Assembly: GCA_001796335.1 (NCBI GenBank)
Contig: MGMF01000014.1
Location: 133,982 to 197,981 of the forward strand
From: Chloroflexi bacterium GWB2_49_20
GTDB lineage: Bacteria; Chloroflexota; Anaerolineae; Anaerolineales; Villigracilaceae
Length of the DNA stretch: 64,000 nucleotides
Direction: 5' to 3'
Below the pieces are notes generated by a model. That model searched no databases and was not told the origin of the DNA. It was given only the letters and a program-made list of their open reading frames with translations. Below, one piece after another: positions 1-64,000 of this stretch; position 1 is the first letter of the stretch; each line of letters opens with the position of its first letter. Both the position numbers and the translations under genes were made by a program.

Positions 1-1389
1 GGCATGATCGGAATGGCGCGCCGGTTGGGATTGACTTCACTTACCCGCGACGATTACGGACTTGCATTGACTTTGGGAGGCGGTGAAGTCAGCCTGCTGG
101 AAATGACCGGTGCATTTTCTGTCTTTGCCAATGGAGGTAAACGGGTCCCGCCGGTGGCTATCCTTAAGATTACTGACTTCATTGGAAATGTGATCTACGA
201 ATACCAGCCTCCGTCCGGCGAGCAGGTCATACGCGCTGAACATGCTTATTTGATATCGTCCATTCTTTCGGATAATGAAGCCCGCGCACCCATGTTTGGT
301 CGAAACTCAGCCCTGGCACTACCTTTTCCTGTGGCTGCAAAAACCGGAACCACCAACGACTTCAGGGATAACTGGACTCTCGGTTATACCCCGGATATTG
401 CCGTGGGAGTTTGGGTGGGTAATGCAGACTATACACCCATGCAGAACACCACCGGTCTGACGGGTGCAGCTCCCATCTGGTCACAATTCATCCAGGCTGC
501 CATTCAACAAATCACCGGAGGTAACCCAACTCCATTTTACCGGCCCGCCGGAATTGTGGATAAGGTCATCTGCACCATTTCGGGAACAGAACCGTCCCCG
601 TTCTGCCCCAACCAGCGCAACGAAGTGTTTGCCAGTGACCAGCCGCCTTTGCCCGCCAATCAAGACCTGTGGCAGAATCTTGAAAGTGATACCTGGACCG
701 GGTTGCGGGCCTCAGATGATTGTAAAGAATCCGTAACTACGCTTCTTTCATTGAATGTTCCGGAGGACTGGGCCAGGAATTGGATCCTGGGCAATTCACA
801 GGGACAGGACTGGGCCAGGGAAATGGGTTTTACAGATAAAGTTGTTTTTTCACCCAATCGTGCCTGTAAGGCGGATGACCCGCATGTCCAAATGGAATTT
901 GTAAGCCCTAAGGAAAACGACACCATCACGATCAATCCGCTGGAAATGTTCATAACCGCCAATGCAACCTCCGGTTTTGGATCTTTCCGGTTGGAATATG
1001 GCAAAAGCCGCGACCCGTCAGATTGGTTCAACCTGGTACCTGATACCAATGTTCCATCCAGCCCAGAAAACAGCATTTACACCTGGGATTTGGCAGATAT
1101 ACAGGCGGAATGGGTCACTATACGCCTGTATCTGACCAGCACTGACGGGCATTACGCTGAAAAACTTCTGCGTCTTCATTTGAATTTACCAACACCCACC
1201 CCCACTGCCACGCGTACACCCACTCCCACCGCCACGCGTACACCCACCTCTACCAGCACACGTACGCCCACCTCAACCAGTACGGCGACACCGACAAACA
1301 CAGCAACAGAAACCAACACACCCTCTCAAACGCCGAGCCAAACCTCTTCATCCACGCCTACTTATACACCCACTACACCCATACCCTGA
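1..1389 (+). CDS. Penicillin-binding protein, class A type (3' part; start is outside the window)
   Basis: This is the C-terminal part of a peptidoglycan glycosyltransferase/transpeptidase; the frame is open from the first base, so the start lies upstream. The visible protein begins inside the transpeptidase domain: a GGGEVSLLEM stretch, then the KTGTT box, then DNWTLGYTPDIAVGVWVGN, the usual sequence after KTG in class A PBPs. After the catalytic domain comes about 200 residues of extracytoplasmic extension with several cysteines, then a tail of TPTPTATRT-type repeats (from about residue 395). The tail is probably surface exposed or glycosylated (inference). Family (PBP1A versus PBP1C type) cannot be settled without the N-terminus. 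A hairpin terminator follows 60 bp downstream. Confidence 0.92.
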   Translation, partial: GMIGMARRLGLTSLTRDDYGLALTLGGGEVSLLEMTGAFSVFANGGKRVPPVAILKITDFIGNVIYEYQPPSGEQVIRAEHAYLISSILSDNEARAPMFGRNSALALPFPVAAKTGTTNDFRDNWTLGYTPDIAVGVWVGNADYTPMQNTTGLTGAAPIWSQFIQAAIQQITGGNPTPFYRPAGIVDKVICTISGTEPSPFCPNQRNEVFASDQPPLPANQDLWQNLESDTWTGLRASDDCKESVTTLLSLNVPEDWARNWILGNSQGQDWAREMGFTDKVVFSPNRACKADDPHVQMEFVSPKENDTITINPLEMFITANATSGFGSFRLEYGKSRDPSDWFNLVPDTNVPSSPENSIYTWDLADIQAEWVTIRLYLTSTDGHYAEKLLRLHLNLPTPTPTATRTPTPTATRTPTSTSTRTPTSTSTATPTNTATETNTPSQTPSQTSSSTPTYTPTTPIP

Positions 1390-1447
1390 TGAGTTTGGTG
1401 GTTCATCTCAACAATTAGGGGAAGGTTGAAGATTTTCCGTTAACAAT

Positions 1448-1484
1448 AGACCTGACAGGTTTCACAAAACCCGTCAGGTCTTTT
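1448..1484. terminator. Palindrome AGACCTGACAGG..., probable bidirectional terminator
   Basis: A stem formed by AGACCTGACAGGTTT and its near-complement is followed by TTTT. It lies between the convergent PBP gene and the kinase gene. Almost the same palindrome occurs at 55863-55897, so it also belongs to a repeat family. Confidence 0.75.
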
Positions 1485-1499
1485 AGCATGCAGGGGAAT

Positions 1500-3656
1500 T
1501 TATGGCAGGGGTAGCGGACGCCAGGCTGGGTCAAAATCCATACCCAGGTCACTGATGATTTGCTGGCGCAGACCACTGTCTGTAGCAAGCATGAATATAT
1601 CTTCATTGATGCCATCGTTGTTTTCAAAAACAAGCCAGAACCCATCGGCAGAGTAGTCAGCATCGCCGGCATAGCTGCCATTTTTTACAGAAGCAGCCCA
1701 ACCAGATTTAATCTCACTGTAAGGGAATGACATCAGCCAGTTGGTTGTAGCCAATTTTTTGGACTGGGTGAACAAGACTGTGGCACCATCTGTTGACCAG
1801 GTCGGCAGAGTATCCCAATTATCCGGGCTGCTGAGTACCAGGCGCATGGCACCCGTACCGACATCCGTCATCGCCCAGATCTCCCAGGCCTCATACTTCT
1901 TCTGAGAATATGCAATCTCAGAGGCAAGCGGATTCCAGGCAGGCTGCCGGGCAGGTCTGGTGGCATCCATTTGAGTCAGGCGGACGACTGATTCATCGGT
2001 CAGATTGAGTACATAGATCTGAGCATAGCCATCCCGCAAAGAAGTAAAGGCGATACGCGCGCCATCTGGTGACCAGGCGGGATCAAAATCCCCTCCCTCC
2101 ACAGTTGCCAACGCAGTCAGGTCACTGCCATCGACATTGATGGTGTACATGTGAGAGCCGGGGTAGGTATCCGAGCTTGAAGCACAGGGCGAGATGAAAA
2201 CCAGTTTTTGTCCATTCGGTGACCAATCCGGCTGACAGGCTCCTTCGTCCAGGCTGGTGACCTGGCTTGGAGTATCAGAGTTCAGGCTAAATACATATAT
2301 CTGCGGGACACCCGAACGGTCTGAGGCAAATGCAATTTGTCCAACGCCACCGCCTACTGGTGTTATGGTTGGAGTGGGTGTTTTGCTGGGTGTCAGGACG
2401 ATAGTGGCGGTGGGGGTAAATGCCGGCGCTATGGTAAAACTGGCAGTTGGAGTCAGGCTGGGTGTGGGTGTAAAGACAATCACCGTAATGGAAGTGGAGG
2501 AAAGCGCCTCAAAGCTTGTTGAACTGGTCAGCTCTGCAGTGGCAGTTGAAAACACCATCTCTGTTGCTGTGGAACGCAAGTCAGCAATAATGCGGGAAAT
2601 GGGCACCCAAAAATAGGGCACTGCCACCACCGCGGTCAACAAGAGCAGCAGAATAAAAGATATAAAAATCCAGAAACCTGTTCCCATGCCTATTTTACGA
2701 ATTGGTATGGAAGCAGGACGTGAGGCCGGTTGTGGATCTGGCTTTAAAGCGCCAGTGATGGGCCTTTCGGGGGGTTCTTGAATATCCTCTCCGCCTTCAA
2801 AAACAGGAGGGGGTACGACCAGGATACCGCCATTTAAGAGCAGGGTCTTGGGATTGGAGCTTAACAACGCCTGTCTGAAATCATCAGCTGTCTGGTAACG
2901 GTCATCTACTTTGATCGACATGGCCTTTTCAATCACGCTGGTCAACCGGCGTGATATTTTTGAATTACGCTTGCTTAGCGGGGTTAATTCAACATTATCC
3001 ATGGCGCGTGCCAACCCATCTTCGGGAATGACACCTGTCAGGGCAGCATACAGTGTGGCTCCCAGTGAGTAGATATCCGTGCGCGCATCTGTTCGAGCGG
3101 TGCCGTATTGCTCGGGAGGTGAGTAACCCGGCGTCATGGCGCGCGCCCCGGTCGTGGTAGCCTGGGTGCCTTTCAGGATCTTTGCCAATCCGAAATCAAC
3201 CAGATAGATGTGACCATCTGGAGTGATTTTGACATTGCCTGGCTTCAAGTCCCGGTGCAATATGGGCGGTTTGCGAGAATGTAGGTAAGACAGGGCATCG
3301 CACATGGCCACCCCGATCAGGATGGCATCCTCTTCTGAAATGGAGCCCAAGCGTTCCATGCGCTGCCGCAGGTCTTCCCCCTCAACATAATCCATCACCA
3401 GGTATTGTCCCTGGTCTCCGATCACAAAATGATCGGTCACACGTGTCAGGTTGGCATGCCGCAGGTTGGCCAGGATAACCGCTTCCAGGCGGAACTGGCG
3501 GGCATATTCGTCTGTAGTGAACAGGTTTTCCTTGACCGACACTTCCACACCCAGATTTTCATCCATGGCGCGATAGACCGAGCCCATCCCCCCCTGGCCG
3601 AGGATTTCAATGATCCGGTATCTTTTGTGCAAAAGGGTGCCGCGTTCAAGCGTCAT
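1500..3656 (-). CDS. Membrane Ser/Thr protein kinase (PknB type) with extracytoplasmic TolB/PD40 beta-propeller
   Basis: The protein has 718 residues. The cytoplasmic kinase domain (about 13-275) has the glycine loop GQGGMG (20-25), catalytic Lys42, helix-C Glu58, HRDLKPGN (134-141) and DFG (154-156), so all catalytic residues are present. A Pro-rich linker and one transmembrane helix (about 325-350) follow, then a Thr/Pro-rich spacer. The rest is a set of PD40/TolB-like blades marked by repeated phrases such as IAFASDRSG, PDWSPNG and PAWSPDG. In this family the kinase phosphorylates cytoplasmic Ser/Thr targets and the outer domain is thought to sense ligands or cell wall. It is transcribed alone, facing the PBP gene tail to tail; a cell-envelope role is an inference. 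Confidence 0.93.
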   Translation of the reverse strand: MTLERGTLLHKRYRIIEILGQGGMGSVYRAMDENLGVEVSVKENLFTTDEYARQFRLEAVILANLRHANLTRVTDHFVIGDQGQYLVMDYVEGEDLRQRMERLGSISEEDAILIGVAMCDALSYLHSRKPPILHRDLKPGNVKITPDGHIYLVDFGLAKILKGTQATTTGARAMTPGYSPPEQYGTARTDARTDIYSLGATLYAALTGVIPEDGLARAMDNVELTPLSKRNSKISRRLTSVIEKAMSIKVDDRYQTADDFRQALLSSNPKTLLLNGGILVVPPPVFEGGEDIQEPPERPITGALKPDPQPASRPASIPIRKIGMGTGFWIFISFILLLLLTAVVAVPYFWVPISRIIADLRSTATEMVFSTATAELTSSTSFEALSSTSITVIVFTPTPSLTPTASFTIAPAFTPTATIVLTPSKTPTPTITPVGGGVGQIAFASDRSGVPQIYVFSLNSDTPSQVTSLDEGACQPDWSPNGQKLVFISPCASSSDTYPGSHMYTINVDGSDLTALATVEGGDFDPAWSPDGARIAFTSLRDGYAQIYVLNLTDESVVRLTQMDATRPARQPAWNPLASEIAYSQKKYEAWEIWAMTDVGTGAMRLVLSSPDNWDTLPTWSTDGATVLFTQSKKLATTNWLMSFPYSEIKSGWAASVKNGSYAGDADYSADGFWLVFENNDGINEDIFMLATDSGLRQQIISDLGMDFDPAWRPLPLP

Positions 3657-4133
3657 TTTGTTAAGATCCCATAAAATTGTTTCGTTACTGATATAACATT
3701 ATTACTTTATTTTCCGCTAAACGAGTAGCACCATTTACTGAAAATCACTTCCGGCAAGTTTGAATCTTATAAAATGGACCATTTCTTACGTCAACGGACT
3801 AAAGTGACAATGCAGCAGCTGAATTTAAACATTTGAGCCAGGTTTCCTTCCGGCAAAGGTTGGTACCTGTCGGCAGACTTTCTATCATTTGCTCAAAACA
3901 ACTACGGTATGATTCGTCACGGTAAGAGGTCCCTGTACAATTTTATCGGTCAAAAACAAGATTATCGCGTTTGGAACCCATTAACTCCTTTTAATTAAAA
4001 CCAGTTAGCAGAAAATAAAGTGATGAGAACCTCTTATGGGAAAGCAAAACAAGGCATCTGTACCCCTTCTTTTCTCCATACGCGGTGCAGATGATTTACA
4101 CCTTCCTCTAACGAGAAAGTAATCTTTTTTAGT
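3657..4133. other. Intergenic region without a recognisable gene
   Basis: These 477 bases separate two minus-strand genes. No frame reads as a believable protein and no RNA family is recognised. The region must hold the end of the upstream SH3b gene transcript and the kinase promoter, but I see no convincing boxes. Confidence 0.6.
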
Positions 4134-5822
4134 TCATGCCACCACGTACCAGGCGGCAACATAACCTGCCTTACCATCCGGGGCGCTGACATTCAACCAT
4201 TGGTTGAAAACTCCTATCTTGGGACTGGCCGTGGCAACCGGTTCGAGCACCACCAGCGGGGTTTGAGCGGATAGCGTACGCAAAATGCTTGAACTGGTAT
4301 TGGGTGCTGAACGCAAGCGCAAACCAACGCTGCCCACAGTGGTGGAGACATAGATAGTCAGCTTGCTGGAATCTCCACCAGTTGGTTGTCCGGTTTCAGG
4401 AGTAGTGATCGGTTCAACAAACCAGGCTGCAGAATAACCGCTATGCCCGAGATCGTCCTTGACGTTCAGCCACTGGTTAACCACACCTATTTTGGGTCGC
4501 GCTATTTCAGCCGGCTCGAGCACAGTCAGTTTTGACCCTGCCCGCAGAACAAACAACACCGCGCCACTGACTGGCGCAGCACGCAGTCGCAACCCCAAAC
4601 TTCCCACCGACTGCGAGACAACCAACTTTAGCTGAGTGGTTTCCGGTTGGGATATAGGAGTTGGTATTGGAACGGGAATCGGGGTTGGGGTGGGGACGGG
4701 AGTTGGTGGAGGAAGAGTTGCCTTCAGAACCACATAATAAGAGGAACAATATCCAACCTCGCCGCGTAACGTGCGAACATTAATCCATTGACTTCTAACA
4801 CCGATCTTTGAACGGGCGACTTCAGCATCTTCCAATACATCCAACTGCTCACTGGCTTTCAAAGTTGCGACCGCCGCACCTTCCGAATTGGGTTGGGCAC
4901 GCAGGAGCAGACCGCGGTCACCAATTTTTGATGAGACATAAATAGTTAAGTTCGAAACTGGTTCAGGTTCAGGTTCAGGTTCTGGTTCTGGCTGGGGCTC
5001 AAGTTCAAACTTAGGAAGAATTTCCAAGTACCAGGCTGCCACATAACCCTCAAAACCTTGCGGGTCCCGAACTTTCAACCATTGATCCTTGACCCCAATT
5101 TTAGACATGGCATCGCTGATATCATCCAAAACCAGTAGCGGGGCACCAGCGATTTCCGCTGTCACAATGGTGGCTGTTATGTTGGGCTGAACACGCAAGC
5201 GCAAACCAGATGTGGTTGAAGCCAGGATACGCACATACAAACCCGGCAGTTCCGGGAGAATTGGAGAATCGGTTCCGTTTTCCCAGCATTCATAAAATGC
5301 AACGGCTGTGATAACTTCCTGGATGGGACGACCGAACCCATAGCGTTGGGTAAAAAGGACATCGGTTTTATCAACAGGGTACTGCCAGGGGTCAAGCATC
5401 ACATAATCATCCCCCTGTTTTTGGGTAAGCAATACCCAGTGAATTTGCTCTCCGGTAGCCAGCGAACGGTCACATTCAACCAAAACGGTCTGCCCATTGC
5501 CTAGCAGAGAGTCGATCCGTTTAAGGGGTACTGGTTTTACATCACTGCACACATAAATTTCTTTGATACCGATCTTGGAATACAGACGCGTGATGCCTGC
5601 CCACACCATCAAAGAGCCGATATAACCATTCCCTGAGCCCAGATTCATCAGTTTTTTGTTGAGCGTATCCGGTGTTTCCTTATACCCATAACCAGTTGTC
5701 ATCATTGCCAGGCATGTTAGAACACAGCCTTGTGAACCAATGGTTTGCTGAGTGGCAAAACCGAGTTTGATATCCTGCCAGCGAGGGTCTTTCTGGGAAA
5801 GGAAATTGGGTTTAAATGTCAT
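4134..5822 (-). CDS. C39-like cysteine peptidase domain followed by four SH3b repeats
   Basis: The protein has 562 residues. Residues 1-190 resemble the Peptidase_C39_2 family: the stretch TIGSQGC puts a candidate nucleophile at Cys33, with a later IHWVLLT (His) and MLDPW (Asp) completing the papain-like triad. Four SH3b-like repeats follow, each with LRLR and a distinctive ending of the form KIGV..QWL.V then GY.AAWYV. They are joined by short linkers, one of (EP)n type and one of Pro/Thr/Val type. SH3b repeats usually bind peptidoglycan. No signal peptide or TM helix is visible at the N-terminus, which is odd for a wall-binding protein. The start is supported by a GAGGTG ribosome-binding site. 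The next upstream gene has the same modules in the opposite order. Confidence 0.85.
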   Translation of the reverse strand: MTFKPNFLSQKDPRWQDIKLGFATQQTIGSQGCVLTCLAMMTTGYGYKETPDTLNKKLMNLGSGNGYIGSLMVWAGITRLYSKIGIKEIYVCSDVKPVPLKRIDSLLGNGQTVLVECDRSLATGEQIHWVLLTQKQGDDYVMLDPWQYPVDKTDVLFTQRYGFGRPIQEVITAVAFYECWENGTDSPILPELPGLYVRILASTTSGLRLRVQPNITATIVTAEIAGAPLLVLDDISDAMSKIGVKDQWLKVRDPQGFEGYVAAWYLEILPKFELEPQPEPEPEPEPEPVSNLTIYVSSKIGDRGLLLRAQPNSEGAAVATLKASEQLDVLEDAEVARSKIGVRSQWINVRTLRGEVGYCSSYYVVLKATLPPPTPVPTPTPIPVPIPTPISQPETTQLKLVVSQSVGSLGLRLRAAPVSGAVLFVLRAGSKLTVLEPAEIARPKIGVVNQWLNVKDDLGHSGYSAAWFVEPITTPETGQPTGGDSSKLTIYVSTTVGSVGLRLRSAPNTSSSILRTLSAQTPLVVLEPVATASPKIGVFNQWLNVSAPDGKAGYVAAWYVVA

Positions 5823-5969
5823 GTAGCACCTCGTTTCTTAGATCATGGGGGCTGTGCCAGTGATATGCCCGGAAATATTTACAATACTATAATACCTTAT
5901 TTTTTAAATGAAACATAGATATCCTCTCCAAGCATTTGACTTTCCTCAAAAAATGATGTACGAGGCAAA

Positions 5970-7484
5970 TCACGGCCTGATCATATACATCCCATTCAGA
6001 CCGAGTTTCCACATTCTTTCAAAGATGCCGGTAGAAATGCGCAGTTCTTTGCCTGACCAGGGGTCATTAACAACAATCACATCCGGGCTGACCCCCTTAA
6101 CAACCATGGCGTGGCTGGTGTTACCAGGTCCTTGAATGGAACGTGTTCCGGAACCCACCAGTGTGACCCCCACCGTAACGATCAGGGGACCATTGATCAA
6201 TTCGGCTTTCAGATCTGCCAGACTGGCATACAATTTTTGCGATATATGCTGGTAGCCCAGGAATTGCAGTTCGTCTGTGACATTGGAAAGCGACATCCCT
6301 TTTCCGGGAGTGCCATCCCCGGGATCCAGCCTGCCGATCAGCTGCCGGGGTGTCTCTGTGCGGTTAAGCGGGTTAAGCCTGTGGTAGTATTCCAACAGCA
6401 TGCAGGCAGAAACAGGAGAACAAGCCGCGTTACCATACAGGTTGTCTTGCGAGAGAAGCGGTACCTCATAAAGGAGCGAGGATGTATCCCCAGGCGGGGA
6501 TGAGATCTGTACAGTTGGCACGGAAGGTGTGACCACCTGTGGTGGCAAGGGAGTAAGAGCTTGGACAAACCAGGCGGCAATATACCCCTGGCTGCCAGTA
6601 TTGCTCTTTACCTTCAACCACTGGTTAAACAAGCCAAGCTTGGAAAGCGCCGTATTCACTGGCTCGAGAACATCCAGGAGGGTTCCAGCGGGCAATACTT
6701 TCAGCACGGAACCTGCCAGGTTGGGTTTGGAGCGCAGGCGCAAACCGCGCGGTCCAACTGAATTGGTGACTTTCACCTTCATGGTAGCCACGGGTGTATC
6801 TGGTTGGGGGAACGGCCCTGGAACTTCCGGTTGAGGTTGCTCTGCGGGTAAAGGCGTCAACTCTGAATTGGGTGTTTCAACTTGCGGAGCGGACTGTGAT
6901 TGTGAGGTGGGATAATCGGACAGTGGGATCAACTCCTGATGTTGGTCAAACTGCCTGGCTGGCAGGGGAGTTTCAGCTGGGGAGATATATTCCTGAACAT
7001 AAAAGGCAGACACATAACCCTGGTGTGCCTGCGGATCCTGCACATGCAACCATTTTCCATTCACACCTACTTTAGGCAACCCGACAGCACGGGATTCAAG
7101 CACGGTTAAGATGGTTCCAGCGCTTTCTCCCGCCAGGGTCTTGGCAGCATCATTGGGGTGGTCTCGCAGGCGCAGGTGGTTGCTGCCGATCTGTTCGGAA
7201 ACTTCCACCAGCAAGGCTGGCAGAACACTCACAGAGGCAGCAGGAGGTGACGAACTCGATTCAAACAATAACCAGGCAGCACAGTAACCAGTTTGCCCAT
7301 CGGAATTCTTAACGTGCAGCCATTTGCCTTTTTCACCAAGGCAAACCCGGACCAAAGTATCGGCATCCAGGGTTTCCACTTTCTCTCCAGCTTGAAGAAC
7401 ACAGACAATGCCACCATTCAAACCGGGCAGAGTGCGCATGCGCAGCCCACGATCTTCAGTTTTTGGTGAGACATTCAGGATCAT
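5970..7484 (-). CDS. Three SH3b repeats followed by a C39-like cysteine peptidase domain
   Basis: The protein has 504 residues from the ATG at 7484, chosen because a GAGAGGTG site stands at the right distance; a GTG two codons upstream is too close. Three SH3b-like repeats occupy about residues 1-330, separated by Pro/Glu-rich linkers. The C-terminal 170 residues are a C39-like domain: YEVPLLSQDNLYGNAACSPVS carries the candidate Cys (CSPVS replaces the usual CGPTS), HAMVV the His and NDPW the Asp. It is a mirror image of the neighbouring gene, 147 bp away, which has peptidase first and SH3b last. No export signal is visible. Likely role is cleaving or binding a cell-wall or peptide substrate (inference). 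Confidence 0.85.
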   Translation of the reverse strand: MILNVSPKTEDRGLRMRTLPGLNGGIVCVLQAGEKVETLDADTLVRVCLGEKGKWLHVKNSDGQTGYCAAWLLFESSSSPPAASVSVLPALLVEVSEQIGSNHLRLRDHPNDAAKTLAGESAGTILTVLESRAVGLPKVGVNGKWLHVQDPQAHQGYVSAFYVQEYISPAETPLPARQFDQHQELIPLSDYPTSQSQSAPQVETPNSELTPLPAEQPQPEVPGPFPQPDTPVATMKVKVTNSVGPRGLRLRSKPNLAGSVLKVLPAGTLLDVLEPVNTALSKLGLFNQWLKVKSNTGSQGYIAAWFVQALTPLPPQVVTPSVPTVQISSPPGDTSSLLYEVPLLSQDNLYGNAACSPVSACMLLEYYHRLNPLNRTETPRQLIGRLDPGDGTPGKGMSLSNVTDELQFLGYQHISQKLYASLADLKAELINGPLIVTVGVTLVGSGTRSIQGPGNTSHAMVVKGVSPDVIVVNDPWSGKELRISTGIFERMWKLGLNGMYMIRP

Positions 7485-8014
7485 ATTCACCTCTCTTACA
7501 CGCTACGTTTCAATAATATTATCTTAATTTCTATTAAAATGGTAACCATCATTTTAGACCCCTCAGGTTGTCCAAAAGTCACACTTTCTTGTTCATATCC
7601 TTGCGACAACGTCCCCTTGCTTTTTGGGGAGACCGGCTTTCTGGTCTGGTCGTGGCAACATCGTCCCCTTATGGGATCTCCTCGCCAATTAGGGGATTGC
7701 ACACCTACACTTCCTGGCACCGCCCGCTTCATCGTCCCTATGTCCTTCTGGGAGGGCAGGTATGTATGCAGGTCGTTTCGCCCCGTCGAGCTCCCTGCTC
7801 GAACGGATTGCAAGTATCTGGCTGGGATCCCGAAAGAACATCGGGGAAAGTGAGCATCCAGCCATTCCTCACCCTCCCTACCAAAGGCCACTTTTGGGCA
7901 AGGGAATGACAACCAGATATACTTTAAGAATGGTGGGCAAGTCCCCCCCATGAAAAAACCTGGCAAGTTTCAATAACCAGCCAGGTTTATGCACACAGGA
8001 TCATGTTAGTTTTC
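7485..8014. other. Intergenic region between SH3b/peptidase gene and sdhB
   Basis: About 530 bases hold no believable gene; open frames here read as low-quality translations on both strands. Three similar boxes reading A(T/A)CGTCCC(C)T occur near 7609, 7661 and 7732, with irregular spacing (52 and 71 bases). No known RNA (RNase P, tmRNA, SRP, 6S) is recognisable. The sdh terminator hairpin lies at 7955-7987. Confidence 0.5.
7955..7987 (-). terminator. Hairpin at the end of the sdh operon
   Basis: AAACCTGGC pairs with GCCAGGTTT over a 15-base loop, 28 bp after the sdhB stop codon. In the minus direction the hairpin is followed by TTTTTTCATG, so it fits a Rho-independent terminator. Confidence 0.7.
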
Positions 8015-8716
8015 TTATTCCAAACTGCCTGTCATTAACGCTTTTTTGACCTCGCCAATGGCCTTGGTGATCTGGATTTCGCGCGGGCAGGCCAGGGTAC
8101 AATTGAAAACAGTGTGGCAGCGGGATACACCCATGATTTCATTCATTATCTTCAAACGCTGTGCGGCACCCTGGTCACGGCTGTCAAAAATAAAACGATG
8201 GGCATTGACAATGGCGGATGGCCCCAGGTATTCATCACTGGCCCAGAAAGACGGGCAGGAGGTGGTGCAGGCTGCGCACAGAATGCACTTGGTGGTATCG
8301 TCAAAACGTTCGCGATCTTCCTGTGACTGGTAACGTTCCTTTTCCGGTGCGGGGTCATCGTTGATGAAGTAAGGCAGCACTTTGCGGAAGTTGTCAAAGA
8401 AAGGCTCCATGTCGACTATCAAGTCCTTGATGACGCGCAAACCCAGAATTGGCTCGACAGTGATCTTTGCACCGAAATCATGCACCAGGGCTTTACAAGC
8501 CAGTTTGTTGGAACCGTTGATGCGCATGGCATCTGAACCGCACACACCGTGGGCGCACGAGCGCCGGAAAGAGAGTGTGCCATCCTTGTAGCCTTTCACC
8601 TTTTCAAGCAGGTCCAGCACCCGGTCAGTGGGATCGGCTTCCAGTTGATAGGTTTCGTAATGAGGTTTCTTATCCTTTTCGGGATTATATCGGAAGACTT
8701 TAATGGTTACCTGCAT
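8015..8716 (-). CDS. sdhB: Succinate dehydrogenase iron-sulfur subunit
   Basis: The protein has 233 residues, the usual length. SdhB passes electrons from the flavin of SdhA to quinone through three Fe-S clusters. The plant-type [2Fe-2S] region CAHGVCGSDAMRING...LAC is at about 53-76. The C-terminal ferredoxin-like domain has CILCAACTTSCP and CHTVFNCTLACP, giving the [4Fe-4S] and [3Fe-4S] ligands. Start supported by AGGAG. It is last in the operon sdhC-sdhD-sdhA-sdhB, 9 bp after sdhA. It acts on the cytoplasmic face of the membrane as part of complex II. Confidence 0.97.
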   Translation of the reverse strand: MQVTIKVFRYNPEKDKKPHYETYQLEADPTDRVLDLLEKVKGYKDGTLSFRRSCAHGVCGSDAMRINGSNKLACKALVHDFGAKITVEPILGLRVIKDLIVDMEPFFDNFRKVLPYFINDDPAPEKERYQSQEDRERFDDTTKCILCAACTTSCPSFWASDEYLGPSAIVNAHRFIFDSRDQGAAQRLKIMNEIMGVSRCHTVFNCTLACPREIQITKAIGEVKKALMTGSLE

Positions 8717-8725
8717 GGCTGTCTC

Positions 8726-10519
8726 CTAGTAGACCCGTGCTTTCGGTTGGTACTTGGTAATGGTGACTGGTTGGTATTTGAGTTCGATCTTTCCAGTTTC
8801 GTTCACCCAGGCAAATGTGTGTTTTAACCAGTTCTGGTCATCCCGGCTGGGGTAATCTTCACGTGAGTGCCCGCCGCGGCTCTCAGTGCGTGCCAGGGCA
8901 GAGACGGTTGTCACTTCAGCCAGGTCCAGCAGGTTGCCAAGTTCCCAGGCGTTGATCAAATCCATATTGAATATTTTGCCGGTGTCTTGAACGCGCACAT
9001 GTTTAAAGCGTTCTTTCAACTCACGCACTTTTTCGAGTGCGTTCTGCATACCCTTGCCACTGCGAAAGATGCCCATGTCATCGAACATCACTTTCTTCAT
9101 TTCCATGGCGATATCAAAGGCATTCTCGCGGCCATCCCCTTTCAAGAAACCTTCAAACTGGGCTTGTGCAAAGGCAGTTGGATCGGCAGGCAGCGGTTGG
9201 AAATCCGCTCCTTTGGAAAATTCAGCCGCCCGCAAACCTGCGTGCTTGCCGAACACAATAATGTCCAGCAGGGAATTAGTGCCCAGGCGGTTGGCGCCAT
9301 GTACAGATACACAGGCACATTCCCCGGCGGCGTATAACCCGGGGATGATCGTCTTATTTTCATCTTTCTTCACCTCACCAAATTGATTGGTGGGTATGCC
9401 ACCCATGGCATAATGGGCAGTCGGTTGGATGGGCATGGGCTGGGTGATCGGGTCCACACCCAGGTAAACGCGGCAGAAATCCACGATATCGGGTAATTTG
9501 GACAGTATCTCCTCACCGGTGACTACAAAGGGAGAACCATCGGGCCGTTTGCGTCCGTCGAGGGCGGCGTAGTGGTTAACACTTTCCGGGCGCACATCCA
9601 GGTAGACATAGTTCTTGCCATTCACGCCATTGCCATCGCGTACTTCCATATAAATGGCACGGCTGATGACATCCCGGGAGGCCAGGTCTTTAACAGTGGG
9701 GGCGTATTTTTCCATAAAGCGTTCGCCCTTGCCGTTGATAAGAATACCTCCTTCACCGCGCACACCTTCCGTGATGAGGATGCCAAGTTTATAGATGCCA
9801 GTGGGGTGAAACTGGAAGAATTCCATATCTTCAGCCGGGATGCCGCGCCGCAGGGTGATGGCAACTCCATCACCTGTATATGCATATGCATTGGAAGTGA
9901 TCTCCCAGATGCGTCCATGACCGCCGGTGGCAAAGATGACTGCCTTGGCTTGGAAAACATGCATCTCCCCGGTGGCGATTTCAATTGCCACGACACCGGC
10001 GGCTTTGCCGTTGGTCATCAAAAGGTCAACCACCTGGTATTCATCAAAGAAAGTTACATTGTTCTTTATACATTGCTGGTAGAGAGTTTGCAGGATCATG
10101 TGGCCAGTGCGATCGGCAGCATGGCAAGCCCGCATGACCGGTTTACCGGTCACATTATTGGTATGGCCTCCGAATGGGCGCTGTGAGATCTTTCCCTCAG
10201 GTGTGCGATCAAATGGCAACCCCATGTGTTCCAACTCATATACTGCTGCCACAGCCTCTTCACACATAAATTCAATGGCATCCTGGTCACCCAGGTAATC
10301 GCTGCCTTTAACCGTGTCATAAGTGTGCCACTCGGGGTGGTCTTCTTCCGAACTGCCCAAGGCAGCCCCCACACCCCCCTGAGCAGCACCAGTGTGCGAG
10401 CGGGTGGGATAGAGTTTACTGATGATGGCTGTTTTGGCCGTCCGGGAAGCATATAGACCTGCCATAAGACCCGCTCCGCCTGCACCAACCACCAGTACTT
10501 CAAATTGATGTGTTTTCAT
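8726..10519 (-). CDS. sdhA: Succinate dehydrogenase flavoprotein subunit
   Basis: The protein has 597 residues from the ATG at 10519, preceded by GGAG; the frame is open 13 codons further upstream, into the end of sdhD, but that is not a likely start. It oxidises succinate to fumarate with covalently bound FAD. Visible marks are the dinucleotide-binding VVGAGGAGLMAGLYAS, the FAD-attachment region SHTGAAQGG, the active-site FHPTG and TEGVRGEGG segments, and the C-terminal RTESRGGHSREDYP. Reduction of fumarate by the same complex is possible, but the presence of a bc-type complex next door favours the oxidative direction (inference). Confidence 0.97.
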   Translation of the reverse strand: MKTHQFEVLVVGAGGAGLMAGLYASRTAKTAIISKLYPTRSHTGAAQGGVGAALGSSEEDHPEWHTYDTVKGSDYLGDQDAIEFMCEEAVAAVYELEHMGLPFDRTPEGKISQRPFGGHTNNVTGKPVMRACHAADRTGHMILQTLYQQCIKNNVTFFDEYQVVDLLMTNGKAAGVVAIEIATGEMHVFQAKAVIFATGGHGRIWEITSNAYAYTGDGVAITLRRGIPAEDMEFFQFHPTGIYKLGILITEGVRGEGGILINGKGERFMEKYAPTVKDLASRDVISRAIYMEVRDGNGVNGKNYVYLDVRPESVNHYAALDGRKRPDGSPFVVTGEEILSKLPDIVDFCRVYLGVDPITQPMPIQPTAHYAMGGIPTNQFGEVKKDENKTIIPGLYAAGECACVSVHGANRLGTNSLLDIIVFGKHAGLRAAEFSKGADFQPLPADPTAFAQAQFEGFLKGDGRENAFDIAMEMKKVMFDDMGIFRSGKGMQNALEKVRELKERFKHVRVQDTGKIFNMDLINAWELGNLLDLAEVTTVSALARTESRGGHSREDYPSRDDQNWLKHTFAWVNETGKIELKYQPVTITKYQPKARVY

Positions 10520-10529
10520 TGGGGTGCTC

Positions 10530-10955
10530 CTATGAAGTCCATAGTACGTAAATGCCAATGGCTGTCATTACCACCAGGATAACAAAAACCACCAGACGCA
10601 AAAACTTGCGCAGGCCGGGATGGGTCAAGTAATCCTCGATCACACTCAAAACGCCATGCAGCCCGTGGGATGCAGCAAAGAACACAAAAGCACTGCCGGT
10701 CAGTTTCCAGAAGGCTGTGCTCCAGGGAACCAGATCGGCCACATTGGTATTGAGGACGTGGTTGGGATTGGGCATAAAGGTCCAGCGGATGAGGTCTGCC
10801 ATGTTCATCTGGGTGCGGGCGCCCATGATGAGCGCACCGATGACCCCGATCAGGGCAAACAGATACATTGCCAGGGCTGAAAGCCGGGTGAAGATCCACA
10901 TGGTGGTTTCGAAATTAAAGCCGCGTTTGGCCATGGATACAGTTCGTGATTTCAT
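10530..10955 (-). CDS. sdhD: Succinate dehydrogenase membrane anchor subunit SdhD
   Basis: The protein has 141 residues from the ATG at 10955, which has GGAG nine bases upstream. Three hydrophobic helices are visible (around IFTRLSALAMYLFALIGVI, FWKLTGSAFVFFAASHGLHG and LRLVVFVILVVMTAIGIYVL). The SHGLHG segment carries histidines expected to bind heme b. It lies 10 bp after sdhC and 10 bp before sdhA. Function is given mainly by operon position and topology because this family is poorly conserved. Confidence 0.88.
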   Translation of the reverse strand: MKSRTVSMAKRGFNFETTMWIFTRLSALAMYLFALIGVIGALIMGARTQMNMADLIRWTFMPNPNHVLNTNVADLVPWSTAFWKLTGSAFVFFAASHGLHGVLSVIEDYLTHPGLRKFLRLVVFVILVVMTAIGIYVLWTS

Positions 10956-10965
10956 CGATAGGCTC

Positions 10966-11352
10966 CTAGCCCGCCAGCGCCGTGCGGATGATGACGAATA
11001 CAGCCATGCCATAGATGGGCAAAAAGACAAGCCACTCGATCCAGATGGCCTCATTTTGATACTCGATCAATTTTGGCCACAAGTCCAGGATGACAATTCG
11101 CAGCCCATTGATGGCATGGAACAGTCCGCAGAATATAATGTAAATCTGGAAGATCCAGCTCTCGTAGATATCATTAATAAACGTCCCGGCGCTGCTGCTG
11201 TATTGCTGGCTTAAGAAGGCTGCCAGTATATGCAGGGCAACAAACAGAACAATACTTAAACCACTGATGCGATGCAGGATATATGTCAGCATCGGACCTT
11301 TGCCTTGATAGCGCAACCCATCTTTCAGGCTGACATTCCTTTTAAGCCCCAT
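10966..11352 (-). CDS. sdhC: Succinate dehydrogenase cytochrome b556 subunit
   Basis: The protein has 128 residues and three TM helices. It carries the family marks HRISGLSIVLFVALHILAA and HAINGLR; the histidine in the latter is the usual heme b ligand. It anchors SdhAB and forms the quinone site with SdhD. It is the first gene of the operon, and the promoter must lie in the 340 bp between it and the divergent Rieske gene. Confidence 0.94.
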   Translation of the reverse strand: MGLKRNVSLKDGLRYQGKGPMLTYILHRISGLSIVLFVALHILAAFLSQQYSSSAGTFINDIYESWIFQIYIIFCGLFHAINGLRIVILDLWPKLIEYQNEAIWIEWLVFLPIYGMAVFVIIRTALAG

Positions 11353-11692
11353 CGACGCCTCCTCAGAAAAATAAATATTGGATAAATACCCCTGTCAGAG
11401 AAAATTTCTAAAGTAATTAGAATTATCTCAATAAAACGGGGGCGGGGGTGTGGGCAGCCAGGCTGTCCCCGCACCCCCCATCTTCCCCACTTTATTGAGA
11501 AGATACAGTAATTATCCTTTTCCCTATATAAGGGGAATAGTGACAATACTCATGGATTAATAGGTCTAGACATCCTCTTGGGGATGATAAAATCATCTTT
11601 ATAATCGTAATATGGGTTATTGTATCATTTCTTGATTTTTTCTTAAATAACCCACAGGTTCCGGATTCATTTTCTTCCTTCAGGAGGTTTAC
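11353..11692. other. Divergent promoter region between sdhC and the Rieske gene
   Basis: These 340 bases separate two divergent respiratory operons and contain the palindromic repeat at 11426-11500. The plus-strand gene is preceded by TTCAGGAGGTTTAC, a strong ribosome-binding site. No gene is visible. Confidence 0.6.
11426..11500. repeat. TCTCAATAA-ended palindromic repeat, copy 1
   Basis: The element begins TCTCAATAAA and ends with the exact complement TTTATTGAGA. Inside, GGGGGTGTGGG pairs with CCCCGCACCCCC around CAGCC/GGCTG. Related elements occur at 32107-32170, 43721-43763 and 58653-58740. It could fold as a long cruciform or RNA hairpin. Confidence 0.75.
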
Positions 11693-12190
11693 ATGGCAGG
11701 TTCCCATAACATAAATCGAAGGGATTTCGTAAAGCTGACGACCGTTGCTGTGGGCACGGTCATCGGCGCGGCCATCGGTCTGCCAGCCATTGGCTATCTG
11801 ATCAGCCCGGCGCTGCGTGCCGGTGGCAAGGACGCCTGGGTTTCCATTGGGACACTGGACAAGATCCCGATTGGTGAACCCTATGCTTTCTCTTTCACCC
11901 GCACCCAGGTTAACGGATGGGAACGGACTGCCACGAGTTACGGTGGTTTCGTCCTGCGAAAATCAGAAGCTCCCGAAGACATGGTCATTCTCTCCAGCCG
12001 TTGCACCCATTTGGGTTGCCAGATTAACTGGCATGCAGATACCCAGGCATATGTCTGCCCATGTCACGATGCTTCATTTGACATTAACGGCGCAGTGATT
12101 GATGGCCCGCCCCCCCGACCATTGGATGTTTACACAGAATTCAAAGTTGATGATGCAGGCAACCTGCAGATCCATGTCAAGGAAGGTTAA
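11693..12190 (+). CDS. Rieske iron-sulfur protein of a cytochrome bc-type complex
   Basis: The protein has 165 residues. The N-terminus has a twin-arginine-like NRRDFVKL followed by a hydrophobic helix, as in Rieske proteins that stay anchored. The [2Fe-2S] ligand boxes are CTHLGC and CPCHDASF, both complete. The protein takes electrons from quinol at the Qo site of cytochrome b and passes them to a c-type heme. Two bases separate it from the cytochrome b gene, so the three genes form one operon (petABC/qcrABC-like). Confidence 0.95.
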   Translation: MAGSHNINRRDFVKLTTVAVGTVIGAAIGLPAIGYLISPALRAGGKDAWVSIGTLDKIPIGEPYAFSFTRTQVNGWERTATSYGGFVLRKSEAPEDMVILSSRCTHLGCQINWHADTQAYVCPCHDASFDINGAVIDGPPPRPLDVYTEFKVDDAGNLQIHVKEG

Positions 12191-12192
12191 CC

Positions 12193-12852
12193 ATGTGGAA
12201 AAAAATATATGCCTGGCTGGATGAACGTCTTGGTTTGAACGATATCTACAAAGCTACACTTGATCGCCCCGAGCCACGCGGTAATTGGTGGAACACTCTG
12301 GGCAGCGCCAGCCTGTTCTTATTTGTATTACAAGGAATCACCGGCATTTTCTTGAGCGTTTATTACACACCATCCCCCGACCATGCTTATGACAGTATCC
12401 AGTACATCATGACCGGCGTATCCTTTGGATGGCTGATCCGTGGCATTCATCACTGGGGTGCTTCCCTGATGGTGCTGGTGGTTTTCATCCACATGCTGCG
12501 TGTGTTTGTTACAGCTTCCTACAAATACCCGCGTGAGCTAACCTGGTTGATCGGCGTCGGGTTACTGCTGGTAACCGTTTTCATGGGGTTCACTGGCTAC
12601 CTGCTACCCTGGAATCAGAAAGCTTACTGGGCTACCACGGTGGGCACACAAATCGCCGGCAGCGTTCCATTTATTGGCGATTTTATCCTGAAAACCCTGC
12701 GCGGCGGTCCGGCGCTCAGTGCTTTGACCTTGCAACGGTTCTTCGCAGCCCATATCTGGATCCTGCCTGCCATGCTGGCTGGGTTGATTGGTGTACACCT
12801 GTTCCTAATCATCAAACACGGTGAATCCCAATTCCCGAACAAAGAAGACTAG
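12193..12852 (+). CDS. Cytochrome b N-terminal domain (b6-like), quinol oxidase core
   Basis: The protein has 219 residues and four TM helices, the length of a b6-type split cytochrome b. Heme-ligand histidines are in GIHHWGASLMVLVVFIHMLRVF and in the fourth helix (RFFAAHIWILPAMLAGLIGVHLFLI). GFTGYLLPWNQKAYWA is the conserved Qo-site segment. The second half of cytochrome b is encoded by the next gene, a split seen in b6f and in many Gram-positive and Chloroflexi complexes. Confidence 0.95.
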   Translation: MWKKIYAWLDERLGLNDIYKATLDRPEPRGNWWNTLGSASLFLFVLQGITGIFLSVYYTPSPDHAYDSIQYIMTGVSFGWLIRGIHHWGASLMVLVVFIHMLRVFVTASYKYPRELTWLIGVGLLLVTVFMGFTGYLLPWNQKAYWATTVGTQIAGSVPFIGDFILKTLRGGPALSALTLQRFFAAHIWILPAMLAGLIGVHLFLIIKHGESQFPNKED

Positions 12853-12862
12853 GAGCGCTGCC

Positions 12863-14257
12863 ATGAAAGATGAACAAAAAGAGATCATCAAAAAACGCTA
12901 CGATATCTCGCTTCAAAAAGGCGAACGCTTCTGGCCTGACAGCATTTTTAAAGATGCCCTTATGGCTCTGGCCATTTTACTTATCCTGGTACTGTTGGCC
13001 ACTTTCATTGGTGTGCCAGTCGAACCCAAAGCTGATCCAAGCGATACCAGCTATGTACCCCGCCCGGAATGGTACTTCCTGTTCCTGTTCAAGTTTCTGG
13101 CCCTGTACGGGCAGATCCCATTGGTTGGAAAGATCGAATGGCTGGCCACCGTCATCATCCCGGGTATCTTCATCGGGTTGCTGGTTTGCCTGCCCTTCAT
13201 CGATCGTTCACCCTACCGTTATTATGGAAAACGCAAGTTTGCGCTTGGCTTCATGGCGATCTTTGTAACAAGCATGGTCTGCCTGACCTATATCTCAGAT
13301 ATTCCCACCACCCTGGGGGAGGGTTTTTACCTGCCCGGTATTCTGCAAACCATAGGCGGATTGGTCATTCCAGTTCTTGGATACAGCCTGCTGGCTCTTA
13401 TGAACTTTGTTTTTAAGAAAGCACCTGCCAAAAGCATGATCTGGGCAACGGTCGGAACAGTCGTCCTGATGGCCGGCCTGACCGGAGCCACACTGGCTCT
13501 GGCTCCGGCTGTCGCCGTTGAAGAAACCAGTGTAGCCAGCACATTGACCGATCAAATCATTGCCGGTCAAGACCTGTACTCAGTCAATTGCGTGGAATGC
13601 CACGGAGATGACGGCAAGGTGACCACCATCGAGGGCGTGGAAGGACTGGAAGGCAAGCTGGTCATGCCCATTAATGGGCATGATGTGCTCTACACCCTGG
13701 ATGACGCCTCCCTGGCCGAAGTGATCGTCTACGGACGCCCGGATGCTGGAATGAATCCATTTGGCAAAGCTTACAATTCCGAAGGCCTGACCAAGAGCGA
13801 GATCGATTACATCGTTACCTTCATGCGCTTCACCTGGGATGACCGCTTTGAACTGCCACCCATGGCGCCCCTCTTCCCGGCTCTTGTAGCTGGAGAAGTG
13901 CCCTCTTATGAGGTACATATCGCCCCCATCGTTAAGCGTTACTGTGTCTCCTGTCACCGGGCGGGCAAGGATAACGGCAATTACCTTATGACCAGTTATG
14001 AAGAGATCTTGAATACCGGGGACAATGTGCCCCTGATCACCGCCGCAGATGAAAACAGCATCTTGCTGAAAGTCATTCAAGAGCAAAACATTCTCGACGA
14101 AGCAGGGGAGGAGATCATCGGGGTGATGCCTCCCAAGAAAGTGCTGGGAGCGAACATTGTGGATGTCTTCATGCGCTGGATTATGAACAGCATGCCACAG
14201 ACTGCTGAAGATGCGGCTGCCCAGTCCACCACGCCGACTGCGTTGCCCACACCCTGA
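12863..14257 (+). CDS. Cytochrome b C-terminal domain (subunit IV-like) fused to two c-type heme domains
   Basis: The protein has 464 residues from the ATG at 12863, which follows AGGAG; the frame is open upstream within the previous gene. The N-terminal part has the Qo motif PEWY and three to four TM helices, completing cytochrome b. After a last TM (about residue 200) two CxxCH heme sites appear: CVECH, with a likely Met ligand downstream, and CVSCH. The fused part thus replaces a separate cytochrome c1 or f. Electrons would run from the Rieske protein to these hemes. The tail ends with another short Thr/Pro stretch. Terminator hairpin follows at once. Confidence 0.93.
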   Translation: MKDEQKEIIKKRYDISLQKGERFWPDSIFKDALMALAILLILVLLATFIGVPVEPKADPSDTSYVPRPEWYFLFLFKFLALYGQIPLVGKIEWLATVIIPGIFIGLLVCLPFIDRSPYRYYGKRKFALGFMAIFVTSMVCLTYISDIPTTLGEGFYLPGILQTIGGLVIPVLGYSLLALMNFVFKKAPAKSMIWATVGTVVLMAGLTGATLALAPAVAVEETSVASTLTDQIIAGQDLYSVNCVECHGDDGKVTTIEGVEGLEGKLVMPINGHDVLYTLDDASLAEVIVYGRPDAGMNPFGKAYNSEGLTKSEIDYIVTFMRFTWDDRFELPPMAPLFPALVAGEVPSYEVHIAPIVKRYCVSCHRAGKDNGNYLMTSYEEILNTGDNVPLITAADENSILLKVIQEQNILDEAGEEIIGVMPPKKVLGANIVDVFMRWIMNSMPQTAEDAAAQSTTPTALPTP

Positions 14258-14274
14258 TTATTATTGTATGAATC

Positions 14275-14309
14275 AAAAGACCTCCCAAGTTGATCCTGGG
14301 AGGTCTTTT
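14275..14309. terminator. Bidirectional terminator between the cytochrome bc operon and ilvE
   Basis: AAAAGACCTCCCA pairs perfectly with TGGGAGGTCTTTT over a nine-base loop. It gives a T-run in both directions and lies between convergent genes. Confidence 0.9.
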
Positions 14310-14318
14310 ATAATTTTA

Positions 14319-15236
14319 TCAAATTTCCAGATTCCAATGGGCGTAGCGTGGATTTTTGGCACGCACCACATCTGCAAACAGGCGTCGCAGCTCACCGGCT
14401 ACAGGACCCATGACGCCATTTCCCACCGGGCGATGGTCTATCTGGGTAACCACAGTCACCTGCACGGCGGTTCCGGTCATGAATATCTCGTCACAGATAT
14501 AGATCTCGGTACGGTCGATGGGACGTTCGACCACCTTCAGGTGCAGCTCGTTTTCAGCCAGTTCGATGATCGTACGGCGGGTGATGCCTTCCAGGATGTT
14601 TTCAGTTGCCGGGGGAGTGATCAGGCTGCCGTTGCGCATCATGAAGATGTTCATGGCGCTACCTTCCGAGATATGTCCCTCCTGGGTCAACACCAGGGCA
14701 TCGTCAAAACCAGCCCGCACAGCATCCGTCTTGATCAGGGCTGAGTTGGCATAAGCGCCGGTGATTTTGCCGCGCGCCGGGATCATGTTATCGTCCACCC
14801 GCCTCCATGAGGAAACGGTGAAATGGGCACTTGTATCATTCTTGATGTACATCCCAAATGGGATCGCAAACATTGTAAAATCATCGATCAAGCCATGCAG
14901 CTTAACCCCGATCGATTCGTCAGCTTTGTACGCCAGTGGACGTATATAAATATCCTGTTGATAAACATCGGAATGCAGCAGATCCAGCAGAATTTGTGTC
15001 AGGCTTTCAGGAGTTTGATCTAAATCAATACACATCAGCCGACAGGAATTTAGAAAACGGCGAAAATGATCCAGCGGTCGAAAAACATACACTTTTTTCT
15101 TTTCTTCGTTCCAATAGCCACGTATGCCCCCGAATACGCCTGTGCCATAATTCAAACCATGTGTCGCCACCCCTATTTTGGCTTCGGAGTAAGGAATGAT
15201 CTTACCGTGGAAATATGCATACCTGGGTAAATCCAT
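14319..15236 (-). CDS. ilvE: Branched-chain amino acid aminotransferase (PLP class IV)
   Basis: The protein has 305 residues from the ATG at 15236, well spaced from GGAGGTG. It moves amino groups between glutamate and the keto acids of Leu, Ile and Val. The PLP lysine lies in GKITGAYANSALIKTDA, followed by the class IV signature EGHISEGSAMNIFMMRNG and the phosphate-binding ITRRTIIELA. Transcribed alone. A D-amino-acid aminotransferase assignment is less likely given the GTGVFGGIRGYWN N-terminal segment typical of IlvE. Confidence 0.93.
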   Translation of the reverse strand: MDLPRYAYFHGKIIPYSEAKIGVATHGLNYGTGVFGGIRGYWNEEKKKVYVFRPLDHFRRFLNSCRLMCIDLDQTPESLTQILLDLLHSDVYQQDIYIRPLAYKADESIGVKLHGLIDDFTMFAIPFGMYIKNDTSAHFTVSSWRRVDDNMIPARGKITGAYANSALIKTDAVRAGFDDALVLTQEGHISEGSAMNIFMMRNGSLITPPATENILEGITRRTIIELAENELHLKVVERPIDRTEIYICDEIFMTGTAVQVTVVTQIDHRPVGNGVMGPVAGELRRLFADVVRAKNPRYAHWNLEI

Positions 15237-15477
15237 TATCACTCACACCTCCTGGATGAAATAAATGTGCAGGTTCCCCTGCCCGGTTATTATACTCCTT
15301 TCGCATCATGAATGAAAAAACAAGGGGATGTCCCAAAGTTGATGAGCAATAAAACCGTACGGCTATTTTTGTCATTATTCCCAATGTACCGGAATGGATA
15401 CTACAGACATTTAACAGGTTTTCTGCAAAGCATGGCATACCTTAATAAGCTATTGGTTGCTGAAATTCCAGGAACAA

Positions 15478-15909
15478 CTACTCATCCAACAATGTAAATA
15501 AACCAGCGATTTCAGGAGGTACTGCAATCAGCCTGCCATTGCGGACATTCACAAACACCCAATCCGTCTCTCCATTTACCAGCAATTTTCCGTCTGACAC
15601 CCTGACAAACTGGTAACGCCTCAAAGAGCGCACCTTGCGCAGGTTGACCACCCAGGTGCGCACTTCGATCACATCGCCTTCAAAAGCCGGGCTAAGATAC
15701 ACCACGTTATGCGACCGCACCACCCAGGTGGCTCCCAAGGTCTGGGTCGGTTCCACTCCGCCGATCGACTCGTAGTGGCGTACAGCCACATCCTGCATCC
15801 ACTGCACGTAATTGACATTGTTGACATGCCCGTTCTCGTCGATCGCTTCCGGTGGCACTTTGAACCGGGTTCGAAAAATGGGCGCGTTGATTGTATCTTC
15901 CATATCCAT
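15478..15909 (-). CDS. Acyl-CoA thioesterase, hotdog fold (4HBT/YbgC family)
   Basis: The protein has 143 residues. It carries the 4HBT family active-site pattern DENGHVNNVNYVQWM, with the aspartate/asparagine and His of the hotdog helix, and the later LRRYQFVR strand. Enzymes of this family hydrolyse acyl-CoA or aryl-CoA thioesters; the substrate here cannot be told. Two nearby ATGs (15909 and 15903) are possible starts and neither has a strong ribosome-binding site. Confidence 0.85.
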   Translation of the reverse strand: MDMEDTINAPIFRTRFKVPPEAIDENGHVNNVNYVQWMQDVAVRHYESIGGVEPTQTLGATWVVRSHNVVYLSPAFEGDVIEVRTWVVNLRKVRSLRRYQFVRVSDGKLLVNGETDWVFVNVRNGRLIAVPPEIAGLFTLLDE

Positions 15910-16086
15910 TTATTGTATCGCAATGCAGTATCTATTAATTAATTCTGGGGAAGAATGTCTGACATGCTGATTTAAAATTTTCAGATTTTGAATGCCTTGT
16001 GTCACTATAACTTTGGCGTTTTGTTATTAGAATTTTTTTCCATAAGGTGTATATTTATAGATGGATTTTCATCAAAGGAGACTGCC

Positions 16087-16959
16087 ATGCGAGACTTAAC
16101 CGAGAATATTCTTGAACTTATCCGCCGCACATCCACCGATCTGCCCGCGGATGTTGAAAAATCGCTGTGCACATCCATTGAGCGCGAAGAACCGGGCTCA
16201 GCCGCACGCGGGGCATTGGAAACCATCCTGAAGAATGTTGCCCTGTCACGCAAGAATTCCACACCCATCTGCCAGGATACCGGCACACCCATTTTTTATG
16301 TGCATTATCCCGAAGGCATGAGCACACGCAAATTAAAGGAGCAGATCCGTACTGCCATGGAGGCAGCCACCCGGCACTCCTATATGCGTCCGAACGCCGT
16401 GAATGTTCTGACTGAAAAAAACAGCGGAAATAACCTGGGGGGCAAAGCCTTCCCAACCATCCATTTCGAGGAAGTCGAAGGGGACGAATTGACCATCGAG
16501 TTGATGCTTAAAGGTGGCGGTTGCGAGAACGTGGGTGCACAATATTCACTGCCGGATTCACGCCTGAGTGCCGGTCGTGACCTGGCCGGGGTGCGCAAAG
16601 TGGTGCTGGATGCCGTGCAAAAAGCCCAGGGACAGGGTTGTGCACCGGGCATTTTGGGAGTCGCCTTCGGAGGCGACCGTGGTTCCGGTTACCTGGCTTC
16701 CAAGGAAGTCTTGTTCAACAAGATGGATGAAGGCAACCCGGATCCCAAGCTGGCTGAACTGGAACAGAAGTTGACCGACGAAGCCAACCAGATGGGCATC
16801 GGACCGATGGGCTTTGGTGGCAAAACTACTGTTCTCAAAACCAGGATCACCGGTTTGCACCGCCTGCCAGCCAGTTACTTCGTTTCAGTCTCTTATATGT
16901 GCTGGGCTTACCGGCGGCGCAAGATGTCCGTTAAGGACAATGAAGTGACGTACGATTGA
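16087..16959 (+). CDS. Class I fumarate hydratase, alpha subunit (N-terminal domain)
   Basis: The protein has 290 residues from the ATG at 16087, preceded by AAAGGAG; the frame is open 99 bases upstream without coding character. It belongs to the fumarase/tartrate dehydratase alpha family. Cysteines expected to bind the [4Fe-4S] cluster lie in ICQDTGTPIF, GGGCENVGAQY and CAPGILGVAFGGDRGSGY. With the next gene it forms an oxygen-sensitive hydratase turning fumarate into malate. L-tartrate dehydratase is the main alternative; the nearby sdh operon favours fumarase (inference). Confidence 0.93.
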   Translation: MRDLTENILELIRRTSTDLPADVEKSLCTSIEREEPGSAARGALETILKNVALSRKNSTPICQDTGTPIFYVHYPEGMSTRKLKEQIRTAMEAATRHSYMRPNAVNVLTEKNSGNNLGGKAFPTIHFEEVEGDELTIELMLKGGGCENVGAQYSLPDSRLSAGRDLAGVRKVVLDAVQKAQGQGCAPGILGVAFGGDRGSGYLASKEVLFNKMDEGNPDPKLAELEQKLTDEANQMGIGPMGFGGKTTVLKTRITGLHRLPASYFVSVSYMCWAYRRRKMSVKDNEVTYD

Positions 16960-16988
16960 CCTGGCGAAATGACAACAGGAGAATGAAC

Positions 16989-17609
16989 ATGCGTGAGATC
17001 AATATCCCCATCAGTGATGAAACCATTCGCAGTTTAAAGGTCGGTGACCCGGTTACACTCAACGGTATAATGCTGACAGGCCGGGACACAGTCCATAAGT
17101 GGATGATTGATACCTTTATCAGAAAAACCCGCCCCCCCCAGGGTGATGACTTACAGGTGTATGGGGCCATCAAACCCTTGCTGAAAGACAGCCTGATCTA
17201 CCATTGCGGGCCGGTTGTCTCCGGCCTGGATACAAAGCAGTACAAATTCGTGGCCGCCGGTCCCACCACTAGCATCCGCGAGGAGCCCTACCAGGCAGAA
17301 GTAATGAAGCATTTCAACCTCAAAGGCGTGATCGGCAAAGGCGGCATGGGACCCAAAACCCTGCAAGGCTGCCGGGATGCCCCGGCTGTTTATTTTCATG
17401 CCATCGGGGGCGCAGCTTCCTACATCGCACAGAGCGTTACACGTGTGCTGGAAGTCTACAAGCTGGAATTCGGCGTTCCGGAAGCCATGTGGGTCATTGA
17501 AGTTATTGACCTTCCAGTGGTGGTGACCATGGATGCCCACGGGCAGAGCCTGCATGCTGTCGTTGAGGCACAATCCCACCAGGTACTGCAGGATCTGCTG
17601 GCGAAGTAA
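16989..17609 (+). CDS. Class I fumarate hydratase, beta subunit (C-terminal domain)
   Basis: The protein has 206 residues from the ATG at 16989; AGGAG ends eight bases before it, whereas the ATG at 16983 is only one base from that site. Visible beta-subunit marks are TGRDTVHKWM, YHCGPVVSG, AAGPTTSIREEPY and GKGGMGPKTL. It completes the active site formed with the alpha subunit, 29 bp upstream. The two-gene form matches the enzyme of many anaerobes and archaea rather than the fused FumA/FumB of E. coli. Confidence 0.94.
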   Translation: MREINIPISDETIRSLKVGDPVTLNGIMLTGRDTVHKWMIDTFIRKTRPPQGDDLQVYGAIKPLLKDSLIYHCGPVVSGLDTKQYKFVAAGPTTSIREEPYQAEVMKHFNLKGVIGKGGMGPKTLQGCRDAPAVYFHAIGGAASYIAQSVTRVLEVYKLEFGVPEAMWVIEVIDLPVVVTMDAHGQSLHAVVEAQSHQVLQDLLAK

Positions 17610-17738
17610 GCCTGAATAAAAGATATAAAATCTGAGCCTGTTCACACAGTCAATACACTAAAAAGCCTATGGCAGGATCAACATCCCATCCATTAATTAT
17701 TTACAACCTGTTCTTTCCGAAAGGTGCTAAGAAATATT

Positions 17739-18119
17739 ATGAAATATAAAAGCATTGCCTCCATAACCGCAATATTGACGTTCATCAATGCCATCCTTTT
17801 CCTGGCACTTCCAGCTTTAACCATGTCGATGTTTGGGCGCACCTTATCCACCACCGGTATCATGAACACCCGCATCTCGGGAGCCTGTGCGCTGGGGTTG
17901 AGCCTGGTGCTTTGGCAGCTCAAGGATCTCCCGCCCTCACGCATGCAGACAGCCATCTCAAAAAGCTTATTGCTGACCATGATAGTCCTGGTGATCATTG
18001 ATCTGCATGGAATATTAACAGGTGCTGTCAATCAGTTTGGGTGGATCATTTTTTTCGTGGATATTCTAATGGTGGCAGGCTTCCTATCGGTGGTTTTTAC
18101 AGGTACGATAAATAATTAA
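17739..18119 (+). CDS. Small four-helix membrane protein of unknown function
   Basis: The protein has 126 residues from the ATG at 17739, with AAGGTG about 12 bases upstream; a GTG at 17724 in the same frame is an alternative. Four hydrophobic segments are evident (starting around residues 5, 42, 72 and 100) joined by short polar loops such as KDLPPSRMQTAISK. No motif or family is recognised. It ends at a terminator that starts two bases after its stop, so it is a single-gene transcript. Confidence 0.75.
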   Translation: MKYKSIASITAILTFINAILFLALPALTMSMFGRTLSTTGIMNTRISGACALGLSLVLWQLKDLPPSRMQTAISKSLLLTMIVLVIIDLHGILTGAVNQFGWIIFFVDILMVAGFLSVVFTGTINN

Positions 18120-18120
18120 T

Positions 18121-18147
18121 ATACCCCTATATATGGGGGTATATTTT
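18121..18147 (+). terminator. Rho-independent terminator
   Basis: ATACCCC pairs with GGGGTAT over an AT-rich loop, followed by ATTTTT. It directly follows the small membrane protein gene. Confidence 0.8.
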
Positions 18148-18254
18148 TCGAAATTAACCCGGGCTTACAAACCTGTAAGCCCTCCTTACAATCCTGCAAA
18201 TAAAATTTTTATCCTACATGGTTATACTGTATTTACATTAAAGGAGAAAATACC

Positions 18255-18404
18255 ATGTATCAAAACATAAACCCGTTGGAAGAGTATGTGAATATAATCA
18301 AGGGAAACACAAATTTTCTCAACCACCTTCTTTCCCCAAGGGTCAGCATTCCGTTAATTGCGATATGCATAATGGTAATTGGTGTGGTTGCAATTGTCAG
18401 GTAA
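18255..18404 (+). CDS. 49-residue single-helix membrane peptide, unannotated small gene
   Basis: An ATG at 18255 follows AAGGAG by eight bases and opens 49 codons. The N-terminal half is polar (MYQNINPLEEYVNIIKG...) and residues 31-48 form one hydrophobic helix (SIPLIAICIMVIGVVAIV), ending in Arg. A perfect 19-bp hairpin terminator follows 31 bases after the stop. The gene is thus a complete unit with its own ribosome-binding site and terminator. No family is recognised. It could be a small membrane regulator, a peptide toxin or a signal precursor; the sequence alone cannot decide. Confidence 0.65.
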   Translation: MYQNINPLEEYVNIIKGNTNFLNHLLSPRVSIPLIAICIMVIGVVAIVR

Positions 18405-18435
18405 AAATTTAACAACACACATCCTTATCCTGAGC

Positions 18436-18480
18436 AGAGCTCTGATGAATGATCTTTGGATCATTCATCAGAGCTCTTTG
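18436..18480 (+). terminator. Strong hairpin terminator (19-bp perfect stem)
   Basis: AGAGCTCTGATGAATGATC pairs perfectly with its complement ending at 18477 over a four-base loop TTTG. A short T-run follows. It ends the 49-residue peptide gene. Confidence 0.9.
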
Positions 18481-18629
18481 ATTCAGGGCTTTCAAAAAGA
18501 CTGAAAACCTAAGACCCAACACCATTTTTCGCCAGCACCAGGTTTGATAAAGCCGGGTGCATCTTTTTAATTACTTAAGCATTTCCCGTTTTCTTTGGTA
18601 AAATCTATCCATTCAGTTACGGAGGTAAT

Positions 18630-19355
18630 ATGCCATTACAGGAAAAGGATATCCTGGTCGAAGCTTTTACGGATATGGCTCCAGATTATGAACGAAAAGT
18701 AAACTCCGAATTGAACTTGTTCTGGGGGTGGAGTTATCAAGGGTTTGTAAAAGAATTGATCGAAAGAACTCCTATATTTAAAACTGATACGATTCTCGAT
18801 GTAGCCACTGGAACCGGCGTCATCTCGCATCACCTTGCCAGGGAAGGGCGTAGCCAGAATCATATCCATGCTTTGGACATAACTTACCCCATGCTCAAGC
18901 GAGCCAGGGATCGTTTTGAGAATTCAAATATTGGAGATGAAGGTGAACTGATATGTGCATCAGCCATGGATATGCCATATAATGAGGGTACATTCTCATT
19001 GGTCATCTGCGGTCTCGCAACCCACCATATGGAAGTTGAAAAATTCGTTTTTGAAAGCCATCGGATCCTTACTTCAGATGGGAGACTTTCCATCATCGAC
19101 GTGGGTGGTTCCCTCAATTGGAATATTCCGGGTGTAAAGTTCCTCATCCGCATAGTTGCGTATCTCTATTTTTTAATTACAGAGAATCATTCCAGAGCAT
19201 GGGCAGAATCCTCTGCAATATCCAATGTCCGGGCAAAGGAAGAATGGCAAGCGCTATTATTAAGGTCAGGGTTTAAGGAACTCAAAATTAAAAAATTATC
19301 TTCAAAAAATTGGTTCATCCCTTCACCATTATTAATTCAAGCCGTAAAAATTTAA
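18630..19355 (+). CDS. Class I SAM-dependent methyltransferase (UbiE/MenG-like)
   Basis: The protein has 241 residues. The SAM-binding glycine motif is ILDVATGTGVISHHLA (about residues 55-70), followed by an acidic residue at the end of strand 2 (ALDITYPML) and the post-motif LVICGLATHHM. A hydrophobic stretch (KFLIRIVAYLYFLI) near residue 180 suggests a membrane-bound or lipophilic substrate. Start supported by GGAGG. Its stop codon overlaps the ribosome-binding site of the next gene, so the two are translated from one transcript. Substrate unknown; a role in modifying a product of the GH3-like enzyme is an inference. Confidence 0.88.
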   Translation: MPLQEKDILVEAFTDMAPDYERKVNSELNLFWGWSYQGFVKELIERTPIFKTDTILDVATGTGVISHHLAREGRSQNHIHALDITYPMLKRARDRFENSNIGDEGELICASAMDMPYNEGTFSLVICGLATHHMEVEKFVFESHRILTSDGRLSIIDVGGSLNWNIPGVKFLIRIVAYLYFLITENHSRAWAESSAISNVRAKEEWQALLLRSGFKELKIKKLSSKNWFIPSPLLIQAVKI

Positions 19356-19366
19356 GGAGGAGAAGC

Positions 19367-20968
19367 ATGACAAGTTCATTACAGCTGATCGAAGAAGGCC
19401 GAAAGGATGAGCTCTGGAATAAACATTGTGGATATATAAAGCTCAGTATGCGTGAGTTTATGGATATTCAAAAACGGCTCATGCTCGAGCAGATTAAATT
19501 GCTGGGGGCATCGAATGTCGGGAAACATTTCATGGGCTCGGATATCCCAACGAGTATTGAAGAATTTCGCCAGGTAACACCATTAACCAGAATTTCTGAT
19601 TATGCCAGTTTATTATCTGATAAGAACGAAGAAAACCTTCCGGTCAAACCCTATGTATGGGCACGCACCTCGGGGCGTGCCTCGGATCTCGGGCCAAAAT
19701 GGATCCCCTATACCCAGGCTTTCTATGATCATCTCAGCGATTCGATAATCTCTGCCATGCTGATGAGTTCCTGCACAAACCCTGGAGATGTAAAACTTGA
19801 GCGCAATGACAAATTCCTGATGGCAACCGCCCCCAGGCCATACGTGTCGGGGTACCTGGCTTATTCGATCTTGGAAAATCTACATGCGATTTTCCTTCCA
19901 AACCTCGATGAAGGCGAAAAAATGGAATACGGGGATCGCGTCGCAGCCGGTTTTAAACTCGCCATGCAGCAAGGTTTGGATTACTTCGGAGGTTTGTCGA
20001 TCGTCCTGGCCAGGATGGGGGAACAATTTGAATCCCAATCCAGTAAAACCCAGCCATCAAAAGACCTGCTAAATGTCGCCACTTTGTTTCGGCTCATTAA
20101 AGCCGTCATGATCGCCAAGATCAATAAGCGCAATATTTTACCCAAAGATATCTGGAAACTAAAAGGTATCATGTCGGGTGGTACCGACACCGAAATATAC
20201 AGGGAAAAAATTGAGTATTACTGGGGCAAAAAGCCTCTGGAAGGCTTTTCCTGCACCGAAGGCGGCAATCTTTGTTTTCAGTCCTGGAATTTCAAAGGAA
20301 TGACATTTTTCCCTGATAATGGTTTTCTGGAATTCATTCCGCTGGATGAAGTCAATAAAAATAAAGCCGATCCATCCTACCAACCCAAAACCGTTTTAAT
20401 GGATGAGCTGGAGGTTGGTACTTACGAACTCGTAATTTCCAATTTTCTGGGTGGAATTCTTGTCCGTTACCGCTTGTTTGATTTATTTAAAGTGGTATCC
20501 ATTGGAGACAAAGAGATCGGCTCGGTTCTACCACAAGTGCAGTTCTACTCACGCACAGATGACATTATTAATATCAGCAGTTATCTCATTCTATCCGAAA
20601 GAGAAATCTGGAAAGCGATCGAAGCGACTGGCATTCAGTACCTGGATTGGTTAGCCATCAAAGAGATCGTTTCTGGAAATCCCGTGCTCCATATATATAT
20701 TGAGTTAAAAGGGCAGAGTATCCAATCTGATGAAGAGATATTCGTCCTTCTGGATGAGCAATTCAGAAATCTCTTCCACGAATATGACGACATTAAAAGA
20801 GATCTGGGGATCAATCCGCTGGTCTTTACCCGTCTGCCTCCAGGGTCGTTCAATGCCTATAAGAAATCCAAGGTTGAAGCCGGTGCGGATATTGAGGATA
20901 TTAGACCACCCCACATGCAGCCATCCCCCGATATTTTAAAAGATCTTATAACAGTTTTAATGGATTAA
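19367..20968 (+). CDS. GH3-family-like acyl-adenylating enzyme (acyl acid-amido synthetase type)
   Basis: The protein has 533 residues from the ATG at 19367, seven bases after AAGGAGG. It matches the GH3 pattern of the adenylate-forming superfamily: a P-loop-like ARTSGRAS..GPKWIPYT (98-116), the second motif GFSCTEGGN, the ribose/flap region LVRYRLFDLFKV and TDDIINISSYL, and a C-terminal PPGSFNAYKKSK where GH3 enzymes have a conserved Gln/Lys segment. Known members join a carboxylic acid to an amino acid through an acyl-AMP. Substrate is not deducible. It sits between a methyltransferase and a multi-TM HD-GYP sensor. Bacterial GH3-like genes are mostly uncharacterised. Confidence 0.82.
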   Translation: MTSSLQLIEEGRKDELWNKHCGYIKLSMREFMDIQKRLMLEQIKLLGASNVGKHFMGSDIPTSIEEFRQVTPLTRISDYASLLSDKNEENLPVKPYVWARTSGRASDLGPKWIPYTQAFYDHLSDSIISAMLMSSCTNPGDVKLERNDKFLMATAPRPYVSGYLAYSILENLHAIFLPNLDEGEKMEYGDRVAAGFKLAMQQGLDYFGGLSIVLARMGEQFESQSSKTQPSKDLLNVATLFRLIKAVMIAKINKRNILPKDIWKLKGIMSGGTDTEIYREKIEYYWGKKPLEGFSCTEGGNLCFQSWNFKGMTFFPDNGFLEFIPLDEVNKNKADPSYQPKTVLMDELEVGTYELVISNFLGGILVRYRLFDLFKVVSIGDKEIGSVLPQVQFYSRTDDIINISSYLILSEREIWKAIEATGIQYLDWLAIKEIVSGNPVLHIYIELKGQSIQSDEEIFVLLDEQFRNLFHEYDDIKRDLGINPLVFTRLPPGSFNAYKKSKVEAGADIEDIRPPHMQPSPDILKDLITVLMD

Positions 20969-20975
20969 AAAACCC

Positions 20976-22919
20976 ATGTATTGGTCCATCAGCACCCTGG
21001 TCTCGGGGTTTGCCACTTTAGCGTTTCTAGCGATATTTTTATTGGTTTTTTATTCCAAGCCACGTACCCAGTTACGTAAATTATTCCTTTATTACCTGGT
21101 CATAATGCTATTTTGGTCGATCAGCGCAGTTCTGGCTTCATCCGGACTGGTGCCTCCCCTTCCCTGGTTCAGGGCTATGGCAGCCTCGCCATTGGCAATG
21201 TTGTTTTTTCTCTACCTGTTTGTCCAAAAATTATTTGGCTTGCGCAGTAAATGGATACCTTTAATCCTGTTTTATGGAATTTGCGCACTTTTTGTAGATT
21301 TTTTTTCCGATCTGGTGATAAAGTCTGCCTACCTGGATAATACCGGGACATTTGTTTATGAATTTGGATTTTTTCTTCCAATAATCGCCTTGCCTTTATA
21401 TATTCTAACAATACATAGTCTCATCCAATTGTTCAAAATTTTTAAGAACAGCAAGGATGCCAACCATCGCAATCGTATCCGTTACCTGATGTTGGGGATC
21501 ACAATTCCGATCCTGGCAGTTTTAGTAAACTTCACAGAACTTGGCAAATATCCGATAGATATAGCAGCAAATGTAATTACTGCCATGCTTATTGCATACG
21601 CAATTCTTCGCCACCAACTATTGGATGCCAAGTTGGTAATTCGCCTGGGTTTGATTTACTCCATAACGACAGCAATTTTTGGAGCAATCTACTTCCTGGG
21701 AATTTCCCTGGTATTAAACTTATTCCACTTACTGGCTGGCAAAGAAGTCTTCATCACATCCATTATCGTTGGTACACTGTTTTCTTTTGTGCTTGCCCCT
21801 TTAAATTCACGAGCCCAGAAATGGATTGACCGCCTGTTTTACCGTGAAAAGTATAACGCCGGTCTGATGTTGCAAAGGTTAAGCCAGACCACCGCCTCTC
21901 TCATGGATCTCGATCTAATGGCAGATTTGATACTTACTGAAGTCCTGACTACCTGGCATATACACAACGGGACGGTTCTCGTCAAAAAAAGTGACACCGG
22001 AGAATTCCGTATAATTGCTCAAATGGGGGATAACCAAAAAAGCATAGAGAGTTTTCCTTCCGATCACCCTATAGTAACTTGGTTGGCGCTAAATAATAAA
22101 ACCCTCACAATAGACAATCTCACCTTGCTACCAATCTTCAAGTCCTTGTGGGGTAGGGAAATCGAGGAATTGAAAGAAATACATGCAGAAATATTCATTC
22201 CATTAACCGCAAAAGGGGACCTGGTTGGCATAATCATTCTTGGTGAAAAGAAGTCAACTCTGCCCTTTGATCGTGATGATCTCTTGATCTTATCTGCTCT
22301 ATCCAATCAAATAGCTGTTTCCATAGAAAATTCCCGTCTCTATGAAGAGCTTGAAAGTGCCTTCGTTCAAACAACAGTGACCCTGGCAAACGCGATTGAT
22401 CTTCGTGACGAATACACCAACATCCACAGCCAGCAGATTGCCAATTGGGCTTCAGAAACAGCCAGGATTCTTGGATGCAACCCTGGGGAAGTTGAAGACA
22501 TTTATTGGGGTGGTTTGCTGCATGATATTGGTAAGATCGGGATACCGGACGCCATTCTGAACAAGCCCGGCAAGTTGGATTCCGCTGAATGGGAGATCGT
22601 GCATAAACACCCGGACCTTGGAGCTGCTTTGATTGCCCCTATTAAAAAACTTTCCCGGGTTGCACCGATCATCAATTGCAGCCACGAACGCTATGACGGA
22701 AAAGGTTATCCAAAGGGTTTAAGAAATGAAGAAATTCCCCTTGGCGCCCGAATTGTAAGTGTCGCTGATTCTTTCTCAGCCATGAAAGATAAGCGCCCGT
22801 ATAAAGACTCGATCAGTGATGAATTGGCTATTCAGGAGATCCGTGAGAATTCCGGATCAATGTACGATCCCCGGGTAGTGGATGCGTTTTTGAAGATGAT
22901 CTCAACGAAAACTGAGTGA
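20976..22919 (+). CDS. Multi-TM (7TM-like) sensor with GAF and HD-GYP domains
   Basis: The protein has 647 residues. Residues 1-290 hold seven or more TM helices of the type found at the N-terminus of 7TM histidine kinases, ending with AYAILRHQLLDAKLVIRLG and a further TM pair. A GAF domain covers about 305-450 and an HD-GYP domain 465-640. HD is at 516-517 (LLHDIGKIGIP) and GYP at 577-579. HD-GYP proteins degrade cyclic di-GMP. Two usual metal-ligand positions differ: ALExRD reads AIDLRD (Asp475) and HHE reads SHE (Ser569). The start is seven bases after the GH3-like gene, so it is probably co-transcribed. It is the receptor-like end of the cluster. Confidence 0.88.
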   Translation: MYWSISTLVSGFATLAFLAIFLLVFYSKPRTQLRKLFLYYLVIMLFWSISAVLASSGLVPPLPWFRAMAASPLAMLFFLYLFVQKLFGLRSKWIPLILFYGICALFVDFFSDLVIKSAYLDNTGTFVYEFGFFLPIIALPLYILTIHSLIQLFKIFKNSKDANHRNRIRYLMLGITIPILAVLVNFTELGKYPIDIAANVITAMLIAYAILRHQLLDAKLVIRLGLIYSITTAIFGAIYFLGISLVLNLFHLLAGKEVFITSIIVGTLFSFVLAPLNSRAQKWIDRLFYREKYNAGLMLQRLSQTTASLMDLDLMADLILTEVLTTWHIHNGTVLVKKSDTGEFRIIAQMGDNQKSIESFPSDHPIVTWLALNNKTLTIDNLTLLPIFKSLWGREIEELKEIHAEIFIPLTAKGDLVGIIILGEKKSTLPFDRDDLLILSALSNQIAVSIENSRLYEELESAFVQTTVTLANAIDLRDEYTNIHSQQIANWASETARILGCNPGEVEDIYWGGLLHDIGKIGIPDAILNKPGKLDSAEWEIVHKHPDLGAALIAPIKKLSRVAPIINCSHERYDGKGYPKGLRNEEIPLGARIVSVADSFSAMKDKRPYKDSISDELAIQEIRENSGSMYDPRVVDAFLKMISTKTE

Positions 22920-23127
22920 ACGCCCCGTCTGGATTTTTTTGAGGAAGTCAAGGGGATTTTGAGGGTTTCCTGGGGTAGAACGGGCTTTATTCCACGCTAT
23001 TTTAAACCTATTTCAGACACCAATGCATGGACAACAAGTCACCTTGAAGTTAACAAAATAACGACTTCATGAAATGAGAATTAGTCAACCCACAAGTTGC
23101 CAGGGAATAGAATTGCTGAATTAAATA

Positions 23128-23159
23128 AACTGGGCGGCAGTAAACATCGCCGCCCAGTT
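23128..23159 (-). terminator. Terminator of the tldD-tldE operon
   Basis: An 11-bp perfect stem AACTGGGCGGC / GCCGCCCAGTT with a ten-base loop begins five bases after the tldE stop. In the minus direction TTATTTAATT follows. Confidence 0.85.
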
Positions 23160-23163
23160 GGGA

Positions 23164-24462
23164 TTATTCCTTCGACACTACATTCATTTGTGGTAGCAAC
23201 ACATACGGCGCGTGGATGGAGCCATACACCCATTCGGCCTCCTGGCTGACCGCTTCCACGTTCTTGAGCAAGTCATACACATTCCCGGCAATGGACATAT
23301 CCTTGACGCGGCCCACGATCTCGCCTTTTTCGATCTTGAAGGCCAGCGCCAGTGGGTTTGAAAATGCTCCCGAGATGATGTTGCCCTGTCCAAGTCCCAG
23401 CAGTCCTTCCACCAGGATGCCTTCGCTAATCGAAGCGATCATGTCCTTCAATGGAGTTTTACCAGGCTGGATCATGAAATTGGTGGACGAAGGCTCAGGC
23501 TGATTGAACAGTCCGCGCTCCGCATTACCGGTCGATTCCACACCAAACTGGGCCGCGGTTCTCAGGTCATAGATAAATCCCTTCAAAACGCCCTTCTCCA
23601 CCAACACATTGCGCTGATGAGGTACGCCTTCATCGTCATACGGAGCGCTACCGGGCCGGCCATGCAGGGTGCCATCATCGATCAGCGTGATCTTTTCATC
23701 AAATAATTTCTCACCAATCTTGCCGCGCATGGGTGAGGTGCCCTTGTACACACTTTTGCCATTCAGCCCCTGGTTCAAAGGTAGTGCCAATGCCAGCACT
23801 CCAAAAGGAGAAAAGATCACCGGCATATTCCCCGAACGCATCCTCGTCAATTTGCGTGCCATCTTGAGTTTCTCAACCAGGCGGCGGGCAAAACCGAGGT
23901 ACTCATCATTCCATTGGGTCGTCCCGACCACATCAAAGATGATCAGGACATCATCCCCGACAATTCGATCAATTTCCAGCTCAAAACTGAGCGGGGAACG
24001 CTCAAAGGCAATATCCAACCCGGTCTGGTTCCGCAAGCTGGCAGATTGGACACTGCGGGTCAGGTTCAGGTTCACACGGGCATCCGGCTCCACCGGCAGG
24101 ATTAAATCCAATATCTCACGGCCAATCTCCACCAGGCGTGAGATACTCAGATCAACGATCTTCTGGTCAAAGGTGCGCACCTGTTGTGCCGGCTTTGCGG
24201 TGGGGAATTTCAGGATCAATCTGTCACCATAGGCAGCCGACTCGAGTGCATTGGCCGCCAGTTTTGTGATGGCCTTTTCGTCGCTGGAAGCGGCAAACCC
24301 CAGGCGGCCATCACGTACCACTCGCACAGCGGTTCCCCTGGTTTGGGCCACCGAGCTGCTTTTCAACTGATTCGCTTCAAATGAGACCGTGGTGGTTTCA
24401 TTATGCAGGTTTACGACCTCAACCTGTTCGGCTTTTTTGAGTAATTCCTTCATAAGATCCAT
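23164..24462 (-). CDS. tldE: TldE/PmbA family metallopeptidase subunit
   Basis: The protein has 432 residues, usual for the family. It pairs with TldD to form a heterodimeric zinc peptidase that degrades unfolded or modified peptides and matures some antibiotics. Visible family marks are EVVNLHNETTTVSFEANQLKSS near the N-terminus, GTAVRVV.DGRLGFA and the C-terminal EGILVEGLLGLGQGNIISGAFSNPLALAFKIEKG. As in other TldE proteins no HExxxH is present. It starts 21 bp after tldD. Confidence 0.93.
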   Translation of the reverse strand: MDLMKELLKKAEQVEVVNLHNETTTVSFEANQLKSSSVAQTRGTAVRVVRDGRLGFAASSDEKAITKLAANALESAAYGDRLILKFPTAKPAQQVRTFDQKIVDLSISRLVEIGREILDLILPVEPDARVNLNLTRSVQSASLRNQTGLDIAFERSPLSFELEIDRIVGDDVLIIFDVVGTTQWNDEYLGFARRLVEKLKMARKLTRMRSGNMPVIFSPFGVLALALPLNQGLNGKSVYKGTSPMRGKIGEKLFDEKITLIDDGTLHGRPGSAPYDDEGVPHQRNVLVEKGVLKGFIYDLRTAAQFGVESTGNAERGLFNQPEPSSTNFMIQPGKTPLKDMIASISEGILVEGLLGLGQGNIISGAFSNPLALAFKIEKGEIVGRVKDMSIAGNVYDLLKNVEAVSQEAEWVYGSIHAPYVLLPQMNVVSKE

Positions 24463-24483
24463 GGCATCCTGCTCCTTTGACAG

Positions 24484-25854
24484 CTATTGACCACCGATGA
24501 CAACATTTTGAATGCGGATATGGGGCGCGCCCATGCCCACCGGCAGGGGCGCCTGTTTACCTTTGCCACAGCCTCCGCCCACCGCCAGCCATTTGAAATC
24601 ATTCCCGATGGCATCTATATTCTGCAGGGTGGTGAACAGGTTGCCAGACAGGATCACATCTTTAACCATTTCAGCGATCCTGCCATCCCGGATCATGTAA
24701 GCATACCCGGAGCTGAAAGAGAAATTCTCGAGCATGGTTTCACCGCCGTAGGCATCACAGGCGTAGATGCCCAGTTTGATATCCTTGATCATATCTTGAA
24801 ACGAAGTGGTGCCATTCTCGATGGCAGTGTTGGTCATACGCACAATGGGCGGGAAACGGTAACTGACGGCACGCGCGTTCCCGGTCACTTTTTCATCCAT
24901 CTTGGCGGCTGTCTCACGTGAATGCAGACGTCCGACCAGGATGCCGTCCTTGATCAGGTCATTATGGCGCGTGGGCGTGCCTTCATCATCAAAGCGATGT
25001 GTGCCGCGCTGACCAGGGATGGTGCCATCATCATACACATTCAAAATATCCCTGCCAAAGCGGCGTCCCAACACCATCATTTCTTTTGCCTTGGGGTTTT
25101 CATAAACAAAATCCGATTCAGATAAGTGACCAAAGGCTTCATGGATGAATACCCCTGCCAGCATCTGATCCGCAACTACCGGGTATTGGCCCCCCACCAC
25201 GCTTTTAGCGCCCAACAGCTCCACTGCCCGTCGGGCGGCAGTGCGGGCCATTTCTTCCTTATCCTGAGCAAACTCAAATCCAAAGGGTCCTCCGCAGCTT
25301 TCATGGGATTGCTGCACATTATCGCCATCCCGCGCGATCGCGGTTGTTGCCACTACCACCGATGGGCGTTCTTCTTCAATGTAGGTACCTTCTGAGTTGG
25401 CAAAGTATACATGGCTGAAGCTGTCCACATATACCGAATTGGTGTCAATGATTTTATCGCTGCTGCCCAGCAGAATATTGTTATAATTTTCCACCAGGGC
25501 TTTCTTGGCAGCCATGGATACATCCCGAAAGTCGTGCTTCATCACGGCCTGGATATGTTCCTCGATCACTTCGATGGGTCCCAGTTCAATAGGTTCTTCG
25601 CTCTGAGCCACCAGGGCACATTGATAAGCCTGCTCTACCTTGTTCTTCAAGTCATCCAGGTTATTGAAAGTGGCCACTCCCCAGCCATGCTTCCTGGATA
25701 GGCAGCGCACCACGCCGCCTTTATCGATGACCGCATTGGCATTTTCAAGATCCCTGCCCTGATATGAAATGCGTGCTGATTCCTTCTCCTCGATACGGAT
25801 CTCGGTGTAATCGGCCTTGCTGAGTTTTAATGCTGCCTGGATTTTGTCGCGCAT
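24484..25854 (-). CDS. tldD: TldD family metallopeptidase, catalytic subunit
   Basis: The protein has 456 residues from the ATG at 25854, with AAGGAG nine bases upstream; a start six codons upstream lies within that site and is unlikely. The zinc-binding HEAFGH motif is present (GVFIHEAFGHLSESD), followed by the conserved GTHRFDDEGTPTRHNDLI and the C-terminal GGGCGKGKQAPLPVGMGAPHIRIQNV. It acts as a soluble peptidase with the product of the next gene. Confidence 0.95.
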   Translation of the reverse strand: MRDKIQAALKLSKADYTEIRIEEKESARISYQGRDLENANAVIDKGGVVRCLSRKHGWGVATFNNLDDLKNKVEQAYQCALVAQSEEPIELGPIEVIEEHIQAVMKHDFRDVSMAAKKALVENYNNILLGSSDKIIDTNSVYVDSFSHVYFANSEGTYIEEERPSVVVATTAIARDGDNVQQSHESCGGPFGFEFAQDKEEMARTAARRAVELLGAKSVVGGQYPVVADQMLAGVFIHEAFGHLSESDFVYENPKAKEMMVLGRRFGRDILNVYDDGTIPGQRGTHRFDDEGTPTRHNDLIKDGILVGRLHSRETAAKMDEKVTGNARAVSYRFPPIVRMTNTAIENGTTSFQDMIKDIKLGIYACDAYGGETMLENFSFSSGYAYMIRDGRIAEMVKDVILSGNLFTTLQNIDAIGNDFKWLAVGGGCGKGKQAPLPVGMGAPHIRIQNVVIGGQ

Positions 25855-25871
25855 AAGTCTTTCTCCTTGCA

Positions 25872-26059
25872 ATGCTACAAAATATGTAAATATCTATTTT
25901 GATTATCTGCATTATTATAAGAAATACTTTAATATTAGTCAATATTATATTTAATATTCAAGCATAATAATTAAATATATTTATTATTAAATTAATATTA
26001 TGGAATTATCATCAAACTTTCTGAAAAGTGCTTGCGTTACGCATCATAATGGCTGCATC
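25872..26059. other. AT-rich intergenic stretch, tldD promoter region
   Basis: From about 25880 to 26005 the sequence is made almost only of A and T, with many ATTAATA/TAATATT words, unlike the rest of the window. It lies upstream of tldD and downstream of the DUF1684 gene. It may be a promoter with UP-element-like tracts or a curved segment. Confidence 0.5.
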
Positions 26060-26569
26060 TCAAAAATGAAATTTCTTTTCCCCGGCTTCGATACGCAGCT
26101 TGAGACGATTCTCATATGGCGGGATCGGGCAGGACCAGCGATTATTGTATGCACAGAAAGGATTATAAGCCAGGTTGAAATCCACATGCAAAACACCCGG
26201 TCGGATCTCTTCCGGCTCAAGGTAGCGGCCGGCTCCGTAGGTTTCCTGCGGGGCAGTAGCATCCACAAACGGCAGGAAATATCCACCAAAGCCATCTACA
26301 TAAACCTGCAGGATAACTTCCTGCCCCTGCACCTGGAAGCGGATCTGTCCCTTGTGCAGGTAATTCCGGCGGTCACCGGTGGATGTGATCATATTGACAC
26401 TTGCAGGTGGCTCGATCATTTCCATGGCAATCTCCATGCGCAGATCGGGGTTTTCCGGGAAGTAGTTCAGATTGTTAAATACCAGCTTCTGTTCCACAGC
26501 CAACGGTGAATTCTGGTCATGCTTAAAGAATTGGTCTTTTTCCTGGCGAAAACGTTCAAGGGCATTCAT
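26060..26569 (-). CDS. DUF1684 family protein
   Basis: The protein has 169 residues. Family recognition rests on the C-terminal region: GGRYLEPE-like GAGRYLEPEE, then LHVDFNLAYNPFCAYNNRWSCPIPPYENRL, the hallmark of DUF1684. An aspartate/histidine-containing barrel fold without known enzyme activity is usual. Start supported by AAAGGAG. It is the last gene of the run that begins with the metal ABC importer, 18 bp after the dioxygenase-like gene. Function unknown. Confidence 0.85.
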   Translation of the reverse strand: MNALERFRQEKDQFFKHDQNSPLAVEQKLVFNNLNYFPENPDLRMEIAMEMIEPPASVNMITSTGDRRNYLHKGQIRFQVQGQEVILQVYVDGFGGYFLPFVDATAPQETYGAGRYLEPEEIRPGVLHVDFNLAYNPFCAYNNRWSCPIPPYENRLKLRIEAGEKKFHF

Positions 26570-26587
26570 AAGGTCTCCTTTTTTTTG

Positions 26588-27361
26588 TCACCCGATCAAC
26601 ACCGAACGCATAGAGACGGAACCTCCCCAGATCTTCTCGGTAAAAAACTGAACCGGTTCACCTGGTTCTTTTAGTCCCAGGACATATAAAAGCGGTTCAT
26701 AGTGCTCGGCTGAATTCACAGCCAGGTGCGCCGGCCTGCCATAAGTTTCATAGTGAATGATGGGTTCGTGGTCATCCTGCAGAATCCAATCTTTCACCCT
26801 GGCATCGTAATCCTGTGCCCAATCAAAGGCGATATCTTTCCATACCACCAGCCCCAGGTTGTGCACGATGTTACCGCTGCCAATGATCAGAACTCCCTGC
26901 CTACGCAAGGGTTTCAGTTCCTGCCCCAGGTCATAGTGGAATTGGGCCGATTGGGTTCGATCCAGGCTGAGCTGCAGCACAGGAATATTCGCCTGCGGAA
27001 ACATGCGCTTCAACACCGACCAGGTGCCATGATCCAATCCCCAATTCTGATCGGGTTGAATATCAATGGATTTGACCGTCGAACGGATATCTTCTGCCAA
27101 CTCCGGCGACCCGGGAGCAGGATATTGCAGGGCAAAGAGTTCAGGGGGAAACCCGTAAAAATCATGGATGGTTTTCGGCTGTGGCATGGCTGTCACCTCC
27201 GTGCCAATGGTCTCCCAATGGGCGGATATACACAAAATTGCCCGTGGAACCAATAAACTGGCGCCCACCTGGGTCCAGGCCTGGCTGAATTCATTATCTT
27301 CGAAGGCATTCATCGGGTTGCCATGACCCACGAACATCACGGGCATGCGGGTATTTTGCAT
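26588..27361 (-). CDS. Class III extradiol dioxygenase-like protein (4,5-DOPA dioxygenase/YgiD family)
   Basis: The protein has 257 residues, usual for YgiD. Family marks are VGHGNPMNA near the N-terminus, the metal-binding SAHWET, HDFYGFPPELF and the GSGNIVHNLG segment. Members bind a divalent metal, Fe(II) or Zn(II), and open catechol rings such as DOPA in plants; the bacterial substrate is uncertain. Start supported by AGGAG. It lies seven bases after an M1 peptidase gene, in a run headed by a Zn/Mn importer. Confidence 0.9.
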   Translation of the reverse strand: MQNTRMPVMFVGHGNPMNAFEDNEFSQAWTQVGASLLVPRAILCISAHWETIGTEVTAMPQPKTIHDFYGFPPELFALQYPAPGSPELAEDIRSTVKSIDIQPDQNWGLDHGTWSVLKRMFPQANIPVLQLSLDRTQSAQFHYDLGQELKPLRRQGVLIIGSGNIVHNLGLVVWKDIAFDWAQDYDARVKDWILQDDHEPIIHYETYGRPAHLAVNSAEHYEPLLYVLGLKEPGEPVQFFTEKIWGGSVSMRSVLIG

Positions 27362-27368
27362 ATTTCTC

Positions 27369-28928
27369 CTAATGCGGGTTCTGAAAATATGTGGCTACAA
27401 TATCACTGATATCCGCTGAAGAATGAGAGTACAGTATCCTGAAAAAATCATCGGCTGTGGCTATTTTATGTCCCATTTGGGTCGCATAATCCCTAATAAA
27501 CGCAAAGAAAACTTCATCCCCCACGCGCGTGCGCACATTCTCCATGAACTTGGCACCACGCAGATAGACCGCATCGGTATATGGGCGGAACATGCCTCCC
27601 TGGTAGATGCTGATATCAATCTTTCCGGTGGGTTGGAAATCGTTCACCCGAAAATTCCACCAAACTCCGTCCACACCAGGGCTGAAGCGCTCATAGAATA
27701 TTCTTTCGCTGTAAGTAGCCAGGGCTTCATCCAACCAGGGTTCCATAGCCTGGTCATTTCCCACCAACCCAAACCACCATTGATGGGCGGCCTCATGAAT
27801 CCCGATCATGATCAGGTTATTGAGCAGGGTGCCGTCAAAGTCATCATAAAAACTGCGACTCAGGTAGAACAGGCCATCATATTCCATGCCGTCCGGATAG
27901 AAAGTTTCCACAATACTAAGTGTCTTATATGGATACGGGGCATATACATCACTGAACACTCCGATGGCCTCCACAGTCGCATTTAGTATGGCCTCACCAG
28001 CCTTCTTATTTCCCTCGGCATAATAACTGGTTACAGTAACGTCCCCCACAGTGGCGCTGGAAGTCACATACCCGTTGCTGGCAGAAAACACAAAAGTGCG
28101 TGCACCGCTTAACCTGTAGCGTATTCCATTCCCAACAAGTTCAGCTGGAGCGTTGGCGGCTATACTCAAATCGGTGCTGCCATTCGATTGCAGGATAGTG
28201 ACATCGAAATCAACCGAATCCATGACCAGGTGCTCACCCACACTGGCGGGTTCGTAAAGCAGCCAACCGGTACCGGATACATGAGGCACAATAAAAGGAT
28301 ACCAATCCACCACATTGATCTGCCAGTTGTTGTAACCAAAGATCTGATCGGCACCATTCCAGGGCAAATACAGATCGTAGTCCAATTTCAAGTTGAGAGA
28401 ATCTCCAACAGCCAGTGGATTCGCCAGGATCACCTCCATGCGTCCGTCCACCAGGCTGTAATCATTCGTCTCCAGCCCATCCACACTCAATTGATTCAAC
28501 CGAAAAACACCCATCCAACGATTGGGTTCAACCGCCAGAACCAGGGTGTTCAATTGTTCGCCTGTCTGGTTTGGATATTGGATGGTTTCGTCAATTGCCA
28601 GCTGATGATTGGCATAATCCAGGTCCACCAGGAAGATATAGCTGGCCTGGTCGGTTTCAGCCGCGGGCATCCGGGTGGGTGGCAGCGGGGTGTATGTAGG
28701 CAAAGGAGTGGAGGTTGGCAAAGGAGTAGGAGTTTTGGTGGGCAGCGGAGTTGGCAGAGGTGTATTCGCAACCGGCTGAAATGGTGTTGGCGTGGAGGTG
28801 CTGTACAGGTCCAGGGCGACGGTCGAATCCAGAGATGTGGGTGGAGCTTGTACCGGTGCTGCACATCCGCTGACCACGAATAGGATCAATAGCGCCTGTA
28901 AGAATTTACGACTGCGTTCAGGGATCAT
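27369..28928 (-). CDS. M1-like zinc metallopeptidase lipoprotein, second of two tandem paralogs
   Basis: The protein has 519 residues. The N-terminus is a lipoprotein signal ending VVSGC (Cys about 22), followed by a Thr/Pro-rich spacer (residues 45-85). The peptidase domain has HEAAHQWWFGL, an HExxH zinc site with downstream DEALATYSE supplying the third ligand, as in the M1/gluzincin group. Most of the usual M1 N-terminal beta-domain is kept. It would be tethered to the outer face of the membrane. It is a paralog of the preceding gene, 15 bp away, with closely matching motif spacing. Confidence 0.88.
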   Translation of the reverse strand: MIPERSRKFLQALLILFVVSGCAAPVQAPPTSLDSTVALDLYSTSTPTPFQPVANTPLPTPLPTKTPTPLPTSTPLPTYTPLPPTRMPAAETDQASYIFLVDLDYANHQLAIDETIQYPNQTGEQLNTLVLAVEPNRWMGVFRLNQLSVDGLETNDYSLVDGRMEVILANPLAVGDSLNLKLDYDLYLPWNGADQIFGYNNWQINVVDWYPFIVPHVSGTGWLLYEPASVGEHLVMDSVDFDVTILQSNGSTDLSIAANAPAELVGNGIRYRLSGARTFVFSASNGYVTSSATVGDVTVTSYYAEGNKKAGEAILNATVEAIGVFSDVYAPYPYKTLSIVETFYPDGMEYDGLFYLSRSFYDDFDGTLLNNLIMIGIHEAAHQWWFGLVGNDQAMEPWLDEALATYSERIFYERFSPGVDGVWWNFRVNDFQPTGKIDISIYQGGMFRPYTDAVYLRGAKFMENVRTRVGDEVFFAFIRDYATQMGHKIATADDFFRILYSHSSADISDIVATYFQNPH

Positions 28929-28943
28929 GGTTGAGTTTCCGGA

Positions 28944-30434
28944 TCAGTGTGCTTCTCTAAAAAATTCCTGGATGATGTTTGTCAGATCGGCATCGCTACT
29001 CTGGTGGAGGAACGTGAAGAAATCCTGGGTGCTGGCGCGGCGATGTGCAAATTGTGTGGCAAAGTCCTTCAAAAATGCCAGAAAAGCCTGGTCTCCAATG
29101 AGGTCACGCACAGCCTGCAAAAACATCGCCCCGCGCTTATACACGGACTCAGTATAATAACAATTGTAGTCGTAAAATCCATAAATGCTGATATCCACCG
29201 GGCAATTCTTGTTTTCGTCCGGGGTGATGCGCGCCAGGTACCACCACTCGCCTTTTTCAGGGCTGAAAGATTCGTTGAATAGCCTCTCGGAGTAGGTGCT
29301 TAAACCTTCGTCCAACCAGGGTTCATTGGCCTGATCTGTACCTACCAGGCTAAACCACCACTGGTGGGCTGTTTCATGGGCAGCAATAGTGGGCAGAAAA
29401 TCTGTGTCAGCACCGCTGTAACCGAAATACAACCGTCGTTCCAAAAAATAAAGACCGTCATATTCCATGCTGAAATCAGTCTCTTCCTGTACTATGCTCA
29501 AAGTGGAGTGTGGATAGGTTCCAAAGTCCTGGCTGAAAATTTGCAGAGCACGCACGGTGGCATCCAGGGCGGCCTGCCCACCCAGTGCATTGCCTGCGTA
29601 ATAATAGCTTATCACAGTCACCCCATCCACATCCTGGCTTTTAACCAAATAATCCGGGCTGAATGAAAGCGCAAAACTACGTCCTTTATCGAGCAGGAAG
29701 CGTTTACCATCGCTGATTGGCGTCTCCGCTCCGCTGGCGGCCACCACCGGGGCAGTCTCGCCGGCAAAACGGACAGTCACATCAAAGCTGGCGCTGTCGT
29801 ATACCAGATGTTCGCCATAAGTAGCCGGATCATTCAACAACCAGCCCTGCCCAGGGACATATGGAACCACAAACGGGTACCAGTCCACCAGGTTCAACTG
29901 GCGGGAAGTATATCCAAACACCTGGGTTCGAATGATGGCAGCCTGATTGTTTACATTTATCTGGGGAATGGCAAGTGTAAATGAAATCGAAATGGTGATT
30001 ATTTCCAAGGGAGCCAGTACTTGGGTAAGCTCCAGTTTTTGCCCATCCAGCACAAATGCTGTACTGACCTGACCATTGACCCGAATTTCTTTCAATGTGA
30101 AACAATCTGCCCACAGATTGGGTTCCACCGCCAGGACCAGGTTGGATAATTCCTGCCCGCTCTGGTTCTGATATTTAATGGTCTCATCCACGCTGGCTTG
30201 TTTCTGTCCATAATCCAGTGCCAGCTTGATGACATATTCGGGGTTTTCCATGGTTGGAGCTGGTGTTACTGTGACAGTCGCCTGGGGAATGTTGGAAGCT
30301 GAAATAGTGGGAGTATCAGCATCCGGCAATGACGTCATGGTTTGCTGCGACTTGCCACAACTGCCCAGCGCCAGGGAAAGGACAACTGCAATAATTACAA
30401 AATTCCTGGAGCGCATAAAACCCATATTCTTCAC
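28944..30434 (-). CDS. M1-like zinc metallopeptidase lipoprotein, first of two tandem paralogs
   Basis: The protein has 496 residues. The signal peptide ends LALGSC, a lipobox. The zinc site is HETAHQWWFSL with DEGLSTYSE downstream. Phrases such as GYTSRQLNLVDWYPFVVPYVPG and QANEPWLDE are shared with the next gene, showing duplication. Start may be the GTG at 30434 or the ATG at 30425; GGAG lies upstream of both. It follows the metal permease gene by eight bases, so it is co-transcribed with a metal importer that could supply its zinc (inference). Confidence 0.88.
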   Translation of the reverse strand: MKNMGFMRSRNFVIIAVVLSLALGSCGKSQQTMTSLPDADTPTISASNIPQATVTVTPAPTMENPEYVIKLALDYGQKQASVDETIKYQNQSGQELSNLVLAVEPNLWADCFTLKEIRVNGQVSTAFVLDGQKLELTQVLAPLEIITISISFTLAIPQINVNNQAAIIRTQVFGYTSRQLNLVDWYPFVVPYVPGQGWLLNDPATYGEHLVYDSASFDVTVRFAGETAPVVAASGAETPISDGKRFLLDKGRSFALSFSPDYLVKSQDVDGVTVISYYYAGNALGGQAALDATVRALQIFSQDFGTYPHSTLSIVQEETDFSMEYDGLYFLERRLYFGYSGADTDFLPTIAAHETAHQWWFSLVGTDQANEPWLDEGLSTYSERLFNESFSPEKGEWWYLARITPDENKNCPVDISIYGFYDYNCYYTESVYKRGAMFLQAVRDLIGDQAFLAFLKDFATQFAHRRASTQDFFTFLHQSSDADLTNIIQEFFREAH

Positions 30435-30442
30435 AACCCAGA

Positions 30443-31273
30443 TCAGCTCCTGCGGCGTAACAATCCCTGAAGTGGATTGAACAGGAACACCACCAGGAAA
30501 ATAACTGTTGCTGTCAATACAATGGCAGAACCGGAGACGATATTCAAATAAAAACTCAGGTACAGGCCGATCAGGCTGGAGCAGGCGCCAATCAGGGCGG
30601 AGACAAGCATCATCGGCAGCAGGCGGCGGGTTAACAAGTAAGCCGCGGCAGCCGGTGTTACCAGCATGGCAACCGAAAGCCCCACCCCCACTGTTTGCAG
30701 TGAGACCACCACGGTTACAGCCAAAAGTAGCAGCATCAAATTTCGCAGGAATTCAGCCGGCAGGCGCAAAGTGGCAGCCAGTACCGAATCAAATGAAATC
30801 ACCATGAATTGTTTAAAGTTGATGGCTACCACCAACAAAACACAAAATCCCAGCCCGGCTGTCATCCAAAGATCACCTGTGCTGACACCCAGAACATTGC
30901 CAAATAGAATATGGGAGAGGTCCACAGCATAGGTCTGGATCGAGCTGATCAGAGCGACGCCAAGAGCCAGTGCTGCCGCAAACAGGATGCCAATGGCAGT
31001 ATCCTCCTTGACCATGCCCCCCCGGGAGAACAATCCGATTCCCAGTGCAATCACAACCGAGGCAACCAGGGCGCCCACCAGCAAGTTGCCATGCAGCAGG
31101 TAAGCAATGGCCACACCTGGCAGGATGGCATGCGCCATGGCATCACCCAGGAAAGCCATACCGCGGATGACGACATAAGTGCCCATGATGGCGCATAAAA
31201 CGCCTACCAATACGGCAGCCAGCAAACCGCGCACCATGAAAGCATATTGCAAAGGTTCAAGCAACCAGTTCAT
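30443..31273 (-). CDS. Metal (Zn/Mn) ABC transporter permease, ZnuB/MntB family
   Basis: The protein has 276 residues and about eight TM helices. The family signature FLGDAMAHAILPGVAIAYLL lies near residue 45, and the helix with LRLPAEFLRNLMLLLLAVTVV matches ABC-3 permeases. Its ATG overlaps the stop of the ATPase gene by four bases (ATGA), showing translational coupling. Metal choice (Zn or Mn) cannot be read from the permease. Confidence 0.94.
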   Translation of the reverse strand: MNWLLEPLQYAFMVRGLLAAVLVGVLCAIMGTYVVIRGMAFLGDAMAHAILPGVAIAYLLHGNLLVGALVASVVIALGIGLFSRGGMVKEDTAIGILFAAALALGVALISSIQTYAVDLSHILFGNVLGVSTGDLWMTAGLGFCVLLVVAINFKQFMVISFDSVLAATLRLPAEFLRNLMLLLLAVTVVVSLQTVGVGLSVAMLVTPAAAAYLLTRRLLPMMLVSALIGACSSLIGLYLSFYLNIVSGSAIVLTATVIFLVVFLFNPLQGLLRRRS

Positions 31274-32091
31274 TCAGCCTCCCTGGATGAGCCGTGAACA
31301 TGATCATCTTCTGGTGGACAGCAATCATCCACCAATACTGCTCCATCCGCCAGCTTAAGCACATGCGTGCCGAATGCCTGTCGCAGGTATTCCGGGGTAA
31401 GTACCTCCTGGGGGGTTCCGTAAGCCAGCAGGCGTTTGTTTAAAAGCAGGATGGAATCAAAGCGTGAGGCAGCCAATGTCAAATCATGAGTCGAGATCAA
31501 TACGGTCACATTCTGTTGACGCAAGTGATCCAGAAGTTGCAGGGTTGCTTCCTGTGTGGTGGAATCCACACCGGTAAAAGGCTCATCCATCAGGAATATA
31601 TGCGGTTGTTGTGCCAGAGCTCGCGCCAGAAAGACCCGCTGCTGCTGTCCGCCTGAAAGGTCCCTGATCGAGCGATTGGCAAGTTCGGTAATTCCCATTT
31701 GCAGCATACTTGTACGCACAACTTCACGGTCAGCGCGACCGGGTGTCTGCAGCCATCTCATCTGTCCGTAACGCCCCATCATGACCACATCCGCAACTGT
31801 GACCGGAAAACGCCAATCCACCTCGCTCCGTTGTGGAACATAAGCCACGCAGTCCAGGTGGTGACCCAATGGCATTTCGTGGATGAAGATCTGCCCTGAA
31901 CGCAAAGGCAATAGCCCGACCAGCGCCTTAAACAGCGTGGATTTCCCTGCGCCGTTCGGACCGACCACCGCCACGCGTGCCCCATGCGGGATCTGAAAAG
32001 TGACATCCTGCAAAACGGGTGCGCCGTTATAGCCTACACTGATACTTTCAATTTCCAGACGGGCAGGTTCTTGGGGGGAGATTTTTTCCAT
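31270..32091 (-). CDS. Metal (Zn/Mn) ABC transporter ATP-binding protein
   Basis: The protein has 273 residues from the ATG at 32091. Walker A GPNGAGKST, signature LSGGQQQRV, Walker B IFLMDEPFTGVD and the H-loop THD are all present. The C-terminal tail DDCCPPEDDHVHG is Cys/His/Asp-rich and could bind metal. Neither the ATG nor an upstream TTG at 32115 has a ribosome-binding site, so the start is uncertain. The upstream leader is occupied by a TCTCAATAA-type repeat. Confidence 0.94.
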   Translation of the reverse strand: MEKISPQEPARLEIESISVGYNGAPVLQDVTFQIPHGARVAVVGPNGAGKSTLFKALVGLLPLRSGQIFIHEMPLGHHLDCVAYVPQRSEVDWRFPVTVADVVMMGRYGQMRWLQTPGRADREVVRTSMLQMGITELANRSIRDLSGGQQQRVFLARALAQQPHIFLMDEPFTGVDSTTQEATLQLLDHLRQQNVTVLISTHDLTLAASRFDSILLLNKRLLAYGTPQEVLTPEYLRQAFGTHVLKLADGAVLVDDCCPPEDDHVHGSSREAE

Positions 32092-32106
32092 GGCTTTTAT
32101 ATGATA

Positions 32107-32170
32107 TTTTTTCAATAAATCGGGTGAATTTTAGGGCGTGCGCCAACAATTCAATTTATTAAGAAGTTAT
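32107..32170. repeat. TCTCAATAA-type palindromic repeat, copy 2
   Basis: It starts TTTTCAATAAATCGGG and ends TTTATTAAGAAGTTAT, with a small GGCG/CGCC core. It matches the ends of the copies at 11426, 43721 and 58653. It lies between the metal-binding protein gene and the ATPase gene. Confidence 0.6.
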
Positions 32171-32179
32171 ATTCTGTCT

Positions 32180-33088
32180 TTATTTCAAGGCATTCACAAT
32201 TTGATTGACATTGTACTTCATCATGTCAATATAAGTGGGAGCCGGCCCGTTTGCATCTGAAATGGATTCTGTGTGCAGGTCTGTCACTATTATTGCGCTG
32301 GTTTCACCTGCAATTTGACCGGCCAGGTTGAGATTGGCACCGGTTTCCATAAAAATGGCGCGCACATCACTGGCACGGATCCGGTCGATCAGGCTGATCA
32401 ACTGACGGGCAGTGGGAACAGATTCACTGCTAACGCTGGGGATGATGGTGCCAACCACCGTAAAGCCGTAGCGGTCTGCAAAATAACCCAGACTTTCATG
32501 GTTGGTGACCAGTTGGCGCTGATCGGGGGGAATTTGGGCGACCTGCTTCTTGATCCAGACATCCAGGGCCTGCAGCTCCACCATATAGGCTGCAGCATTT
32601 TCTGTGTACACCTGGCTACCCTGTGGGTCCGCCTGGATCAACCCATCCCGGGTGTTTTCCACATATTTGATCACGTTGTTGGGATCCAACCAGAAATGCG
32701 GATCCCCCTCCGGGTGCTCACCAGTTAGGTCGGGCCGGGGAGTTAACCCCGCCGAAGCCGTGATCACCAACCTTGACCCTCCGGCATTGTCCAGGAGGGG
32801 TGCAATAAAAGCCTCAATACCCCCGCCATTAATGACGAGCACATCACTCTTGGAGACTTTGATGATATCGCGCGGTGCAGGTTGATAACTGTGAGGGTCC
32901 AGGTTGAGCGGCAGCAGGCTGTCTACTATCAACCGATCACCCGCCACATTGCGCACAATATCCGCCAGGTAGGTTTCAACCGCCAGTACCCTCGGCAGGC
33001 CAGGTGAGGGTGTTGTGCTTTGAAGAGGCTGCGCCGAACAGGCAGCCAGCAGGCTGAGCGCCAGGATTACGATCCTTTTTCTAACCAA
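32180..33088 (-). CDS. Metal (Zn/Mn) ABC transporter substrate-binding lipoprotein
   Basis: The protein has 302 residues. The N-terminal signal ends LLAAC, a lipobox. Likely metal ligands are His in LDPHSYQP, His in DPHFWLDPNN and the C-terminal Glu/Asp region around FMETGAN and VTDLHTES. The His-rich loop of many ZnuA proteins is replaced by the short GEHPEGDPH, so zinc versus manganese is open. It is the first gene of an operon running down to 26060. A hairpin lies in its leader at 33124-33154. Confidence 0.93.
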   Translation of the reverse strand: MVRKRIVILALSLLAACSAQPLQSTTPSPGLPRVLAVETYLADIVRNVAGDRLIVDSLLPLNLDPHSYQPAPRDIIKVSKSDVLVINGGGIEAFIAPLLDNAGGSRLVITASAGLTPRPDLTGEHPEGDPHFWLDPNNVIKYVENTRDGLIQADPQGSQVYTENAAAYMVELQALDVWIKKQVAQIPPDQRQLVTNHESLGYFADRYGFTVVGTIIPSVSSESVPTARQLISLIDRIRASDVRAIFMETGANLNLAGQIAGETSAIIVTDLHTESISDANGPAPTYIDMMKYNVNQIVNALK

Positions 33089-33123
33089 GAATACTCCTCT
33101 ATTTTTCCCTGGACAGATAATAG

Positions 33124-33154
33124 CCCTGGGGTTAATCCTTATTTTACCCCAGGG
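33124..33154. other. Hairpin in the region between the metal-binding protein gene and trmD
   Basis: CCCTGGGGT pairs with ACCCCAGGG over a 13-base AT-rich loop. It lies about 36 bases upstream of the metal-binding protein start, so it may fold in the 5' leader of the metal operon. No Fur/Zur or MntR box is evident. Confidence 0.5.
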
Positions 33155-33371
33155 TTGGTTAAGAAACAGAAGGCGGTAGCCCCCGCTTATTTATTAATGA
33201 ATGACTTTACGGTAATAAGACTTTAGCACGATCCCCAAATAGCGGGGACACGAGTCGCCAAGTCACGAAGCTTTATTATTATCAGGGAATCCTGGTACCT
33301 CGCAATATTTCCATAACTAAAATTGCTATTTTTTATCTTGCCAATCCCCCTGATTATGCTAGAATGAACCC

Positions 33372-34121
33372 ATGCGTTTTGATGTTTTCACGCTCCTTCC
33401 CGAAGTATTCCCCTCTTATTTGGACAGTAGCATCCTGAATCGTGCCCGCCAGCGCGGCTTGCTGGATGTTCGGGTTCACAACATCCGCGACTGGACACTC
33501 GATCGCCACCATGTCACCGACGACCTGCCTTACGGTGGCGGTGGCGGCATGGTCATGAAGGTCGAACCCATGTTTGCTGCGGTGGAATCTATTTTGGGAA
33601 CGCCCCCGGCCTGTCCGGTCATCATGCTCACCCCTCAGGGACGCGTTTTCAACCAGAAAGTGGCGGACGAACTCTCAACCCAACCACACCTGGCATTGAT
33701 CTGCGGACGGTATGAAGGCATAGATGAACGCATCCGCACACACTTGATCAGCGACGAGATCTCCATTGGTGATTTCGTGCTAACCGGCGGCGAACTGCCC
33801 GCCCTGATCCTGATCGATGCGCTGGCACGCCTGGTGCCGGGCGTTCTGGGTGACCCGGATGGCGCTGCCGACGACTCGCATGCTTCGGGTCTGTTGGAAT
33901 ACCCACACTACACGCGACCACCTGAATTCCGCGGCTGGCAAGTACCAGAGATCCTGCTCTCGGGGGACCATGCCAAAATCGCCCGCTGGCGGCGGGAACA
34001 ATCTTTACTGCGTACCCGGCTACGCCGCCCCGACATGCTCGAAAAGGCAGACTTGTCTGAAACCGACCACAAATTCCTGGAGAAAATCAGCAAAGAAAAA
34101 CCCTCTGATCAGATTATTTAG
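33372..34121 (+). CDS. trmD: tRNA (guanine-37-N1)-methyltransferase
   Basis: The protein has 249 residues. TrmD methylates G37 next to the anticodon and prevents frameshifts. The N-terminus [13 protein letters not shown] and the SPOUT trefoil-knot segments [28 protein letters not shown] and [20 protein letters not shown] are diagnostic. It is not with rpsP-rimM-rplS here. There is no ribosome-binding site before the ATG; the sequence just upstream is TATGCTAGAATGAACCC, so a very short or absent leader is possible. Confidence 0.97.
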
Positions 34122-34223
34122 AAATCCAGCTTGGCATGATGAATCCATCAACGAAGCTCGGAGTTCTATAAAGAAAAAGTAATTTCATTTTAATCATCTT
34201 ACACTTTCAAGAGGAGATGTACC

Positions 34224-35483
34224 ATGAAATTTAGATACGGCAAGATCTTCCTGCTCGGTTTTGGCTTTTTTGGCGTAAGTGTAATCTGGGGTGTGTACAA
34301 TGCCTTCGTGCCCATCTTTTTGGCCGATAAGTTTCACCTTGCACCAGCCTGGATCGGTTTTTTTATGACGCTCGATAATATTGCCGCACTCTTCATTCAA
34401 CCTCCAGTGGGAGCCTGGTCAGACAAACTCCGCACACCTATGGGCAGACGCATGCCATTCATCCTGATTGGAGCCCCGATCGGCGCTCTGGTCTTTGGCA
34501 TCATTCCAGTGGCAGCGGTCCTGCCCCTGTTCGTGGCTTGCACAAGCACGTTGTTGTTGAGCATGGCCTTCTGGCGCACACCGGTGGTGGCTCTCATGCC
34601 AGACATCACCCCATCGCAATATCGTTCGCAGGCCAACGGCATCATCAACTTCATGGGCGGACTGGGTGCGATCATCTCCTTCATCGGTGGTGGCGCCCTC
34701 TACAAAATGAACCCGGCTTTCCCTTTCTGGATGGGTTCAGGCCTGGTCATCCTGGCTGCCCTGTTGGTGCTGTTTTTCATCCGCGAACCCAAAGAATATG
34801 GTGAAACCGAAAAGCAGCCTGGCATGTTGGAAAGCCTGATGGAAGTGTTGCGGGACAAGGAAAAAAGTGCCATCCGTTTGTTCCTGGCCATCTTTTTCTG
34901 GTTCCTGGGTTACACTGCCATTGAAGCCTTTTTTACGCTGTATGCCAAGTACCATCTCGGACTAAATGAGGCGGATGGCAGCCGCCTGCTTGGCCACTTA
35001 TCCCTGTTCTTTGTACTCTTTGCACTGGTTTCAGGTGTGATTGGAGCCAGGATCGGCCGGCGTGTGACCATAATGATAGGCATCTTCCTGCTGGGTGGAT
35101 TGATCGGAGCCATGTATTTCCTGCCTCCTGCCACGCTGACCATTGTCCTGACCAAACTGCCGGTGTTGGGTACCATCCCGGTCATCAGCCTGTTCCTGAT
35201 GGCTGCCGGTATCGCCTGGTCCTTGATCAACATCAATTCCCTGCCCATGGTGGTTGACATGACCACCACTGCCCGCCTGGGTACATACACAGGCATGTAT
35301 TACCTGTTCTCCACTTTGTCAGCCATCGTCGGTCCAAACGTTAACGGTTGGATGATTCAATTAACAAATAACAACTACAATGCCGTCATGCTGATCTCGC
35401 CGTTCTTTATGCTGGTGGCTTTCCTGCTCATGATTGGCGTCCACCGCGGTGAGGCCAGCACAGCTCCTGCCCTGGTTGGATAG
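34224..35483 (+). CDS. MFS transporter (SLC45/sugar-cation symporter-like), first of two
   Basis: The protein has 419 residues and about 12 TM helices. The loop 2-3 motif appears as PPVGAWSDKLRTPMGRRMPFILIGAP, which is characteristic of the SLC45/sucrose-transporter-like and GPH-like MFS branch. The N-terminal GFGFFGVSVIWGVYNAF helix also fits. Substrate unknown, perhaps a sugar. Start supported by GAGGAG. A clear terminator follows, so its transcript is separate from the paralog downstream. Confidence 0.85.
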   Translation: MKFRYGKIFLLGFGFFGVSVIWGVYNAFVPIFLADKFHLAPAWIGFFMTLDNIAALFIQPPVGAWSDKLRTPMGRRMPFILIGAPIGALVFGIIPVAAVLPLFVACTSTLLLSMAFWRTPVVALMPDITPSQYRSQANGIINFMGGLGAIISFIGGGALYKMNPAFPFWMGSGLVILAALLVLFFIREPKEYGETEKQPGMLESLMEVLRDKEKSAIRLFLAIFFWFLGYTAIEAFFTLYAKYHLGLNEADGSRLLGHLSLFFVLFALVSGVIGARIGRRVTIMIGIFLLGGLIGAMYFLPPATLTIVLTKLPVLGTIPVISLFLMAAGIAWSLININSLPMVVDMTTTARLGTYTGMYYLFSTLSAIVGPNVNGWMIQLTNNNYNAVMLISPFFMLVAFLLMIGVHRGEASTAPALVG

Positions 35484-35507
35484 AAGTCCATCCTATTAAT
35501 CAAAAAG

Positions 35508-35541
35508 GCACTCCTGGAAATCTCTTATCAGGAGTGCTTTT
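35508..35541 (+). terminator. Rho-independent terminator between two MFS genes
   Basis: GCACTCCTG pairs with CAGGAGTGC over a 12-base loop, followed by TTTT. Confidence 0.88.
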
Positions 35542-35688
35542 ACTACTTCTTGCATAATCAATTGAATTTATTGTTGATATATATCTCACAAATGATTGAA
35601 ATATTATTACGCAGTACTCCGTAAACTTCCCGTTCAGCAATTAATCTTTCCATAAGCCGGAAAATTCATACCAACATTTTATGGAGAT

Positions 35689-36987
35689 ATGGCTAAGATG
35701 ACAAAAGATCGTTTCCCCTGGAGAAAGACCTTTTTGTTGGGTCTAGGTTTTCTTGGGATCAGTACCTTCTGGCCGATCTTCAACCAATTTATTCCCTTGT
35801 TTCTCCAGGCCGGGAATCCGGAGTTCAATCGCCAGTTACTCGCTGAAGGCCGGGCCATTCCAGAAATCGTCGGTTTTGGCATGGCTCCGGCTCTGGCAAT
35901 GTTCGTTATGACCTGGGACAACATCATCAATATGTTTGTGCAGCCCTGGGCTGGTGCAAAAAGCGATCAAACCTGGAATCGGTTCGGCAGAAGAAAAGGG
36001 TGGATATTGCTGGGCGCGCCTATTGCACTTGTAGGGTTCATCTTCATTCCAGTGGCCCAGAGTGTGCTGGCGATCATGGTCTTCATTTTAATAACCAATA
36101 TCGGCATGGCCTTGTTCCGTTCTCCCACAGTTGCCTGGCTGGGAGACCTTTTCCAACCCGGAAATCGCAGCAAAGTCAATGGCATTATCAACCTGATGGG
36201 TGGCGTGGGTGGCCTGCTGGCGTACTTTGGAGGTGGATTTTTATTCGATAATTATGGACGTTCTGCCCCCTTTGTAGGTGGCACGCTTACAACCATCATT
36301 GCATTGGTAACTGTGTTTTTCTTTATAAAAGAACCCGAGCAGATCATCGCTGAAAAAGTTGAAAAAGTGAACGTCCTTGAGAACATCCGCATATTATTCA
36401 AAAACCCAAATAAGAGCGGGATCTATGTTCTGCTGGGCATCCTATTATGGTTCATAGCATTTAGCGCTCTGGAAACCGGACTGTCTTCATTTGCTGTGTT
36501 CTCTTTGGGTGTAAAACCGGGAACCGCCTCCATCCTGACCGGCACGATGACGATCTCGTTCATCCTCTTTGCTGTTCCTGCCGGTCTATTCGGTTCACGT
36601 TGGGGGCGCAGAAACATCATCCGGATCGGCCTGGCCGGGTTGACGAGCATGCTTCTTCTGGGGTATTTCGTTGTCCAAAACACCACCACCCTGGTCATCG
36701 TACTGGTCATGTGTGGGTTTTTCTGGGCGCTGATCAATGTCAACAGCCTGCCGCTGATATATGATTATGGCGATGAGAAGAAGATCGGAGCATTTACAGG
36801 TTTGTACTATTTTTCGTCTCAACTTGCATCCGTTCTAGGACCCACCCTGGGCGGGGTATTGGTTGGGGCAATGAGCAATGAGTATCGCTGGTTGTGGCTG
36901 TTCAGCACCATCTTTATGGCATTGGCCTGGCTGGCCATGACAGGTGTCAGCCGCAGTGAAGTTGTAAAAGAAGTGGTCAACTTTTAG
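35689..36987 (+). CDS. MFS transporter (SLC45/sugar-cation symporter-like), second of two
   Basis: The protein has 432 residues and about 12 TM helices. The loop motif is VQPWAGAKSDQTWNRFGRRKGWILLGAP, parallel to the preceding gene, and PLIYDYGDEKKIGAFTGLYYFSSQ matches the same branch. It contains an additional extracytoplasmic loop (QAGNPEFNRQLLAEGRA) after the first helix. It is probably a duplicate of its neighbour that diverged in substrate (inference). GGAG stands just before the ATG. Confidence 0.85.
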   Translation: MAKMTKDRFPWRKTFLLGLGFLGISTFWPIFNQFIPLFLQAGNPEFNRQLLAEGRAIPEIVGFGMAPALAMFVMTWDNIINMFVQPWAGAKSDQTWNRFGRRKGWILLGAPIALVGFIFIPVAQSVLAIMVFILITNIGMALFRSPTVAWLGDLFQPGNRSKVNGIINLMGGVGGLLAYFGGGFLFDNYGRSAPFVGGTLTTIIALVTVFFFIKEPEQIIAEKVEKVNVLENIRILFKNPNKSGIYVLLGILLWFIAFSALETGLSSFAVFSLGVKPGTASILTGTMTISFILFAVPAGLFGSRWGRRNIIRIGLAGLTSMLLLGYFVVQNTTTLVIVLVMCGFFWALINVNSLPLIYDYGDEKKIGAFTGLYYFSSQLASVLGPTLGGVLVGAMSNEYRWLWLFSTIFMALAWLAMTGVSRSEVVKEVVNF

Positions 36988-37032
36988 AAGAATGTAATAT
37001 CTTTTGGCTGACCAATAATCAGATGATATGAC

Positions 37033-37060
37033 TTGCATTAGTGAAAAAATACGTTATACT
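37033..37060 (+). promoter_or_regulatory. Sigma-70-type promoter of the nucleoside importer
   Basis: TTGCAT at 37033-37038 and TATACT at 37055-37060 are 16 bases apart. Both are one or two changes from consensus, and the start of the BMP lipoprotein gene lies 60 bases downstream. Confidence 0.6.
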
Positions 37061-37070
37061 AAAGTTACGG

Positions 37071-37090
37071 GTGGGAAAATCTTTTCCCAC
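37071..37090 (+). promoter_or_regulatory. Leader hairpin of the nucleoside-binding protein mRNA
   Basis: GTGGGAAAA and TTTTCCCAC form a perfect nine-base inverted repeat around TC. It lies about ten bases after the predicted promoter, so it would be at the 5' end of the mRNA, or act as an operator. Confidence 0.5.
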
Positions 37091-37120
37091 AAATCCACTT
37101 TCTCTCCAGGAGGAGAATAA

Positions 37121-38173
37121 ATGTCTAAAAAGTTATTCTTTGTACTATCAATCTTTTTGGTTGCTTCTTTCGTAATGAGCGCCTGCGGATCAGCAACCCC
37201 CACACCCGCCACAGCAGCCACAATCAATGTATGTATGGTTACCGACAGCGGTGGTATTGGTGACAAATCATTCAACGACTTGACCTGGTCAGGTGTTGAA
37301 CGAGGTATAGCTGACTTCGGCGTCTCAGGTAACTACCTTCAGTCCACACAACCGACCGATTTCGCCCCCAACCTGACCGCATGCAAAGACTCAGGTGCGC
37401 AATTGATCGTCTGCGTCGGTTTCATGATGGCTGATGACTGCAAGAAAGCCGCAACCGAGAACCCCGAAATATACTATGCGGGTGTCGATATGGGTGGATT
37501 TGAATTGGCCAACTTCCGTGGCGTTTCAGCCAAGATGGAAGAATCTTCATACTTGGCTGGTTATCTAGCAGCCGGCATGTCGACGACCGGAAAAGTTGGC
37601 TGGTATGTCGGAATCATGGGACCCGCTGTCCAGATCTTTGGCGATGGCTACTATTACGGCGTCCAGAAATATAATGAAGTTCATGGAACCACGGTTGCCG
37701 TCATCGGATATGATGCCAACAATCCTGGCAATGCAACCGCAACCGGATCATGGATCGATGCTGATAAAGGCCGCACGGTTGGTCAAAGCCAGATGGACGA
37801 AGGGGTTGACATCATCCTGCCAGTGAATGGTGGTGTTGGTTCTGCAACTGCTGCAGTGATGCAGGAAAAGGGTTTAGGTTATATCTTTGGCGTGGACCAG
37901 GACTGGACACAAACCTATCCCCAATACTCAGCCCAAATTTTAGCCAGCTTATTAAAGAAAGTAGATGTGCACATCTACGATGCAATCGAACGGCTCACCA
38001 CCAACACCTGGGAAGGCGGCGACTTCGTCCTGACCTTGGATAATGGTGGTACCGCTTTGGCATACAACTCTGCAATTACCATTCCGGATGACCTCAAAAC
38101 TGAAATCGAAGGATTACAGGCACAGATCATCTCTGGTGAGATTGTTATCCCCGCGCCGAAACCCATTCAATAA
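37121..38173 (+). CDS. BMP family nucleoside-binding lipoprotein of an ABC importer
   Basis: The protein has 350 residues. The signal peptide ends VMSAC (lipobox), followed by a short Thr/Pro spacer. Family marks are VTDSGGIGDKSFNDLTWSGVE, GFMMADDCKKAATENPE and GVDMGGFELANFRGVSAKMEESSYLAGYLAA, typical of PnrA/BmpA (Bmp domain) purine-nucleoside receptors. It heads a four-gene set with one double-ABC ATPase and two permeases. A strong AGGAGGAG site precedes the ATG. A hairpin after its stop probably makes it more abundant than the other components. Confidence 0.94.
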   Translation: MSKKLFFVLSIFLVASFVMSACGSATPTPATAATINVCMVTDSGGIGDKSFNDLTWSGVERGIADFGVSGNYLQSTQPTDFAPNLTACKDSGAQLIVCVGFMMADDCKKAATENPEIYYAGVDMGGFELANFRGVSAKMEESSYLAGYLAAGMSTTGKVGWYVGIMGPAVQIFGDGYYYGVQKYNEVHGTTVAVIGYDANNPGNATATGSWIDADKGRTVGQSQMDEGVDIILPVNGGVGSATAAVMQEKGLGYIFGVDQDWTQTYPQYSAQILASLLKKVDVHIYDAIERLTTNTWEGGDFVLTLDNGGTALAYNSAITIPDDLKTEIEGLQAQIISGEIVIPAPKPIQ

Positions 38174-38190
38174 TTTCCCTTTGTCCAACG

Positions 38191-38222
38191 AAGAGCCAGG
38201 TGAACAAACCTGGCTCTTTCTT
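38191..38222 (+). terminator. Hairpin after the binding-protein gene, possible partial terminator
   Basis: AAGAGCCAGG pairs with CCTGGCTCTT over eight bases, then TTCTTTG. It lies inside the importer gene set, before the ATPase gene. In ABC importers such hairpins commonly lower transcription of the downstream components. Confidence 0.75.
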
Positions 38223-38286
38223 TGTCAGAGAATAAACAACAATGATAAAATAATGCAATCCAATAGAACCCATTAAGTGAGGATCA

Positions 38287-39849
38287 ATGCCTCCCATACT
38301 TGAGTTAAAAGGCATCACCAAGCGTTTCCCAGGCGTACTCGCCAACGACCATATTGATATCAAATTGGAAAAAGGTGAGATTTTAGCCCTGCTGGGCGAA
38401 AATGGTGCCGGGAAGACCACATTAATGAACATCCTATACGGTTTATACAAACCGGACGAGGGTGAAATTTTTATTAATGGAGCGAAAGTAGAAATCTCCT
38501 CACCTATCGATGCGATCCGCTCCGGGATCGGGATGGTTCACCAGCACTTTATGTTAATTCCAGTTTTCACTGTAACAGAGAATGTCATGCTCGGAGAGGA
38601 ATATACCCGCCCTGGTGGTTTTTTGGATAGAAATAAAGCAGCAGATCGGATCAGAGAGCTCTCAGAAACGTACAAATTGAATGTCAATCCGGATGATCTG
38701 GTTGAAAATCTACCCGTAGGGCTCCAGCAACGCGTCGAGATCATCAAATTGCTATTCCGGAATGCGGATATCCTGATCATGGATGAACCAACTGCTGTTC
38801 TCACCCCGCAAGAAGTGGATGAACTCTTTAATATATTAAAGAAATTGGTTGAAAAGGGGAAATCAATCATTTTCATTACCCACAAATTACGCGAAGTGAT
38901 GGAATGTGCAGATCGGATAGAAGTCATCCGATCAGGAAAGGTTGTTGGCGCTACAACCCCGGCAGAAGCAAGCCCTGAAAAATTAGCCACAATGATGGTA
39001 GGAAGAGAAGTTGATCTTATAACTGACAAGAAACCTGGCGATTTACGCGAGACTGTTCTAACCGTAGATAAATTATGTGTACGTGATTTCCATAGCCATG
39101 TTGTCGTTGATGATGTTACTTTTGAACTCCACGGCGGAGAGATCCTTGGGATTGCTGGAGTCCAGGGAAATGGCCAAACTGAGCTGGTCCGAGCGCTGAC
39201 TGGCCTAAAAACACCCTTTTCTGGAAAAATTATCATCTCTGAAAAAGATGTATCCCGGAGCAGCCCCAGGAGAATCACCGAATTGGGTAGCGCACATATT
39301 CCAGAGGATCGTCAAAAAGATGGTCTTATCCTTGCCAGTTCAATTGCAGAAAATCTTGTACTCAATACGTATTTCCATCGCCCGTTTTCAAATGGGATCA
39401 TTTTGGAACGCCTGGCAATCGATGAAAATGCCAACGAATTGGTCAGGAAATTTGATATCCGCACACCAGGGATCAAGACCCTGGTACATTCATTATCCGG
39501 GGGAAATCAACAAAAAGTGATCATCGCCCGGGAATTTTCCAGACCCATTAAATTGTTGATCGCATCACAACCTACGCGTGGATTGGATGTCGGATCCATC
39601 GAATATATTCACAGCCGTATCATTGAAAAGCGGGACGAGGGATGTGCTGTCCTTCTGGTTTCAACTGAGCTTGATGAAATCATGCAATTGTCTGATCGAA
39701 TTGCCGTTATGTTCCGTGGAAAAATCATAACCATCGTAAAAGCAAACGCAGTAACAAAAGAAGAACTCGGGTTAATAATGGCTGGTGTCACACCAACAAT
39801 TAATAAAAAGAAAATTGAAAACACCCAGGCAAGGGAAATAATTACCTAG
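38287..39849 (+). CDS. Nucleoside ABC importer ATPase with two ABC domains
   Basis: The protein has 520 residues. The first ABC domain has GENGAGKTT, PVGLQQRVEI and ILIMDEPTAVL. The second has GVQGNGQTE, LSGGNQQKVIIARE and LLIASQPTRGLD; its Walker A is degenerate, as usual for the RbsA/YufO type. It energises uptake through the two permeases encoded next. Start preceded by GTGAGGATCA. Confidence 0.94.
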   Translation: MPPILELKGITKRFPGVLANDHIDIKLEKGEILALLGENGAGKTTLMNILYGLYKPDEGEIFINGAKVEISSPIDAIRSGIGMVHQHFMLIPVFTVTENVMLGEEYTRPGGFLDRNKAADRIRELSETYKLNVNPDDLVENLPVGLQQRVEIIKLLFRNADILIMDEPTAVLTPQEVDELFNILKKLVEKGKSIIFITHKLREVMECADRIEVIRSGKVVGATTPAEASPEKLATMMVGREVDLITDKKPGDLRETVLTVDKLCVRDFHSHVVVDDVTFELHGGEILGIAGVQGNGQTELVRALTGLKTPFSGKIIISEKDVSRSSPRRITELGSAHIPEDRQKDGLILASSIAENLVLNTYFHRPFSNGIILERLAIDENANELVRKFDIRTPGIKTLVHSLSGGNQQKVIIAREFSRPIKLLIASQPTRGLDVGSIEYIHSRIIEKRDEGCAVLLVSTELDEIMQLSDRIAVMFRGKIITIVKANAVTKEELGLIMAGVTPTINKKKIENTQAREIIT

Positions 39850-39858
39850 GGAAAAAAC

Positions 39859-41106
39859 ATGAAAAATAAAAAAAATAGCGACGATAAACGGAATTTTATC
39901 TCCATTTTTTATGAGGAACTTTCAAACAGCTCATTAACGATCATTATCCTTTCCATCATTAGCGGTTTTATCATGGGAGGAATATTAGTCATTCTTACCT
40001 CACCTGAGGTATACAAGGCTTTTGGCACTTCCTTTTTATCTGGAATCTCAACTTCTTGGAAAATTGTTGCGAATACCTATTCCTCACTTTTTTTGGGAGC
40101 GCTTGGTGATCCAGCCAAGATCGGTGCCGCAATTCAAAGCGGGGATTCGGCTTTAATTCAGAAAGCATTTACACCTTTTTTGGAAAGCCTGGTCGTAACT
40201 ACCCCATATCTTTTTACAGGTGTTGCAGTTGCACTAGGTTTTCGGGCTGGTTTATTTAATATCGGCGCTGAAGGACAAGTATTGGTTGGAGCAATTGCTG
40301 CAGGTTGGGCAGGTTGGACATTCACCGGTTTGTCACCCTGGATCCATGTACCACTAGCCATGCTGGTTGGAGCATTGGCTGGAGGTTTGTGGGGTTTTGT
40401 ACCTGGTTTTCTCAAAGTGAGAACAGGTGCGCACGAAGTGATCACGACGATCATGATGAACTATGTGGCTTATTATTTGATCTATTATTTGATCTCATCC
40501 CCTCTTCGCGACCCGAATGAGGTTACTCCAAAAACACCCTGGATCCTTGACAGCGCTCATCTATATCGATTCTTCCCCGAACCGATCCGTTTTCATCTTG
40601 GTTTCTTTATTGCCATCGCTGTTGCAATCCTTGTTTGGTTCATCCTTTTCAAAACCACCTGGGGGTTTGAGATCCGCTCTGTCGGCTTAAACCCGAACGC
40701 ATCCAAATACGCTGGTATGAATATTACACTTGTGACCGTGGCTGCAATGGCGTTATCCGGTGCGATCGCAGGTATGGCTGGTGCAAGTGAAATCCTTGGT
40801 GTCACCTGGCGACAATCGCAAGCATTAGCCAGCGGATATGGCTTTGATTCGATCGCCCTGGCACTGCTGGCTCAAAATCATCCACTCGGAGTAATCCTGA
40901 CTGCGCTATTATTTGGGCTCCTACGCAGTGGTTCCAGGGTCATGCAATTACGTGCAGGTACTCCTATTTACATCATCAATATTTTGCAATCTTTTATTAT
41001 TCTTTTTATCGCGGCACCAGCGATCATTCGCACGATTTACCGCCTCAAAAAGCAATCAGTAAAAGAAGTAAGCACATCCACAATTTCTTTTAGCGCGAAG
41101 AAATAA
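39859..41106 (+). CDS. Nucleoside ABC importer permease 1
   Basis: The protein has 415 residues and about nine TM helices, in the BPD_transp_2 family. The signature GFRAGLFNIGAEGQVLVGAIAAG and the conserved AGAREILGV-like GMAGASEILGVTWRQS are both typical of the larger permease of BMP-type systems (YufP/NupB like). It follows the ATPase by nine bases and its stop overlaps the next start by one base. Confidence 0.93.
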   Translation: MKNKKNSDDKRNFISIFYEELSNSSLTIIILSIISGFIMGGILVILTSPEVYKAFGTSFLSGISTSWKIVANTYSSLFLGALGDPAKIGAAIQSGDSALIQKAFTPFLESLVVTTPYLFTGVAVALGFRAGLFNIGAEGQVLVGAIAAGWAGWTFTGLSPWIHVPLAMLVGALAGGLWGFVPGFLKVRTGAHEVITTIMMNYVAYYLIYYLISSPLRDPNEVTPKTPWILDSAHLYRFFPEPIRFHLGFFIAIAVAILVWFILFKTTWGFEIRSVGLNPNASKYAGMNITLVTVAAMALSGAIAGMAGASEILGVTWRQSQALASGYGFDSIALALLAQNHPLGVILTALLFGLLRSGSRVMQLRAGTPIYIINILQSFIILFIAAPAIIRTIYRLKKQSVKEVSTSTISFSAKK

Positions 41107-42392
41107 TGGAAACTCCAATGCAAAACGAAAAAATAAAAATAATTCTCAATTATCTTTCCAACTACCGGCAGCATATTCCCGGTGTTTTCTTCATTCTGGT
41201 TGCATTATTTATCAAACTGGTTTTAACAAAATCCATCGAACCGGAAGCACTGACAACTTTCTCAACAAATATTAATCATACTGCCATTCAAATTCCAAAT
41301 TGGGTTTTCAACACCAGGTTTGCACTTGATCTCATCGCGGGGTTATGCGCAGGACTTGGACTTTACCAGATCATTCGCGGGTTTAAAAAGGGCATAAGTT
41401 CCATAATCGGGGCAATAGGGGGTTTAGTGGTTTTAGGATTTCTCGTATGGGGTGCCTCAGGTACTTCGATCAGCTTCACTGGAATGTTGGCTGTAATGGT
41501 GATCCGATCAGTACCCATCACAATTGGTGCCCTCGCTGGCATCCTGAGCGAGCGAGCAGGCATTGTAAATATCGCAATCGAAGGAATGATGATCGCAGGT
41601 GCATTCGCAGGCGCGGTCATCGGCAGCATTCTCGGCCTGTGGGCAGGAATCCTGGCAGCCATACTGATAGGCGCATTACTGGGTTTGGTACATGCGGTTT
41701 TATCGATAAAATACAAAGTCGATCAGATCATTTCCGGTACAATGATCAACATATTTTCCACCGGCTTAACTTCTTATTTGTTTATCAAGTTTCTCCAAGA
41801 TTCTCAAAATCAATGGTTAAATGAATCTGGGTTTTTTAAACCTTATGCAATCCCTCTCCTTTCGAAAATCCCAGTCATCGGTCCCATTTTCTTCGACCAT
41901 AATCTCTTTATCTATGCGATGTATTTTCTTGTTATCCTTCTCTCCATTGCCTTATTTAAAACGAAATGGGGATTACGCCACAGGTCAGTTGGTGAACACC
42001 CGAAAGCAGCAGATACACTGGGCGTGAATGTATTCCGAACAAGGTATCTTGCTTGTGTACTGAGCGGAATGGTGGCTGGATTTGGCGGTGCTTATTTTTC
42101 CCTGGGTTCTGTTGGACGATTTGAGCAGACCATGACAGCCGGTCGTGGGTTCATTGCACTCGCAGCGATGATCTTTGGCAATTGGAACCCCCTGGGAGCT
42201 CTCCAAGCCGGGATGTTGTTTGGTTTTGCAGAATCGTTAACCACCAAATTATCCCTACTTCAGTTCCCAATTCCCGCTGAAGTTTTATTGATGTTACCGT
42301 ATATCATCACCATGGTTGTACTTGCCGGTGTTGTTGGACGCAGCCGCGGTCCAGCCGCAGATGGCATTCCTTACGAAAAAGAGAGCTTGTAA
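41106..42392 (+). CDS. Nucleoside ABC importer permease 2
   Basis: The protein has 428 residues (or 424 from an internal ATG at 41118). It is a BPD_transp_2 permease with GILSERAGIVNIAIEGMMIAGAFAGA and GFGGAYFSLGSVGRFEQTMTAGRGFIALAAMIFGNWNPLGAL, typical of the YufQ/NupC-like partner. About ten TM helices. It is the last gene of the importer operon; a terminator follows 14 bases later. Confidence 0.93.
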   Translation: METPMQNEKIKIILNYLSNYRQHIPGVFFILVALFIKLVLTKSIEPEALTTFSTNINHTAIQIPNWVFNTRFALDLIAGLCAGLGLYQIIRGFKKGISSIIGAIGGLVVLGFLVWGASGTSISFTGMLAVMVIRSVPITIGALAGILSERAGIVNIAIEGMMIAGAFAGAVIGSILGLWAGILAAILIGALLGLVHAVLSIKYKVDQIISGTMINIFSTGLTSYLFIKFLQDSQNQWLNESGFFKPYAIPLLSKIPVIGPIFFDHNLFIYAMYFLVILLSIALFKTKWGLRHRSVGEHPKAADTLGVNVFRTRYLACVLSGMVAGFGGAYFSLGSVGRFEQTMTAGRGFIALAAMIFGNWNPLGALQAGMLFGFAESLTTKLSLLQFPIPAEVLLMLPYIITMVVLAGVVGRSRGPAADGIPYEKESL

Positions 42393-42406
42393 CATATAAC
42401 AAGTTG

Positions 42407-42450
42407 ACACAAAACAAGAGAAAATTCTCCCTCTCTTGTTTCGTGTTTTT
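42407..42450. terminator. Terminator between the nucleoside importer and the convergent UroD-like gene
   Basis: A 14-base stem with one mismatch (ACACAAAACAAGAG against CTCTTGTTTCGTGT) is followed by TTTTG. Confidence 0.85.
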
Positions 42451-42458
42451 GTTTCTAC

Positions 42459-43625
42459 TTACCCAGTATTTAGTGGATAAATCCCGTATTCCTCAACCGC
42501 ATCCACCATTGCCAAAACATTCAAACCTGGTACATCGTTCATTACAGTATGGACCGGCGCTACCATATACCCGCCACCTTTTCCAAGGATATTTATAACT
42601 CGTTTGACTTCCTGCCTGACCTGGTCAGGCGTACCGTAAGGTAAAATATTCTGAGTATCGATTGCGCCACAAAAAACAATACGCTTGTCGTAATGTTTCT
42701 TTAACTCTTCCAAATTTGACATTTTTCCTGCAGAAGTTTGAACGGGATTTAGAATATCCACTCCAATCTCGATAAAATCCTCGATCAAGTCAAAAACATC
42801 ACCATCTGTGTGAAAAAATACTTTTGCCTTTGTCTTTTGTTTGATCATGGTGATCATCTCTGCATGCAAAGGTTTCAACATTTTTTTGTACATGCGCGGG
42901 GAGATCATTAAATTATTCTGGGTTCCCAGATCGTCTCCTATTTTGATAATGTCGATAAAGTCACCACACTCATCCAGGAAATGATCCATCAACTGCATAC
43001 ATAACTGATTGTTTTTATTGAGAAGTTCTTGTGCAAAATCTGGTCTCCTCCCAAGGTTGATCATGAATTTATCCATCCCTTGCATCTCAAACGCCCGTTC
43101 AAAAGGGAACATCAACCATGGTGTTGCCATCACTGCAAACTGATTTTCTTCATTTAATTTTTGTGCCTGGGCTCTCACATGAGCCACCCGGTAAGGATCA
43201 TCCATATTCGGCCACGAATAATTTTTCAATTCATCTTTAGTGGTGGCATTCGGAATGGGGGCTATACTGGGAAACCAATTATCCGGACCGATCTCCACTT
43301 GTCCACCCCCCCAATCATCAATGAAAGGAGTATGGGGAGGTCGATTTTGATTACGCACATAGATTTCCAAGGGAAACCGGTCCAGAATTCCACGAACATC
43401 ACTATGCAGACGCTGCATGATCGCTTCGTCAGGGAGGGCGGTTCCCAACTCCGGCCAATCATAAATATACTTGTCTTCACTTTTTACCCCCAGTATTTTT
43501 TTCAAACTCCTGTAAGGATGGATCTTGAGACCCGTCGCATTGCTAACGCCAAGTATGACAGGAACACGGTCAGGAATACCATGATCAAGTACAGTTTGGA
43601 CTCTTTCGCGCGAGGTCATTGCCAT
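42459..43625 (-). CDS. Uroporphyrinogen decarboxylase family protein
   Basis: The protein has 388 residues from the ATG at 43625, with TTGGAG seven bases upstream. It resembles the URO-D/MtaA branch: SRERVQTVLDHGIPDRVPV at the N-terminus, MVPFERAFEMQG-like LMFPFERAFEMQGMDKFM in the middle, and FFHTDGDVFDLIEDFIEIGVDILNPVQ and GAIDTQNILPYGTPDQVRQEVKRVI at the C-terminus. Such distant members are often methyltransferase-like or of unknown activity rather than true HemE. No other heme or methyltransfer gene is nearby, so the function is open. Confidence 0.85.
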   Translation of the reverse strand: MAMTSRERVQTVLDHGIPDRVPVILGVSNATGLKIHPYRSLKKILGVKSEDKYIYDWPELGTALPDEAIMQRLHSDVRGILDRFPLEIYVRNQNRPPHTPFIDDWGGGQVEIGPDNWFPSIAPIPNATTKDELKNYSWPNMDDPYRVAHVRAQAQKLNEENQFAVMATPWLMFPFERAFEMQGMDKFMINLGRRPDFAQELLNKNNQLCMQLMDHFLDECGDFIDIIKIGDDLGTQNNLMISPRMYKKMLKPLHAEMITMIKQKTKAKVFFHTDGDVFDLIEDFIEIGVDILNPVQTSAGKMSNLEELKKHYDKRIVFCGAIDTQNILPYGTPDQVRQEVKRVINILGKGGGYMVAPVHTVMNDVPGLNVLAMVDAVEEYGIYPLNTG

Positions 43626-43720
43626 GTTATGCTCCAAAATTTGGAAGATTATTGGTACGGAATTTAATTTTAACCGGGATATTCCCTATCAGGTCACACT
43701 GAGATTATCTTTTGTATAGT

Positions 43721-43763
43721 CACAATAATACGGGGGAAGGAGTCCACTTTCTTGAGAAGTTAC
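43721..43763. repeat. TCTCAATAA-type repeat, short copy 3
   Basis: CACAATAATACGGGGGAAGG at the left and TTCTTGAGAAGTTAC at the right match the ends of the other copies, but the central hairpin is missing. Confidence 0.5.
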
Positions 43764-43789
43764 CATTCTTATATATCCATGGATAAAAT

Positions 43790-45265
43790 TTATGGCGTTT
43801 CAGCAGTAATCGACCGTACTCCATAATAACGCGCAGCACAACCGTTCACCCACATGGATGATTCGGGACCCATTTCCATTAAACCTGCCACACTGGTATA
43901 AGCAGTCACCGTGACATCCAGCCGCCCATGTGCAGCACTGGCACGGATGGAGGCATCGCGTGCATCCCAGGCTGCCGCCCGCTGCCGGTACTCTGGCAGA
44001 TCTTTCATTATTTTCCGGGTGGAATACATTGGAAACAGGCTCATACCCACCAGCAGCAGGAGACAGGCTGCCTGCAGCCAGTTTGGAGCCAGCTCACGGG
44101 AACGCTGATGCAGCAATCCCAAGCTGACGCCCAGGATCAGACCTGCGCCCATGACCATCGTCACTATGATATACAGGGCATCCAACTGAACACGCCCTTC
44201 CGGGTAGGCGGATTCTCCAAAAGCGCTGGGCGCAGTGACACACACGATCCATAGAAAAGCGATGACTGGCAGAAGGAACAATGCCGATACAAGCCCGGTA
44301 GGTCGCAATGTTGACTCTGTGAGCCGGGCTGCGTATAAAACGTAACCAACCAGCATGGCAGACAGCAGCAGGATGACAAACTGGAAGGCCATCTCATCCA
44401 GGGATATATACATGTAGAGAAATGCATTGGTCAGTGTCATACGGATGAGGTTGACCAGGTCGGGCGCCGGACCCAGCAACCCCTGGCGCATGCGGGTGGC
44501 AGGCGAGAAGTAGAGCGTTGCCATTGCCAGCAGGGAACCCAGCCAGGCACAGCCCACCAGGATCAATGCCCACTGCCGGGTGTCTCTTTTTGCAAGGAAG
44601 AGGAGCACCACCAGCGCCAGTGCCAGCATGCCGATCTGAATGGTTGCGATAGTCTCGGAAAAGCCGCCGTTGAAAAAGAAAAACAGCACAGCCAGCCCTG
44701 CCACCAGGGGACGCCATTTTTTGGCAGGGTTGGAAGCCTGGGATAGGAGAAATACGCCCAGATAAGTCAGTAAAACCAGGGGCAGCAGGTAGATCACCAT
44801 CCCTGCGCGCCAAAACAAGATCTGGTAAAGATTGGGAGCCAGCATCAATATAAAATAGATCAGCAATTCCGCCAACAGGAAAGCAGCCATGGGTGGAAAA
44901 TCCAGGTTGAGCATTTTTTGAAGGCGCATGAACAACCAGCAGGTGCCCGTCAGCCACAAGCCAAGTACCAAGGTGGGCAGAATCGGTACGGTCCAGCGAC
45001 CCAATCGATCGCTCAATGTCATTATGAATGTGGCTGCATAACGACTGGAATCGGTCTTGTACCAGGTGGTTTGTGCGTCCAGAATCGTGCGTGAAGTACC
45101 ATTCCAGGCATAACAATAATCATCCGCCTGATAGCGTGAGAAAATTCCCATGTATGCATACACTAGCAGAGGCAGAAAAATGGCCAGGCTGGCAACCAGG
45201 ATCCAGAGACGCGGGTCAGATAACCTGCGCAACATGTTTCCAGATGGTTTTGAAGATTGAGCCAT
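43790..45265 (-). CDS. Multi-pass membrane protein, DUF6056-like
   Basis: The protein has 491 residues from the ATG at 45265, with GGAGG seven bases upstream. About ten to eleven TM helices are present. The periplasmic loop after the first helix has RYQADDYCYAW, a conserved acidic pair as in GT-C type glycosyltransferases and the DUF6056 family of surface-polysaccharide loci. It ends a three-gene operon with a family 2 glycosyltransferase and an FkbM methyltransferase. A role in transferring lipid-linked sugars is an inference. Confidence 0.75.
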   Translation of the reverse strand: MAQSSKPSGNMLRRLSDPRLWILVASLAIFLPLLVYAYMGIFSRYQADDYCYAWNGTSRTILDAQTTWYKTDSSRYAATFIMTLSDRLGRWTVPILPTLVLGLWLTGTCWLFMRLQKMLNLDFPPMAAFLLAELLIYFILMLAPNLYQILFWRAGMVIYLLPLVLLTYLGVFLLSQASNPAKKWRPLVAGLAVLFFFFNGGFSETIATIQIGMLALALVVLLFLAKRDTRQWALILVGCAWLGSLLAMATLYFSPATRMRQGLLGPAPDLVNLIRMTLTNAFLYMYISLDEMAFQFVILLLSAMLVGYVLYAARLTESTLRPTGLVSALFLLPVIAFLWIVCVTAPSAFGESAYPEGRVQLDALYIIVTMVMGAGLILGVSLGLLHQRSRELAPNWLQAACLLLLVGMSLFPMYSTRKIMKDLPEYRQRAAAWDARDASIRASAAHGRLDVTVTAYTSVAGLMEMGPESSMWVNGCAARYYGVRSITAETP

Positions 45266-45298
45266 TTTCAAGCCTCCGAATAAATGTTAAAGGTATGG

Positions 45299-46033
45299 TC
45301 AATCATATTTTCCACGCCTGTCATTCAAGCGAATAGCGAACAGGTCCAGGAACATTCTGCCTGAATCACGCAGGACATTGATGCGGCTGTCATAACGAAA
45401 ACCAGTCATCCGCACCGGCACTGGCAGGATGGAATACTTGAGCTTGCGGGCAATATATAACACTTCCACATCAAATCCAAATTTCTGGATGGTGACTCGT
45501 TTAAAGATCTGGTGGGCAGCTTCAGCCCTGAAGCCCTTGAAACCACACTGGGTATCATGAATGCCAGGGAACATCAGAACGGCCACCAACAGGCTGAAAA
45601 CCTGGCCGGCCAGATACCTAAGGGGTGGCACACCCCGTATTTCTGATCCCTTCAGGTGCCGCGAGCCAATCGCCAGGTCAACCTCACTGCGCAGAACTGC
45701 CATGAAGGCCTCCACGGCGTCCAGATCATAGGGCAGATCCGCATCCATGAAGAGAATGTATTCTCCCTGGCTTTCCAGCACGCCGCGCTGGATGGCGCGG
45801 CCTTTGCCCTGGTTGGAGGGCTGTGCCAGCAAATGCACACGCGGCTGGGTCTCAGAAAACTGCTGCACCACCCGGGCGGTCTGGTCCTGGCTGCCATCAT
45901 CGACCACCAGGATCTCAAAGTGCGGGTAACGCGGCGCAAGGAATTGAACCAATATTTCGAGACTGGAGCCGATCAATTGCTGCTCGTTGTAGGCCGGCAC
46001 GATCAGGGAGAGTTCCACAAGCGTGTTCGTCAT
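45299..46033 (-). CDS. Family 2 glycosyltransferase, dolichyl/polyprenyl-phosphate sugar synthase-like
   Basis: The protein has 244 residues. It has the GT-A core: LIVPAYNEQQLIGSSLE, EILVVDDGSQDQT, GKGRAIQRGVLESQGEYILFMDADLPYD (the DxD-type site) and GSRHLKGSEIRG. The C-terminal part resembles ALG5/DPM1-like enzymes (TQCGFKGFRAEAA). It would load a sugar from a nucleotide donor onto a polyprenyl phosphate on the cytoplasmic face. Its ATG overlaps the stop of the FkbM gene by four bases. Confidence 0.92.
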   Translation of the reverse strand: MTNTLVELSLIVPAYNEQQLIGSSLEILVQFLAPRYPHFEILVVDDGSQDQTARVVQQFSETQPRVHLLAQPSNQGKGRAIQRGVLESQGEYILFMDADLPYDLDAVEAFMAVLRSEVDLAIGSRHLKGSEIRGVPPLRYLAGQVFSLLVAVLMFPGIHDTQCGFKGFRAEAAHQIFKRVTIQKFGFDVEVLYIARKLKYSILPVPVRMTGFRYDSRINVLRDSGRMFLDLFAIRLNDRRGKYD

Positions 46034-46803
46034 TTGGTCTTTATGAACAAGGCATCCGATTGCAATATCGATCCGTCCAGGGGCGAAAGCATGGAGTCCA
46101 GATTCCCGGCAAAGCGGAAGCCTGCGTCTGCCAGCATGTGGTGGATGCCATCAAAAAGCAGCTGGCCTGAATACAATGGCTGGTAGGATACTTCGATCTC
46201 AAGGAAATCCACCTGCTTCAAAACCTGCCCGGCTCCCCTTAATACGGCATCCTCAAAGCCCTGCACATCAATTTTCAAGAAGACCGGCGGGGTGAGCATC
46301 ATTTTTTCCAGATAATCGTCCAGGCGGGCAACCGGTACAGTGAGGCGGGTGGAATGGGCGGATTGTGGGAATGCCTGGCGATGCAACTCCCCCATCTCCA
46401 GCGCAGAGGAGGACGGGCTGAAATCGCTGCGATAGAATTGCAGCTGCCCGGCATGGTCACCGATGGCGGTGTTGAAAGCCTGGAAATTGCCAAAGGGAGA
46501 CAGATTTTTTACCAGTTGGGCATAATTATCCTGCAACGGTTCAAATGAATAGATGCGAGCCTCCGGCAGGATGTGACGGATGGCATAAGCAAAAGAGCCG
46601 ACGTAGCTGCCCACGTCCAGGACAGTCTGGGTGCCCATTTTTTGAAACCAGACGCGCTGCGGGGTGAGACGCGGCATCTCATGCACCAGGCTGCGGTTGG
46701 TCAACACCTTTCCCAGCAACGGCAGGAAGCGCCGGGGATATTGGAAAGGCAGGAAGAAGTATTCAATGGTTTTGATCAGGGTGGCAGATAACGATTTTGG
46801 CAT
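46030..46803 (-). CDS. FkbM family methyltransferase
   Basis: The protein has 257 residues. The SAM-binding motif TVLDVGSYVGSFAYAIR and the following YSFEPLQDNYAQLVKNL, together with PVFLKIDVQGFEDAVLRGAGQVL, are the standard FkbM pattern. Members methylate sugar hydroxyls and other small molecules. It is first in the operon with the GT2 and DUF6056-like genes, so a glycan substrate is likely (inference). GAGG precedes the start. Confidence 0.92.
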   Translation of the reverse strand: MPKSLSATLIKTIEYFFLPFQYPRRFLPLLGKVLTNRSLVHEMPRLTPQRVWFQKMGTQTVLDVGSYVGSFAYAIRHILPEARIYSFEPLQDNYAQLVKNLSPFGNFQAFNTAIGDHAGQLQFYRSDFSPSSSALEMGELHRQAFPQSAHSTRLTVPVARLDDYLEKMMLTPPVFLKIDVQGFEDAVLRGAGQVLKQVDFLEIEVSYQPLYSGQLLFDGIHHMLADAGFRFAGNLDSMLSPLDGSILQSDALFIKTK

Positions 46804-47389
46804 GCATCCTCAACGGTACATTCAATTTTACAGGTATGATACCATTTTTTAAGAAAACATTGGGCAAAGACGATGGACGATTGACAATGGATGAAAATCG
46901 AGGAACGAACCCCCGAAAAGCGCCCCAAAAAGATGGGACTCCCTGAGGTCGGAGGAAATTTGGTGAAAGTAAAAGCTGCCTGCAGTTCAGGAACGAGGGG
47001 TAGGCAAATCAAAAAAGCCCCCTCAGGGTTTCCTGTACAGGTCAAGAAAACCTTGAGGGGTTGTCAACAGGGGCAGATGCTCAGAAATTATATTTTTCCT
47101 TGACGTGGGTAACAAAGGACAGACGATTTAACCTAGTTTCCATGGCTTCAATCTTGGAAACCACATGGGGACATTTCGCTTGTTTTCCAGGTACTCTTCC
47201 CCAACCGTTTTTTTGACAGAGATGTAATACCAAAAGTTTTCTCACTGGCGTTGCAGTACACTAGGGCGTTAACATTGATAGGGAACTGTAAAGTGCACGA
47301 GTGCCAGTTTAACATTATCTATCTATGTTTGTCAAGTTAAAGAAAGATATTTGTAGTGATATAAAGGAAATTCAAATGGTTTGGTCGAT
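46804..47389. other. Low-density region upstream of the glycan operon
   Basis: No strong gene is seen. On the minus strand a GTG-started frame of 54 residues runs from 47245 to 47081 (ending ...RLSFVTHVKEKYNF) and is followed by a terminator at 47018-47060. It could be the end of a decayed gene, but there is no ribosome-binding site. Around 46868 the GACGATGGACGATTGACAAT words resemble degenerate repeats also seen near 53025. Confidence 0.4.
47016..47060 (-). terminator. Hairpin terminator, minus direction
   Basis: AACCCCTCAAGGTTT pairs with AAACCCTGAGGGG with one mismatch; in the minus direction GCTTTTTTG follows. It lies downstream of the decayed MazF gene and the 54-codon frame. Confidence 0.7.
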
Positions 47390-47710
47390 TTATTCAGCAA
47401 ACATCTCGCTCAATACGGCATGTACTTCGCGCCTGGTTTTAACGGTGACTTTCCCGATTTTCTTCACCAACCATTGTTTATCTACAATACGGATTGATCT
47501 AGAATTATCTTCCCATCCTTTCCTTCCTAGTGGAAGTTCACCTGTGATAGGAAATCACGTCCTTAGGTGGCCATCGGGGCAACGATGACTGTCGCAATGT
47601 GAACATTCAATCTACGGGTGAAAAAAGAGATATGGACAGGTTTTTTGGATTTCGCTTCCAATTGTTTGATCTAAATTAACAAGGTGGACTTCAAAACGGT
47701 TTGTTACCAC
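47390..47710 (-). pseudogene. Decayed MazF/PemK-family toxin gene
   Basis: Translating the minus strand in pieces gives VVTNRFEVHLVNLDQTIGSE, a stop after the PYLFFHP segment, then in a second frame IATVIVAPMAT and, after a stop, GRDFLSQVNFH, a stop, EGKDGKIILDQ, and in a third frame IRIVDKQWLVKKIGKVTVKT ending at 47390. These are the successive conserved blocks of MazF/PemK mRNA endonucleases (DPTIGSEI, ATVIVAPM, LDQIRTVDK, LVKKIGKL). There are three in-frame stops and two frameshifts. Full length would be about 107 residues, normal for the family. It overlaps the end of the antitoxin gene, as in mazEF operons. Confidence 0.85.
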
Positions 47711-47964
47711 GTCCACTCTTCCTCATCCCATTGGGTGGAGAGTGGTTCATCCAGCAGCCGGTCATCGCCTTGATTGGCCATTACAGCAAAAAGGTTTTCC
47801 CAGCCATGGCGAGGTAGGTGAGTAGCGTGGATGATAAGCTTATCTCCATCCACTTTCATCTCCACCTTATCCGTCAACCCTGCTTCTTCCAGCATGGTAT
47901 GCGGTATGCGTACCCAACGAGAATTGCCGATTTTGATAACTTTTGTGCGAACAGTCTTGTTCAT
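47704..47964 (-). CDS. MazE-like antitoxin (AbrB/SpoVT fold)
   Basis: The protein has 86 residues. The N-terminal TKVIKIGNSRWVRIPHTMLEEAGL is a MazE/AbrB swapped-hairpin DNA-binding domain; the acidic, Trp-rich C-terminus (LSTQWDEEEWTW) is the kind of tail that blocks the MazF active site. Start preceded by AAGGTG. Its toxin partner downstream is broken, so this is an antitoxin without a functional cognate toxin in place. Autoregulation at its own promoter is expected from the family. Confidence 0.88.
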   Translation of the reverse strand: MNKTVRTKVIKIGNSRWVRIPHTMLEEAGLTDKVEMKVDGDKLIIHATHLPRHGWENLFAVMANQGDDRLLDEPLSTQWDEEEWTW

Positions 47965-48496
47965 GATGCACCTTCTTTAGTAATTACATTGTAATTGATT
48001 GTCAAGCTTTAGAGAAACAACAATTTTAGAGATTTTTAACAATAATTAAGGACTGGATTTAGATTTTTGTCTACTTTCCAATTGATTCGAAAATTTTATA
48101 AACAGATTATCTACTTTTTCTTTTAAATTAAATCTGTTAAACCATCCACCTTGTACTTCCCATGATCCATCAAACTGTTTAAATGCTGTTGATGGGCATG
48201 TTCTCTAACTTAAGGGGGATTGGGTATTTACCTTGCCATACAATATATTCCGTCAGCGTTGCAAGAGAAGGATACATAGCAAGCGGGTGCGTTTTCAAGT
48301 TATAAAAAATGATGTGCGTAAATTCGCTCTGGGTTTCCATCGGCAACAATTAATCGACTGGATGGGAAAAGAATACATCAGGTCACTTGCTGGAGGGTAT
48401 TATTTCCTAGCGGATAGAATTATCGAAAAAAAATTATTGTTCACTGCAATGAATAAACTATGAAATTCATTGACTTTGTATATTTAAACAGATAAA
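47965..48496. other. AT-rich region with gene fragments
   Basis: On the minus strand, 48203 down to 48046 is an open frame of 52 codons with protein-like composition (FDGSWEVQGGWFNRFNLKEK) but no start codon; it looks like the end of a lost gene. On the plus strand a TTG-started 76-codon frame at 48233-48463 (with WMGKEYIRSLAGGYYFLADR) is possible but unsupported by a ribosome-binding site. No known family was recognised for either. Confidence 0.35.
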
Positions 48497-49702
48497 ATGT
48501 GCCATATGAAAACAAACATGATTTCCCGAGTTGCATATTTAAAGAAGCTTATTGAATTTCGAGATAAAAAGGTTATTAAGGTAATCACTGGAATTCGAAG
48601 ATGTGGCAAATCAGTCCTATTGCAACAATTCCGTGATCAATTAATATCGAGCGGTGTAGACCCAAAGAAAATCATATTAATGAATTTCGAATCTCTTCAA
48701 TACGAAAACATCGAAAATTATAAAATCTTTTATGATCACATTCGTAACCAAATTCAACAGGGAAGATACTATCTCCTGTTGGATGAGATTCAAGTTGTGG
48801 ACCGTTGGGAAAAGGCTATCGCAAGTTTCCAGGTTGATTTTGATTGCGATATATACATCACAGGATCTAATGCTTTTTTATTGTCTTCGGACCTTGCAAC
48901 CTTCATTTCTGGGAGATATGTAGAAATTCACATTTTTCCACTTTCATTCAAGGAAACCCTGTCGATCCAAAGGGATGATCCCCAATTATTGTTTCGGGAT
49001 TATATTAAGTATGGTGGTTTTCCGGGATTAGTGGAATTTGAGAAAAGAGAAGATCTTGCAAAAGAATATTTAGACGGGATTTATAACACGGTTGTTGTCA
49101 AGGATATTCTTTCCCGAAATAATTTTCAGAATATAAGTCTGCTAAATTTGATACTTAAGTTTATGATAGACAATGTAGGGAATTTGGTATCAGCCAACAA
49201 TATTGCTGATTATCTCTCAAGCAATGGACAAAAAACACACGTTGACACCGTATTGAACTATCTTGAGGCTTTTGAAAAAGCATTTATCCTATACAAAGCA
49301 GACAGATATAATTTAAAAGGTAAAAGGATATTAAGGTCTCCCCAAAAATTTTATATTGTTGATAGCGGTATCCGAAATGCAATTCTTGGCTTCCGAGATT
49401 TGGATATTGGACGAGTTCTTGAAAATATAGTATATCTCGAGTTGAAACGTAGAGGGTTTGATGTGAGGGTTGGAGTTGATGATCAGTTTGAAATTGATTT
49501 CATCGCGACCAAGGATGACGAAAAGTTGTATATTCAAACAGCGCTATCTTTGGCAGATGAAAAAGTGAAGAATCGTGAATTCCAAGGATTGCTTTCAATC
49601 AAGGATAATTATCGAAAGATACTATTATCGATGGATTTTCATATTAGCGAGGAAATTGAAGGAATCAGCTTTCAGAATATTATCGATTTTTTGTTAAATT
49701 AG
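48497..49702 (+). CDS. AAA ATPase with DUF4143 domain
   Basis: The protein has 401 residues. The AAA_14 domain has Walker A GIRRCGKSVLLQQF and Walker B YYLLLDEIQVVDRWEKA, with the sensor region DIYITGSNAFLLSSDLATFISGRY. The C-terminal half is DUF4143, with a late ELKRRGFDVRVGVDDQFEIDFIA that resembles a PD-(D/E)xK-like nuclease core. Such proteins are frequent, often horizontally transferred, and of unknown role. It stands alone, with low G+C compared with neighbouring core genes. No ribosome-binding site is visible; the ATG at 48506 is an alternative start. Confidence 0.88.
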   Translation: MCHMKTNMISRVAYLKKLIEFRDKKVIKVITGIRRCGKSVLLQQFRDQLISSGVDPKKIILMNFESLQYENIENYKIFYDHIRNQIQQGRYYLLLDEIQVVDRWEKAIASFQVDFDCDIYITGSNAFLLSSDLATFISGRYVEIHIFPLSFKETLSIQRDDPQLLFRDYIKYGGFPGLVEFEKREDLAKEYLDGIYNTVVVKDILSRNNFQNISLLNLILKFMIDNVGNLVSANNIADYLSSNGQKTHVDTVLNYLEAFEKAFILYKADRYNLKGKRILRSPQKFYIVDSGIRNAILGFRDLDIGRVLENIVYLELKRRGFDVRVGVDDQFEIDFIATKDDEKLYIQTALSLADEKVKNREFQGLLSIKDNYRKILLSMDFHISEEIEGISFQNIIDFLLN

Positions 49703-50009
49703 CCTTCACATTTCTAGGCTCGAACCACCAGTCTGAATTGCGACCACAGGGAATGCTGTGGATCTCCGTAAATTTGACTCGGTCCACGCGGTAGAAGTGA
49801 TGGTGTCGATCTAACGGTTGGGGTTACCAGCAAGGGTGGAACTTTAAAGGGGGAAGCTCACAGGCGAAAAAACTAATAAGTGCTTATTCGCAAAAAATTG
49901 CAGAGTCCCTGCTCTTGTCCAGCGTAAAGTGCCGGGTGGTTTTCCTGGTACGCTGTGTTGGGCGATTCAAGGTTTTAAGAATATTGACCTTATCCTGAGG
50001 AATATCAGA
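49703..50009. other. Region with the third T-arm-like repeat copy
   Basis: These 307 bases contain AGGCTCGAACC at 49716-49726 and GACTCGGTCC at 49776-49785, both shared with the copy at 51190. The remainder shows no gene. Confidence 0.45.
49716..49785 (-). repeat. T-arm-like repeat, copy C
   Basis: In the minus direction it reads GGACCGAGTC ... AATTCAGACTGGTGGTTCGAGCCT. The GGTTCGAGCCT core is shared with 51190-51200 and 52134-52144; the GGACCGAGTC block is shared with copy B. Confidence 0.5.
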
Positions 50010-50573
50010 CTACCTAAATCGCATCTCCTCAACAACAAACGGTTTCCATGGTTTCTTGGGGTGATGTTTTCGCTGTATATTGAGCGGTGGCTGGTTCACG
50101 TAGATTAGGTATGCTTCTACATCAGTCACCACCCTTGCTGCCTGATCGGGTGGAAGATGCTCTATTCCATGATGACAATTCTCGTAAATAACATCCAACC
50201 TGGAACATAGTCGAAACATGACCGTTATGTCACTGGAGTTCACGTACCTGGCAAGAAGTCTCATAACCACCGCATGCGACTCGAATCGTTTCTGAACTCG
50301 AAGATGCACTGTTTGTCCGATGTAGACACAAGCAGCAGATCCATCGTTCTTTGATTGCGTTTCCCACCAGTAGAGTGGGGAACTATATGGAATACGATTA
50401 TATAGTCTACGAAGTTCCTTTGCAGTGGCAGTTAATGTATTAGCTTCGATTTCTGTGAGCAGAGAGACAAATGGTACTCCCTCCGCAAGAATAAGTGGGT
50501 CCATAGGTGGCGTAAACTCTATGCGTACCCTGTACTCTATTATGGACGAAAGATCAGCGAAATAAGATGTCAT
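50010..50573 (-). CDS. Hypothetical protein with GIY-YIG-like nuclease pattern
   Basis: The protein has 187 residues. Residues 80-105 read CVYIGQTVHLRVQKRFESH, similar to the YIG...LxxRxxxH core of GIY-YIG nucleases, and the later VEAYLIYVNQPPLN offers the Glu and Asn of that fold; the first Tyr could be in LYWWETQ. The match is by eye and incomplete. Members include homing and repair nucleases. The ATG lacks a ribosome-binding site. It lies in the accessory region among repeats and a transposase remnant. Confidence 0.55.
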   Translation of the reverse strand: MTSYFADLSSIIEYRVRIEFTPPMDPLILAEGVPFVSLLTEIEANTLTATAKELRRLYNRIPYSSPLYWWETQSKNDGSAACVYIGQTVHLRVQKRFESHAVVMRLLARYVNSSDITVMFRLCSRLDVIYENCHHGIEHLPPDQAARVVTDVEAYLIYVNQPPLNIQRKHHPKKPWKPFVVEEMRFR

Positions 50574-50670
50574 ATTTTAGCAACTCAAGAGGTGAGATTA
50601 CCAGAAATTGTGGAGCAGGCGGAATTATTGTGATACTTCTGGTGTGTCTTATAAGTTGTGAATTATCTAG

Positions 50671-50838
50671 TTATGAACTATTGTTATTATCTACAAAAGA
50701 GACGATTTCTACTAGCAGTTTAGGAATCAAATCTTTTAGTTGATTGGGTACGGCTAGATTATTTAATGCTTTATTTGAGCCACGGCCAGAGCCAAAGTCA
50801 GTAAGTAACTCTAATAAGTATATAACCGAAGCAGTCAT
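50671..50838 (-). CDS. Small open frame of 55 residues, possibly a gene fragment
   Basis: The frame opens at an ATG (50838) and reads as a convincing amphipathic protein: MTASVIYLLELLTDFGSG then NKALNNLAVPNQLKDLIPKL and a polar end. The codon pattern looks coding rather than random. No ribosome-binding site precedes it, and it begins directly after a transposase remnant. It may therefore be the 3' end of a gene cut by an insertion. No family recognised. Confidence 0.4.
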   Translation of the reverse strand: MTASVIYLLELLTDFGSGRGSNKALNNLAVPNQLKDLIPKLLVEIVSFVDNNNSS

Positions 50839-50853
50839 ATCATCAATATTTTA

Positions 50854-50982
50854 TCAAAGAAAATTGGACAAAATAGGCTGTTTGCCGTAGTAAACATCCG
50901 CTGGGGTCAAGTTGTCCAGTGATTCATGATGATGTTGGTTGTTGTAGAACTCCATATAATTTGCGATCTCACGTTCCAGTTC
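50854..50982 (-). pseudogene. IS3-family transposase (OrfB) C-terminal remnant
   Basis: The minus strand encodes ELEREIANYMEFYNNQ, then HESLDNLTPADVYYG and a stop 11 codons later. This is the standard end of the rve-domain transposase of IS3-like elements. Nothing of the rest of the element, nor its ends, is present. Confidence 0.85.
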
Positions 50983-51142
50983 CCTGGGGAATAGCTATTA
51001 TGTGATTTCAAGAAATATTTCATCGGGATTTGAGAATAGACATTGTAGGAAGTAAGCGTTCTGTCTGTGTTCCATTGACAAAAACAAACGATATAAAACA
51101 TTATGTTCAATTAATTTACATTTATTTGCTACAAGAATCTAA

Positions 51143-51238
51143 AAGCGCTCTCCATTTCCGGAAGGCGCTTCATTTTTATCTTTTATTTTAGGCTCGAACC
51201 GCAGGCTTAGATTTTTACCCGTATATACGACTCGGTCC
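51143..51238 (-). repeat. T-arm-like repeat with terminator hairpin, copy B
   Basis: Reading the minus strand: GGACCGAGTC, GCGGTTCGAGCCT, then a hairpin AAGCGCCTTCC...GAGCGCTTTT that serves as a terminator. Copy A at 52082-52144 has the same core and hairpin in the same order. Confidence 0.65.
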
Positions 51239-51401
51239 GTGCGGATGTTGTAAAAGTAACCATCTATATTCTTGAAAAGTTACCAAGTGAATTAGACGAC
51301 TTTGCCTACCAATGTTGCTTACCTTGTGTGACACGAATATTCCGGTCGCGATTCTTAGTTTTTTGGTTGGTGGTGGCAATCTCTTCTGAAATCCTGAATA
51401 A

Positions 51402-51995
51402 TTAGGTGACCTTGCTGCTGTAAATTTCACCACGAGACTCAAGCCGTGGCTGAAATTCACCGGTCTGTGGTTCGAGGTCGAACCACATCTGTTCAGAGCC
51501 ATCATGGCGACTTATGGAAGTTTCAAGAGGAATCAATAGCGTTGTTGACGATAGCTTTTTGGGATAACGCGACCCATGAACCCTGGCGAAGACTTCAAGT
51601 GTGTATGATCCTGGCTGGAACTTGAAATTTGTACTGGCGACGAAATGATGCCACGCAGTCACACCAGTTTTGCCAACCCACAGACCTCCCCCTCGTACGA
51701 GCTTATTATCTGCATCTACGCCCCACACAGGGAACATTTCATTCGATGTACTGAAGTGTAGTTGGGCAAACAGAGCTTCGATAATTTGTCCACGCTCACC
51801 AGTACTGAAGATATGGCTACGCACCATGATCTTTGGATCAAACCCATTATGTGATCCACGGGTATCATATCCGAATACTACCATTGAGGGCAATGTCATG
51901 CGAACCTTTCCACGGTTGAAAAAAGTGAGCCAGAGCGTGAAAAGAGACATGGTGAGTGCCACTATTGAAATTGTAAAGGTAATGATATCAGACAT
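51402..51995 (-). CDS. Hypothetical membrane-anchored protein
   Basis: The protein has 197 residues. One TM helix lies at the N-terminus (ITFTISIVALTMSLFTLWLTFF); the rest is a soluble domain rich in beta-type segments, ending with WFDLEPQTGEFQPRLESRG. The start has AAGGAAATAA just upstream. No family recognised. It lies in the accessory region and is followed by repeat copy B with its terminator. Confidence 0.7.
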   Translation of the reverse strand: MSDIITFTISIVALTMSLFTLWLTFFNRGKVRMTLPSMVVFGYDTRGSHNGFDPKIMVRSHIFSTGERGQIIEALFAQLHFSTSNEMFPVWGVDADNKLVRGGGLWVGKTGVTAWHHFVASTNFKFQPGSYTLEVFARVHGSRYPKKLSSTTLLIPLETSISRHDGSEQMWFDLEPQTGEFQPRLESRGEIYSSKVT

Positions 51996-52081
51996 TTATT
52001 TCCTTCTTCCATCATGCCAACGCCAGCAATATCTATTACAAGCTAACACAATGTTGTAATTATGCCACACACGCAATCAAA

Positions 52082-52144
52082 AAGCGCCCTCCATTTCTGG
52101 AAGCCGCTTCATTAGTTTATTATCTATTTTACAAGGCTCGAACC
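52082..52144 (-). repeat. T-arm-like repeat with terminator hairpin, copy A
   Basis: In the minus direction: GGCGGTTCGAGCCT, an AT-rich spacer, then AAGCGGCTTCC AGAAAT GGAGGGCGCTT followed by TTTTG, a terminator. It is downstream of the HTH gene and parallels copy B. Confidence 0.65.
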
Positions 52145-52218
52145 GCCGTCCTGAATTAATACTCATACACCAGCACGCCACGTTCATCGCCATCCGAATG
52201 CAGGCGACAGAAGATCGA

Positions 52219-52704
52219 TCATGCTGGAGTTTGGACTTTCTCAGATCTCGGTATATAAGGTGTACCGTCATTGTTGAAGAGCCAATTACCGCGGCCTCGA
52301 TGTGAGTGATAAATATCTGCACAGTAGGCAACATCCTGTTCGCTGAGAAGAACCTTGTTCTTGTCCTGCCCTTTGCGAAGGATGTACCCTCGTGTGACCC
52401 ATCTGTGCAATGCAGAGAAGGTAATATCATACTTGCGAGCGGCTTCGGAAATACTAATAATGCCATTCCTTAAATATGAATATTTTTTATATTCCGGCAA
52501 GTCTTCTTTTTGGATTCCGCTGGGCTGACTGATTGGTTGTTGTTTATGGAATTTACGGATGCTGGCTTCGCTCACCACAGTATCACTGCCAACGTTGGCG
52601 GCTTTGATGGTCCCGGCCTCGATCATGCGGCGCACGCGTGCCTGGCTGACCCCCAGCAAGTGGGCGGCTTCTTCTGTCGAAATGAAAGTAGGAAGCGCTG
52701 CCAT
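52219..52704 (-). CDS. Double helix-turn-helix (excisionase/MerR-like) protein
   Basis: The protein has 161 residues from the ATG at 52704, eight bases after AGGAG. The first HTH_17-type domain is FISTEEAAHLLGVSQARVRRMIEAGTI; the second is ISISEAARKYDITFSALHRWVTRGYI. Both have the pattern of small excisionase-family DNA-binding proteins. Two such domains in one protein suggest binding to a paired site. It lies just downstream of the tRNA-Asn, where mobile elements often integrate, but no integrase is seen. Confidence 0.8.
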   Translation of the reverse strand: MAALPTFISTEEAAHLLGVSQARVRRMIEAGTIKAANVGSDTVVSEASIRKFHKQQPISQPSGIQKEDLPEYKKYSYLRNGIISISEAARKYDITFSALHRWVTRGYILRKGQDKNKVLLSEQDVAYCADIYHSHRGRGNWLFNNDGTPYIPRSEKVQTPA

Positions 52705-52763
52705 CGCCAATCTCCTTTATGCTACAATATCACCTGCCCAGGTCCGGCGAGCTGGGCAACCCT

Positions 52764-52793
52764 ACTCTGCGTCAGCATCAACTGACGCAGAGT
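52764..52793 (-). terminator. Hairpin after tRNA-Asn
   Basis: ACTCTGCGTCAG and CTGACGCAGAGT form a perfect 12-bp stem with a six-base loop, 12 bases from the tRNA 3' end. No long T-run follows in the minus direction, so it is either a terminator or a processing/recombination site. Confidence 0.6.
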
Positions 52794-52804
52794 TACTTAA
52801 ATAG

Positions 52805-52876
52805 CTCCTCGCCGAGGACTTGAACCTCGAACCTAGCGGTTAACAGCCGCCCGCTCTGCCATTGAGCTAGCGAGGA
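52805..52876 (-). tRNA. tRNA-Asn (GTT anticodon)
   Basis: The minus strand folds as a complete cloverleaf: acceptor TCCTCGC/GCGAGGA, D-arm GCTC...GAGC, anticodon stem-loop with CTGTTAA (anticodon GTT) and T-arm CGAGG TTCAAGT CCTCG. CCA is not encoded. It marks the right border of the accessory region and is a typical integration target. Confidence 0.95.
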
Positions 52877-52991
52877 AGGCAGGCTGCATTATATAGTCAA
52901 GCCGAAGGGCTGTCAAGTAATCGTCACGTTAATATTTTATACACCCCCTGAACTCCCTTTTCTCTTTCCCCTGCCTCCTGCAGAGACCTAT

Positions 52992-53022
52992 GGTCGGGGA
53001 CCTTCGGCGGGGGTCTTCGACC
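52992..53022. repeat. GGTCGGGGACC inverted repeat
   Basis: GGTCGGGGACC pairs with GGTCTTCGACC at nine of 11 positions, followed by GTCATCCATCGTCATTC, a degenerate short-word repeat that also appears (in the other orientation) near 46868. It precedes the pepF promoter. Confidence 0.4.
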
Positions 53023-53090
53023 GTCATCCATCGTCATTCTTTAAAATGGTTTATACTATATTTCACTATAAAATTTTCTCGGAGGAGATC

Positions 53091-54893
53091 ATGACCTTGC
53101 CCGCACCTCGCTGGGATCTCAGCAATGTATACCCTGGCCTGGAATCGAATGAATACCAATCTGCTATTAAATCGCTTAAAGAAAAAATTGAGAGTCAGGA
53201 AGCGTTCTTTAATCAAAATGCTGCCTTAATGGGAGTGGACGCACCCCTGCCAAAACTGGCTGAAGCCATGGGTCAATTGATCGAGGGTTTCAATGCCATC
53301 TATGACCTGTCTGGTACTATGCGGGCTTATCTCAACTCATTTATTTCCACCGACTCCCACAACACCACCGCCATGCGCCTGCAATCCGAGTTCGAGCAGG
53401 CCAACGTGCGCCTGCAAAAACTGGGCGTCCGCTTCAGCGTTTGGGTGGGGGAACTGGCTCCACACTTGCCCGAAATGATCCAGGCTGACTCAACCGTCGC
53501 TGCGCATGCCTTCATCCTTAAAGAGACTGCCGAGCAGAGCAAGTACCTGATGACCGCAGCCGAAGAAGCCCTGTCCGCCGAGCTGAACCTGAGCGGCGCC
53601 AACGCCTGGAGCAAACTGCAGGGCACGCTCACCTCCCAGCTGACGGTGGATTTCGAGCTGGATGGCAAGACCCAAAAGCTGCCCATGCCGGCTCTCATCA
53701 ACCTGCACTCCCACCCGGATGCAGATGTGCGCAAGCGGGCTTATGCTGCGGAAATGGACGCCTGGCAGACCGCACGCGAACCCCTGGCAGCCTGCCTGAA
53801 CGGGGTCAAGGGTACGGTTAATACGCTCAACCGGTTGCGCGGCCGCACAGATGCACTGCATGGGGCACTTGACCAGGCCCGCATCGACCGTCCCACCCTC
53901 GAAGCCATGCTGGGCGCCATGCAGAATTCCTTCCCTGTCTTTCGGCGTTACTTCCAGGCTAAGGCGTGCCGCTTTGGCTCTGAAAAACTGGCCTGGTGGG
54001 ATATCTTTGCCCCCACTGGAAAGACCGGCCGCAGTTACACCTTTGAGGAAGCGCGCGAGTTCATCTGCGCACATTTCCATGAGTTCTCACCGGAAATGGC
54101 CGACTTTGCCAGGCATGCCATGCAAAATAATTGGATCGATGCCGAGCAGCGCGAAGGCAAGCGCGGCGGGGCTTTTTGCATGGGTCTCCCGCTGGTAAAA
54201 GAATCACGCATCCTTTCCAACTTTGACGGCTCGCTCGGACAGGTCTCCACGCTGGCGCATGAGCTTGGGCACGGTTTCCACAATTCATGCATTTACCAGG
54301 CTGGCAAGACCGCCATGCAGCGCAACACCCCCATGACCCTGGCTGAGACTGCCTCCATCATGTGTGAGACCATTGTCAAGCATGCTGCCCTCGAACAGGT
54401 CTCTGACCCGCAGGAGCAGTTGGCCATCCTGGAAGTCTCCCTGATCGGGCACGCCCAGGTGATCGTGGACATCTACTCGCGCTACCTGTTTGAGAAGGAA
54501 GTGTTCGAGCGCCGTGCCAATGCCGAGCTGTCTGCGGATGACCTGTGTGACATCATGGAGAGCGCCCAAAAAGCCACCTTTGGCCAGGCTGTGGATGAGC
54601 GCACCCTGCACAAGTATATGTGGACCTGGAAACCGCACTATTACTATGCGGGTCTGTCTTTCTATAACTTCCCGTATGCCTTCGGACTGCTGTTTGGCAC
54701 CGGCCTGTATGCCATCTACCAGCAGCGCGGCGCAGATTTTGTGCCCGATTACAAAAATCTGCTGGCCTCCACCGGTGAGGACAGTGCAGCCGGGCTGGCA
54801 GACCGCTTCGGCATCAACATCCACACCTCCAAATTCTGGGAAGACAGCCTGTCAGTCATCGCGGCCGAGGTGGAGCGTTATTGCGCGTTATAG
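53091..54893 (+). CDS. pepF: Oligoendopeptidase F (M3 family)
   Basis: The protein has 600 residues from the ATG at 53091, with GGAGGAG seven bases upstream. It is a cytoplasmic zinc peptidase that cleaves oligopeptides. The zinc site is AHELGHGFHN with a downstream Glu in MTLAETASIMCETI. The length and N-terminal PRWDLSNVYPGLES are typical of the PepF/M3B branch. Confidence 0.96.
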   Translation: MTLPAPRWDLSNVYPGLESNEYQSAIKSLKEKIESQEAFFNQNAALMGVDAPLPKLAEAMGQLIEGFNAIYDLSGTMRAYLNSFISTDSHNTTAMRLQSEFEQANVRLQKLGVRFSVWVGELAPHLPEMIQADSTVAAHAFILKETAEQSKYLMTAAEEALSAELNLSGANAWSKLQGTLTSQLTVDFELDGKTQKLPMPALINLHSHPDADVRKRAYAAEMDAWQTAREPLAACLNGVKGTVNTLNRLRGRTDALHGALDQARIDRPTLEAMLGAMQNSFPVFRRYFQAKACRFGSEKLAWWDIFAPTGKTGRSYTFEEAREFICAHFHEFSPEMADFARHAMQNNWIDAEQREGKRGGAFCMGLPLVKESRILSNFDGSLGQVSTLAHELGHGFHNSCIYQAGKTAMQRNTPMTLAETASIMCETIVKHAALEQVSDPQEQLAILEVSLIGHAQVIVDIYSRYLFEKEVFERRANAELSADDLCDIMESAQKATFGQAVDERTLHKYMWTWKPHYYYAGLSFYNFPYAFGLLFGTGLYAIYQQRGADFVPDYKNLLASTGEDSAAGLADRFGINIHTSKFWEDSLSVIAAEVERYCAL

Positions 54894-54987
54894 CCAGCAA
54901 CTCAAAGTAATAATTGGGGTTTCAATATGCAAATACAAGGTTTATTTGTGTTATTTTAATCCTCCAACCCCTTAAAGGAGAAATATT

Positions 54988-55827
54988 ATGTTGCATATTG
55001 TCACCGATGGTGCGGCTGATCTGCCACCTGCCTGGGAACAGGAGTTTGATCTCCGCGTGATACCCATCAATATCCAGTTTGGAGATAAAACCTATCTCCA
55101 GTTTGTAGATATGGGTTTTGATGATTTCTATAGAAAAGTGGAAGAGAGCAGGACCATCCCAAAAACATCGCAGCCATCTCCGCACCAGTTCAGCGAGTTT
55201 TACCAAAAGATCGCCAAACCCGGAGATACCATTCTATCCCTGCATGTCACCAGCAAGCTGTCGGGTACGTATGCCTCGGCTGTTGCCGCCGCACTGGAAT
55301 TGAAGGATAAGTTTAATATCATCACATTTGACTCGGCTGGTGGATCGATGGGGCTGGGTTTCATGTGCCGGGCAGCCCGCCAATTGGAGCGCGCCGGTAA
55401 GAGTGTCGATGAAATCATCAAGCACCTTGAATCAGTGCGCAGCAAGGTCCAGATCGTCTTGACCCTCGACAAGCTTGATTATGCCCGCATGAGCGGCCGG
55501 GTTGGCACACTTTCTGCGGCGCTGGCTTCGGTTTTGAATGTCAAGCCGATCGCAGTGCTCAAGGACGGCCTGGTGAACATGACCGACAAGGTGCGCACCC
55601 GCAAAGCTGCCCTGGAACGTGTGCTTGAAATCGGCAGGCAGGCTTTTGGGGATCAACCTGTGCATTTGGCGGTGGTGCATGCCCGTGACCTTGCCTCCGG
55701 GCAGGCGCTGCTGGACCAGGCCAAAAAGATGTTCAACTTCAAATCGGCTGAGCTGACCGATCTCTCTGTTGCGCTGGCGATCAACTTTGGTCCCGGCACG
55801 GTCGGTCTGGTGCTTTACCCGGCTTAA
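54988..55827 (+). CDS. DegV family fatty-acid-binding protein
   Basis: The protein has 279 residues. Family marks are IVTDGAADLPP at the N-terminus, the TSQPSPHQFSEFY segment, LSGTYASAVAAA, FDSAGGSMGLG and DYARMSGRVG. DegV (FakB) proteins bind a fatty acid and present it to the FakA kinase; FakA is not in this window. AAAGGAG precedes the ATG. The palindrome at 55863 ends the transcript. Confidence 0.95.
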   Translation: MLHIVTDGAADLPPAWEQEFDLRVIPINIQFGDKTYLQFVDMGFDDFYRKVEESRTIPKTSQPSPHQFSEFYQKIAKPGDTILSLHVTSKLSGTYASAVAAALELKDKFNIITFDSAGGSMGLGFMCRAARQLERAGKSVDEIIKHLESVRSKVQIVLTLDKLDYARMSGRVGTLSAALASVLNVKPIAVLKDGLVNMTDKVRTRKAALERVLEIGRQAFGDQPVHLAVVHARDLASGQALLDQAKKMFNFKSAELTDLSVALAINFGPGTVGLVLYPA

Positions 55828-55862
55828 GAAAATTAGCATCCCCAAAAAAACAACAAAAAACA

Positions 55863-55897
55863 AAGACCTGGCAGGTTTCAAAAACCTGTCAGGTCTT
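55863..55897. terminator. Palindrome GACCTGGCAGG..., bidirectional terminator, second copy
   Basis: AAGACCTGGCAGGTTT pairs with AAACCTGTCAGGTCTT with a single G-T wobble. It lies between convergent genes and matches the palindrome at 1448-1484. Confidence 0.85.
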
Positions 55898-55920
55898 ATT
55901 AATTTACTAAAAAGCCGAAC

Positions 55921-57207
55921 TTACGCCCAGCCGCGTAATTGCATGGCCTTGACCACGCGGTCAATGGCGACCATGTAGGCCGCATCTCGCATGTACACAT
56001 TTTCCTTGGTGGACATGTTGAGCACACCGTGGAAAGCGGAAGTCATCTTGGCATCCAGCTTCTCCAAAACCTCTTGCTTCGACCAGTAGAAATTCATATC
56101 GTTCTGGACGCTCTCAAAGTATGAGCAGGTTACGCCGCCTGCATTGCACAGGAAGTCGGGGATGTCGAAGATGCCTTTCTGCTTGATGTATTCATCAGCT
56201 TCTGGGGTGCAGGGGCCGTTGGCGCCTTCCGCCACGATCTTGACGTTTTTGGACATCTTGACGACGGTCTCGGCATTGACATGACCTTCGATGGCAGCCG
56301 GGATGAGCACGTTACAATCCTTTTCGATCCACTTGTCACCGGATTCGATGATGTAACCCGCAGCCTCTGCTTTAACCTTGTCGATGGTGCCGTACTGATC
56401 CACGATGGTCAGCAGGAAGTGCGGATCGATGCCGTTCGCGTGGCTGTAGGTGTAGGAGGTCTTGTCATGGCGATCCCAGCAGGATACGCAGGCGACCTTG
56501 CCGCCCAGCATTTCAATGAAGCCGATGGAGGCATATTGTGCCACATTTCCGAAACCTTCAATGGCAGCTACGCTCTTTTTGGGATCGATGCCCAGGTACT
56601 TCATGGCTTCACGCACGGTATAAATGACGCCGTAGCCGGTGGCTTCGGTGCGTCCGAGTGAGCCGCCGCCGCCCAGGGGCTTGCCGGTAAAGACACCCGG
56701 TGTGAACTGTCCGGTGAGCTTGGAATATTCATCCATCATCCAGCCCATCATCTGCGGGGTGGTGCCGACATCTGGTGCGGGTACATCCTGGCGCGGCCCA
56801 ATATTGCGCCACATATTCTGCACCCAGCCGCGGCACAGGCGTTCTTTTTCTGCAGTTGAGAGAGTAGCCGGGTCGACAATAATGCCGCCCTTGCCGCCAC
56901 CCAGGGGGATATCCGCAACTGCACATTTCCAGGTCATCCAGGTGGCCAGGGCACGTACGGTGTCCAGTGTCTCTGAGGGGTGGAAGCGAATGCCACCCTT
57001 GTTGGGGCCGCGCGCATCGTTATGCTGCACCCGGTATCCCTGGAAAACGCGCAAGCTGCCATCATCCATGCGTACCGGGATGCGGAAGGTAAATTCACGC
57101 ATGGGCCAGCGCAGTGCTTCGCTGATCTGTGGATCAAGATTCAGCTTTTTAGCGACGCCATCAAACTGCTCCTGCGCCATTTCAAATGCATTGATCTGTC
57201 CTGACAT
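55921..57207 (-). CDS. gdhA: Glutamate dehydrogenase (Glu/Leu/Phe/Val family)
   Basis: The protein has 428 residues from the ATG at 57207; a second ATG at 57213 is only one base from the AGGAG site. The substrate-binding GGIRFHP, catalytic PLGGGKGGI and the NAD(P) Rossmann start EGFGNVAQYASIGF are present. It interconverts glutamate and 2-oxoglutarate plus ammonia. Length (about 430) matches the hexameric clostridial/archaeal small class. A structured leader lies just upstream. Confidence 0.96.
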   Translation of the reverse strand: MSGQINAFEMAQEQFDGVAKKLNLDPQISEALRWPMREFTFRIPVRMDDGSLRVFQGYRVQHNDARGPNKGGIRFHPSETLDTVRALATWMTWKCAVADIPLGGGKGGIIVDPATLSTAEKERLCRGWVQNMWRNIGPRQDVPAPDVGTTPQMMGWMMDEYSKLTGQFTPGVFTGKPLGGGGSLGRTEATGYGVIYTVREAMKYLGIDPKKSVAAIEGFGNVAQYASIGFIEMLGGKVACVSCWDRHDKTSYTYSHANGIDPHFLLTIVDQYGTIDKVKAEAAGYIIESGDKWIEKDCNVLIPAAIEGHVNAETVVKMSKNVKIVAEGANGPCTPEADEYIKQKGIFDIPDFLCNAGGVTCSYFESVQNDMNFYWSKQEVLEKLDAKMTSAFHGVLNMSTKENVYMRDAAYMVAIDRVVKAMQLRGWA

Positions 57208-57247
57208 GTTCATCTCCTACTATTGGTTGAAATTGATGTAAAAAACA

Positions 57248-57400
57248 TAAGCGGACACCTCGGAAGAGTGTCCGCTTTATTACGCGTATATGTTGACGAT
57301 TACAATCATAGAGTCTCGCTACTTGGGAACTACTCCCGGGCATTGCGCTTGCCCCTTAAAGTTACACGATATTACAGTTTACGTCAATATGACAAAAACC
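57248..57400 (-). promoter_or_regulatory. Structured leader of gdhA with terminator-like hairpin
   Basis: In the minus direction the leader contains GGGCAAGCGCAATGCCC (stem-loop), GGGAGTAGTTCCC (stem-loop), GTAGCGAGACTC, and then a perfect ten-base stem AAGCGGACAC/GTGTCCGCTT followed by ATGTTTTTT, about 40 bases before the ATG. This is the layout of an attenuator or riboswitch. No known class is recognised by sequence. The hairpin could instead end the upstream enoyl-CoA hydratase transcript. Confidence 0.5.
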
Positions 57401-57460
57401 ATGCACTATTAATGACGTCCTGCGTGATTTTGGTTACAAGTGATTGTAGATGAAAGTTTT

Positions 57461-58213
57461 CTACTGGTGGGTTGGGTTGAAATTCGGAAAACGCTTTTCA
57501 AGGAAGGCGCTTACTCCCTCCACATGCTCCTGCCCGTGACTGGCGATCTCCTGCAGATGGGCTTCATAATCCAGGGCATCTTCCAGGTTGGGCAGCACAG
57601 ACTGATTAAAGGCGCGCTTTGCCAGCCCAAAGGCACCCACAGGTCCGTTGGCCAGCAAGCCTGCCAGGCTGGCGCTTTCGGACGCCAGGTCATCAGCGGA
57701 TACCAGGCGGTTGACAAGTCCCCATTCCAGGGCCTGGGTGGCGGGGATGGTGGCATTGCTGAAAGCCAGTTCAGTGGCGCGTGCCAGCCCCACCAGGATC
57801 GGCAAGAACAGCGAGACGCCGGAGTCTGGCGCCAGCCCGATGCCCGCAAACCCGACTGTAAAATGGGCGTTATCGGCAGCAATGCGCAGGTCACAGGCCA
57901 GGGCAATGCCTAACCCGGCGCCTGCAACCGGACCGTTGATCACGGCGATGACAGGCTTGCTGATCTGGCGTATCTGAAGAATAAGAGGGTTGTAGGTTTC
58001 CTGCAGGTGGAGGCGGTAGGAAATTTGCTGACCGCGTGCTGCCAGCATCTCGTTGATGTCATGTCCGGCGCTGAAAACACCCTGCGAACCGGTCAGCAGG
58101 ACGCAGCGTACTGCCGGATTGCGGGCGGCATCCCGAAAAGCAGTCAACAGCCCGGAGATGGTCTCCAAGTTAAGTGCATTGACCGGTGGTCGCTGCACAG
58201 TCAGGGTTAACAC
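57461..58213 (-). CDS. Enoyl-CoA hydratase/isomerase family protein, short N-terminus
   Basis: The protein has 250 residues from a GTG at 58213. It is a crotonase-fold enzyme: FSAGHDINEM (first oxyanion-hole segment), KPVIAVINGPVAGAGLGIALACDLRIAA (second) and the later FLPILVGLARATEL. The usual first strand of about ten residues before LTL..PP.NALN is missing, and an in-frame stop lies three codons upstream of the GTG. The gene may be slightly truncated, or the start may be as read. Probably involved in beta-oxidation or acyl-CoA breakdown. Confidence 0.85.
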   Translation of the reverse strand: MLTLTVQRPPVNALNLETISGLLTAFRDAARNPAVRCVLLTGSQGVFSAGHDINEMLAARGQQISYRLHLQETYNPLILQIRQISKPVIAVINGPVAGAGLGIALACDLRIAADNAHFTVGFAGIGLAPDSGVSLFLPILVGLARATELAFSNATIPATQALEWGLVNRLVSADDLASESASLAGLLANGPVGAFGLAKRAFNQSVLPNLEDALDYEAHLQEIASHGQEHVEGVSAFLEKRFPNFNPTHQ

Positions 58214-58259
58214 CCCGGATTAGAGCTCTGTGGATAGGCTGGTCATCAATTACCCGGCT

Positions 58260-58637
58260 TTAATTGAGGTTATCCGGGCTGTCATCCAGGTCATCATCAT
58301 CACTGGTATCAAATTCGTATTCCACCTTCTCACTGTCCATGTTGAGCCACAGCAGGAGCATATGACCGTCCGGCGATTCGACCGAGCGCACGGCAATGAT
58401 GGGCGCCTGCTGTTCCATACCGACATCGTTGCGGTAGTGCAGGTGGATCGGGCCGCCTGTATTCCAGGCGCGGTAGCAACGCTCGACCAGTGCCGGACCG
58501 TTGAACGTGCGCAGACGGGTCAGCACGGTGACGTTATAGTGGGGACCTTCGCCCAAACCGAGTGCCCAGCCATCCTGGACGGGTTCAAACACTGGCGGCG
58601 GACCTTCAATGATCGTGATCTTATTATTTTCTTCCAT
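58260..58637 (-). CDS. Conserved-looking hypothetical protein, acidic C-terminus
   Basis: The protein has 125 residues. It is soluble with segments such as GWALGLGEGPHYNVTVLTRLRTFNGPALVERCYRAWNTGG and ends in an Asp-rich tail (DTSDDDDLDDSPD). No domain is recognised. It precedes the enoyl-CoA hydratase gene by 46 bases and may share its transcript. Confidence 0.65.
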   Translation of the reverse strand: MEENNKITIIEGPPPVFEPVQDGWALGLGEGPHYNVTVLTRLRTFNGPALVERCYRAWNTGGPIHLHYRNDVGMEQQAPIIAVRSVESPDGHMLLLWLNMDSEKVEYEFDTSDDDDLDDSPDNLN

Positions 58638-58652
58638 TATTTTTTCCGTATC

Positions 58653-58740
58653 TTTTCAATAATTCGGGAGAAGGTTGGGGTGTGAAAGCGAGCTTTGCTC
58701 GCTTTCACACCCCAACACCCCCCTTTTTTGAGAAGTTACT
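58653..58740. repeat. TCTCAATAA-type palindromic repeat, copy 4, with 20-bp hairpin
   Basis: The ends are TTTTCAATAATTCGGG and TTTTTTGAGAAGTTAC. Inside, a perfect 20-bp stem (58674-58693 with 58697-58716) is closed by TTT. It lies just upstream of the hypothetical gene at 58637. Confidence 0.8.
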
Positions 58741-58929
58741 TTTTCCTGTAGTGATGCGGAATAATACCATAAAAGAGGGGATCGCGTTTAAAAAATGGGG
58801 AGAGAGGATAAGCAATTGCCTTGAGAGTATAGTCAGGATATTGATTTATAAAAACCCACGTATAATTCAGTATTGAGACAATCCATCCTCACTAAATCTG
58901 GCATGGTGGCACTGGTACAGGAGTTTCCC

Positions 58930-59259
58930 ATGTATAAATTGGTCATCCTTTTTGAACAACCCCTCGACGAACAGGAATTTCAGGTCAACTGGCAGAAGTT
59001 CATGGGCCTGGCTGAAAAACTGCCGCGCCTGCGCCGTGAGATCGTCAGCCGTGTCGAGCAGGTCGTGCACGCCCCGGATGGCCGGCAGTACACCCGCATC
59101 CACGAGCTGATCTTTGATTCGCGTGACGCCCTGGAGACAGCCCTGCAATCCAAAGCCGGGTTAGCTGCCGGGCAGTTCCTGCAGGCTTTCACCCTCGGCA
59201 GGATGGTTCTGTTGACCGCCGAGCACATGGAAGCGGGGGAGAAGGATTTTCGCAAGTAA
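58930..59259 (+). CDS. EthD-like small protein (dimeric alpha-beta barrel)
   Basis: The protein has 109 residues from the ATG at 58930, five bases after CAGGAG. MYKLVILFEQP at the N-terminus and the overall size match the EthD/dimeric alpha-beta barrel superfamily, whose members are ligand-binding or small monooxygenase-like proteins. The assignment is by pattern and length only. Confidence 0.65.
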   Translation: MYKLVILFEQPLDEQEFQVNWQKFMGLAEKLPRLRREIVSRVEQVVHAPDGRQYTRIHELIFDSRDALETALQSKAGLAAGQFLQAFTLGRMVLLTAEHMEAGEKDFRK

Positions 59260-59261
59260 GA

Positions 59262-60353
59262 TTAACCTTGCCTGGCTATTTTCAGGTATTTTTCGCGTAG
59301 AGTATCCAAAACCAATTTTTGCCCCGTAGCTTCATCCAGGTAGTACCAGTGTTCCCAGCCATTGCAGGGTGCGTTAAGCAGTTCGCGCCCCAGGCTGTGG
59401 ATCGAGCCGGTCTGCTCACCAAGCTGCAGACGCCCATCCGCCAGGATGGTGGCGACCAGGCTGGTCTTGCCAAAATACAAATTTTGCCCAATGTGAACAT
59501 ACCCATTTTCCAGCAGGCTGCCAAACGGGACGCGCGGGCGTTGGCGTTTGGATGGGCTTATGAACATGTCTTCCGAATACTCGCCTTCCGGAATGGCATC
59601 GATGCGCTGGCGGGCAAGCTGGATATAGGCTGGGTCACGTTCGATCCCGATCCAATTACGGTGCAGTTTTTTGGCAACCACTCCGCTGGTGCCGCTGCCA
59701 AAGAAGGGATCCAGCAGGATATCGCCTGGCTTGGTGCTGGAGGACAGCACCCGGTACAGCAGCGCTTCCGGTTTCTGGGTGGAATGTCCCTTCTCCCCGT
59801 TCAAACGGACGCGTTCCGGCCCGGTGCATATGGGTAGCTCCCAATCACTGCGCATTTGCAGGTTATCATTCAGGGATTTCATGGTCTGATAATTAAAGGT
59901 ATAACGTGCCCCCTTGATCTTCTGTGCCCACAACAGGGTTTCGTGGGCGTTGGTGAAGCGCATCCCGTGGAAGTTGGGCATGGGGTTGGTTTTGACCCAC
60001 ACGATATCGTTCAGAATCCAGTAGCCCAGGTCCATCAGCACCGTGCCGACCCGGTGGATGTTGTGATAAGAGCCGATCACCCACAGCGTGCCGGTGTCTT
60101 TCAGCACCCTGCGGCAGGCTGTCAACCAGAGGTGCGTAAAGTGGTCATATTCTGCAAACCCCTTAAACTGATCCCAGTCGTCATCAACTGCATCCACGCG
60201 GCTCATATCCGGGCGCCATAAGGTGCGGTTCAACTGCAGGTTGTAGGGCGGGTCGGCAAACACCACGTCAACCGAACCGGCGGGCAGCGTATCCATCACT
60301 TCCACGCAGTCTCCGGGCAGGATCTGGTTGAGGGGGAGTTGTTGAAGGGTCAA
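59262..60353 (-). CDS. Solitary DNA adenine methyltransferase, CcrM/HinfI-like, with C-terminal RAMA domain
   Basis: The protein has 363 residues. It starts at a TTG with AAGGAAAA upstream; no ATG is available before residue 20. Motif IV DPPYNLQL comes before motif I DPFFGSGTSGVVAKKL, the beta-class order. The RWPEALLYR-like QKPEALLYRVL follows the catalytic region. The last 80 residues (GSLLENGYVHIGQNLYF...WYYLDEATGQ) form a RAMA domain, as in CcrM. It modifies N6-adenine, probably in GANTC-like sites (inference). No restriction endonuclease gene is next to it, so it is an orphan methylase likely used in gene control or replication timing. Confidence 0.9.
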   Translation of the reverse strand: MTLQQLPLNQILPGDCVEVMDTLPAGSVDVVFADPPYNLQLNRTLWRPDMSRVDAVDDDWDQFKGFAEYDHFTHLWLTACRRVLKDTGTLWVIGSYHNIHRVGTVLMDLGYWILNDIVWVKTNPMPNFHGMRFTNAHETLLWAQKIKGARYTFNYQTMKSLNDNLQMRSDWELPICTGPERVRLNGEKGHSTQKPEALLYRVLSSSTKPGDILLDPFFGSGTSGVVAKKLHRNWIGIERDPAYIQLARQRIDAIPEGEYSEDMFISPSKRQRPRVPFGSLLENGYVHIGQNLYFGKTSLVATILADGRLQLGEQTGSIHSLGRELLNAPCNGWEHWYYLDEATGQKLVLDTLREKYLKIARQG

Positions 60354-60526
60354 TGAATTTTCCTTGATGGCTGCCTCTTGTGTGGTGGAGGATGAAGTCG
60401 CGGTATTTTATTATTAAGAACCTTGATTTTTAAACATAGCTCTTCGGCAGTGGAGGTATATGCACTCCATCCGTACCATTATCGCATCATTTTCAAAAAG
60501 CAAATCATTTGTGGGAGCCGTGTATA

Positions 60527-61195
60527 TTATTCACAAAACCAGGTCCATTCAACAGAACCATCCATCGACCGTGTTCCGGTGGAGGTAGCACCTCCACATC
60601 CATAGGCAGTATAGGAATAACTCCCCGGAAGAACAGTTATGCTGGAATTTCCGGTAGGCAGGTAAAATGTATACGAGCAGGGACCACGGAGTGTGAGCGA
60701 AACTGCGCCCCCGGTATTGTTAAGGATGGATACCTGCACGGTCTCCCCATCACATCCGGCTGAAGTGGGTTGAATATAAGGTTTTGCAGTTGGAGTGGGT
60801 GGAATGGCATGAATATCCACCAGGTCACAGGAAAAAGAAAATACGATCAGGTCTGCCCTGATCCACCCTGTGCCTCCATCTTGCAGATCGACAACCAGCC
60901 AGGTGCAATCCTCATCTCGTCCGATGATGCGTAGTTCTGTACCCTTCGCAAGAGAAGTGACCACATCATAATTCGTCCCAGGACCGCCGCGGATGTTAAC
61001 GCTCTCTCCGCCAATGTTACCAAAATACTCAGTCACAGAAGTGGGGCTTGGACGGGGAGTATGAGTTGAGACAGGTTGAATTGTTATAATCGGAGCAGGG
61101 GTTTTGGTCGGGAGAGTGGGCTGTGAAGTTGGACTACAGGCAAAGAGCATAGAACCAGATAAGAAAAAGACAACCGGAAGAAATTTGGACTTCAT
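60527..61195 (-). CDS. SH3-domain lipoprotein
   Basis: The protein has 222 residues. The signal peptide ends LFAC (lipobox), followed by a Thr/Pro-rich spacer. An SH3b domain runs from about 60 to 125 (GGESVNIRGGPGTNYDVVTSLAKGTELRII...GWIRADL). The C-terminal 75 residues are a second, Cys-containing beta domain (TVQVSILNNTGGAVSLTLRG). It is likely anchored on the outer face of the membrane and binds cell-wall material (inference). Confidence 0.85.
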   Translation of the reverse strand: MKSKFLPVVFFLSGSMLFACSPTSQPTLPTKTPAPIITIQPVSTHTPRPSPTSVTEYFGNIGGESVNIRGGPGTNYDVVTSLAKGTELRIIGRDEDCTWLVVDLQDGGTGWIRADLIVFSFSCDLVDIHAIPPTPTAKPYIQPTSAGCDGETVQVSILNNTGGAVSLTLRGPCSYTFYLPTGNSSITVLPGSYSYTAYGCGGATSTGTRSMDGSVEWTWFCE

Positions 61196-61294
61196 TAGGC
61201 CTCTCTTTCGGGAAGGATTTCTGGAGTTGGTTTAATAGGCATGAAATTATTTTCATCTTTCATTAATTTTCTTTTCATCTAATTTCTTTTTCCC

Positions 61295-63613
61295 CTACAT
61301 TCCATCTTCTACAGGCGGAATGGTCTGCCCATAATCCAGCACCTCGCGCACCTGGCTGCCTGGCTGGGGCGGACTGATGATGCCTTTTTCCTGCATACCA
61401 TCCACCATGCGGGCGGCGCGCGTGTAGCCGATGCGCAATCTGCGCTGCAGCATGGATACCGAGGCGCGTCCTTCTCGCCTTACCAGTTCGATGGCTTCAT
61501 CCATCAATGCATCCCCCTTTTCCACCGGCGACATGTCTTCGAACATGGGCACCTGTTTGAGCGGAACGCCGCTATAAGCCGGGGCATCCACGATACCTCC
61601 AGCAACAGCCACCATCGGGCTGACCGCACCCGCCTGGTCGCGCCAGAAGTGGGTCAATCGTTGGATCTCGGCATCCGATACGAATACACCCTGGACGCGC
61701 TGAGGGGAGGCTGCATCTGGTGCCTGGAAGAGCATATCGCCGCGTCCCAGCAGGCGTTCAGCCCCGGGGTGATCCAGGATGACGCGCGAATCCACACCGG
61801 AGGCCACCGCAAAGGCGATGCGTGCCGGGAAGTTGGCTTTGATCAAACCGGTCACCACATCCACGGACGGGCGCTGGGTGGCGATCACCAGGTGGATGCC
61901 GGTGGCGCGTGCCAGTTGCGCCAGCCGCGTGACCGTGCGCTCGGACTCATCCGGGGCGATCATCATCAGGTCAGCCAGTTCATCGATCACCACGACTATA
62001 TAAGGCATTTTGGGGCCGCTGCCCTGGGCTGCCAGGCGGGCGTTGTAATCCACTATATTGCGGGCGCCCACCTCGGCGAACCTGTGATAGCGGTTGTCCA
62101 TCTCACGCGTCATCCATTGCAGCGCGCCCACCACGCGATCCATCTCCACCACCACTGGCGAAAGCAGGTGCGGAATACCATTGTACCCGGTCAGTTCCAC
62201 GCGCTTGGGGTCGATCAAAACCATGCGCATGTCATCCGGGGTATTGTTGAGCAGTAAACAGGTCAGGATGGAGTTGACGCATACCGACTTGCCGGAGCCG
62301 GTCGTGCCGGCGATGAGCAAATGCGGCATGGAGGCCAGGTCTGCCACCAGCGGGTGCCCAGCCACACCCTTGCCGAGGGCAAAGCGCAGGCTGGAGCGAA
62401 TTCGCTTGAAATTGTCACTTTCCACCACATCCCTCAGCATCACCAGGCTCATCTCTTCGTTGGGGACTTCAATGCCAATGTAACTGCGTCCGGGCACTGG
62501 CGCCTGGATGCGGATGCGCGGGGCTGCCAGGGCCAGGGCCAGGTCATCCGCCAGTGAGACGATCTTGCTGACGCGCACACGCGTACGTCCATTGCGGGTC
62601 TCGACAAAGAGCGGTTCGACCCCAAACTGGGTGATGCTTGGTCCGCGGCTGATCTCCACCACCTGGCTGGGTGCTCCGAAGGATGCCAGGGTTTCTTCGA
62701 TCAGACGGGCGCGTTTCTGGACATATTCTTCATTAATAGCGGGTGTCACTCCCACCTCAAGGATATCTTTTGCCTGGGGCAGCACCCAGGGTACGCTTGG
62801 AGAACTGCTTAGGCCTGTTTTAATGACAACTCCCGGAGGGATTGTGCCTGCCTGCGCTAGATCAGGCGGGCGCTGCAGCGGGGTGTAGTCATCCGGTGGA
62901 GCCTCCGGGGGAAAAGGAGTCGAATGGATGGGGTTGGCAGAGGCTGTGGAGGACCGATTTCCCAATTTCTGGCGCAAACGCTCCACCAACGGGACGGCCC
63001 ATTGGAACAACTCTTGGATGGAGATATCCAGGCTCATGGTCAGGGCGATCAATAGCCAGGCGATCACCAGGATGACAGCGCCGACCCCGCCCAATAGATC
63101 CAACAGCGTCTGCAGGAGTACTTTTCCAAAATAACCGCCTCCGCTGCCAGATATGGCTCCGGATAATCCCTGGAAAACCACCAGTAGGTTAACGAATAAC
63201 AACAGGATGCCTGTGATGCGTTCCACGGAGAGCTGTGGAAGATTGTCCACATTGCGTGCCACCAGCCAGATCCCCAAACCCATCAAGCCGATCGGCAGTA
63301 TGTACATTCCCCAGCCAAAGCCAGTCTCCAGTGTCTCGACCCATGAACCGCTCAGATCGCTGCGGTTGGCTGAGAACAGGCTCAGCAGGGTCAGCAAACC
63401 CACCAGCGCCAGGGCGATCCCAAGGATGTCGATCTTTCGCTCTGGAGAAATACCATTCGGCAGGGTCGGCTTTGATCGTTGTGCCTGTTTTCTGGGTGTA
63501 CGCGCGTTGGATGAACGCGGTGCGCTGGTTTTTTTGGATGAAACCCTGGCGGCAGTCTTTTTGGTATCTGCTGGTTTCCTGGTGGATGTTTTTTTTCTGC
63601 GGGTGTTGGGCAT
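61295..63613 (-). CDS. ftsK: FtsK/SpoIIIE-type DNA translocase
   Basis: The protein has 772 residues from the ATG at 63613, with AAGGAACC upstream; the longer open frame upstream has no coding character. The N-terminus is Lys/Arg-rich and followed by four TM helices. The motor domain has Walker A GTTGSGKSVCVNSI and Walker B YIVVVIDELADLMM. The C-terminal gamma winged helix (RREGRASVSMLQRRLRIGYTRAARMVDGM) recognises the chromosome-orienting sequence. It moves DNA at the division septum. Confidence 0.96.
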   Translation of the reverse strand: MPNTRRKKTSTRKPADTKKTAARVSSKKTSAPRSSNARTPRKQAQRSKPTLPNGISPERKIDILGIALALVGLLTLLSLFSANRSDLSGSWVETLETGFGWGMYILPIGLMGLGIWLVARNVDNLPQLSVERITGILLLFVNLLVVFQGLSGAISGSGGGYFGKVLLQTLLDLLGGVGAVILVIAWLLIALTMSLDISIQELFQWAVPLVERLRQKLGNRSSTASANPIHSTPFPPEAPPDDYTPLQRPPDLAQAGTIPPGVVIKTGLSSSPSVPWVLPQAKDILEVGVTPAINEEYVQKRARLIEETLASFGAPSQVVEISRGPSITQFGVEPLFVETRNGRTRVRVSKIVSLADDLALALAAPRIRIQAPVPGRSYIGIEVPNEEMSLVMLRDVVESDNFKRIRSSLRFALGKGVAGHPLVADLASMPHLLIAGTTGSGKSVCVNSILTCLLLNNTPDDMRMVLIDPKRVELTGYNGIPHLLSPVVVEMDRVVGALQWMTREMDNRYHRFAEVGARNIVDYNARLAAQGSGPKMPYIVVVIDELADLMMIAPDESERTVTRLAQLARATGIHLVIATQRPSVDVVTGLIKANFPARIAFAVASGVDSRVILDHPGAERLLGRGDMLFQAPDAASPQRVQGVFVSDAEIQRLTHFWRDQAGAVSPMVAVAGGIVDAPAYSGVPLKQVPMFEDMSPVEKGDALMDEAIELVRREGRASVSMLQRRLRIGYTRAARMVDGMQEKGIISPPQPGSQVREVLDYGQTIPPVEDGM

Positions 63614-63930
63614 CTGTGTGGTTCCTTCTGATGAATTATTATAGCACAAATGGTCTATGCGCAGAACGTATCTACTCACGTCCATAATTGCGATTAATTC
63701 CACAGTGGCAGAACGCTGCTGTTCAATGCAAAAAAGCTCTATCTTCTGTCTTTGCGAGGAGCATCCTCCCAGCGACGTGGCAATCCCCTTGCTGGAGAGG
63801 AGACTGCCACGCTGCGCTCGCAGTGACAAAATCTGATATGGTGAGTAGATACCGCAGAACCATAACCAGCCTGCAAGTTTCCCTCCCTGAATGAGGTAAA
63901 ATAGAGGGAAATTCTGGAAAGGATCCGCTT
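63614..63930. other. Divergent promoter region between ftsK and the RNase Z-like gene
   Basis: The region contains the palindromic repeat at 63751-63828 and no gene. The ftsK promoter must lie at its left end and that of the RNase Z-like gene at its right end. Confidence 0.5.
63751..63828. repeat. GCGAGGAGC...GCTGCGCTCGCAGTGACA interspersed palindromic element
   Basis: TTTGCGAGGAGC at the left and GCTGCGCTCGCAGTGACA at the right flank a GACGTGGCAATCCCC / GGAGACTGCCACG inverted repeat. Similar elements are scattered in many bacterial genomes (from memory); only one copy is seen here. Confidence 0.6.
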
Positions 63931-64000
63931 TTGTTTGAAATTGTTTTCTTAGGTACTTCCGCATCCGCCCCCTCGGTTCGGCGCGGGCTTTCGGCCCAGA
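63931..64000 (+). CDS. RNase Z-like metallo-beta-lactamase fold protein (first 23 codons)
   Basis: A TTG start 11 bases after GGAAAGGA opens FEIVFLGTSASAPSVRRGLS, the usual N-terminus of ribonuclease Z-type MBL proteins that mature tRNA 3' ends. The rest is beyond the window, so activity cannot be judged. Confidence 0.75.
   Translation, partial: MFEIVFLGTSASAPSVRRGLSAQ

Follow-up and report, generated by a model that had tools for sequence, protein, structure and literature searches.

The glutamate dehydrogenase gene gdhA in this genome of 3.37 Mb, whose relatives are Anaerolineales (Chloroflexota), is preceded by a leader that probably acts as a ribosome-coupled transcription attenuator, free of any antiterminator and laid out like that of pyrL. 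Within this leader, a short conserved ORF ends against an intrinsic terminator, so that a translating ribosome probably decides whether gdhA is read. The features are listed in Table 1, with positions referring to the window, i.e., the whole stretch of 64,000 nucleotides that was analyzed.

Table 1. Elements of the gdhA leader and the gene that it precedes, in window coordinates
Feature	Positions	Strand	Basis or remark
Leader promoter: TTGACG (57387-57382), 17-nt spacer, TAACTT (57364-57359)	57359-57387	minus	Sequence and motif in relatives
Two small stem-loops, GGGGCAAGCGCAATGCCC (57355-57338) and GGGAGTAGTTCCC (57337-57325)	57325-57355	minus	Lineage specific; not counted as part of the switch
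Putative leader ORF ATGATTGTAATCGTCAACATATACGCGTAA, read as ATG ATT GTA ATC GTC AAC ATA TAC GCG TAA (MIVIVNIYA, then stop), with NAC-ATA at codons 6 and 7	57309-57280	minus	Conserved position, open frame, codons 6 and 7
Intrinsic terminator hairpin AAGCGGACACTCTTCCGAGGTGTCCGCTT, arms AAGCGGACAC and GTGTCCGCTT	57249-57277	minus	Terminator scan, folding, alignment
T-rich tail ATGTTTTTT	57240-57248	minus	Sequence; T-rich tail conserved in alignment A1
gdhA, glutamate dehydrogenase (regulated gene)	57213-55921	minus	Pfam ELFV_dehydrog, PF00208 and PF02812

The gdhA product matched the Pfam ELFV_dehydrog entry with an E value of 2.5e-66. Its first possible ATG is at 57213, and a second one, at 57207, is the counterpart of the start in the relatives. 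The next gene upstream on the minus strand encodes an enoyl-CoA hydratase homologue (57461-58213) and ends at 57461. Among 80 loci of named relatives (L032 to L111), such a homologue was found 5' of gdhA in 48, and gatB (Asp/Glu-tRNA amidotransferase) stood there on the same strand in 26, with a median gap of 217 nt; in the window's genome, the hydratase gene adjoins gdhA and gatB is on a different contig. Away from the leader, a tRNA-Asn gene (52804-52876, minus strand) is the single Rfam match of the window at the gathering score.

The first-pass annotation had described a hairpin with a T run ahead of gdhA, and this hairpin is indeed present, with a T-rich tail and a conserved stem. It starts 2 nt past the stop codon of the leader ORF and ends 35 nt ahead of the first possible gdhA ATG. 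By itself, a terminator scan gave 9 sites in 7 kb versus 7.4 in shuffled sequences, and the case therefore rests on conservation: the five core pairs of the stem form in 77/77 aligned leaders. The leader folded together with its terminator had a z score of -1.95 (10/200 shuffles at least as good). The apical part of the hairpin (57270-57256) is alike in many relatives, often reading CCCGTCCGGGG with a loop NTCC, and looks by eye more conserved than a plain terminator.

Upstream of the hairpin, we found the promoter motif TTGAC-N18-TA[ACT] in 78/79 of the relatives' leaders, the best promoter score across leaders being 9.1 versus 8.0 ± 1.2 in shuffles. In the window, simple promoter scans favor an overlapping pair, TTGTCA-18-TATCGT, over TTGACG/TAACTT; from the latter, transcription is predicted to start at about 57352. 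Because this conserved promoter stands 5' of it, the hairpin is the leader terminator of gdhA, and a transcription start downstream of the hairpin, the refutation that had been envisaged at first pass, is made unlikely by the motif. The distance from the -10 hexamer to the leader ATG varies between 9 and 61 nt, with a median of 33 nt and a value of 49 nt in the window. It is only 9 to 10 nt in L049, L057, and L105, where the leader ORF would thus be nearly leaderless. Two stem-loops and a GAGACTC segment, also noted earlier, can be read in the sequence, but the stem-loops are not kept in the relatives (10 nt separate the -10 hexamer from the ATG in L049 and L057), and GAGACTC (57317-57311) overlaps a weak Shine-Dalgarno-like stretch of the leader ORF. 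On the other side of the promoter, the region 57440-57382 and many relatives share common words, such as ATCAC...GTCA...TGTCATATTGAC, perhaps a regulator's site.

The upstream regions that we compared came from the genomes of relatives (GDH match in 60/61; 30 loci kept) and from the 80 loci of named genomes. Keeping only those in which gdhA lies on the plus strand, and merging five duplicate pairs, left 82 distinct leaders, mostly of family f1, to which the window belongs; at least L071 and L103 share their leader with the f14 loci L218 and L215. By our search rule, 79 of the 82 have a leader ATG (L083, L098, and L103 have none in range), the spacing from ATG to hairpin core was scored on 81 (L098 has no core by rule), and alignment A1 contains 77 of the 79 (L071 and L105 were left out).

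An ATG lies 31 to 36 nt 5' of the hairpin core in 78/81 leaders, versus 10.0 ± 2.8 in shuffles (maximum of 20 among 500), and bins of equal width further 5' hold 1 to 10. It opens a short conserved ORF that the first-pass annotation had not mentioned. For the codon analysis, seven shifted copies (see below) and L060, L071, L087, and L105 were omitted from the 79, and the remaining 68 rows were merged into 65 distinct in-frame copies. Codons 2 to 7 of these copies contain no stop, versus 24.5 in column shuffles (2/1,000 as low), and the other two phases contain 35 and 30. A Shine-Dalgarno-like signal peaks 14 to 17 nt 5' of the ATG, with a mean best 8-mer of -3.42 kcal/mol versus -2.07 ± 0.23 in shuffles (n = 79). 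The stop codon ends between 8 nt before the core and 4 nt inside it in 62/79 leaders, and 9 to 18 nt ahead of the core in 8, whereas 9 ORFs run across the 5' arm or beyond; in all 79, the stop is thus either past the core or no more than 18 nt away from it, as in a pyrL-type leader. The commonest length is exactly 10 codons (46/79). The promoter motif, the ORF, the terminator, their spacing, and the conservation of all these are established by sequence comparison. In the window, the stop ends 4 nt ahead of the core and the Shine-Dalgarno-like stretch is weak (-3.5 kcal/mol). A second ATG, at 57343 in another frame and 66 nt 5' of the stem, has a better such stretch and was chosen by an automatic Shine-Dalgarno pick; its frame (minus strand) crosses the terminator, runs past the gdhA start to at least about 57190, where the slice ended, and is not conserved as far as seen.

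Codons 6 and 7 of the leader ORF form NAC-ATA, codon 6 encoding Asp, Asn, His, or Tyr in 53/65 copies and codon 7 Ile in 62/65 (ATA in 55, ATT in 5, and ATC in 2). ATA is a rare codon, used for 6 of the 101 Ile residues in five window genes. Seven leaders (L006, L040, L054, L070, L079, L095, and L099) have one base fewer between the ATG and ACATA, and their codon 7 is a stop (TAG or TAA) in six cases and TAC in L006. On a tree of the 82 GDH proteins, the shifted label requires 6 changes, at least 5 of which are forced by supported branches. Since the shifted copies keep ACATA, part of the constraint bears on nucleotides and not on codons. The stop at codon 7 seems to stand in for AUA in these copies. 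Both features of the ACATA/codon 7 constraint would be compatible with a ribosome that pauses at this codon. Similarity of the in-frame peptides was marginal compared with column shuffles (55/1,000 as high for codons 2 to 7 and 45/1,000 for codons 2 to 9), and nearest pairs showed no excess of synonymous changes (9/50 in frame, compared with 7/49 and 13/38 out of frame). A peptide under purifying selection was considered but not retained, the signal not being significant; translation as such seems to count for more than its product. We also considered base pairing between the start codon and the CAT within ACATA and rejected it, because f13 copies that start with GTG or TTG keep CATA and the next inner columns are unpaired.

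We then looked at gdhA leaders beyond family f1. A model of the leader, R1, gave one match each in 31/61 genomes, all 31 beside gdhA; they cover 31/37 genomes of family f1 and 0/24 of other families, with only 72 candidates scored per genome and with several matches arising by construction, because their leaders were in the model. The leaders of other families have their own ORFs ahead of a terminator. In f13, 14 of the 23 leaders with a Shine-Dalgarno signal of -5 kcal/mol or better start 31 to 35 nt 5' of the stem, GTG and TTG starts included, and ATA makes up 7/68 codons at positions 6 to 8 versus 2/178 elsewhere. By the survey rule, which counts some loci twice (e.g., L144 and L172), the terminator or the ORF is missing in 6/31 leaders of f13, 4/17 of f8, 2/6 of f14, 1/2 of f12, and all 6 of f4, f5, f6, and f11.

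Gln codons are overrepresented in the leader ORFs, with 35/572 codons in 52 f1 representatives (14 and 15 in the other frames), 22/223 in 23 f13 representatives (7 and 12), and 27/298 in 21 representatives of f7, f8, f9, f12, and f14 (9 and 9); 0/2,000 shuffles were as high in each of the three groups. These counts use representatives. The ORFs in the cross-family comparison were picked automatically by Shine-Dalgarno strength and start codon, with wrong picks included (the window's own copy among them), and "f1" there includes some f14 rows. At least one Gln codon is present in 28/52, 13/23, and 13/21 representatives, respectively, and extreme examples among the leader peptides are MSCQQQFQTQS (G048) and MQRAQRQLPRQWFSQGTQQVCRSVLTDVD (G042). 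The f1 ORFs also show an excess of Ile, Cys, and Asp, and the window peptide, MIVIVNIYA, has zero Gln codons. The idea that Gln-tRNA is made by amidation alone was discarded: gatB passes the cutoff in 19/21 genomes and glnS in 15/21, including the window's own, where by this test Gln-tRNA is not made solely by that route.

From this arrangement, we infer that the leader ORF is translated, and we propose the following direction of effect and signal. Transcription would start about 40 to 45 nt 5' of the 9-codon leader ORF, whose stop abuts the terminator. If a ribosome trailed RNA polymerase so closely that it covered the final codons or the stop as the hairpin emerged, its footprint would block the hairpin and gdhA would be transcribed; if translation were late or held in the first codons, the hairpin would close and transcription would end. 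An antiterminator would not be required. The conserved rare AUA at codon 7, or the stop in six of the shifted relatives, would hold the ribosome beside the base of the stem. Read-through with a close ribosome, and termination with one that is absent or held early, is the likeliest sign because the window stop ends so near the core and no antiterminator is present. In E. coli, a published study shifted a stop codon from 28 bp to 5 bp upstream of a terminator and saw the efficiency of termination drop from about 90% to under 10%; the effect was lost when translation was uncoupled, efficiency was near maximal with the stop beyond 30 bp, and suppression at 17 to 18 bp varied with the sequence (PMC4824070). 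The study also found terminators to be efficient near the start of a coding region, in its first 100 bp (PMC4824070). The ribosome may therefore often come too late at the gdhA leader, and the resting state is probably OFF.

The best candidate for a signal in the group as a whole is the charging of tRNA-Gln. At the Gln codons of the leader ORF, scarce glutaminyl-tRNA would turn gdhA off and plentiful glutaminyl-tRNA would turn it on; expression when glutamine is plentiful would suit an enzyme serving at high nitrogen or in glutamate breakdown. This signal does not carry over directly to the copy in the window, because its ORF lacks a Gln codon; that copy may instead respond to how fast translation proceeds in general or to the supply of Ile/Val. 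The complete scheme would be a sign-reversed, antiterminator-free attenuator in which tRNA-Gln charging determines whether the ribosome keeps up with RNA polymerase, a fixed pause at codon 7 (AUA or a stop) holds the ribosome next to the hairpin, gdhA is on with plentiful glutamine, and the geometry has been kept across several Anaerolineales families while the sequence drifted. We advance it tentatively, as a whole that is rather doubtful.

The leader was initially read as a possible riboswitch or attenuator. The second reading is well supported by the upstream promoter, the conserved terminator, and the conserved short ORF. The stem-loops and the terminator would suit a metabolite riboswitch, but this candidate was rejected and we consider it very improbable: the leader matched no Rfam family at the gathering score, or at E ≤ 10 in 281 bases, and thus no riboswitch or T-box covariance model, and the 77-leader alignment revealed no conserved aptamer. 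Covariation had been suggested earlier as a check; in the 77 leaders, RNAalifold found 8 consensus pairs, all in the terminator stem, and both partners have changed in 3 of these. The terminator stem is thus the only conserved pairing, and the 5' stem-loops are not common to the relatives. Once the terminator is removed, the fold of the leader is no better than that of shuffles (z = +0.30; 126/200 at least as good), and the leader length 5' of the ORF is not conserved. Pairing of the leader with a terminator arm, as in an antiterminator, was weaker than in shuffles (-8.16 versus -8.78), with 22/79 leaders beating their own shuffle mean. We likewise give hardly any credit to a hairpin that merely terminates the upstream gene and has no regulatory role; the hydratase gene is on the same strand, but the promoter motif separates gene and hairpin in 78/79 leaders, and the upstream neighbor varies (gatB in 26/80 loci) while the leader stays.

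Two further readings concern codon 7. A ribosome arrested at or after this codon, whether through its nascent peptide, the AUA codon, or a small molecule in its tunnel, could represent the ON state, with ordinary translation leading to termination as in drug-inducible attenuators such as hflXr. Ile/AUA or a stop fixed at codon 7 and the fixed spacing from ATG to hairpin suit a ribosome halted at one place, and known arrest ORFs include one of only 14 aa (PMC6310831). We find this opposite sign unlikely, as no antiterminator was found and six copies have a stop instead of Ile at codon 7. Moreover, codons 2 to 5 vary freely, which to our knowledge is not the case in known arrest motifs. Alternatively, the ATG and ACATA could be a nucleotide signal, such as an RNA polymerase pause or a protein-binding site, whose spacing to the terminator is fixed, with translation incidental. 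The seven copies, from at least five lineages, that keep ACATA with one base fewer favor such a signal, but the open frame, the Shine-Dalgarno-like signal, the synonymous Ile codons ATT and ATC, and the GTG and TTG starts at equal distance in f13 make it quite an unlikely account. Coupled attenuation has its own points against it: the weak constraint on the peptide, the seven shifted ACATA copies, the weak Shine-Dalgarno stretch and absent Gln codon in the window, L083, L098, and L103 without ATG, and the many leaders of other families without a recognizable ORF and terminator.

Like E. coli pyrL-pyrBI, the proposed gdhA attenuator has a short leader ORF ahead of an intrinsic terminator and needs no antiterminator. 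It differs in gene and phylum, and in its ORFs, which commonly have 10 codons with most stops just before the stem, whereas the longer pyrL frame extends into the region of the terminator, its signal being polymerase pausing set by the UTP supply. In pyrL, a ribosome close behind RNA polymerase suppresses termination by coupling, as two reports describe (PMC5021804, PMC4824070). With the trp and his attenuators, the gdhA leaders share a leader ORF and a terminator; codons for Gln, an amino acid linked to the enzyme, are enriched in the group, sister families included, but absent from the window ORF. Those attenuators rely on an antiterminator and are switched on by a shortage of the amino acid (PMC1183508), whereas we found no antiterminator in gdhA leaders and the layout predicts the opposite sign. 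A short ORF also controls an intrinsic terminator in Listeria hflXr/rli80 and B. subtilis bmrB, where it is translated, as we infer for gdhA. Both of these systems respond to antibiotics and use alternative stem-loops (PMC6310831, PMC4191407), and rare codons alter read-through at bmrB (PMC4191407). A leader-peptide attenuator with a pyrL-like layout is thus known in kind. In the open-licence PMC literature, our searches brought up no account of a glutamine-codon attenuator, nor of a leader peptide for this gene in this phylum, the Chloroflexota.

If our reading is true, nitrogen metabolism in Chloroflexota, a little-known bacterial group, would be under leader-peptide control, exerted by a minimal attenuator that consists of roughly ten codons plus a hairpin and lacks any alternative structure. 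The relatives' leaders offer a natural variant series for testing how the position of a ribosome suppresses an intrinsic terminator, and they are a candidate for a system in which glutaminyl-tRNA is sensed to control glutamate dehydrogenase.
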